Virus record (IMG/VR): IMGVR_UViG_3300006919_000266
Coordinates: 1-30,341 of that record
DNA length: 30,341 nucleotides
DNA from: a virus
Strand: one strand, 5' to 3'
Part shown: positions 1 through 30,341 of the stretch, one piece after another
How the letters are laid out: each line of letters opens with the position of its first letter
Numbering within the stretch: position 1 is the stretch's first letter
The notes under the pieces: model-generated
What the model was told of the DNA's origin: nothing
The model's input: the letters and a program-made list of their open reading frames with translations, nothing else
Database searches by the model: none
Made by a program: the position numbers and the translations under genes

Positions 1-7
1 AGAAGGG

Positions 8-1312
8 ATGGTGTCTACGGCCATTCAAAACAGCCGTCTTCGACATAGCTGGAGGTTTTCCGACAAAGCATATATCGGAAACTTAGCTATTCGATTCCGG
101 GAGGAGTTTGCAAAGCGAGCGCTCGACAGTATCCCTCCTGGCGAGTTTAGCGACCACACATTTAGGGATGCCTTGAGGGAGCAAGCCAAGCCGGGGAATG
201 TCCAGGAAATTGTGGACTTCCTAGTCGCAGACGATATTGAGCCGAGAGACCCGAACGCCGATGTTATCGGCCTGCTTCGCAATGCAGATGTTCTCGTATT
301 CTTGGACCGAAAATTTGAGGACGAAGAAGTATGGAATACCGATGGCCGGATGAGCTTTGAAGAGCAACGATTCTACAACTCTATGCTGGGCTGGGTCACG
401 GAGTACCGTGGGGCCAACCCCGATGCCGTGCCTCCCCAAATGGTAAGCGACTTTATCAAGGATGACGGCGGCTTTGAGGCTTTCCACAAAAAGGCTGCGG
501 AAGCGGATGCAGTGCCAGAGCAGGCTCAACTAACGCCAAGGCGGCAGAGTCTTATGAACGAGCGCCTGGAGTCTGCGCGGAAGGCAGAGGAAGAGGCCCT
601 GGCGGATTTTCCAGAACGGGTACTCCCCGCCCCCCCCAGCAAATCAAAGATTAACTTCATGCTTAAGGCGAGGGAGGACATCCCTGCCCTGCGCCAAGAC
701 CTTGGACCTATTTCGGGCTGGGAAGAATCCGACGAATACAATAAAGACTCGACGGTTAGTCAGTACAGGAAGGGGAAACAAGAGCAAGAGAGAATCCAGC
801 GGGAGCAGTATGAGGCGCGAGATGTCATTGGGCAAAAAAATAAGGCTCGGCCTATGAGTTACGATTTCTTTGCATTGCCCGATAAAATGGTTGCGGGATT
901 AATCGAAAAAGGCGATACAGGATATGGCCGATTTGGATTTAACTACGGAGACATCCTGCTAGATACACTCCAGTACCGCATGGCGGGTGGCCTTATTGAC
1001 GGCAAGCCTTCCTACATAACTCCCGAAGAGCTAGAGTCAGGAGAACTTAGGATGCCGTACCGCAATGTCTTGGTGCCCGTCCCTAAGGCGGAGCTTAATC
1101 CCCGCGAGTACCTTATGGTTGCGGACAAGGAACAGCTTGAGTCCTACACTAGTGAAGACTGGATGACCCTTTATGGGAATCTAGATGACACGGTAAAGGA
1201 GAGCCTTGATAGATATGTTGAGGCTGGGGCCGCTGCCGATATTCCTGAGCTTCTTTATGGCCTGCAGGAAGACCTGCTTTACCTCCATTACCGCATCGAC
1301 TTAGAAAAGTAA
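8..1312 (+). CDS. Virion-associated protein upstream of the giant ejected protein, possibly 5'-partial
   Basis: This 434-residue protein is not recognised by any domain I can name. It is soluble, charged and rich in Glu and Lys, with a probable helical stretch around residues 180-215 (many Glu, Arg and Ala) and no membrane segment or signal peptide. It lies directly upstream of the 2384-residue protein with no gap, the place where T7-like phages keep their internal (ejected) virion proteins, so a structural or ejection role is inferred from position only. The ATG at 8 has a purine run directly against it rather than at normal SD spacing, and the frame is open to the window edge. The true start may therefore lie upstream and the gene may be cut by the window. 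An alternative is a non-structural helper of the next gene. Confidence 0.6.
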   Translation: MVSTAIQNSRLRHSWRFSDKAYIGNLAIRFREEFAKRALDSIPPGEFSDHTFRDALREQAKPGNVQEIVDFLVADDIEPRDPNADVIGLLRNADVLVFLDRKFEDEEVWNTDGRMSFEEQRFYNSMLGWVTEYRGANPDAVPPQMVSDFIKDDGGFEAFHKKAAEADAVPEQAQLTPRRQSLMNERLESARKAEEEALADFPERVLPAPPSKSKINFMLKAREDIPALRQDLGPISGWEESDEYNKDSTVSQYRKGKQEQERIQREQYEARDVIGQKNKARPMSYDFFALPDKMVAGLIEKGDTGYGRFGFNYGDILLDTLQYRMAGGLIDGKPSYITPEELESGELRMPYRNVLVPVPKAELNPREYLMVADKEQLESYTSEDWMTLYGNLDDTVKESLDRYVEAGAAADIPELLYGLQEDLLYLHYRIDLEK

Positions 1313-4300
1313 ATGGCATACGACCCACGGAAAGTTCTAGAGCTTGATGAGGCCGCTGGCGTGGAGCGTGGCTCCGAGGGCCTGCTCAAGCAGTTTGCCC
1401 TGGCTCCCCTGCGCGGCGCAGAGGGCCTTGTCAAGTCAACCTACAACTTGGTTGATTTTGTCGGCTTTGATGTCCTGCCGGATTACGACGAGCGATTCCT
1501 CGGGACTTCGAGCCATTGGGCACCCGGGCTTCTGGAGGGCATCACGCAGTTTGCTGTGCCGTACGGTGCCTTTTCCAAGGTGGCCGGCGTCGCTCGACTG
1601 ACTGGCATGAAGGCGTTGTCTCGTGGTGAGCGTCTTGCTCGCCGCACGAAGAACTACGCCCGGATGACTGCCGCAGGCGCTGCGGCTGACTTTGTCGCCT
1701 TTGACCCTAACGAGGGTCGCCTGAGCGATTTCCTGGTTCAGGTTCCGGGCATGGAGAATGCCCTGACGAGCTACCTCGCCACCGACATGGAGGATGGGGA
1801 GCTTGAGGGCCGCTTCAAAAACATGCTCGAGGGCGCGCTCGTGGGGCCAGTCTTCGACGCCGTTGTCTCCGTACTTGTCAAGGGTGCCAAGGCTAGTCGC
1901 CATGTCGTGAAGCAGCGCGCCACTGGCCGCAGCGACGAGAGCATTGCCAAGGACTTGAAGGGTGCCGAGTTCGATGCGAGCGATGACCTGTCGCAAATCC
2001 TCGAGGCGTATGCCGGCTACGACCACCGTCGCTGGATGCTCCTTAACACCCTGGCCAACACCATGGGCCTGGACCGCACCAAGATTATTGCCGACCTTGA
2101 CGGCAAGAGCTTTGAGGAACTGGCAGAGCAGGCTGGCAAAAGCGTAGATGAGTTTGCTGGTGCGGCCAAGGGCTACACCATTCCTGCCGGCACTGACCGC
2201 GTCATCCTTGGTGCCTTTAAGTCTGCCGATGTGACCACCGGCGTCCACGAGCTTGCGCACGCTGCGCGGCTCCTGCTCTTCAACAAAGACCTCCCGGCGG
2301 ATGCGCGCCTGGGCCTTGACGATGACCTGATTGACCTAGTCGGGCGCGAGATGGGGGCCGAGCTTGACGAGAATACTGGCAAATGGACCTACGGCACCGA
2401 CGCCGAGGAGAAGTTTGCCGAGACATTTGAGCGGTACATCGCCGAGGGCATTGCCCCCACGAAGGAGCTTGGCGGTGTCATGGGCACCCTGGCTTCGTTT
2501 GTGCGCGAGATTTACCGCGGCATCACGGGCGGCGCTATGTCTGCCGAGGTGTCCCCTGAAATGCGGGGCGTCTTCGACAAGCTTATGCAGCGGGGCGACA
2601 TCCCCGATGTGCGCAAGAACCCCAACCCGGAGCGACAGTCGCATGGTTCGGTCGGGCAAGTGGGTGCGCTCTCTGACCCGCTTTTCCAAATTGATGAAAA
2701 GTACCTAGAGGATGTGCCGGACGATGTCGAGGTGGACTACGACGGAAGGGTTGTCCAGAAGTTTACGGAAGCCTCTGGTGAAGAAACAAAGGCAAAGCTA
2801 AAGGCGCTGCGGGAATCCCACCCGAACCCACTAAAGTCGCCATCGGCATGGAAGAGGTTCATGGCCAAGGTGACCGGCAAGGCGCGAGTGCCTCGCCCCC
2901 CCGTGCAGCTTATGCGCGAGCTAAGAAATGGCCGCATGGCAGAGCGCCTTGCTCGCATGACGCCGCGCCAGATTGAGGCCGTAAACGCCGGCCTGGAGCT
3001 TACGAAGGAAGTAAAGGAAAACCTTAACACTCCAGAGGATTTGGCTCGCCTGTTTTACTGGACTAAGCTCAGTAACTCCGCAAGCCCCTTCCCTCAGGAG
3101 GCGGCATTTATGGACACCTTCGATGAGATTGTTCCATGGATTGAGGCTGCCAGAAGGGGCGAGTTTGACCTTGATAAGTACCTGGAGTGGGCAGACAAAA
3201 GGCTTCCCGCTGGCGGTGAGCGCCAGGGCGTTAGCGTAAAGAGCAATGTTAACTCCTTTGGCGAGGACTTCCTGAGGAAAGTAAGCGACGCCGCGCGCGA
3301 GGGGGAAGACCAGCTTGGGGCAATCTTTGAGTCTTGGACTAAGTCGGAGAGCACCGACGATGTAGTTATGGACTTCATGGGGATGTTTTCCGGCTATGGC
3401 TTTGACACTAAGCTGATTAACTTCGCCCGACTCGCCAGTGGTCATACCGACATGCTGGTCCTGGACCGCATTCAGCTTCGGCAGATATTCGGCCTAGAGG
3501 GCAACGACTACGAAAACTTCATGGAAGCCGCGAGCGGCGCCCAGGGCGTCGCGCTTTACGGGGCTATTCAGCGTGGCCTTCTTGAGGTTGGCGAGCAACT
3601 GTACAAAGACGCTGGCCGGATAGAGCCGTTTGAACTGGCCCGGTTCCACTGGGAAACCTGGATTGACAGCGCCGGCAGCGAGGTCGCGCACGAGACCCTT
3701 GGCCTGTTTATCGAGGGTTCTAGGAAGTACAAGGGTGCTATCAGGGAAACCCGCCCGAACAAGGCTGCGCATGGTTTCTCATACGGCCCTAAGGCTGGCG
3801 ACACCTGGATGCTCTTCCCGTTTCGCGGAGATGAGGCTGTCGCGCTGACGCGCGAAGAGTATAATGATGTTGCCAAGGCAATCACGAGTCCCTCAAACGG
3901 GGTCGTTCCCACTGGCTTCCAACTAGACGACTACAAAGATAAGAGTAGCTGGCACCATGACGGACAAGTTGACACCGAACAAATCGCAATCCTCGCAGCA
4001 ATCCGCTCAGGAAGGCTCCTCACAACAGAGGGGGATGAGGTCATTGTTAGAGACCTTGACCCAGATGAACGCGCCGACCTCGTCGGGGATTACCGACTCT
4101 GGCGAGATGCAGCCAAGGTACGGAGGCTCCATTCTCGACTTGCTGAAGCAGAAGGCTCATCTTACACCAGAGCAGCGCGCGTATCGGAGGATGATGTACG
4201 ACGAGCAAAACTAGGTAAGAAGGCGAAGATTAAGGCCGTCTATCATCCCACTGACCTCTTGCGGGAAGTCTTTGGGCAGTACGCCTCGTACCCGGACTGG

Positions 4301-7300
4301 GAGATTTTTGGCGAGAAGGCAGGGAAAAAGATTCCCATGGCCACCCCGGTCTTCTATGAGCTTGACCTGGATGACCCGGACACCGTAAAGCGGTTTATCC
4401 AGATTGGCGAGCGGAACAAGAAGAGCCTGGGTGACAATGGTGCCACCGTGGACATCAAGTCTGCCGAGGAGCTTGTCGGTGCCAGGGCCTTCGCTACCGC
4501 GAGTGGCCACATGGTTGCGGTCCTGAAGCCTGATGGCGACATGACCAACCTTGTCAAGAAGTCATTCTCCGACCCAGACAAAGACACGGTAAAGGGCGTC
4601 GCTCACGCGGCGCTGCGCGTCCTCATCGACAACGGTGGGCGCAAGGGCGATAACTACGACGGATATCTTTCTGATATCTACACCCCTCATGTCGAGTTCA
4701 CTGGCAGCACTAAGTTCAACGAGGAGTTTGTCCCCGACGAGTTTAAGGCTCACTTTGAAAAGATAGGCAACCCTGACATTGTGTCCTGGGTTATCCGCCC
4801 GATTCAGGCGAAGCCGGGTGAGATGGGTCCAGACCCCTATCGCGTAGATGGTGGCCCAATGGCCAAAGCCGAGTCCTACGACAAGGACGGCTACATGGAC
4901 ATGATTGCGGACCGCGACGCCGACCTGGAGCGCCAGCAAAAGAGGCTTGAGAATCAGCCGGGTGTGCTGTTCCAGACTGCGACCGACCGCAACCCCATCA
5001 TGCGCGAGGCTGCGCAAAATATCGGCAAGGCCGGCGGCTTGACGCAGGAGGGCTGGGATGCCCTAGTCGATGAGCTAAAGCCTGTGGTGCAGTACCGCTT
5101 CGTGCCGAAGCCTGCCACCAACGAGGAGATGGCCGGGGCCTTGTCCAGCAACAAGAAGGGCAAGGTGGGCGCCGCTCAGGGCCTCGAGCCTGGACATCCT
5201 GTTGGCCTGCGCCTCGACATCCCGGCATACCGGGACCACGGGGTATGGGTGCCGACGATTCACGAGGGCGTAGGCAAGCCTACGGTCATTGGCCATGAGG
5301 GCGCTGCAGCAATCACTGGCGCGAGCTTTGATGTGCCCGAGAAGGCGGCACTGCGTGTCGCACAGGGTGGCGCCAAGTCACCCTTCGCAGTCATCAAGGG
5401 CGAGTTTGATTCTGCCGACGCCAAGGCTATTGAAGCCGAAGCGCAGGCTGCACTCAGCGACCCGGCCTGGACCCAGATTGGATTCGACCCAACGCGCCAT
5501 AGCTACTTCTACGACCGGGGCGACCACCGCCGCGTCATCGAGAGGGCGGAGCGCGTCATCCAGGTCGGCCCCCTGGTCCTCGCGAAGAATGCAGAGTTCT
5601 CTGAGCCTCGGCGCGTGCTGTTCCAGGATGGCCCGGAGGCGGCTACCCGCGCTGCGCGAGATGAGAAAGACCTAATCAACTGGGACAAGCTCAGCGAGAA
5701 GGGCGACCTCAATGCGCGCGTGCGGGAGTTCATCGAGAATGACCCGCTGTTCCGCGGACCCCGCGAGGAGAGAGACCCGGTCACCATTGACGAGCAGCGA
5801 GCCAAGACTGCCGACTACTACGAGCGGCTTGCCGAGGAGCTTGATGTTGACTATGTCGATGTGGACCTAATCTCCATCCTGCAGGGCGATGCCAAGCAGC
5901 TAACGGAGGTCACCTACCGCGTGCGCGCCATGCGGGATTTGCTGGCGACAATCTCCCACCGCTTCATGCAGGCAGCCGGCGAGCATATCGATGAGTCGGG
6001 GCGCTTCGTCGGCGACGATGTCGCGCTTGTCAATGCCATGCGTGAGCGGCACATGATGCACGAGACCGCGCGTATCGTTGGTGGCGCACTCAGTGAGACT
6101 GCACGCCTGCTCAACTACGCCAAGATGGGCGGACAGGTCCGCGACAACATGCCCACCGGGCGTAGGTTTGATGCAGCCGACGATGTCGGCACCGGCGCGA
6201 CTAAGGCCACGGGGACTCCTGGGTCTATCGTGCCTAAGGTAGAGACCGCGGCGGAGGCAAAGGCCGTCCTCGATGCCCTCGGCGGCAGAGATGCCGTGAG
6301 GAAGATGGTGCAGCAAGACTTCGTCTGGAAGGAGATGCACCCTGGCTCGACCGTGCCTCCCCCGACCAAGTCCACCGGCCTGCTGCCGGCGCTGCAGGAG
6401 TTCTGGATGAACAACATCCTGAGCGGTGTGACGATGACTCACGCGGCGAACATCACCAGTGGTATTTTCCGCGGCCTAATCCGACCCCTCTCTCGCGCAG
6501 TCGGTGCTGCGGCTAGCGCAGACATCCGCATGGCCAAGCGTGAAATCCGCGAGCTTTACTACTTCATTGCGGAAATCAATGATGCGCTAAAGATTAGCTG
6601 GGGTGCCCTAAAGTCTGGGGAGCCTGTGCTTGTCGGCCAGAAGGGCGGCGTCATTGACCCGCGGGAGCAGGCTAGCGCGATTAGCGCGGAGGGCTTCAAC
6701 CGTATGCGCGTTGCTGGCCTTGGCCCGAACCTCCCGACGCGCATGGGCAAGGGGACGACCCACGCCGGCAAGATGCTGGATTGGCTTGGCACGATTGTCA
6801 ACATCCCGTCGCGGATGCTGATGTCGCAGGATGAGTTCTTTAAGCAGCTAAACTACCGCGCGAACATTCGCCGGAAGATTGTGGACTTCGCCGAGGACAA
6901 CGGCAAGGACGCTGCCTGGATTGAAACTCAGTTGCGCAATGTCGGCAACGACGGCCAGATGTACACGCAATCGACGCTCGCGAAGAGGGCAGAGGAGACT
7001 GGTCGGGCACGCGGACTCGAGGGCGAAGAGCTTGCCGAGTTTGTCAACAAGACTGTGGCCGAGGAGTTCAATAGCGATGTCGCTGTCATGGCCCTTGGCG
7101 CGCGGCAGACTGCTCGAGAGGGAACCTTCACGCAAGACCTGACGGCTACCGCCGGCAAGCAAAGGCTCTACATCGAGGCCGGCCTCGACGCCCCGCAGGG
7201 CACGGGCTTCCGTGGTGGACTGAACAGCCTGAGCGCGACGCTGGCGCAGAAGACGAACGAGTACCCAATCCTGCGATTCGTGTTCCCGTTCATCCGCACG

Positions 7301-8467
7301 CCGCAGAACCTCATGCAGTTCTTCATGGATAACTCCATCGGCGCGCTTAGCGACAAGATGCGGGTGCTGACGGACAAGACCCTGCGGCAGAGCATGACGC
7401 CAAGCCAGAGGGCTGACCTCAACGGGCGACTGTTTACCGCAGGCGCATTGTTCACCAGCATGTTTGCGCTGGCCTCGGCTCGTGACGAGAACGGCATGCC
7501 GCTCCTGACTGGTGCCGGCCCGACCGACTCGCGCGAGCGCAAGCTTTGGCAGAGCTACGGGTGGCAACCGTACAGCTTCCGCATGGGGGACAAGTATGTG
7601 AGCTACCGCAGGCTCGACCCATTCTCCACCTTTGCCGGCCTCGTGGCTGACATGACCCAGGAGAAGGCGGCAGCCGAGATGCTTAACCGCAAGCCCGAGA
7701 TGGGCAAGGCCCTGTTCATTGCCCTGGCGAATAACCTCGCGAGTAGGTCTTACCTGACTGGCGCGATGAATGTCGCGAGAATGCTGAACGCCCCGGAGGA
7801 GTCCGCGCAGTACATCCTGAACAGCTTTGCCTCCGGATTTGCGCCGGCGTCGGGCTTCGTCGGCCAGACTGTCAACGCGCAGCTTGGCGAGGATTACATG
7901 ACGGAGGTCCGCAGCATCTACGACGCCTACATGCAGCGCACGCCTGGAGGATTCTCCGACTTGCCTGTCAAGCGTGATGTGCTGGGTGACCCAATCCAGC
8001 GAGCCAAGGCATTCCCCTTCGCGCTGTTTGGTCCGACGCCGTACACCATGGTGAAGAACGACAAAATCAGCCGCGAGCTAGTGCGCACTGGCGCGTCCAT
8101 TGCTCCGCCCGACAGGACTACGAATGGCGTTGACTGGACGGAGTTCCAGTACAAGGGCAGGGAGACTGCCTACGACAGGTGGATGGAGTTGCATGGCACG
8201 GTGCGCATCCAGGGCCGGACTCTGAGGCAGCAACTCGAGCGCACGATTCGCAGCAAGGAGTACCAGCTACTGAGCCTCACCGGCGCGGATGAAGTTGATA
8301 GCCCGAGGGTGCGAGTGCTGCGCAACATCGTCGGCACCTACCGCGCGAAGGCGAAGAACCTCGTGCTTCGGGAAATCCCTGAGCTTGCCGACGCAGTCGC
8401 GGTTGCGCGCTACAACGAGCAGGCACTCAGGCGACCGGGTGCGACGATTGAGGATTTGATTCGATGA
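1313..8467 (+). CDS. Giant polyvalent virion protein with zincin (HELAH) domain
   Basis: At 2384 residues this is the largest gene and probably an internal virion protein ejected into the cell with the DNA. Residues 312-316 read HELAH, followed by EKFAETF at 366-372, the metal-ligand pattern of a gluzincin-type metallopeptidase of phage large polyvalent proteins. Around 680-800 there is a motif set (GYGFDTKLINF, LVLDRIQLR, then PFELARFHWETW) resembling a helix-hairpin-helix glycosylase-like domain. Around 1060-1165 (ASGHMVAV, then DNGGRKGDNYDGYL) it resembles the acetyltransferase-like domain of the same proteins, and about 1390-1427 (GFDPTRHSYFYD, QVGPLVLAKN) another polyvalent-associated domain. 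The C-terminal third (from about 1700; FVFPFIRTPQN near 1987) has the conserved helical region of ejected virion proteins. It starts directly after the stop of the preceding gene, with only a weak purine-rich stretch as ribosome site. The enzymatic roles are inferred from motifs. Confidence 0.85.
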   Translation: MAYDPRKVLELDEAAGVERGSEGLLKQFALAPLRGAEGLVKSTYNLVDFVGFDVLPDYDERFLGTSSHWAPGLLEGITQFAVPYGAFSKVAGVARLTGMKALSRGERLARRTKNYARMTAAGAAADFVAFDPNEGRLSDFLVQVPGMENALTSYLATDMEDGELEGRFKNMLEGALVGPVFDAVVSVLVKGAKASRHVVKQRATGRSDESIAKDLKGAEFDASDDLSQILEAYAGYDHRRWMLLNTLANTMGLDRTKIIADLDGKSFEELAEQAGKSVDEFAGAAKGYTIPAGTDRVILGAFKSADVTTGVHELAHAARLLLFNKDLPADARLGLDDDLIDLVGREMGAELDENTGKWTYGTDAEEKFAETFERYIAEGIAPTKELGGVMGTLASFVREIYRGITGGAMSAEVSPEMRGVFDKLMQRGDIPDVRKNPNPERQSHGSVGQVGALSDPLFQIDEKYLEDVPDDVEVDYDGRVVQKFTEASGEETKAKLKALRESHPNPLKSPSAWKRFMAKVTGKARVPRPPVQLMRELRNGRMAERLARMTPRQIEAVNAGLELTKEVKENLNTPEDLARLFYWTKLSNSASPFPQEAAFMDTFDEIVPWIEAARRGEFDLDKYLEWADKRLPAGGERQGVSVKSNVNSFGEDFLRKVSDAAREGEDQLGAIFESWTKSESTDDVVMDFMGMFSGYGFDTKLINFARLASGHTDMLVLDRIQLRQIFGLEGNDYENFMEAASGAQGVALYGAIQRGLLEVGEQLYKDAGRIEPFELARFHWETWIDSAGSEVAHETLGLFIEGSRKYKGAIRETRPNKAAHGFSYGPKAGDTWMLFPFRGDEAVALTREEYNDVAKAITSPSNGVVPTGFQLDDYKDKSSWHHDGQVDTEQIAILAAIRSGRLLTTEGDEVIVRDLDPDERADLVGDYRLWRDAAKVRRLHSRLAEAEGSSYTRAARVSEDDVRRAKLGKKAKIKAVYHPTDLLREVFGQYASYPDWEIFGEKAGKKIPMATPVFYELDLDDPDTVKRFIQIGERNKKSLGDNGATVDIKSAEELVGARAFATASGHMVAVLKPDGDMTNLVKKSFSDPDKDTVKGVAHAALRVLIDNGGRKGDNYDGYLSDIYTPHVEFTGSTKFNEEFVPDEFKAHFEKIGNPDIVSWVIRPIQAKPGEMGPDPYRVDGGPMAKAESYDKDGYMDMIADRDADLERQQKRLENQPGVLFQTATDRNPIMREAAQNIGKAGGLTQEGWDALVDELKPVVQYRFVPKPATNEEMAGALSSNKKGKVGAAQGLEPGHPVGLRLDIPAYRDHGVWVPTIHEGVGKPTVIGHEGAAAITGASFDVPEKAALRVAQGGAKSPFAVIKGEFDSADAKAIEAEAQAALSDPAWTQIGFDPTRHSYFYDRGDHRRVIERAERVIQVGPLVLAKNAEFSEPRRVLFQDGPEAATRAARDEKDLINWDKLSEKGDLNARVREFIENDPLFRGPREERDPVTIDEQRAKTADYYERLAEELDVDYVDVDLISILQGDAKQLTEVTYRVRAMRDLLATISHRFMQAAGEHIDESGRFVGDDVALVNAMRERHMMHETARIVGGALSETARLLNYAKMGGQVRDNMPTGRRFDAADDVGTGATKATGTPGSIVPKVETAAEAKAVLDALGGRDAVRKMVQQDFVWKEMHPGSTVPPPTKSTGLLPALQEFWMNNILSGVTMTHAANITSGIFRGLIRPLSRAVGAAASADIRMAKREIRELYYFIAEINDALKISWGALKSGEPVLVGQKGGVIDPREQASAISAEGFNRMRVAGLGPNLPTRMGKGTTHAGKMLDWLGTIVNIPSRMLMSQDEFFKQLNYRANIRRKIVDFAEDNGKDAAWIETQLRNVGNDGQMYTQSTLAKRAEETGRARGLEGEELAEFVNKTVAEEFNSDVAVMALGARQTAREGTFTQDLTATAGKQRLYIEAGLDAPQGTGFRGGLNSLSATLAQKTNEYPILRFVFPFIRTPQNLMQFFMDNSIGALSDKMRVLTDKTLRQSMTPSQRADLNGRLFTAGALFTSMFALASARDENGMPLLTGAGPTDSRERKLWQSYGWQPYSFRMGDKYVSYRRLDPFSTFAGLVADMTQEKAAAEMLNRKPEMGKALFIALANNLASRSYLTGAMNVARMLNAPEESAQYILNSFASGFAPASGFVGQTVNAQLGEDYMTEVRSIYDAYMQRTPGGFSDLPVKRDVLGDPIQRAKAFPFALFGPTPYTMVKNDKISRELVRTGASIAPPDRTTNGVDWTEFQYKGRETAYDRWMELHGTVRIQGRTLRQQLERTIRSKEYQLLSLTGADEVDSPRVRVLRNIVGTYRAKAKNLVLREIPELADAVAVARYNEQALRRPGATIEDLIR

Positions 8468-8769
8468 AGTGCCTAACCATTCTGGCCATCTGCTCGATGC
8501 CGTGGATTAGCCTTGGCTGTGGCGGACTGCTCCCCAGTTCGCCGATGCCTCAGTCCCCCGGTGCCGGCGGACCAATCGGCCTTGCGCAGCAGGGCCTGGA
8601 GATTGCTAGCCCACAATCGCTGTGGAGCTACGCTTGGCTGTCCATCCTCCTGGTGCTGTTCTTCCCCCAGGTGCGGAGACCCGTCACCGCCTTGTGGTCT
8701 GCAGTCTTTCGTGCGCTTGCAGTTCCGTTCATCGCCATCCGCAGAAAGTTTGACTCCCGGAAGAAGTGA
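8464..8769 (+). CDS. Small membrane protein, candidate lysis or holin-type protein
   Basis: This 101-residue protein overlaps the end of the giant gene by ATGA, so the two are translationally coupled. It begins with a short hydrophobic signal-like stretch ending in SLGC (Cys19, a poor lipobox). A Pro/Gly-rich segment follows, then a clear membrane segment at about 53-69 and a second hydrophobic stretch at about 75-92, and a basic tail (RRKFDSRKK). In T7-like phages the holin and spanin genes lie just before the large terminase, exactly this place, so a lysis role is the best guess. The family is not recognised. Alternatives are a spanin outer component or a virion membrane-channel helper. Confidence 0.6.
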   Translation: MKCLTILAICSMPWISLGCGGLLPSSPMPQSPGAGGPIGLAQQGLEIASPQSLWSYAWLSILLVLFFPQVRRPVTALWSAVFRALAVPFIAIRRKFDSRKK

Positions 8770-9035
8770 CCGCCGACAAGCAAATAACCGCTGCGTGGAT
8801 TGCGCAAGTTTTCATTGCGTCTACGCTGGCCGTGACGGGGTGGCTCCTGGCCCAAGTGTACAGCAATATCGTCAGCTCGATTGCCGCGATGGAGCAACGC
8901 TTTGAGGAGCATGCTAGGGTATCGCTCGACGCCGTGGAAAAAGCCGACGAACGACTCGCCCGAAACATGCTGCTCATCACGCAGCGCCTGGAAGATTTGG
9001 ACGAGCGGGTCGAGGAGCTAGAGCGAGGCCAGTAA
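8766..9035 (+). CDS. N-anchored coiled-coil protein, candidate inner-membrane spanin (Rz-like)
   Basis: This 89-residue protein starts with GTG inside GTGA, overlapping the previous stop by four bases, and its own stop overlaps the ATG of the terminase by one base. Residues 9-31 form one membrane segment; about 40-88 are a heptad-rich coiled coil ending in Glu/Arg-rich sequence. One N-terminal anchor followed by a coiled coil is the layout of inner-membrane spanins, and T7 gene 18.5 (Rz) sits at the same place before the terminase. No Rz1-like gene is nested in another frame that I could support. The preceding lipobox-like protein could be the partner, but this is inference. Confidence 0.6.
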   Translation: MTADKQITAAWIAQVFIASTLAVTGWLLAQVYSNIVSSIAAMEQRFEEHARVSLDAVEKADERLARNMLLITQRLEDLDERVEELERGQ

Positions 9036-10771
9036 TGAGCAACGCCGTACCTCAGGAAGTCCAGGCTATCCGTGAGGCGTTTGCGGAGTTTGAGGTTTTT
9101 GGCGATGCAGTCTGGAAGGCAATCAACCTTCCCCCGCTGACTGAGCGCCAGCGCGAGATTGCGCGCTTCCTCCAGCACGGCCCCCAGCGAGGGTTCATCG
9201 CCGCCTTCCGTGGTATCGGCAAGTCTTACTTGGCTGCCTGCTACGCGCTGTGGTGCCTTCTCCAGGACTACGACGAGCAGATTCTGATTCTGTCCGGCAG
9301 CAGCCAGCGCGCAGTCGATAGTTCTCTATGGGTGCGCAGCCTGCTCGAGAATCCCAAGCTTCCCTTCCTGCACCACCTTCGGCCCAAGCCGGGGCAGCGA
9401 GACTCAAAGCTGTCGTGGGATATCGCACCGTCTACAACGAAGCACTCAGCTAGCTTCGCAGCTATGTCGGTGGGCAGCAGCATCCAGGGCCGACGATGCA
9501 CGAAGGCCATCCTCGATGACGCGGAGCAGGCCAACAACTCAGCAAGCGCGCTGCAGCGGGAGAGCCTCCTGCGCTCCGTGATGGATGTCGAGGCCATGCT
9601 CGTGCCCGATGTTGAGAGCAAGATTGTGGTCCTTGGAACCTTTCAAAGCCTCAACTCCATCTACCAGACAATGACGGGGGAGCGCGGCTACGAGCCGATT
9701 TACATCCCCGCCCGTGTGCCGTCCAGCCTCGACGAGTACGGCGACAAACTCGCGCCTGGGGTGCGGGAGCTTTTCGACTCAGGCAAAGCCGGCCAGCCCA
9801 GCGACCCGCAGCGATTTGATGACAAGCACCTGTCTCGCATGGAGGTGGGCATGGGCGCGCTGCAATGGCAAATCCAGATGATGCTCTCGACGGCGGTGAG
9901 CGACAGGCTGAGCCACCCGCTTTCGCTTGATGACTTCATCGTCTGGGATGGCGTGAACCCCTACGGTGCGCCGGTCAAGATTGTGCCGAGTAAGTCTGCG
10001 GAGAATCGCATCGATGACTTGCCCTGCCTGGGCCTGCCCGGCGATAGCTGGTACAAGCCCGGATACATCGACGAGTCTGAGGTCTTACCGTACAGCACAA
10101 TCCTCATGTCGGTTGACCCTGCCGGCGACAGCGGCGCTGACGAGACCGCGTACACGGTTATCGGTGCTGTGCCCGGTGGCCTGTATGTCCTCGACGCCGG
10201 CGGCTTCCGCGAGGGCGCGAGCAAGAAGACCCTCGAGACCCTGGCCAAGATTGCCAAGCGGTGGCGCGTCAAGGAAATCCTTGTCGAGAACAACATGGTG
10301 GCGTGGCCGCTGCTCTTCAAGCAAGTCCTGAGCAGTTCGTACCCATGCACGATGACGGAGGTGCGCGCCACGAAGAACAAGGTCGAGAGAATCGCTGGTG
10401 CGCTCGAGCCTGTCCTGCGCAGCGGTCAGCTAATCATTGACAAGGGCGTGGTCGAAAAGGAGTACAAGCGCAGCATCAAGTCCTCGGAGCCGGGGAAGTC
10501 CCGGCAGTACTTGCTGCAGTATCAGGCGGCGATGCTCCGCTACGGCGAGCGCGATGGTGGCATCAAACACGATGACCGGCTCGACGCGCTGGCGCAGGGC
10601 GTGACGCACTTGGCACCCACATTCCTGCAGACGGAGACCGAGATTGCGATTGAGAGGATGCGGGAGGAGAACGCGGAAAAGGAGTTTGACGAGTGGTATG
10701 CCAACGCGATGGGGAGGAACTTCCGCCCAAAGGGAGACCTCTGGGCCGGCCAGCGCCGGCGAAACAGGTAA
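9035..10771 (+). CDS. terL: Terminase large subunit, T7 gp19-like
   Basis: This is the DNA-packaging motor ATPase and nuclease that drives genome into the prohead through the portal and cuts concatemers. The 578 residues match the T7 gp19 type in length and order. The Walker A motif AFRGIGKS is at 57-64. A Walker B-like segment (AILDDAE) lies at about 158-164. The RNase H-like nuclease domain begins near 355 with VDPAGDSGADETAY and ends with DDRLDALAQG at about 512-521, giving the acidic metal ligands. It is the last gene of a tightly overlapping chain with the two small membrane proteins. The matching small subunit is not next to it; a candidate lies on the other strand at 16341-16643. Packaging by direct terminal repeats, as in T7, is expected from the family. 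Confidence 0.96.
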   Translation: MSNAVPQEVQAIREAFAEFEVFGDAVWKAINLPPLTERQREIARFLQHGPQRGFIAAFRGIGKSYLAACYALWCLLQDYDEQILILSGSSQRAVDSSLWVRSLLENPKLPFLHHLRPKPGQRDSKLSWDIAPSTTKHSASFAAMSVGSSIQGRRCTKAILDDAEQANNSASALQRESLLRSVMDVEAMLVPDVESKIVVLGTFQSLNSIYQTMTGERGYEPIYIPARVPSSLDEYGDKLAPGVRELFDSGKAGQPSDPQRFDDKHLSRMEVGMGALQWQIQMMLSTAVSDRLSHPLSLDDFIVWDGVNPYGAPVKIVPSKSAENRIDDLPCLGLPGDSWYKPGYIDESEVLPYSTILMSVDPAGDSGADETAYTVIGAVPGGLYVLDAGGFREGASKKTLETLAKIAKRWRVKEILVENNMVAWPLLFKQVLSSSYPCTMTEVRATKNKVERIAGALEPVLRSGQLIIDKGVVEKEYKRSIKSSEPGKSRQYLLQYQAAMLRYGERDGGIKHDDRLDALAQGVTHLAPTFLQTETEIAIERMREENAEKEFDEWYANAMGRNFRPKGDLWAGQRRRNR

Positions 10772-11091
10772 GACGCGAACTCGTTTCCCTCCTCGGCGAC
10801 CTCGAGAAGGCACTGCCCGTGCCGCACAAAGTCATGCTCAGGATGGTGCCACTCAAGGATTGCTATGGCACTTGCGAGCTACGCGAGAACAAGAGGTTCG
10901 GCGTCTTTTTCCTAATCAACATCAGCCCCCCGGACACGCTGTCGCCCGAGGCGATGCACATCTGCCGGGAAACGCTGATGCATGAGTACGCGCACGCGAT
11001 GTCCTGGAGCATGGCATCGACCGAAGGTGGCCACGGAGAAGCCTGGGCCTGCGCCTACGCCGCAATCTACCGCCATGTCCACGGCGACTAG
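10693..11091 (+). CDS. SprT-like zinc-binding (HExxH) protein
   Basis: This 132-residue protein carries HEYAH at 97-101 and GHGEAW at 113-118, the HExxH plus HGxxW arrangement of SprT-like zincins. Such proteins are putative metalloproteases; the target here is unknown. The reading frame starts with GTG inside the end of the terminase gene (79-base overlap). A good SD (AAGGAG at 10679-10684) lies eight bases before that GTG, which supports the long start. The conserved part begins only near residue 28, so a later start cannot be excluded. It follows the packaging genes and may belong to late functions. Cys58 and Cys61 are not an obvious second metal site. Confidence 0.75.
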   Translation: MVCQRDGEELPPKGRPLGRPAPAKQVRRELVSLLGDLEKALPVPHKVMLRMVPLKDCYGTCELRENKRFGVFFLINISPPDTLSPEAMHICRETLMHEYAHAMSWSMASTEGGHGEAWACAYAAIYRHVHGD

Positions 11092-11097
11092 GCGCGC

Positions 11098-11112
11098 TGC
11101 TACAGTGCCTGC
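11098..11112 (+). promoter_or_regulatory. Extended -10 promoter, possibly giving a leaderless transcript
   Basis: TG-C-TACAGT (11098-11106) fits an extended -10 element. The hexamer ends exactly six bases before the ATG at 11113, so transcription would begin at or next to the start codon. No convincing -35 and no SD are seen. The same six-base spacing occurs before the genes at 17092 and 19438. Confidence 0.4.
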
Positions 11113-11415
11113 ATGCTACCCGAGGGACAGTATCAGCCTAGGCTCAGACCGAGGCGCGCGAGCTACCGCGACAGGCTTTGCATGGAGAAGCTGCAGGCCC
11201 TCCTGCCCTGGCCCGGTATGCCCCCGGCGGCGATGTCGAGCAGGATTCTCGCGGCATCCTCAGGCATTGCAGCCAACCATGCGCGCATGCATTTGGTCCG
11301 CCTCGTTCACCTGGGCCTCATCGAATGCGTAAAGCCCCAGCGCCAGGGTTCCCCAGCACCAGGGCTTTACAGATTGACGAAGGCCGGTCGCGCCTTTGAC
11401 CCCTGCGTAGGCTAA
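11113..11415 (+). CDS. Winged-helix DNA-binding protein
   Basis: This 100-residue protein has a basic N-terminus (PRLRPRRASYRDR) and then a winged helix-turn-helix at about 35-95: helices around MSSRILAASSGIAANHARMH, the LVRLVHLGLIE segment, and a wing ending GLYRLTKAGRAF, as in MarR/ArsR-like small regulators. It probably binds DNA and may be a phage regulator; its target is unknown. There is no SD upstream, and a -10-like element suggests a separate, leaderless transcript. Its stop codon overlaps the stop of the convergent minus-strand gene. Because it lies between the late genes and the minus-strand cluster that carries the integrase, a switch role is possible but unproven. Confidence 0.65.
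   Translation: MLPEGQYQPRLRPRRASYRDRLCMEKLQALLPWPGMPPAAMSSRILAASSGIAANHARMHLVRLVHLGLIECVKPQRQGSPAPGLYRLTKAGRAFDPCVG
11329..11370. repeat. 9-bp perfect inverted repeat with 24-base loop
   Basis: GTAAAGCCC (11329-11337) and GGGCTTTAC (11362-11370) are perfect inverse copies. They lie within the 3' part of the winged-helix gene, just before its convergent stop overlap. The transcript of either strand could form a hairpin here. No T-run follows on either side. Confidence 0.6.
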
Positions 11416-11630
11416 TCGTCCTCGCTCAGGTCCACGCCGGTCCCCTCGCACTCGCGGCACATCTCGACTAGCTGGCCGTTGCACTCGAGGCAATCTGCGG
11501 CAGCCGTGTAGTGGCTTTCGGAGCGGTGGTCCCAGGCGTCACGGAATAGCTCTTCGCCGTGGCACTCGCGGCAGGACACGACGCCGTCGCCATCGCATCG
11601 CTTGCAGGGTGGTTCCAGCGGAATCGTCAT
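11412..11630 (-). CDS. DnaJ-type cysteine-rich zinc protein
   Basis: This 72-residue protein has four CxxC pairs: CKRCDGDG at 9-16, CRECHG at 20-25, CLECNG and CRECEGTG. This is the repeated CxxCxGxG pattern of the DnaJ zinc-binding domain, here without a J domain. It should bind two zinc ions, and possibly protein or RNA. The ATG at 11630 overlaps the previous gene's stop (ATGA), so it is co-translated; longer reading-frame starts upstream would run through that gene. It is the last gene of the minus-strand cluster and meets the plus-strand winged-helix gene tail to tail with a 4-base overlap. Its function is unknown. Confidence 0.75.
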   Translation of the reverse strand: MTIPLEPPCKRCDGDGVVSCRECHGEELFRDAWDHRSESHYTAAADCLECNGQLVEMCRECEGTGVDLSEDD

Positions 11631-11899
11631 TCTTCCCAGTCCTGCCCCTCGCGCGGGAGCGGCTCGAGTTCCTTGCGTGGCCGGCCACCGGGGCGGCAAG
11701 TCCTGCAGCCGAGGGTGTAGTTGCGCCGCAGATTGTCAATCAGCACCTTGCGCCTCTTGCCGCACCCGCTGCACTGGCACTCCGCCATGCGCCACGGGCG
11801 ACCGTTGTCCGCGATGTGGTCCTCGGCCTCGCCGACGATGCGCCACAGGCCCACGGTCTCGGGCAGGATTTCGGTGACGGGTTTCCTAGCTCTTGGCAT
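11627..11899 (-). CDS. Small zinc-ribbon phage protein
   Basis: This 90-residue protein has the pattern of a common phage zinc-ribbon domain: an N-terminal GLWRIVGEAED strand, then CQCSGCGKRRKVLIDNLRR, then GCRTC and a basic tail (RPGGRPRK). These domains are probably nucleic-acid binding and are often fused to HNH or AP2 domains; here the domain stands alone. It starts 14 bases inside the end of the lysozyme gene and ends with an ATGA overlap into the next gene. A regulatory or DNA-binding role is inferred. Confidence 0.65.
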   Translation of the reverse strand: MPRARKPVTEILPETVGLWRIVGEAEDHIADNGRPWRMAECQCSGCGKRRKVLIDNLRRNYTLGCRTCRPGGRPRKELEPLPREGQDWEE

Positions 11900-12335
11900 T
11901 GGTAATCTCCTTCTTGACTTTGGCCCAGTAGCCGTCGGTCAGCTTGCGTCGTTTGCCCTTCGCGCCTCGAGGGCCTCCATTGTGGATGCGCGCGACGGTC
12001 TCAACATCGGCTAGCGTAGCCGTGCCTGCTTCGATGCGCGACCACTCCTCCTTGGCATAGCGGCGCATGTACGCGGCGACCACCTTCTCGGCGTATGCCT
12101 TGTCCGTTTCGACCTCGGCGTAGGTGCCGCCGATGCCGCTGAACTCAGTAGCATCCTGCCAGTAGGCGCGCCAAATCTGGTACCAGCCTCGTGCGTTGCC
12201 GCCATCCCCTCGCGGGGGCTGCTCGACATCGCCGCACTCGACGATACGCAAAGCCTTCAGCACCTCGGCCTTGTCGTAGTGGCTCGAGCCGCCAGCGAGG
12301 GCGAGGCATGCAGTAGCAATAGCGACTAGCTTCAT
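11886..12335 (-). CDS. Secreted invertebrate-type (destabilase)-like lysozyme, candidate endolysin
   Basis: This protein should cleave peptidoglycan at lysis. The 149 residues begin with a hydrophobic signal or signal-anchor (KLVAIATACLALAGG, 2-16). The core resembles i-type lysozymes: RIVECGD with a candidate catalytic Glu33, RGDGGNARG with candidate Asp44, WYQIWRAYWQDA at 51-62, AAYMRRYA at 87-94, and ARIHNGGPRG at 115-124 followed by GYWAKV at 135-140. The IHNGGP motif is the family's most typical signature. Unlike animal members it lacks the many disulfide cysteines (only Cys10 and Cys34). It overlaps its neighbours by four and fourteen bases. The signal suggests Sec-dependent export, possibly a SAR-type endolysin not strictly needing a holin. 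A generic lytic transglycosylase is the alternative. Confidence 0.75.
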   Translation of the reverse strand: MKLVAIATACLALAGGSSHYDKAEVLKALRIVECGDVEQPPRGDGGNARGWYQIWRAYWQDATEFSGIGGTYAEVETDKAYAEKVVAAYMRRYAKEEWSRIEAGTATLADVETVARIHNGGPRGAKGKRRKLTDGYWAKVKKEITNAKS

Positions 12336-12649
12336 CGGCCTCCCTCGTGGTACAGGTTGCGCATCTCCTGGCGGTGCAGCGTGCCGATGTAGGCCAGGGG
12401 GTCGGCCCCGTAAGCCATGGCCCTGGTCACCACGATGCGGCGCGCCGCGCCTTCATGCTCGAGCCAGTGGTCGCCTCGGGGCGAGACCCAGATTGCGCAG
12501 CCGCTGCCGGCCTCGCTCGCGAAGTAGGTCCAGCCGCACCGGGTGCAGCGAAAGGTGCCTTCGTCCTTCAGCATTCCAAGGAATAGCTGGTCACGGCTTC
12601 CGGCATTGCATTGGGGGCACGGCCCCATGTCTGATTTGTCTTCGGTCAT
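12332..12649 (-). CDS. Zinc-ribbon protein of unknown function
   Basis: This 105-residue protein has CPQC at about 11-14 and CTRC at about 35-38 followed by GWTYF, a classic four-cysteine zinc ribbon, then an unrecognised C-terminal part with HWLEHEGAARRIVVTRAMAYG. The ATG at 12649 lies just after the integrase stop, and the gene ends with ATGA overlapping the lysozyme start. A longer reading frame to 13027 would run through the integrase and is a shadow. The role is unknown; nucleic-acid binding is likely for the ribbon. Confidence 0.65.
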   Translation of the reverse strand: MTEDKSDMGPCPQCNAGSRDQLFLGMLKDEGTFRCTRCGWTYFASEAGSGCAIWVSPRGDHWLEHEGAARRIVVTRAMAYGADPLAYIGTLHRQEMRNLYHEGGR

Positions 12650-12653
12650 TTGT

Positions 12654-13436
12654 TCAGTGTGTAAGGATGGCCCTTCGCGCCTTTGCAACGGCGCTTCGAT
12701 TGTGCCGCGCGTAATGGCGCAGCGTGGTCTGAATGTCCGCATGTCTCGCGAGCATGCGCACGGTCTCGAGGTCGGCACCCGCGGCGAGCAGGCTGGTGAT
12801 GAAGTAGCTGCGCAGGCAGTAGGGGGTGCGCGCCACGCCGCTCTGCTCGACCGGCAGGCCGGCAGCCTCGAGGTCACGGCGGAAGAAACGGTACAGCTTA
12901 TCAACAGCACCGGGCACCAGCGGGCAATGGTCGCGGATGAGCTTCGCTTCCTTGACGGTGAGTCCGATGGGGTCGGCCCTTCGCGCCTTTTGCAGCGCCG
13001 CCGGCAGGACCAGGGTCCACTCCCCACCCTGGCGCACGAGGTGGTCAGGCGTCACCCGGCTGGCCTCGACCGGGCGCAGGCCGGTCACCGCCAGGAGGTG
13101 CCATAGCGCGCGGCGCTGGGCCGGCACGGCCTCGCAGGCGAGAAGCTGCTGCACCTCTTCGCGGGTGATGGTGGCGCGGTCCTGAGAGGCCCGGGAGGCG
13201 GCAGGCGCTGAGACTGCCAGAAAGGGGTCTTCCTGGCCCGTTCGCCCTAGCCATGCTCCGTAGCACCGGAGACGGTTCCGCGCGTCTCTGACGGTCGTTT
13301 CTGTGGCTCTGGTGGCAAGCGAGGCGAGCGCGGCCTGGGGGTCAGGCAGGAGCCGGGTCAGAACCCGGCGCTGCTTGTCGATGTAGCCGGCGCTGCGGCC
13401 CTGCTCGCGGAGGTGGTCGAGGTATCGCTCGAGCAT
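12654..13436 (-). CDS. int: Tyrosine recombinase (integrase)
   Basis: This enzyme should join phage and host attachment sites by a covalent phosphotyrosine step. The 260 residues are short for a phage integrase and resemble the compact XerC/D-like layout: a SAM-like core-binding domain (about 1-75) and a catalytic domain from about 88. Visible catalytic residues are Arg121 (TGLRPVEA), Lys150, Arg209 in YCLR, His232 (LARHADIQTT) and nucleophile Tyr242 (HYARH). The usual His of the HxxR box is Tyr206. It starts within the stop of the preceding gene (TGATG), so it is translated as part of the minus-strand cluster. No excisionase and no attachment site could be identified nearby. Resolution of phage multimers is an alternative role. 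Confidence 0.92.
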   Translation of the reverse strand: MLERYLDHLREQGRSAGYIDKQRRVLTRLLPDPQAALASLATRATETTVRDARNRLRCYGAWLGRTGQEDPFLAVSAPAASRASQDRATITREEVQQLLACEAVPAQRRALWHLLAVTGLRPVEASRVTPDHLVRQGGEWTLVLPAALQKARRADPIGLTVKEAKLIRDHCPLVPGAVDKLYRFFRRDLEAAGLPVEQSGVARTPYCLRSYFITSLLAAGADLETVRMLARHADIQTTLRHYARHNRSAVAKARRAILTH

Positions 13437-13672
13437 CAGTCCAGGCGCGGCGGGTCGGTGACCATGTCCTGGTCGAGGTCGAGGTAGGCGTGCTGGCCTG
13501 CGCGGAGGTCAACGCAGTACAGGAGCCGGCGTCCAGTCTGGTCGGTGAAGGGGCGCTCGGTGCCCCCGCAGGCGGGGACAAGGCCAAGGCCCCAGACTCG
13601 AGCCTCCCAGGCGGCTAGGCTCTCGCCGGCACGGCGCGCGCCGGGAAGGTGGTCGGAGGTAGCGGTGGTCAT
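13436..13672 (-). CDS. Small hypothetical protein
   Basis: This 78-residue protein is unrecognised. It starts MTTATSDH, like its neighbours, and contains a Trp/Gly segment (AWEARVWGLGL), two cysteines and an acidic end. It has an ordinary SD: GGAG just after the previous gene's stop, two bases before the ATG, unlike the genes upstream. Its stop overlaps the integrase start, so it probably couples integrase translation to its own. A role as a small integrase partner is possible only by position. Confidence 0.6.
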   Translation of the reverse strand: MTTATSDHLPGARRAGESLAAWEARVWGLGLVPACGGTERPFTDQTGRRLLYCVDLRAGQHAYLDLDQDMVTDPPRLD

Positions 13673-13677
13673 AGCTC

Positions 13678-13980
13678 CTACTGGTACAGGGTCGGGAAGT
13701 GCTCGCGCAGCGAGGTGAACTCGCGGTCGAGGTCGAGGCGCAGGCGCTGCTGCTCGCCGTCGGAGTAGACCACGGTCAGGTCGAACTTGTCGTAGCCGGC
13801 ATGCTCGAGCTTGGACGCGGCAAGGCGCAGGAGGTCATCGAACTGGTGCAGGCTTTCGCGCACGAGGGTCCGGCCCAGGGGCCAGTACCGGTCGGTCGCG
13901 CGGCCTTCGGCGCGGGTCAGGATGTAGCCCTCGGCCCATACGGTGCGAGGCGCGTAGCAGTCGGTGGTGGAGTAGGTCAT
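13678..13980 (-). CDS. Small hypothetical protein with CA-rich leader
   Basis: This 100-residue protein is unrecognised: N-terminal MTYSTTDCYAPRTVW, a basic middle, helices around LHQFDDLLRLAASKLEHAG and a strand-like LTVVYSDGEQQRLRLDL. The ATG at 13980 is chosen because it follows the CAGAACC sequence shared with the other genes of this group. A longer frame to 14121 would read through the structured leader. There is no SD. The MTYS start is shared with the gene at 14670-14924, though the rest is not similar. Confidence 0.65.
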   Translation of the reverse strand: MTYSTTDCYAPRTVWAEGYILTRAEGRATDRYWPLGRTLVRESLHQFDDLLRLAASKLEHAGYDKFDLTVVYSDGEQQRLRLDLDREFTSLREHFPTLYQ

Positions 13981-14080
13981 GGTTCTGGTGGTGTGGTGTG
14001 GTGGGCAGGGTTGCCCGGCACCGGCAAGGCCCCACCCCGGTCGATGCCGAGGTGAGGCGGGGCGGTCGCCGGCGCGAGGC
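13981..14080 (-). promoter_or_regulatory. Structured CA-rich leader (copy a) with two hairpins
   Basis: Read on the minus strand, this interval between two genes has a 12-bp hairpin (GCCTCACCTCGG with CCGGGGTGGGGC, loop CATCGA; arms 14047-14058 and 14029-14040). A short GGGC/GCCC hairpin with loop AACCCT follows (14003-14016), then an unstructured CA-rich stretch ending CAGAACC directly before the ATG at 13980. No SD and no T-run are present. It is clearly related to the copy at 14925-15034. Confidence 0.6.
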
Positions 14081-14617
14081 CTAGCGTTCCTTGGCCATTG
14101 GCATGATGACGCCCCAGGCATCGTCGGTCTCGACGCGCAGCGGGTGGTGCGGGTCTTTCGGCAGGCGAAGCTTCACGGCGCGGCCCTTCACGCCGCCGAT
14201 GGCCTTCAGCAGCGAGATGAGCAGGTCGCCGTCGAGGTGGACCTCATGCTCGGCCTCCGGCAGCCCGTCGATAACGGCCTTGCACCGTGGGAACTCGCGC
14301 TTCACGAGCGAGCCGCTGACGGTGCCGGCCTTCGTGTGGCTGGTCGCCGAGTCCCCCTCGACCTCGATAGCAGCGCGCTGCGCACCTTTGGTCGCGGCCT
14401 GGACGACTTCGCGCGGAAGCACGGCCTCCTCGTGCGCGTCGCCGCCGTTCGCGCGGTCAGGGTACACCGCCAGGATGCGCCCGTTAGTCGCGTAGATGCT
14501 GCCATCACGCGCGGCGAGGTGCTGCATGGCATAGCGGGTCTCGTCCTTGCCGGCGGTGGCGGAGAGCGGGGACTCCTCTTTGCGGAAAGGAGAGATGAGA
14601 AGGTCGGTCTGGTTCAT
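14081..14617 (-). CDS. Short beta sliding-clamp-like protein
   Basis: This protein may act as a processivity clamp or clamp mimic in replication. The 178 residues show clamp-like features: DGSIYATNGRILAVYP at 39-53 (compare the ATDGHRLA segment of DnaN), VLPREVVQAA at 67-75, REFPRCKAVIDGLP at 107-120 (like the FPDY...P segment), and a C-terminal LRVETDDAWGVIMPM ending at 174, close to the MPM terminus of bacterial beta clamps. Bacterial clamps are about 366 residues with three repeats, so this is about half length and would need more subunits per ring, or does not form one. It has no SD; its leader is nearly free of G. It lies in a different operon from the helicase and SSB. Confidence 0.6.
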   Translation of the reverse strand: MNQTDLLISPFRKEESPLSATAGKDETRYAMQHLAARDGSIYATNGRILAVYPDRANGGDAHEEAVLPREVVQAATKGAQRAAIEVEGDSATSHTKAGTVSGSLVKREFPRCKAVIDGLPEAEHEVHLDGDLLISLLKAIGGVKGRAVKLRLPKDPHHPLRVETDDAWGVIMPMAKER

Positions 14618-14669
14618 GGTTCTGGGTTGTGGTTGGTGTGGGTTGGTGTGGGGGTTGAGGGGAGGAGGT
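14618..14669 (-). promoter_or_regulatory. CA-rich SD-less leader (copy b), no hairpin
   Basis: On the minus strand this 52-base gap is almost only C and A, with a little T, and ends CCCAGAACC directly before the ATG at 14617. It has no SD and no hairpin. It shares the CAGAACC end with the other leaders of the cluster. Confidence 0.55.
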
Positions 14670-14924
14670 CTAGAACAACGATTGAGCGGCTCTGACGCCA
14701 TCCCAGTAGTCGGAGGCGTACTCGTGGTCGGCGTCGATGTGTGAGTCAGTTTGCCCGTCCAGGGCATCTGCCATCCCGCGGATGCACCAGCCTGCCTCGA
14801 CCACGCCCTCGTCGTTGAGGCGGTCGGACAAAGCGTGAAGGGTGTCTGCGGCTTGGGTGAAGGCGTCGGTGGTGGCGGGGCTTAGTCCGCGCAAGTACTT
14901 GATGACGGCCATGGAGTAGGTCAT
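14670..14924 (-). CDS. Small hypothetical helical protein
   Basis: This 84-residue protein is unrecognised. After MTYSMAVIKYLRGL it has amphipathic helices (FTQAADTLHALSDRLNDEG, GWCIRGMADAL) and an acidic end (DSHIDADHEYASDYWDG). It has no membrane segment. The start follows the shared CAGAACC leader sequence. Codons two to four (ACC TAC TCC) match those of the gene at 13678-13980, which points to a shared initiation region rather than shared function. Confidence 0.6.
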   Translation of the reverse strand: MTYSMAVIKYLRGLSPATTDAFTQAADTLHALSDRLNDEGVVEAGWCIRGMADALDGQTDSHIDADHEYASDYWDGVRAAQSLF

Positions 14925-15034
14925 GGTTCTGTCTGGGTGGTGGTGGTGTGGTGTGTGGTGGGGCGGTGTTGCCCGTCACCGCCAAGGCCCCAGGCAGCTT
15001 GAGGCTACCTGAGGCGGGGCGGTGGTGGTGGTGA
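14925..15034 (-). promoter_or_regulatory. Structured CA-rich leader (copy c) with two hairpins
   Basis: On the minus strand an 11-bp hairpin (GCCTCAGGTAG with CTGCCTGGGGC, arms 15005-15015 and 14987-14997, loop CCTCAAG) is extended by CCGCC/GGCGG arms outside a small internal loop. A second GGGC/GCCC hairpin with loop AACACC follows (14961-14974). CA-rich sequence then runs to CAGAACC before the ATG at 14924. No SD and no T-run. The stem sequence differs from copy a while pairing is kept. Confidence 0.6.
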
Positions 15035-15253
15035 TTAGCTTCCGGGCAATCCGTTGTTGCGCCAGTGGTCGCGGAGCACGGCCCTCAGGGTGGCCCACCG
15101 GGCGGAGCTTTGGCGCCAGTGGTCTCGGCCGGCGGCGGCAAGCTCGGCTTCCTTGCGGCTGAGTTTCCGGGGGCTAGGCTCGATGGTGCGACGCACGGCG
15201 CGGTGGAACTCAGCAGCGGCTTCCTTAAGGTCGGAGGTGGTGGTGGTGGTCAT
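15035..15253 (-). CDS. Small basic hypothetical protein
   Basis: This 72-residue protein is unrecognised. It starts MTTTTTSDLKEAAAEF and is basic and helical (RRTIEPSPRKLSRKEAEL, GRDHWRQSSARWATLRAVLRDHWRNN) with three Trp. It could bind nucleic acid or act as an adaptor, but nothing in the sequence decides this. The ATG follows a CA-rich leader, and the first codons are themselves a run of ACC, so the CA-rich tract continues into the coding sequence. Confidence 0.6.
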   Translation of the reverse strand: MTTTTTSDLKEAAAEFHRAVRRTIEPSPRKLSRKEAELAAAGRDHWRQSSARWATLRAVLRDHWRNNGLPGS

Positions 15254-15304
15254 GGTTGTTTCTGGGTGGTGTGGTGGTGGGGGGCCGAAGCCCCCCGGTG
15301 GTAA
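15254..15304 (-). promoter_or_regulatory. CA-rich leader (copy d) with UUCG-capped G/C hairpin
   Basis: On the minus strand GGGGGGC-TTCG-GCCCCCC (15279-15296) forms a perfect 7-bp stem with a UUCG tetraloop. CA-rich sequence and ACAACC follow before the ATG at 15253. The stem lies three codon-lengths or less after the previous stop. Without a T-run it is unlikely to be a simple terminator. Confidence 0.6.
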
Positions 15305-15568
15305 TTAGCCGATGAGGTCCATCAGTTCCTCGTAAGACTCCATGAGTTCCTCGCGGATGCGCTCGACTTCTTCGATGGCGTGGTTCAGCTCGTCGGCGCG
15401 GTCCTGGAGTTGCTCGACCTCATGCTCGGAGAGGTCTTGCTCAGCGATGTGCTGGACCTCGGCGGCAGCCTCGAGGACGAGGAGTTCGCCGACCTTGTCG
15501 AAGCCTTCCTTGATGAGGTCGAGGTCGATGCTGTCGAGGAGCGGGTGGTTGTCGGTGGTGGTGGTCAT
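15305..15568 (-). CDS. Small acidic coiled-coil protein
   Basis: This 87-residue protein is unrecognised. It starts MTTTTDNHPLLD and is strongly acidic and helical, with a probable coiled coil from about 40 to the end (EQLQDRADELNHAIEEVERI and following). The charge could mimic DNA or fit a regulatory or inhibitor protein, but this is only a guess. It is the first gene after a promoter-like element inside the cluster; its leader carries a 5'-terminal hairpin and the CA-rich, SD-less tract. Confidence 0.65.
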   Translation of the reverse strand: MTTTTDNHPLLDSIDLDLIKEGFDKVGELLVLEAAAEVQHIAEQDLSEHEVEQLQDRADELNHAIEEVERIREELMESYEELMDLIG

Positions 15569-15742
15569 GTTTCTGTTCTGGTTCTGGGTGGTGGTGGTTG
15601 TGGCGAGCGGTGTTGCTCGACCCTTGAAAGCATACAGATAACATCGGGTGGCGCAAGGCCCATTTGACCACTTTTTCCCGGCAGGCCCCTCCTGGTCGCC
15701 GTAAGTGCCGCTGGGACTGCGGCTTAGGAAAATAAAAAAAGT
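15569..15742 (-). promoter_or_regulatory. Internal promoter and hairpin-headed leader (copy e)
   Basis: On the minus strand TTGCGC (15656-15651), a 16-base spacer and TATGCT (15634-15629) form a sigma70-like promoter with a start near 15622. The RNA would then begin almost at a CGAGC/GCTCG hairpin (15604-15619) whose loop AACACC matches copy c, followed by a CA-rich tract to the ATG at 15568. Between this promoter and the stop of the upstream gene are a T-rich stretch directly after that stop and a GCCGC/GCGGC hairpin; I see no gene there. Confidence 0.5.
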
Positions 15743-16351
15743 CTACAGAAAGCCCATCCTGATGGCCTCGCGGACCCTGCGCCGCGCTCTGCGCTCGACA
15801 TCAAGCAGGAACGGCTCGATGGCCTTCTCGCATCGGACAATGGCCCCCGTGATGCACTCAATGGTGTCCCTGCACCTCAACGGTCGCCCGTCCCCTGCAC
15901 CCTCTCGCCGGCGCAGCCAGTGCGCGATGCCTGCTCTCCAGGCTCGCATGCTGACCACCTTCGCCCTGCCCTCGTTGCAGTAGTTGCGACCGGCTACGGC
16001 TGCGCGGCCTGCGGCTAGGCGGCGCGTGATTGACCGATGGACATTGGACTTCGAGAACGCCTTCACGATAGCGAAGGATGCGCGGCGCTGTCTCGGGCGC
16101 TGCAGTTCCTCGACCACGATGTCGCCGGCCTCGCAGGTCACGAGGGCATGCGCCCGGTGGCAGGCATCGCGGAACGCCGGGTCATTGAACCGCCACCGCT
16201 GTATCTGGCGCTGCCAACTGCCGGCGTCGGCTAGTAGGTGCGGCTCGCTCAGGCCGGCCTCGCCATAGATGGTCCGCTGCCTGCGACACGGGTAGCACCA
16301 CCGCCGGCTGCACCGCACCCCGCAGTGGTCGCAGTACCGGTCACGCTTCAT
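15743..16351 (-). CDS. Zinc-finger protein of unknown function
   Basis: This 202-residue protein begins MKRDRYCDHCGVRCSRRWCY and has CDHC...CYPC near residues 7-24, a probable zinc finger. A long Arg-rich remainder follows (RRLAAGRAAVAGRNY, RRARRRVREAIRMGFL), so it is very basic and probably binds nucleic acid. The ATG at 16351, eleven bases inside the end of the upstream gene, is preferred over the start at 16426, which would overlap that gene deeply. By position after a TerS-like gene it could be an endonuclease or packaging helper, but no nuclease motif is visible. Confidence 0.6.
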   Translation of the reverse strand: MKRDRYCDHCGVRCSRRWCYPCRRQRTIYGEAGLSEPHLLADAGSWQRQIQRWRFNDPAFRDACHRAHALVTCEAGDIVVEELQRPRQRRASFAIVKAFSKSNVHRSITRRLAAGRAAVAGRNYCNEGRAKVVSMRAWRAGIAHWLRRREGAGDGRPLRCRDTIECITGAIVRCEKAIEPFLLDVERRARRRVREAIRMGFL

Positions 16352-16643
16352 CGGCACCGGCGCGCTCGAGGTAGGCCCCGGTCGGCCCCTCGCGAAGCTT
16401 GGCCTTGGCTTCCTCGGGTAGGTCATCCCACCAGCTCGAGCTGGTCTCGGCGGACTCCCTCAGGCTCGCAGTGGACGCGGCCTGCACGCCACCGGCGCGG
16501 AGCATGCCCACGGCTGTCCCGATGAGGCTAGCGGTGGCCTCGCCGGTCTCGAGCGCCTGCCGCAGCTGCTGGCAGAGGAGGGACAGGGTCAGGGCCTCGA
16601 GTTCCCGGTAGCCCTCGTCGGTGGTGTTATCTCGGCTGGTCAT
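16341..16643 (-). CDS. Candidate terminase small subunit (T7 gp18-like)
   Basis: TerS recognises phage DNA and presents it to the large subunit. This 100-residue protein has the layout of short T7-like small terminases: an acidic N-terminus, a helix LTLSLLCQQLRQALETGEAT, then SLIGTAVGMLRAGGV in the place of the usual ADL..AR.FL...GI motif, and an acidic end with WWDDLPEEAK. The match is by pattern only. It would be the first gene of the minus-strand cluster and is encoded opposite to the large subunit, which is unusual. There is no SD; a pyrimidine-rich leader precedes ATGACC. A helical regulatory protein is the alternative. Confidence 0.45.
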   Translation of the reverse strand: MTSRDNTTDEGYRELEALTLSLLCQQLRQALETGEATASLIGTAVGMLRAGGVQAASTASLRESAETSSSWWDDLPEEAKAKLREGPTGAYLERAGADEA

Positions 16644-16958
16644 AGGTGGAAGGGTACCTCATACTACGCGTCCTCGCCTCGAGGTGGCCGGCCCCGGCCC
16701 CGGCCTCGAGCGGCGCGCAGGCGAGCGGTGGCGGGACATACATACATGTCCAGACAGGCATGCGGTGCGCGTAACCCCCGGCCCCGGCGTGGCTTGCGTC
16801 GAATCCAGGTGGCAGGCTCGAGGTCGAAGGCACCCCCCACCCCCCTTGCGTGTGCGCGCGCGCGCGTGATGGATAGTGAGGCCCCCCAAGGGGGGGGATG
16901 GCCGCTCGCGACCACGAATATATGCCCCTCTACACACCCACCCCGAAAACCATTTTGG
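16644..16958. other. GC-rich divergent intergenic region
   Basis: No gene is supported here. It holds repeated CGGCCCC blocks near 16689-16705, an inverted repeat at 16734-16751, long C and G runs, and a 22-base alternating pyrimidine-purine tract (16847-16868) that could adopt Z-DNA. A CCCCC/GGGGG palindrome lies at about 16884-16899. It separates the minus-strand cluster from the replication operon, so operators, and possibly the attachment site or genome end, may lie here. A weak TAGTAT element close to the TerS-like start may be its promoter. Confidence 0.5.
16734..16751. promoter_or_regulatory. Candidate operator (6-6-6 inverted repeat)
   Basis: GGACAT and ATGTCC flank a six-base spacer, ACATAC. 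An 18-bp dyad between two divergent operons fits a repressor site, but it occurs once and no binding protein is tied to it. Confidence 0.3.
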
Positions 16959-16964
16959 TATACT
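16956..16964 (+). promoter_or_regulatory. Extended -10 promoter for a short RNA or leader
   Basis: TGGTATACT is a complete TGn plus TATACT extended -10 element in the most AT-rich part of the region. No -35 is evident. Start of transcription is expected near 16971. The first structure downstream is a strong terminator rather than a gene. Confidence 0.5.
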
Positions 16965-16970
16965 CCCTCC

Positions 16971-17042
16971 ATCGGAACCTCTGGTTTTGGTTTCTCTGAA
17001 AGTGTGTGGCCCCCTCGTCAGTGCTTCGGCGGGGGGGTTTTT
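16971..17042 (+). ncRNA. Candidate small RNA or attenuated leader
   Basis: The interval from the predicted start near 16971 to the end of the T-run is about 72 bases and holds no reading frame with a plausible ribosome site. It begins with a possible hairpin (GGAACC with GGTTTC, about 16975-16995), then a linker GAAAGTGTGTGG and a terminator hairpin. This is the size and shape of a phage small RNA. It could instead be the attenuator leader of the replication operon, with the second promoter beyond it. Confidence 0.4.
17010..17042 (+). terminator. Strong rho-independent terminator
   Basis: CCCCCTCGTC (17010-17019) pairs with GGCGGGGGGG (17028-17037) in a 10-bp stem allowing G-U pairs, with an eight-base loop, followed by five T. 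It lies on the plus strand upstream of the replication operon, with no plus-strand gene before it for over five kilobases. Confidence 0.75.
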
Positions 17043-17056
17043 CTATTCCATCGCGC

Positions 17057-17085
17057 TAGACTTCTGGGATGCCTTCATCTATGTT
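17057..17085 (+). promoter_or_regulatory. Promoter of the replication operon, possibly leaderless
   Basis: TAGACT (17057-17062), a 17-base spacer and TATGTT (17080-17085) resemble a sigma70 promoter. The -10 ends six bases before the GTG at 17092, so the mRNA could start at that codon. A GCGTG/CACGC dyad (17090-17105) overlaps the start and might be an operator. Confidence 0.45.
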
Positions 17086-17091
17086 TAGCGC

Positions 17092-17874
17092 GTGCGAACA
17101 CACGCCATGGTAACCAGACGGGCCTTTGAGGCGCTGAAGACTAAGGGTCTAGCGCTTCGGGTATACACGGCACTCCTCCTCCAGGGGAATCCCGGAAATG
17201 AGGTCCGAGTCAGCTACAGGGAGATTGCCCAACTGATTGGGTCGAGCAAGTCCTCGGTCGTGAAGGGCTGCAGCCAACTCGAGGAGTTGGGCCTCATCCG
17301 TGACACGAGCCTGAGCGACAAGTCCACCCGGACATGGAGGATTGCAGGGGGTGTCGAAATAGGTACAGATGAAACCCTAGGGGGTGTCGAAATAGGTACA
17401 GATGGAGGTAGGGGGTGTCGAAATAACACCCCACGGGGTGTCGAGATAGGTACAGTTGTGCGACCTACTAATGTATATAACCCTATTAATAGTAACTCGC
17501 AGAAATGGTCAGCACCCAAATGGGCCACCGGCGAGATACTTGAGTCTGTACAGTTAGCCCTCGAACAGGTCCAGGATGTGCTTGGTGACAAGCGCAGTCA
17601 GGGCCAGGACCGTCATGTCTGGCAGTGCGTCCGTGGCTATGAGAAAGAAGGCGATGAAGCTCGCTGCGCCAAGCTAAGGGACGCGACTTTTTGGGGCGAG
17701 GTTTTGAGGGGTGCCGACTGGCCGAAGCCTCCTCCGGGCATTGGTCGTGCCGGCTATGGCAAGCGCATTTGCATTGAGGTCAATAAGCGTCTTGAATCCG
17801 TCGCCGGGGAGAGTAAGCTGCGGTCAGCCGCCGAAGAGCATCTCGCGAGATTGCGGGGCAGCTTTGGGGCCTGA
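17092..17874 (+). CDS. Replication initiator with winged helix (lambda O/P22 gp18-like role)
   Basis: This 260-residue protein probably binds the phage origin and recruits the helicase encoded next. Residues about 20-80 form a winged helix (ALRVYTALLLQ, VSYREIAQLIGSSKSSVVKG, LEELGLIRD) like phage replication initiators. The middle (about 86-122) is a linker with GVEIGT repeated three times. That repeat results from DNA iterons within the gene. The C-terminal half is unrecognised and may contact the helicase. A GTG start at 17092 fits the promoter's six-base spacing; ATG at 17107 is the alternative, and neither has an SD. The DnaB-type gene follows after five bases. Domain order and an origin inside the gene match lambda O; sequence similarity to O is not claimed. 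Confidence 0.75.
   Translation: MRTHAMVTRRAFEALKTKGLALRVYTALLLQGNPGNEVRVSYREIAQLIGSSKSSVVKGCSQLEELGLIRDTSLSDKSTRTWRIAGGVEIGTDETLGGVEIGTDGGRGCRNNTPRGVEIGTVVRPTNVYNPINSNSQKWSAPKWATGEILESVQLALEQVQDVLGDKRSQGQDRHVWQCVRGYEKEGDEARCAKLRDATFWGEVLRGADWPKPPPGIGRAGYGKRICIEVNKRLESVAGESKLRSAAEEHLARLRGSFGA
17347..17497 (+). other. Candidate replication origin: iterons plus AT-rich tract inside the initiator gene
   Basis: Copies of GGTGTCGAAATAGGTACAG occur near 17350 and 17383, a partial copy near 17414, and a slightly changed copy near 17437 (GAGATAGG), with spacings of about 33, 31 and 23 bases. Directly after them lies an AT-rich stretch (about 17465-17497) in otherwise GC-rich DNA. Direct repeats followed by an AT-rich unwinding element, inside the initiator gene, is the layout of the lambda origin. 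Confidence 0.7.
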
Positions 17875-17879
17875 CGCAC

Positions 17880-19139
17880 ATGAACCAGAACACCGAATAC
17901 GGACTCCTGAGCGGAATCATGATTTCCGCCGAGAACGGCAGCCCAGTGCTTGCCGATTACCTTAGCCGTGGCCTAAACGCTGAGTGGTTTAGTGACTATC
18001 GCTGTAAGCTTTGCTTTCAAGCCGTGCAGGCGTGCGAGTCTGAGAAGCCTGGAAGCTCGACAGTCAATAGGGTCGCCGAGAAGGCCATCGACCTGGGCCT
18101 GGACATGACGGGCGACTTCCTGAGGGAGGTTCGCTGGTCTGAGTCCTCTGCGGCGTGGTCCGAGGAGTACTTCAACAATCTGCGCAAAGTTTATGTTCGC
18201 GGCCAGCAGGCCAATGCGATTGCAGACTTCTGCCGGCAGGAGATTGATACAGCGGCTATTGCGGATTCGTGGCCAGACAAGCTCGAGGTTCTCATACAGC
18301 GGATTAGGGGCCACGAGGGGGCCGGGAGCCGAGAGGCGGACACGGGCCTGCGGGATGCCATTGAGAGCTACAAGGAGGGCCTGAGTGAGAGCGCCAAGGC
18401 CAAGCTTGTCAAGACGCATATCTTCGACCTCAATGACGCCCTGGGTGGTGGCCTGCGTCCGAACCAGCTAGTCGTGTGCTGTGGGCGACCCGGCATGGGC
18501 AAGAGCGCCTTCGCCATGGAGATTTGCGAGTACGGGTGCGGCGAGGGAGCCGGCCTGTACTACAGCCTCGAGATGAGCCTGCAGGACTTTGGCGAGCGCC
18601 TCGCGCATCGCTTTAAGGGCGACATGCGGAAGACTGAGGAGTACGCGAGGTCCAACGGCATGATTCTGCGCACGAAGGGCCAGTGGACTGTAGAGAAAAT
18701 CCGGGCCGACGCTATCAGCACCCGCGACAGGCTGCGCAGCGAGGGCCGCGAGTTGAAGCTCGTCTGCGTTGACCACATTGGCCTCGTGGCACCGTCTGCC
18801 GGCCAGCACAAGCGCACGAGGGAGCAGGAGGTGGCCCACATCTCGCGCAACCTCAAAGTCCTCGCGGGGGAGCTTGGGGCCCCCGTCATTGCCGTGTCCC
18901 AGCTAAATAGGGGCGTGGAGTTCCGCAGCGAAAAAGGCCCTGTTCTGAGCGACCTTCGCGACAGCGGTGCCATCGAGCAGGATTCCGACATCGTACTTGG
19001 CCTGCACAGGCCCGGCTACTACGACGAAAACATGAAGCATTTTGTAGATGAAATCCGATGCCTGAAGGTCCGCCAGGGCCGCACCGGCACTGTCCCCGCG
19101 AACTTCGTTGCAGACCGCGTCTGCTGGAGGGGCGCATGA
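17880..19139 (+). CDS. DnaB-type replicative helicase
   Basis: This hexameric helicase should unwind the phage fork and load host primase and polymerase. The 419 residues cover an N-terminal helical domain (to about 150), a linker, and the RecA-like motor. The motor shows Walker A GRPGMGKS at about 202-209, YYSLEMSL, Walker B LVCVDHIGLV, SQLNRGVE, and the LRDSGAIEQDSDIV segment with the arginine-finger region following. It resembles P22 gp12 and bacterial DnaB, not the T7 primase-helicase; no primase domain is fused. It begins five bases after the initiator gene and ends in ATGA with the next gene. It is about 50 residues shorter than DnaB, mostly at the N-terminus. Confidence 0.93.
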   Translation: MNQNTEYGLLSGIMISAENGSPVLADYLSRGLNAEWFSDYRCKLCFQAVQACESEKPGSSTVNRVAEKAIDLGLDMTGDFLREVRWSESSAAWSEEYFNNLRKVYVRGQQANAIADFCRQEIDTAAIADSWPDKLEVLIQRIRGHEGAGSREADTGLRDAIESYKEGLSESAKAKLVKTHIFDLNDALGGGLRPNQLVVCCGRPGMGKSAFAMEICEYGCGEGAGLYYSLEMSLQDFGERLAHRFKGDMRKTEEYARSNGMILRTKGQWTVEKIRADAISTRDRLRSEGRELKLVCVDHIGLVAPSAGQHKRTREQEVAHISRNLKVLAGELGAPVIAVSQLNRGVEFRSEKGPVLSDLRDSGAIEQDSDIVLGLHRPGYYDENMKHFVDEIRCLKVRQGRTGTVPANFVADRVCWRGA

Positions 19140-19399
19140 GTTGGCAATACAAAGTCGAGACCTGGGACACCGAGGCCACTCGCGACAAGGTGCGTAGCCT
19201 CGAGGGATTCCCCGATGACTTGCGCCTTGCGGATATCGACCGCGACCTCTACGCCATGAAGAAGTACATCCAGACCCTCGAGGAAGACCTCGCGGAGTGC
19301 AAGGAGGAGGTAGAGAAGTGGCGGCGTCGGTGCAAGGCCGTGTATAGCCACGACTGGCGCACGGTTGACCGCTGGGCTACCCGCCATGGCATTGAGTAA
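19136..19399 (+). CDS. Small coiled-coil protein downstream of helicase
   Basis: This 87-residue protein is unrecognised. Its central part (LYAMKKYIQTLEEDLAECKE and on) is a probable coiled coil; the C-terminus is basic with Trp residues. The ATG at 19136 overlaps the helicase stop (ATGA) and has a GGAGG site seven bases upstream, so the longer start at 19058 is not needed. Coupling to the helicase suggests a helicase or replication accessory, such as a loader-like partner, but no AAA+ motif is present. Confidence 0.65.
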   Translation: MSWQYKVETWDTEATRDKVRSLEGFPDDLRLADIDRDLYAMKKYIQTLEEDLAECKEEVEKWRRRCKAVYSHDWRTVDRWATRHGIE

Positions 19400-19403
19400 T
19401 AGT

Positions 19404-19431
19404 TTGAAAACTGCCGCGCAGTTTGTACAAT
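19404..19431 (+). promoter_or_regulatory. Sigma70-like promoter, likely leaderless, of the recombination genes
   Basis: TTGAAA (19404-19409), a 16-base spacer and TACAAT (19426-19431) form the best host-type promoter in the window. The -10 ends six bases before the ATG at 19438, so transcription would start at the A of ATG. No SD is present. Confidence 0.65.
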
Positions 19432-19437
19432 GAGACC

Positions 19438-20220
19438 ATGGCGCTAGTCGAACACATGTCCAACGAGGAGTACCACGCATCACCGGGCGTGTCGAAGTCC
19501 ATGCTCGATGTGTTTGCGCGAAGCCCTCACCATTACTGGTGGCAGTACAAGAGCGGCAAAGCTCCGCAGCGCACCGAGACCAGCGCCATGCGGCAGGGCA
19601 CGATTATCCATACAGCCATTCTTGAGCCGGAGAGGTTTGAGGAGGACTACATCGTGTCGCAGTACCGCGACAAGCGCAGCAAGGCATACAAGGAGGCTGT
19701 CGCCGAGGCCGCTGCGGATGGCAAGGATTTGCTGTCGCAGTACGAATACGAGATGGCGATGCGGTGTCGCGAGTCCGTGGCCAAGAACCCATACGCCAAC
19801 GCCGCGCTGTCCGAGGGGCAGGCCGAGCTTAGTGCCTTCACCGAAGACCCCGATAATGGTTTAAAAGTGAGAGCTAGGTTTGACTGGCTTGCCGAAGGCG
19901 TCATTGTTGACCTGAAAACCACGGTCCACGCCGGCGTCGAGTTCGGGCATTCCGTTCGCAAGTACCGCTATCACCTACAGGCTGCGATGTACCAGCACAT
20001 TGCGAGGCTCTGCGGCATTGCTGATTGCGAGTTTATCTTCGTGGCTGTCGAGCGCGATTTCCCTTACGGGGTCGGCGTCTACCAGCTATCGGAGGATGAC
20101 ATGAGGAACGGCATGAGTCTGTACACGGACTTGACACAGCGACTCGCGGAGTGCGAGCGCACTAATGACTGGCCCGGATACACGCTGGGCATCGAAACCC
20201 TGAACGCATACACCCGATGA
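19438..20220 (+). CDS. RecE-like PDDEXK exonuclease
   Basis: This nuclease should degrade one strand of duplex ends to make single strands for annealing. The 260 residues fit the RecE C-terminal/exonuclease VIII-type fold: SNEEYHASPGVSKSMLDVF near the start, GTIIHTAILEPERF, QAELS (Glu of motif I), RARFDWL (Asp), VIVDLKTT (the D-x-K motif) and YRYHLQAAMY. The ATG at 19438 is chosen over the upstream TTG because the promoter -10 overlaps that codon. It overlaps the next gene by ATGA, and the pair matches the RecE/RecT arrangement. Confidence 0.88.
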   Translation: MALVEHMSNEEYHASPGVSKSMLDVFARSPHHYWWQYKSGKAPQRTETSAMRQGTIIHTAILEPERFEEDYIVSQYRDKRSKAYKEAVAEAAADGKDLLSQYEYEMAMRCRESVAKNPYANAALSEGQAELSAFTEDPDNGLKVRARFDWLAEGVIVDLKTTVHAGVEFGHSVRKYRYHLQAAMYQHIARLCGIADCEFIFVAVERDFPYGVGVYQLSEDDMRNGMSLYTDLTQRLAECERTNDWPGYTLGIETLNAYTR

Positions 20221-20831
20221 GCATTGAGAAGAAGAAGGAACTGGCGAAAATCATCGCCTCCTCGACCATCATTCCCGCCGAACTGAGAGGAAAGCCGGCT
20301 GATGTTTTTGTTCTGCTTGACTTGGCTGAGAGCCTTAGTGAGCCGTATTGGAAAGTCATTAATGGCATTCGCGTTGCGCAAGGTCGAATGATGGTGACTG
20401 CCGAGTTCCAGATTGGTCGCGCGATGTCCTCTGGGCTGTTCAAGGGTCCGTGGGAGTACGAGAAGAAAGAGGAGAAAGACAACATTGCCCTGCGCGTTAA
20501 GGCTGTCTCTGCGGATTCCGGCGAGCCGATGGTCGGCCCGTGGGTAGACCTAGCGATGGCAAAGGCCGATGGCTGGACGCGCAACAAGAAATACAGCAAC
20601 CCGCAGATGGCGGAACACATGCTGCGCCTGCGCGCGGCGACCTTCTTTATCCGCCTGCATTGCCCACAGACCACTTTCGGCGGCATGACTGCCGAGGAGG
20701 GCGAGGATGTCGCTGCGGCAAATGGCTCCTCGTCCTGGGACACTCCCTCTTCCACCACGACGCAGTCTGGCGGCGTGGCCCTCATCGAGGCCAAGGTGAA
20801 GGAGGCTGAAGAGGGTGATGCGCCGAGCTAG
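20217..20831 (+). CDS. RecT-like single-strand annealing protein
   Basis: This 204-residue protein should bind and anneal single-stranded DNA produced by the nuclease before it. Supporting features are the N-terminal LAKIIASSTIIPAELRGKPADVF layout, VINGIRVAQGRMMV, the VDLAMAKADGWTRNKKYSNP segment and MLRLRAATFFIRLHCPQT...GGMTAEEGED, all typical in order of RecT-family proteins. The Ser/Thr-rich end may be a flexible tail. It is coupled to the nuclease by a four-base overlap. The assignment is by motif, and an ERF-type annealing protein is the main alternative. Confidence 0.75.
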   Translation: MSIEKKKELAKIIASSTIIPAELRGKPADVFVLLDLAESLSEPYWKVINGIRVAQGRMMVTAEFQIGRAMSSGLFKGPWEYEKKEEKDNIALRVKAVSADSGEPMVGPWVDLAMAKADGWTRNKKYSNPQMAEHMLRLRAATFFIRLHCPQTTFGGMTAEEGEDVAAANGSSSWDTPSSTTTQSGGVALIEAKVKEAEEGDAPS

Positions 20832-21072
20832 GAAATCGACTTACGAGTTCGACGCAGCAAAGCTCCGGGGCAAGATGCGGGAGGTCGATGTGACTCCCGA
20901 CGAGCTTCAGGGTCTCATGTACACTCGGGGCCACCGCGTAAGGGTTGACAGCTACCTTGCCGGCAAGACCGTGCCGAGCAGCGAAGTCCTAATCGACCTT
21001 ATGGATATCCTGATGGTTGATGTCTCTGCTTTGGTCAAGGCCGCGTTTAGCCTGAGGTCGGATAGTGAGTGA
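20818..21072 (+). CDS. Small HTH (XRE-like) protein
   Basis: This 84-residue protein has a basic N-terminus (MRRARKSTYEF) and an XRE-like core: LRGKMREVDVTPDELQGL, then RVDSYLAGKTVPSSEVLIDL and MDILMVDVSALVKAAF. It may bind DNA as a small regulator. The gene starts inside the end of the annealing-protein gene (GTG at 20815 or ATG at 20818) and overlaps the resolvase start by eight bases. The recognition helix is atypical, so a repressor role is uncertain. Confidence 0.65.
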   Translation: MRRARKSTYEFDAAKLRGKMREVDVTPDELQGLMYTRGHRVRVDSYLAGKTVPSSEVLIDLMDILMVDVSALVKAAFSLRSDSE

Positions 21073-21562
21073 CATAATCTATGTCGGCATCGACCCAGGA
21101 AAATCCGGCGCAATCGTCGGGCTTCACGAAAACCGCAAGGTTGCGTTCTCGAGGCGCAAGATGCCTTGGGTAAACAACCGACTCGATTCGGTGGCCGTCT
21201 ACAACTTACTCCGGGAGTGCATCCTTGCAGAGAACGACCTTGTTGTTATTTGTGAAAAAGTTCACGCAATGCCTCGCGATAGTAGTCGCTCTGCCTTTAC
21301 TTTTGGCGGCGCTTACCATGCTTGCTTGGCTGTTGTTGACCTTTTTGATTGTCCGCTACTTCTTGTATCCCCCCAGGGATGGAAGAAAGTTATGCTACGG
21401 GACCGTGGTCGAGAGAAAGAAGACAGCGTGAACGCTGCTCGCGACATGTTCCCCTCTCTTCGCCCTGACCTAAGGGCCAAGAGTTCCCACAACCTTGCCG
21501 AGGCTGCACTGATTGCTGCTTACGGCATCCAAACCTGGAATCAGGATTTCGATGGACATTAA
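21065..21562 (+). CDS. RuvC-like Holliday-junction resolvase
   Basis: This nuclease should resolve branched DNA made during recombination and before packaging. The 165 residues show the RuvC/RNase H pattern: IDPGKSG with Asp10, VICEKVHAMP with Glu64, LLLVSPQGWKK, and HNLAEAALIAAYG with His142 and Glu146 as the last metal-binding pair; Glu146 stands where RuvC has Asp. It starts with GTG inside the previous gene and runs 11 bases into the SSB gene. It fills the role of T7 endonuclease I, which is not seen here. Confidence 0.88.
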   Translation: MSDIIYVGIDPGKSGAIVGLHENRKVAFSRRKMPWVNNRLDSVAVYNLLRECILAENDLVVICEKVHAMPRDSSRSAFTFGGAYHACLAVVDLFDCPLLLVSPQGWKKVMLRDRGREKEDSVNAARDMFPSLRPDLRAKSSHNLAEAALIAAYGIQTWNQDFDGH

Positions 21563-21917
21563 CATTGTTACTCTCTCTGGGCGGCTTGGGGCCGACCCGG
21601 AATCCAAGGGCAGCGACGCGAACCCAATCGCGAGCTTCCGAATCTGCGTCAATGGCCGCAAGAAGGAAGGCGAGCAGTGGGTCGATGTGCCCAACTGGAT
21701 TACTTGCACCGCCTTCAATTGGCAGGCCCAGAACCTCATCCAGAAAGCCTCTAGGGGCGACGAGCTTGTCGTGACTGGCCGCATCCGCCAGGAGAACTGG
21801 GAGGTTGCCGGCGAGAAGAAGAGCCGCATCAGCATTGTCGCCGACAATGTCAAGGTGGTCCCTCGGGTTGCTGCCCCGCAGGCCGCTCCCCAGCTTGCGG
21901 AGGATATGCCTTTCTAG
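21552..21917 (+). CDS. ssb: Single-stranded DNA-binding protein
   Basis: This protein coats single-stranded DNA during replication and recombination. The 121 residues comprise an OB fold (INIVTLSGRLGADPE, ASFRICVNG, WITCTAFNWQAQNLI, DELVVTGRIRQENW) and a short Ala/Pro-rich tail ending DMPF, the acidic tip that binds partner proteins in bacterial SSBs. It is therefore of the bacterial type and not T7 gp2.5. The ATG at 21552 begins within the resolvase gene. It is the last gene of the operon, and a terminator follows 22 bases after its stop. Confidence 0.93.
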   Translation: MDINIVTLSGRLGADPESKGSDANPIASFRICVNGRKKEGEQWVDVPNWITCTAFNWQAQNLIQKASRGDELVVTGRIRQENWEVAGEKKSRISIVADNVKVVPRVAAPQAAPQLAEDMPF

Positions 21918-21939
21918 GGCAGTCTTTCGTTTCCCACTG

Positions 21940-21971
21940 GACCGGGTTGGCTGGCGCTGGCCCGGTCTTTT
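21940..21971 (+). terminator. Rho-independent terminator of the replication operon
   Basis: GACCGGGTTGGC (21940-21951) pairs with GCTGGCCCGGTC (21956-21967) in a 12-bp stem including three G-U pairs, with a TGGC loop, followed by TTTT. It closes the replication and recombination genes. Confidence 0.85.
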
Positions 21972-22017
21972 GTATATCTGCCAAATAAAGAATGTAACCG
22001 TGCGCTTTTTGTGGGGT

Positions 22018-22034
22018 TATGGTAGAAACCACTC
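22018..22034 (+). promoter_or_regulatory. Possible promoter of the head-tail operon
   Basis: After the terminator the DNA is AT-rich, and TATGGT (22018-22023) or the overlapping TGGTAGAAA (22020-22028) could be a -10. The second ends six bases before the GTG at 22035, as at other leaderless starts. No good -35 is visible. Confidence 0.3.
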
Positions 22035-22247
22035 GTGGCGATGGGCTTGGCAAGGACGGCGCAAGATGATTTCGGGGACTGGCCTTTGGTCGGCGAAGCA
22101 TTGCTTGAGGCGCTGCATGCGGCGTTTCCTGAGAAATGCATTGGGGAAAATGACACGCCCGAGCAGGCCCATCGTTACGCTGGCAAGGTCGAACTGATTC
22201 GATTCTTGCAGATGGTTCATGACATCCAGGTAAACAAAGAGGACTAA
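22035..22247 (+). CDS. Small hypothetical protein, first of the structural operon
   Basis: This 70-residue protein is unrecognised. It is helical, with DFGDWPLVGEALLEALHAAF and RYAGKVELIRFLQMVHDIQ. The start is GTG at 22035 or ATG at 22041; neither has an SD. It precedes the paired small virion proteins and may itself be structural or regulatory. Confidence 0.55.
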   Translation: MAMGLARTAQDDFGDWPLVGEALLEALHAAFPEKCIGENDTPEQAHRYAGKVELIRFLQMVHDIQVNKED

Positions 22248-22250
22248 GGA

Positions 22251-22670
22251 TTGGCTAACTCATTTACTGTCCTGAAGGATACGCCGCTCTCGACTATCAT
22301 CGAGCAAGTCATCGACAACGGTGACCTCGGCGAAGTCCTGGACCTGTCCCATGCTCGAGTGGTTTATGTCCATTCGGACCAAGCGGTGCTGTTCCGCGCT
22401 CCTGCGGTAAATGCAAGCGGCGCTCCGCTGGACAACAACTCTCTTGACAAGGAGATTGCGGAAACCGCCAGCGGCGACATCGTCCTGCCCACGAGTACAA
22501 AGGCCGGAAGGATTGCAACTAATGTGATGCCGGCTTATCTCCAGATTGAGAACACCTCCGGCTCGCAGGCGACGGTCAAAGTCCTAATCATCAACCACCT
22601 GTATGGAGCCAAAGTCGGCGATGATATTGGCACTGCTGGCTCGCGTCACAACACTGGAGTCGGTGCCTAG
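22251..22670 (+). CDS. Paralogous small virion-type protein, copy 1
   Basis: This 139-residue protein is rich in strands and resembles its downstream neighbour along its whole length: DTP near 10, GD-G-V-DL-HAR at 24-36, AGRI, MP-YLQI, LYGA-V-D-IGT near the end. No known family is recognised. Position ahead of the portal suggests a small structural protein such as a head decoration or fibre protein. It starts with TTG directly after AAGGA, a very close ribosome site. Its stop overlaps the GTG of copy 2. Confidence 0.6.
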   Translation: MANSFTVLKDTPLSTIIEQVIDNGDLGEVLDLSHARVVYVHSDQAVLFRAPAVNASGAPLDNNSLDKEIAETASGDIVLPTSTKAGRIATNVMPAYLQIENTSGSQATVKVLIINHLYGAKVGDDIGTAGSRHNTGVGA

Positions 22671-23083
22671 TGGCTACTAGCCACACAATCCTCAGCGATA
22701 CGCCAGCGGTGACGGTCATTAAGCAGACCATTGCTGGCGGCGACCGTGGCACTGTCATTGACCTGACTCATGCGCGCAGCGTGTCGATTTCCGCCTCGGG
22801 CGGTATACTTCTTGCCATCCCCGACATTGATGCCAACGGTGTTCCGATTGACACGACGGATGGCAGGCTAGTCGACATCCCTGCTGGTGGAGACATCCGT
22901 GCCCCCACCTTCTCGGCTGCAGGCCGCATCGGCAGCACGATGATGCCCCCTTATCTGCAAATCGCAGTCGGGGGGAGCGAGAAAACTGTTGTCCTCGTGA
23001 TTACCAACTACCTCTACGGCGCAAGTGTCGACGATAACATCGGCACCGATGGCGCTCGTCAAAGCAGCACCTCTCACGGATAA
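22670..23083 (+). CDS. Paralogous small virion-type protein, copy 2
   Basis: This 137-residue protein shares with copy 1 the same length and block order; by eye 22 of the first 38 aligned residues are identical. It starts with GTG in TAGTG, overlapping the previous stop by one base, and its own stop overlaps the ATG of the next gene. Both copies begin xTG-GCT, which fits tandem gene duplication. The function is unknown, and a head-decoration or spike role is a guess from position. Confidence 0.6.
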   Translation: MATSHTILSDTPAVTVIKQTIAGGDRGTVIDLTHARSVSISASGGILLAIPDIDANGVPIDTTDGRLVDIPAGGDIRAPTFSAAGRIGSTMMPPYLQIAVGGSEKTVVLVITNYLYGASVDDNIGTDGARQSSTSHG

Positions 23084-23289
23084 TGTGTTTCGCCCCCAAT
23101 GTAAAAATCCCTGAACCGCCGGCTCCGCCGCCGCCCCCGGATGCGCCTGCCGAGATGCGTAAGCCCAAGAAGCTTACACGCAAAAAGACTGCGGCTGAAA
23201 AAATGACTTCTTCCGCGCTTCGGATTCCTCGCGCTAGTGAGCGTGGCCTAAAGTATTCGGGTGACGGGGGTTCTAGTCTTCGCACATGA
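23083..23289 (+). CDS. Small proline-rich protein upstream of portal
   Basis: This 68-residue protein starts MCFAPNVKIPEPPAPPPPPD and continues basic (KPKKLTRKKTAAEK). Similar short Pro-rich proteins commonly precede the portal gene in podoviruses and other tailed phages; their role is unclear. It overlaps both neighbours (one base and ATGA), so it is translated as part of the head operon. Confidence 0.65.
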   Translation: MCFAPNVKIPEPPAPPPPPDAPAEMRKPKKLTRKKTAAEKMTSSALRIPRASERGLKYSGDGGSSLRT

Positions 23290-24824
23290 TTGAGCGAACT
23301 GCAGCCGAGTTTTACGCCGCCGGGGAGAGCGAGCGTTTTCACTACATTGACCGCGGTCGAGAGTGCGCGGCTGTAACGATTCCCCACCTCTTGCCCCGCG
23401 ATGGCTTTAACAGCACGCAAGAGTTTCATTCGCCCTACTCAGGGACTGGTGCCGCCGGCGTCAACTCCCTAAGCTCGAGCCTGCTCCTGGCGCTCCTGCC
23501 GCCTAACAGCCCGTTCTTCCGCCTGCGCGTTGACCCTAGCGCGATGGAGGAAATCGAGGGATACGAAGAGGCCCGTGCCGAGATTGACTACAGCCTGTCC
23601 AAGATTGAGCAGGAAGTCATTGCCGAGATTGAGCGCCGCGCTTACCGCACTGCGATTTACGCCGCGATTCGCCAGCTTGTCGTTGTCGGCAATGTCCTTC
23701 TGTACTTCCACGAAAAGGGCATTAAGGTCATTCGTCTCGAGAGCTATGTCGTCAATCGGCACGCGAACGGCGAAGTCCAGAAGATTGTCGTAAAGGAGGA
23801 GGTTCCTGGCGACCAAATCCCGCCCGAGTATGTTTCCGAGGTCGGCATGTCCGACCCGCTTAAGCAGACATATTCGGTGTACACCTGTATCCGCTACGAA
23901 GGCGACAAGGCGTACATCCACCAGGAGGTCGGCGGCAGGGTCATTGATGGCAGCGAGGTCGAGCATGACAAGGAGGATTGCCCTTACCTCGCCCTGCGTT
24001 TCATTCGCGTTGATGGCGAAAGCTATGGCCGCAGCTTCTGCGAGGAGTTGCTTGGCGAGCTTCAGACTCTCGAGTCCCTGCAGCAGGCGATTGTCGATGC
24101 GGCAGCGGCTTCGGCCAAGATGCTTGTCCTGGTCAACCCGTCTGGCCTTACCCGGCCTCGGGACATTGCCGAAGCGCCTAACCTGAGCGTCCGAACTGGC
24201 AGCGCCAGCGATGTGAGCTTCCTCCAGGCTCAGAAGGGCGCTGACCTGAGCGTCGCGCAGGCTACGATTGCCGGCATCAATGACCGCCTTGCTCGCCAGT
24301 TTATGCTGGCTGAGGGGTCTATCCGAAACGCAGAGCGCGTCACGGCTGCCGAGATTCGGATGATTCAGGACCAGCTCGAGCGCAGCCTCGGTGGCGTGTT
24401 CTCGCTCCTGAGCCAAGAGCTACAGCTTCCTATGGTCAAGCTCCTGTTGCGCCAGATGATGAAGCAGGGCAGCCTGCCCGAGCTTCCCGAGGGGCTAGTC
24501 GAGCCTGTCGTGGTCACCGGCGTCCTCGCCATTGGCCGCGCGACTGACAGCCTTAAGCTTGACCAGTTCCTTGGTACTGCCCTGCAGACCATCGGACCTG
24601 AGACCGTTGCCGCCTATGTCAATGTTGGCGAATGGTTCACCCGCAAGGCCGCTTCCCTCGGCATTGCGACTGAGGGCCTGATTAAGTCCGCTGCTGAGAT
24701 TCAGGCCGAGCAGCAAGCCCAGATGCAGCAAGCTTTGCAGATGCAGGGCGGCGAAGAGGCCGTCAAGGCCATGGGCCAAATGGCTGTAAATCAGCAGCAG
24801 CAAACCCCTGAAATCCCCGAATAA
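23286..24824 (+). CDS. Portal (head-tail connector), T7 gp8-like
   Basis: This protein forms the dodecameric ring through which DNA enters and leaves the head. The 512 residues fit T7 gp8-type connectors in length. Typical segments are LLPRDGFNSTQEFHSPYSGT near the start, SLSSSLLLALLPPNSPFF, the central YGRSFCEELLGELQTLE region, ATIAGINDRLARQFML with AERVTAAEIRMIQDQLERSL, and a Gln-rich end. It overlaps the Pro-rich gene by ATGA, and the scaffold gene follows after two bases. Confidence 0.93.
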   Translation: MIERTAAEFYAAGESERFHYIDRGRECAAVTIPHLLPRDGFNSTQEFHSPYSGTGAAGVNSLSSSLLLALLPPNSPFFRLRVDPSAMEEIEGYEEARAEIDYSLSKIEQEVIAEIERRAYRTAIYAAIRQLVVVGNVLLYFHEKGIKVIRLESYVVNRHANGEVQKIVVKEEVPGDQIPPEYVSEVGMSDPLKQTYSVYTCIRYEGDKAYIHQEVGGRVIDGSEVEHDKEDCPYLALRFIRVDGESYGRSFCEELLGELQTLESLQQAIVDAAAASAKMLVLVNPSGLTRPRDIAEAPNLSVRTGSASDVSFLQAQKGADLSVAQATIAGINDRLARQFMLAEGSIRNAERVTAAEIRMIQDQLERSLGGVFSLLSQELQLPMVKLLLRQMMKQGSLPELPEGLVEPVVVTGVLAIGRATDSLKLDQFLGTALQTIGPETVAAYVNVGEWFTRKAASLGIATEGLIKSAAEIQAEQQAQMQQALQMQGGEEAVKAMGQMAVNQQQQTPEIPE

Positions 24825-24826
24825 CC

Positions 24827-25612
24827 ATGAGCGACGAATCCCAAATCGCTACCGAGATGAACATCCCCACTGGCGGGGAAGAACACCCTACTCTTGAGCA
24901 GCAGGCTCAGGAGATGGAGGCCAGCCAGAAAGAGTCTGGCGAAGCTTCCGCGATTCCTGAAAAGTTCCAGAACTCCGAAGACCCAGTCGCTGCAATGGCC
25001 AAGGCTTACGCCGAGCTTGAGAAAAAGCTTGGCTCCGCCGGCGACGAGGGGCCTGCCCCGAAGATGCAGCTTGAGAAAGTTGAGAATGCCGCTGACCTTA
25101 CGCGGGATGAACTCAACCGCCTGGGCCAGGAGTACATTGAGAACGGTGACCTCAAGGAAAGCAGCTACAGCGAGCTTGCTAAGCGAGGCATCACCAAGGA
25201 AGTTGTTGACATGTTTGTCACTGCGCAGCTGCAGCAGGCCGAAGCCTCGCGCGCGCAAATCCTTTCCGAGGTCGGCGTTGATGCGTCTGCCTGGGAGAGC
25301 ATGACAGATTGGGCTTCTCGTAACTGGCCTGAGGGTCAGATTGACGAGTGGAACGAACTGGCAAACTCGCCTAGCCCTCTAGCGCGTAAGCTGGCGGTGC
25401 AGAACCTCAAGGATGCGTATGTCGCCCAGGGTCGAGGCCCGGAGGCTACGCACATTGAAGGCAAGCCAGTAACTGGCGCACTGACTGGTTACCGCTCAGA
25501 GGCGGAAATGCTTGAAGCGATGAAAGACCCCCGATTTGACAAAGACCCCGCGTACCGCGAGGATGTCGAGCGACGGGTCGAGATGATGCTTCGGGCGAAC
25601 AATAGACTTTAG
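24827..25612 (+). CDS. Scaffolding (capsid assembly) protein, T7 gp9-like
   Basis: This protein should shape the prohead and leave before DNA entry. The 261 residues are acidic and helical, with EQQAQEMEASQ near the start, PEKFQNSEDPVAAMAKAYAE, and the C-terminal GYRSEAEMLEAMKDPRFDKD with YREDVERRVEMM, a pattern typical of podovirus capsid assembly proteins. It lies between portal and capsid as in T7. Confidence 0.9.
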   Translation: MSDESQIATEMNIPTGGEEHPTLEQQAQEMEASQKESGEASAIPEKFQNSEDPVAAMAKAYAELEKKLGSAGDEGPAPKMQLEKVENAADLTRDELNRLGQEYIENGDLKESSYSELAKRGITKEVVDMFVTAQLQQAEASRAQILSEVGVDASAWESMTDWASRNWPEGQIDEWNELANSPSPLARKLAVQNLKDAYVAQGRGPEATHIEGKPVTGALTGYRSEAEMLEAMKDPRFDKDPAYREDVERRVEMMLRANNRL

Positions 25613-25672
25613 ATAGGCCCGAAAGGACAACCTAGCAAGTCTCCCTAACTAATCCCTTTCACTTGTTTTCTT

Positions 25673-25678
25673 AGGAGG
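25673..25678 (+). promoter_or_regulatory. Consensus ribosome site of the capsid gene
   Basis: AGGAGG, eight bases before the ATG at 25687, is the strongest SD in the window. It marks the most highly made protein and contrasts with the SD-less starts elsewhere, showing that the host does use SD pairing. Confidence 0.85.
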
Positions 25679-25686
25679 AAACACCA

Positions 25687-26691
25687 ATGGCTGCTACTGC
25701 AGTTAACACCCTTGGGGGCGACAGCCTCTTCAAGACCGTTTTTAGTGGGATGGTTCTTCGGGAGTTTGAAGCCCGTCGAGTCTTTGCCCCTCTCGTCATG
25801 AGCCGTCAGGTCACCCGCGGAAAGGCCGTGGACTTCAGCCTGATGGGTACCGTTACCCCCGGCTACCACACCGCTGGTCAGAACATCCTCGAGGATGGCT
25901 CTTACTTGACCAACGCGGCCCACGCCAAGGTGACCGTTACGCTTAACGACAAGCTCGTCGCGGCTACCCTGCTCGATGACCTTGCTGACATGAAGAACGA
26001 CTTCCCGGCTCGCGCTGAGCTGGCCCAGGAAGTTGGTCGCGCTCTGGCTGACCGCCAGGACCGTCTGATTGCTCAGGCTATCGCTATGGCTGCCCTTGGC
26101 CGTCGTAACGGCGCTGCCGCTGACGGGGCTCTTTACACCGGGGAGCCTGCCAAGGGCGGCATCATCACCATTGATGAAGACGCCGCTTCTAGCACCGTCC
26201 GCGATAGCTTCCTGGATGCAATCTTCGAGGCCGGCACCAAGCTCGATGCGGCTAATGTCCCCGAGGAGGACCGCTACATCGCGATGCACCCGGATTACTT
26301 CAACAACCTTGCCCGTAACACCGATGTGCTGAACCGTGACTGGGGTGGCGCTGGTGCGCTGGCTGACCGGGTTGTTCCGCGTGTCGCTGGTTTCCAGGTT
26401 GTCAAGACCACCAATGTCCCGACCACCGACCTCAGCGCTGCTGTGACTGGTGAGAAGAACGACCTTGATGTCAACTTCGCCAACATTGACGGAGCCACCA
26501 CCGATGGCAAGGTCATGGCGATGTGCTTCCACAAGTCCGCTGCCGCCCTCGCTACCGCGATGGATATCCGCACGGAGATTGACTACAAGCCGGAGTATCA
26601 GGGCCACCTGATTATCGGTTCCCATGTCATGGGTGCCGCCGCGCTTCGCCGTCAGTCGGCTGTGCTGATTTGCGGTGACGATACCGATTAA
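25687..26691 (+). CDS. Major capsid protein, T7 gp10-like
   Basis: This protein builds the icosahedral shell. The 334 residues match T7-like capsid proteins in length. Typical parts are the N-terminal LFKTVFSGMVLREFEARRVF, GKAVDFSLMGT, TPGYHTAGQNIL, YLTNAAHAKVTVTLNDKLVA, and the C-terminal YQGHLIIGSHVMGAAALRR. It has its own strong SD and a hairpin right after the stop. No frameshifted minor form is evident. Confidence 0.94.
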   Translation: MAATAVNTLGGDSLFKTVFSGMVLREFEARRVFAPLVMSRQVTRGKAVDFSLMGTVTPGYHTAGQNILEDGSYLTNAAHAKVTVTLNDKLVAATLLDDLADMKNDFPARAELAQEVGRALADRQDRLIAQAIAMAALGRRNGAAADGALYTGEPAKGGIITIDEDAASSTVRDSFLDAIFEAGTKLDAANVPEEDRYIAMHPDYFNNLARNTDVLNRDWGGAGALADRVVPRVAGFQVVKTTNVPTTDLSAAVTGEKNDLDVNFANIDGATTDGKVMAMCFHKSAAALATAMDIRTEIDYKPEYQGHLIIGSHVMGAAALRRQSAVLICGDDTD

Positions 26692-26698
26692 ATGACAT

Positions 26699-26732
26699 AG
26701 CCTGGGGGGAGGGAATGTCCTCCCCCTGGGCT
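26699..26732 (+). terminator. Strong hairpin after the capsid gene
   Basis: A 14-bp stem (arms 26699-26712 and 26719-26732, two G-U pairs, loop GAATGT) follows the capsid stop. Pyrimidine-rich sequence but no T-run follows. It stands where T7 has its main late terminator after gene 10, and may terminate partly or protect the mRNA end. Confidence 0.65.
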
Positions 26733-26763
26733 TGCCCCCTTCTTCCCCTAACCCATTTAAGCC

Positions 26764-26865
26764 ATGAGCAGCTTTAAAGATTACGCCAAAGACTTCGGCT
26801 CCAAGCACACTGCGACCATCATCTGGTTCGCGCTTGGTGTCTGTGTCGGCGTGCTTGGTTTCTAG
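26764..26865 (+). CDS. 33-residue single-span membrane protein
   Basis: The ATG at 26764 opens a 34-codon frame ending TAG at 26865. The protein has a polar N-terminus (MSSFKDYAKDFGSK) and one membrane span (TIIWFALGVCVGVLGF). It sits alone between capsid and tail tubular A, two bases before the latter. No clear SD is seen. It could be a small virion or membrane helper; the reading is supported by the composition and tight spacing. Confidence 0.5.
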   Translation: MSSFKDYAKDFGSKHTATIIWFALGVCVGVLGF

Positions 26866-26867
26866 AA

Positions 26868-27512
26868 ATGCTTGACCTCACAGAACTTGCGGCTGTCAAC
26901 ATCATGCTGCAGTCCATTGGAGAGACTGCGGTTACTTCGTTGTCGGGTAGTCTCCTGACCGATGTCTCGACTGCGCAATCGATTCTGTCGGAGTTGAACG
27001 CGGAGTTCCAGCATCACGGCTGGAGCTTCAACACGCGCAGGGAAGTCACCCTGTCGCCGTCTGGCGGGAGTCCGAATCGGACTTATCTGCCTTACTCGAG
27101 CACTGTCGGTGACCAAGTCTTGCCCGTGCCCCTGAAGGTCATTCCTCGCCGGCGCAGCCAGAAGTATGGCATCCGCCGAGAGACTTCGGGGACGCCTAGG
27201 AAATGGTATCTCTACGATATTGTCAATGACACGGATGTGATTGGCAAAGACATCAAGGTAGATATCACCGTCGGCCTCAACTACGAGGAGCTTCCTCACC
27301 CCGCCAGGGTCTACATCGCGCGGAGTGCCTCGCGGCATTTCGCTGAGAGAATCCTTGGCGAAGCCAGCCAAATCCTGCGCACCGACGAAGCTAACGCATT
27401 TGCCAGCTTCCAGGAGTACGAGGCGGAGACTATGGACTATCGCATGTCGGATGCTTACGGCGTCTACCGTGCGGTGGGTCGTCAGTCGCCATACGACGAT
27501 TACAACAGCTAA
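26868..27512 (+). CDS. Tail tubular protein A, T7 gp11-like
   Basis: This protein should form the ring joining the portal to the tail nozzle. The 214 residues fit the family: LAAVNIMLQSIGETAV near the start, STAQSILSELNAEFQHHGW, FNTRREVTL, and VGLNYEELPHPARVYIARSA, where the usual family segment reads LPEAARRYI. It precedes tail tubular protein B, with which its stop overlaps the start by one base. Confidence 0.92.
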   Translation: MLDLTELAAVNIMLQSIGETAVTSLSGSLLTDVSTAQSILSELNAEFQHHGWSFNTRREVTLSPSGGSPNRTYLPYSSTVGDQVLPVPLKVIPRRRSQKYGIRRETSGTPRKWYLYDIVNDTDVIGKDIKVDITVGLNYEELPHPARVYIARSASRHFAERILGEASQILRTDEANAFASFQEYEAETMDYRMSDAYGVYRAVGRQSPYDDYNS

Positions 27513-30341
27513 TGGCAGTCGGTCGCGCAATCGGTAACTTGCTTGGCGGTGTAAGCCAGCAGCCGGAAAACTCTCGTTTCGCTAACATGGCGGATGAGAG
27601 TATTAACACTTATGCGAGCCTGACCCAGGGCTTGGATAAGCGCCGGCCAACTGAACACCTTCGGCTGGTGGCCAGCGACTCGACCGTCAACGGATACTTC
27701 CACGCGATTAAGCGGTCTCCGACCGAGCAGTATGGCATCTGGGTCTACCGCAATAGCGACGGCAATGTCTTTATTAAGGCATTCAATCTGCTTGACGGTA
27801 CCGAGGTCAAGATTTTCCCGAGCGCGGACTCTGGCGCTATTGAGATTGGGGTCGGCGATTTGTCCGACTACTTCTCGACTCCTGGGGAGCTAGTCGATTT
27901 CAGCGATGGCTTCCAGGCGATGACGGTGGCGGATAACACCTTCCTGCTTAACCGAAATCGCTTTGCCGGCCTATTGGCCAGCCCCGAGGACAAGTTCGAG
28001 CAGGAGGCTGCGACTGTCCAGATTGCTGCGGGGTACACCGGCACCAACTATTCGCTTCACCTGGATGGCATGGAGTTTTTCTACGAAACTCCCATGGCTG
28101 ACAGCACCTTTCCCATCGGCGACACCTATAAGACGGATTACATTGCGCAGCGTCTTGTCTACGGTGTTTACGATTATTCGGAGGGGCCGGTGTCTTCCGG
28201 CTTGGCTGCTAACTGGAAAGACAATACCTCGAGTCCCCCTGGCGACATCACCACTCACCCCCATACCGAAGTTGGCGCTTATGATTGGGGCTTTTCGGAC
28301 GGAAGGGCTGGCCGCTGCTACGGCATTATCCAGTCTCAGCGAGGCACTCACTTTATCCACACTACCGAGTCATCTAGGCCGGGAGCAAGGTCCGCGTATA
28401 ACGAGGTGGCATCCGACCAACAGGCTGACTCCAACAAACGAGTCTTCAGGCTCTACGGCGATTACTTAAAGTGGGCTGGCACTGGCACTACTGGGTCGCC
28501 AAGCCCAACCGGGACTAGGTTTAAGCTATCCGTAGAGTATTACGATGACTCTGCCGATGAGTGGAAGATTGAGGAGACTGGCTATATTGCGTTCCACTCT
28601 GGGAGAACTCCGAACGCGATTAAATCCAACATTCAGACGGACCTTCGCGCTCTGACGAATGTCGTTTGCGGCACCAGCAACGCCGGGATTACGGTTACGG
28701 TCCCCACTGACAGGTGGTGGGACTACGAGATTGAAGTAAATTATTCCGCGTCTGGCGACACGCCAATCCGCAACATCTTTGTCAGCGATGTCCTTTACGA
28801 GCCGCCTGTCGGGAAAACCCGCTACACCGCTCGCCTAGAAGGAAACTCCATCGCCATTATGAAGTGGATTCCCACTTCTACGGCCAACGGGTCTTACCAC
28901 GGCACCGCGATGAGCATTAAGGTGGCCGATGGGCAAGGCGACAACGCGGTTAAGCTTGCGTACAAGACCGAAGTCGATTTTGCCAGCTTGCCCGTGTATG
29001 GCCTGGATGGTCAAATCGTCAAGGTGCAGGGCGTCAATGAAGAGGCTGCCGACGATTACTATGTGAAGTTTGTGGCCAACATTGACTCCGAGTCTGAGTC
29101 GGCGCGCAACGAGGGCACATCTTACGGCCAGCACTTCGGCAAGGGGATTTGGAAGGAGTCTGCGCCGAACAAGGAAAAGGAGACCATTGATTCCGGCACC
29201 ATGCCGCATGTCCTGGAGAGCCGCATCGGCGGGGTGGGCGGCAATCCGACTGGAGTCTTTGAGGGTGACCCCTTCTTTGTTTTCAAGCCGTTTGACTTCA
29301 GTGGCCGAGAAGTCGGCGACTCCGAAACTAATAAGACCCCGTCCTTTATCGGCAAGAAGATTTCCGGCCTGACTTACCACCGGGGTCGCCTTGGAATCAT
29401 GGCCAACGAGAGCTTGGCCCTAAGCGAGGCCGCGGGGCCGGCAAACTTCTACCGCACGACCGTCAACATTCTGCGGGACACCGACCGCATCGACATCACG
29501 GCGCGCAGCCCGAAGGTCAGCATTCTCCGCTCCGCGGTCGAGATGCAGGAAAACCTCCTGCTGTTCTCGGACCAGAACCAGTTCATCCTGACTACTGGCG
29601 GTGGACCCCTAAGCCCTGCGAGCGCCGGCCTTGACATGGTCTCGAACTACGAGACCACCTCGTATGTCGCTCCCCAGGTGACTGGCTTTAGCGCCTACTT
29701 CCCCTTCTCCCGCGGCAGCTACTCAGGCATTGAGAGGCTGTACCCGGCTGGTGGCGCGGCAAACCTGTTCAAGGGCGAGGAGGCGACGGCCCAGGTGCCG
29801 AACTACATCAAGGGCAGTGTGCGCTCTATGGCGGTCTCCGAGATGGAGAAGTGCCTTGCCGTGCTGACGGATGATGGCCAGTACCTGTACATCTACAAGT
29901 GGGAAGATGTCGGCGACCGCCGCGCGCAGTCGGCGTGGTTCAAGCACGAGTTTACCCCGAGCAGCCTGGGCACCAGGGGCAACATCCTCGGCGTCCAGAT
30001 TATTGACAGCGCGGTCTACATCCTGGTGGTCAGGAATGGCGTTGCGCCATACAAGGTCTGCCTGGAGCGGATTGACCTCGAGGATGGCGCGCTTGATATC
30101 GCTGATACGGAAACGACGGACGATGTGTGGTACATGACCCGCCTTGACCGGCGACTGGCGAGCGAGTCGATGTCCTCCATTTCCTACAGCGACCCCGACA
30201 CGACGGTGACGATTGACCCATTGACCGGGGTCGAGTACGAGGGCGGCACCAGCGTCGAGCTTGTTTACCGTCATGGCGTGAGCGGACAGGTCGGAGGCTA
30301 CCGCGTGACCGGGACTGTGTCTGGCTCCGCCGGCACCTACA
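27512..30341 (+). CDS. Tail tubular protein B (tail nozzle), T7 gp12-like, 3'-partial
   Basis: This protein builds the tail nozzle. It starts at ATG 27512 overlapping the previous stop, with the family's MAVGRAIGNLLGGVSQQPEN opening. I read the frame to the window edge without meeting a stop (943 codons), so it is cut off. It is already longer than T7 gp12 (794 residues). Family-like segments include RDTDRIDITARSPKVSILRS, LLLFSDQNQFIL, and the LYIYKWEDVGDRRAQSAWFK region. The extra length seems to lie in residues about 170-450, which could be an added domain. Confidence 0.92.
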   Translation, partial: MAVGRAIGNLLGGVSQQPENSRFANMADESINTYASLTQGLDKRRPTEHLRLVASDSTVNGYFHAIKRSPTEQYGIWVYRNSDGNVFIKAFNLLDGTEVKIFPSADSGAIEIGVGDLSDYFSTPGELVDFSDGFQAMTVADNTFLLNRNRFAGLLASPEDKFEQEAATVQIAAGYTGTNYSLHLDGMEFFYETPMADSTFPIGDTYKTDYIAQRLVYGVYDYSEGPVSSGLAANWKDNTSSPPGDITTHPHTEVGAYDWGFSDGRAGRCYGIIQSQRGTHFIHTTESSRPGARSAYNEVASDQQADSNKRVFRLYGDYLKWAGTGTTGSPSPTGTRFKLSVEYYDDSADEWKIEETGYIAFHSGRTPNAIKSNIQTDLRALTNVVCGTSNAGITVTVPTDRWWDYEIEVNYSASGDTPIRNIFVSDVLYEPPVGKTRYTARLEGNSIAIMKWIPTSTANGSYHGTAMSIKVADGQGDNAVKLAYKTEVDFASLPVYGLDGQIVKVQGVNEEAADDYYVKFVANIDSESESARNEGTSYGQHFGKGIWKESAPNKEKETIDSGTMPHVLESRIGGVGGNPTGVFEGDPFFVFKPFDFSGREVGDSETNKTPSFIGKKISGLTYHRGRLGIMANESLALSEAAGPANFYRTTVNILRDTDRIDITARSPKVSILRSAVEMQENLLLFSDQNQFILTTGGGPLSPASAGLDMVSNYETTSYVAPQVTGFSAYFPFSRGSYSGIERLYPAGGAANLFKGEEATAQVPNYIKGSVRSMAVSEMEKCLAVLTDDGQYLYIYKWEDVGDRRAQSAWFKHEFTPSSLGTRGNILGVQIIDSAVYILVVRNGVAPYKVCLERIDLEDGALDIADTETTDDVWYMTRLDRRLASESMSSISYSDPDTTVTIDPLTGVEYEGGTSVELVYRHGVSGQVGGYRVTGTVSGSAGTY

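Follow-up and report, generated by a model that had tools for sequence, protein, structure and literature searches.

A/C-rich leaders without a Shine–Dalgarno sequence precede five consecutive small genes in the leftward operon of a T7-like phage

Five consecutive small genes in the leftward operon of a T7-like phage each begin behind an A/C-rich leader that lacks a Shine–Dalgarno (SD) sequence, and this association is real, non-random and conserved in a small phage group. The reading towards which we lean, if only slightly, is that each small gene stands behind a self-contained leader, made of an SD-free A/C start and, in most cases, a hairpin that would act on the mRNA.

The window analysed here is an entire IMG/VR record, linear and 30,341 bp long, whose terminase, portal, capsid and tail genes are of the T7-like type (the best annotated terminases are 35–40% identical). 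Since it also encodes a tyrosine integrase (12654–13436, in the same operon as the A/C leaders) and a DnaB-type helicase, the phage is probably temperate. No T7-type RNA polymerase gene was seen in it, and an INPHARED DNA search with the window returned no match.

Composition of the five starts

All five genes lie on the minus strand: E (15305–15568, 87 aa, acidic), D (15035–15253, 72 aa, basic), C (14670–14924, 84 aa), B (14081–14617, 178 aa) and A (13678–13980, 100 aa). Gene B matches PHROG 3007, labelled RusA-like, with an E-value of 2.9e-12, and the predicted structure of its protein was unusable (pLDDT 35); genes A, C, D and E have no significant family match. Their SD-less leaders, 22–52 nt in length, occupy 15569–15603 (gene E, A+C 0.88), 15254–15278 (gene D, 0.96), 14925–14960 (gene C, 0.92), 14618–14669 (gene B, 0.96) and 13981–14002 (gene A, 0.96).

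An initial annotation of this DNA had described starts without an SD behind CA-rich tracts that continue into the genes, and this description was borne out. The duplex energy with the anti-SD was +0.2 kcal/mol, meaning no pairing, at each of the starts 15568, 15253, 14924, 14617 and 13980, and the neighbouring genes at 13672 and 12335 have SD-like pairing (−6.5 and −11.4). The tract endings were quoted correctly, being CAGAACC at 13980, 14617 and 14924, ACAACC at 15253 and GAAAC at 15568, and the first codons do prolong the tract, with an A/C content in codons 2–6 of 0.84 versus 0.61 (p=0.003). In the 25 nt upstream, A+C is 0.88–0.96 at these five starts, against 0.28–0.80 at the 26 other starts. 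When the whole record was scanned for every ATG or GTG that opens an ORF of at least 40 aa behind an upstream A+C of at least 0.88, exactly five starts passed, those of the five consecutive small genes, and 60 dinucleotide shuffles gave a mean of 0.03 passing starts and a maximum of one. The ORFs at 13980 and 14617 are open further upstream, to earlier ATGs; the 13980 leader aligns with the non-coding leader of 14924, and the differences in length between the two disrupt the frame.

Folding predictions place these starts in open RNA. Between −20 and +15, the starts of genes A–D are predicted to be 0.65–0.93 unpaired in context, with a mean of 0.42 at other starts, and gene E reaches 0.87 when folded from the predicted +1 (the value of 0.29 obtained with untranscribed upstream DNA included is misleading). 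Because removing the hairpins in silico shifts this openness by no more than 0.06, it is in these models the A/C composition, and not the hairpin, that keeps the start open. An insulating role for the hairpins therefore found no support.

The same leader type in two relatives

Two relatives carry the early region: G001 (terminase identity 82%, GC 39%) and G002 (67%, GC 51%); a third, G003 (59%), is without it. The same scan found an A-rich leader in G001, at L002:14505, and leaders in G002 at L003:17006, L003:16651 and L009:1922, to which reading the surroundings added L009:2240 and L009:510 (A+C 0.80 and 0.84). Together with the five of the window this gives 11 leaders; a further G002 scan match, L009:12360, before a portal-adjacent gene, was left out of the count. 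A stands at −3 in 11/11, at −4 in 10/11 and at −6 in 9/11, and the start reads ATGA in 11/11, although the leaders of one phage are partly homologous and these counts are not 11 independent events. C occupies −12 in seven of them and −13 in nine. All 11 are without an SD, their duplex energies being 0.1–1.8 or about 0. The spelling of the repeats varies (CACC, AAAAT, AACCC), suggesting that the leader keeps its composition and its A positions, not its sequence.

Compared with one another and with the proteins of G001 and G002, the proteins encoded behind the leaders proved unrelated, genes A–E having no homologues in either relative; gene B has none in INPHARED, and genes B and C have none in viral contigs. 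The proposal of a reusable module therefore held up, the type recurring in both relatives before unrelated genes and the leaders of 14924 and 13980 being homologous where their proteins are not. The initial annotation had named related phages lacking both pairing and CA tracts as evidence against it, and both relatives have the two features, the tract of the A/T-rich G001 being A-rich, not CA-rich.

Strong SDs (−6.6 to −13.3) precede nearby genes of both relatives, and G002 also has AACCC-type leaders with GGAG inserted (L009:845, L009:1072 and L003:16466), from which we read that the host probably uses SDs and that an SD would be an optional addition to the A/C leader. Only sporadic A/C-rich starts were found among wider T7-like relatives (80 portal loci and 16 genome loci), so that as far as sampled the feature belongs to this small phage group. 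A pattern search with G002-derived leader DNA matched G002 alone. GTDB contigs, searched with terminase and portal for a host, yielded only relatives with 38–47% portal identity (Pseudomonas, Rhizobium and others), and these contained no leader sets comparable to those of the window.

Hairpins and the predicted transcript start

Four of the five leaders (those of 15568, 15253, 14924 and 13980) are accompanied by hairpins, as had been noted, and the fifth, that of gene B at 14617, has none (MFE 0). Also on the minus strand, a small hairpin recurs three times with the loops described: CGAGC-AACACC-GCTCG at 15604–15619 before gene E, GGGC-AACACC-GCCC at 14961–14974 before gene C, and GGGC-AACCCT-GCCC at 14003–14016 before gene A, which can alternatively be drawn as GGGCA-ACCC-TGCCC. 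Gene D has GGGGGGC-TTCG-GCCCCCC at 15279–15296 (MFE −17.7, z −2.8), and G002 has GGGGGGC-TTTC-GCCCCCC at the matching place before another gene. Longer two-part hairpins lie before gene C (14977–15024; a 7-bp lower stem, a 2×3 internal loop and a 12-bp upper stem) and gene A (14018–14075; a 10-bp lower stem and an upper stem with two alternative registers). Folded with their long hairpins, the two leaders reach an MFE of −44.9 (shuffle z −6.7) and −50.5 (z −3.5), respectively. The hairpin at L009:1922 is weak, and none is clear at L009:510.

Homology between the leaders of 14924 and 13980 extends from the hairpin into the coding sequence, where it ends after 13 nt (ATGACCTACTCCA); these 13 nt are identical in genes A and C, whose proteins show no similarity. 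In the homologous register both stems are 12 bp long and fully paired, with four differences per arm that are all compensatory and leave no mismatch: all 12 pairs hold in either stem, and mixing the arms between the leaders leaves eight. In simulation, four random changes of the 3′ arm were fully compensated with a chance of 4e-5 to 1.5e-4. The compensatory differences, keeping every stem pair, support selection on a hairpin, whether in RNA or in DNA. The claim that the two stems are homologues, different in sequence and still fully paired, thus stands for that register; at 13980, however, the MFE fold is a shifted, longer one, and the homologous register has a probability of only about 0.08–0.19.

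Upstream of gene E, at 15629–15656 (minus), we read a predicted promoter P, the putative driver of the leftward operon, with TTGCGC and TATGCT separated by a 16-nt spacer. It matches the consensus weakly and was not flagged by a consensus promoter scan of the window. Each of the three phages has a promoter-like TTGC-N-TA pair before its first A/C leader, with the TTGC box at the same position in G001 and G002, and G002 has two copies of a promoter-like sequence, TTGCAATYGKCTMCMGMTGACATAARCTT, each followed by a hairpin and an A/C leader. We infer the promoters of the leaders from this layout. In 4/4 promoter-proximal leaders the hairpin begins 5–12 nt past the −10 box and about 0–6 nt from the expected +1 (about 3–6 nt in the case of gene E); ranked among 34-nt windows of the same sequence, these hairpins fall at strength percentiles of 0.13, 0.034, 0.001 and 0.015, each the best of nine offsets. 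The gene E start itself lies about 55 nt past the predicted +1, which does not fit a leaderless mRNA with CA repeats.

Proposed function, alternatives and known systems

The module had been proposed to serve translation. SD-independent initiation at the five ATGs is plausible, given open starts, A at −3 and −6 and published CA/ACA enhancers; a contribution of the hairpins to it is unsupported by folding, deletion shifting accessibility little, and one leader does without a hairpin. The 25–35 nt before each start, being nearly free of G and U, would not pair with themselves and would stay open for the 30S subunit, and A at −3 and mostly at −6, together with A/C-rich first codons, would make a Kozak-like start without SD pairing. 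Initiation rises with A at these two positions both in E. coli and in F. johnsoniae (PMC6847099), and translation is enhanced by ACA motifs (PMC3879156) as well as by CA repeats that follow the start codon (PMC9031893). On the other side, four A-rich starts in E. coli reporters lost all translation once their upstream A residues were replaced by C (PMC7043885), and a leader rich in C is therefore not necessarily strong.

The hairpin just upstream would act mainly on the mRNA. Because it adjoins the predicted transcript start in all promoter-proximal cases and its deletion in silico changes accessibility little, protection or processing of the mRNA 5′ end seems more likely than opening of the start codon. 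At the 5′ end a promoter-proximal hairpin may hinder 5′-end-dependent decay, as in ompA. The hairpins at 14977–15024 and 14018–14075 could be RNase III signals at which the operon RNA is cut between genes, so that the message downstream would carry a mini-hairpin close to its new 5′ end, an end that would resemble that of the gene E message as transcribed from P; RNase III would need longer hairpins than those of 15253 and of G002. With the leader kept and the genes behind it replaced, the operon would be a slot for accessory early genes. We infer the transcript starts, 5′ protection, processing and translation at these ATGs from such features. A fuller scheme, an expression cartridge in which promoter, protective hairpin and SD-free A/C-only leader are joined by RNase III-type cutters that release mini-hairpin-capped messages, its architecture conserved as genes turn over, is tentative and in our view doubtful.

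Other explanations were weighed against the self-contained leader. Hairpins and C-rich tracts might be transcription signals, namely boxB-like antitermination hairpins and Rho loading sites with a lambda-N-like control of early-operon read-through, since three mini-hairpins alike in shape and loop directly precede C-rich, G-poor RNA and the same operon encodes a small basic protein (gene D). Sites resembling boxA with two mismatches or fewer are, however, absent within 100 nt of the mini-hairpins and no commoner than in shuffles, this strand has no U-tract terminator in the region, the hairpin loops of G002 differ, the A-rich G001 leader is no Rho site, and the tract extends through the start codon as far as the first codons, with an invariant A at −3; we consider this explanation unlikely. 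Tract and hairpin always standing directly before an ATG with A at −3 also argues against DNA recombination sites (with GT-rich or Chi-like sequence on the opposite strand, or else integron-like hairpins) that exchange small genes and have no RNA role. The genes behind the leaders are indeed unrelated between phages, and the operon includes the tyrosine integrase gene, but no Chi sequence occurs near the leaders, no attC-like core was seen and the G001 leader is A/T-rich, which makes recombination sites highly improbable.

Unstructured tracts of A and C are the kind of RNA that sRNAs typically target, GcvB silences genes via ACA/CA-rich enhancers (PMC3879156) and the G001 leader is A-rich, all of which would suit leaders that are targets of translational repression by a GcvB-like sRNA or, where A-rich, an Hfq-like protein, in effect a regulated off-switch. 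Such a switch appears quite unlikely: the leaders of the window are rich in C and contain few A-R-N triplets, neither an sRNA nor an Hfq gene was seen, and no known Rfam RNA family reaches the gathering cut-off. It is also unlikely, as we see it, that the tracts are neutral simple repeats, the hairpins spent terminators and the likeness of 14924 and 13980 one recent duplication. The CACC, AAAAT and AACCC runs are microsatellite-like, the two leaders with long hairpins clearly arose by duplication and one leader lacks a hairpin; yet three phages with different repeats share the same A/C-only, A-3, no-SD layout relative to the start, the stem differences are compensatory, and about 90 other T7-like contigs, compared by the composition of their starts, offer nothing beyond sporadic A/C-rich ones.

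If the self-contained leader is the right reading, it would be a natural, composition-based initiation signal accepted by a host with normal SD-reading ribosomes, and it would mark an accessory early-gene slot in temperate T7-like phages. The leader type could then be searched for by its architecture and might be a source of short SD-free expression leaders, and the roles of upstream A and C would become testable on natural, repeated examples.

Several known systems resemble parts of this arrangement. The SAS of cluster K mycobacteriophages has an invariant 13-bp sequence, GGGATAGGAGCCC (Pope et al. 2011, PMC3203893), and about half of SAS/ESAS sites have 17-bp imperfect inverted repeats upstream (PMC3203893). 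Like the leaders described here, SAS/ESAS are repeated at the starts of some non-structural genes of temperate phages, with a suggested role in initiation (PMC3203893); unlike SAS, only A/C composition and A at −3 are fixed here, without an SD. Inverted repeats of 5–22 bp lie upstream of most of our leaders and differ from those 17-bp repeats in sequence and length. Identity with SAS was rejected, as GGGATAGGAGCCC with up to two mismatches is absent and the two occurrences with three mismatches are fewer than expected by chance.

According to sources cited in PMC3997798, 5′-terminal stem-loops stabilise the ompA and papA mRNAs; as there, a hairpin at the (here predicted) 5′ end is followed by a single-stranded initiation region, whereas ompA has an SD and our SD-free element is also repeated inside the operon. 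The RNase III signals of T7 early mRNA are likewise two-part hairpins that lie between genes and contain an internal loop (PMC4858673). Of the five genes here, C and A alone are preceded by such a hairpin of about 20 bp (19 and about 20–23 bp, respectively), and B, D and E are not, so this likeness concerns two leaders and the hairpin outline alone, in a phage that has an integrase and DnaB.

The CA-repeat/ACA enhancers of enteric bacteria are, like our leaders, CA/ACA-rich near the start (PMC9031893, PMC3879156), but the mRNAs on which they act are leaderless or have an SD as well, whereas here leaders of 22–52 nt stand alone. Kozak-like SD-independent regions in Bacteroidetes and E. coli share the absence of an SD, low structure and A at −3 and −6 (Baez 2019, PMC6847099; Saito 2020, PMC7043885). 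Those regions are A-rich and used genome-wide, with A at −12/−13 in F. johnsoniae, whereas the leaders described here are A/C-rich, mostly have C at those positions, are confined to one operon and joined to hairpins, and belong to phages in which SDs are frequent before the other genes. Each ingredient is already known, and what is new is their repeated combination in this phage group.

Repeated promoter-like sequence and leaders in a related phage

In the related phage G002, one promoter-like sequence is present twice within a single leftward operon (L009:2240 and L003:17006, positions on its two contigs), and each copy is followed by its own, differing hairpin and then by an A/C leader, that is, a stretch of almost only A and C before the start codon. 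At L009:845, L009:1072 and L003:16466, a GGAG core is inserted in A/C-rich leaders otherwise of the same kind as those lacking a Shine-Dalgarno (SD) sequence, and from their sequence these three appear to be SD-plus versions of the SD-less leaders.

Gene B and the start of its leader

Gene B, one of the small genes behind such leaders in the window (14081-14617, minus strand), matches PHROG 3007, labelled RusA-like resolvase (E = 2.9e-12). Despite this label, its sequence, judged by eye, rather resembles a sliding-clamp fragment; structure prediction without an alignment gave no usable fold. The first part of the gene B leader (14660-14669, minus strand), directly past the stop of gene C, includes the anti-SD core CCTCC, probably by chance.

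Sequences upstream of the operon and near relatives

A zinc-finger-like gene (CxxC...CxxC) lies at 15743-16350 on the minus strand. The second related phage, G001, has a relative of it upstream of the promoter and weaker relatives adjoin the terminase gene in contigs L003 and L004, so the gene changes place.

The stretch between the replication gene and a small gene at 16341-16643, which is divergent, holds a conserved non-coding element (16915-16967, minus strand) reading GTATACCAAAATGGTTTTCGGGG...AGAGGGG, whose core TATACCAAAATTGGTTTTTGGGG...AAAGGGGG is common to both related phages (L002 ~15920-15965, L009 ~2950-3003). This element is possibly an operator, a promoter or a packaging/attachment site.

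Two short viral contigs, L012 and L013, share 100% and 89% portal identity with the window, which indicates that its near relatives are present in other samples.
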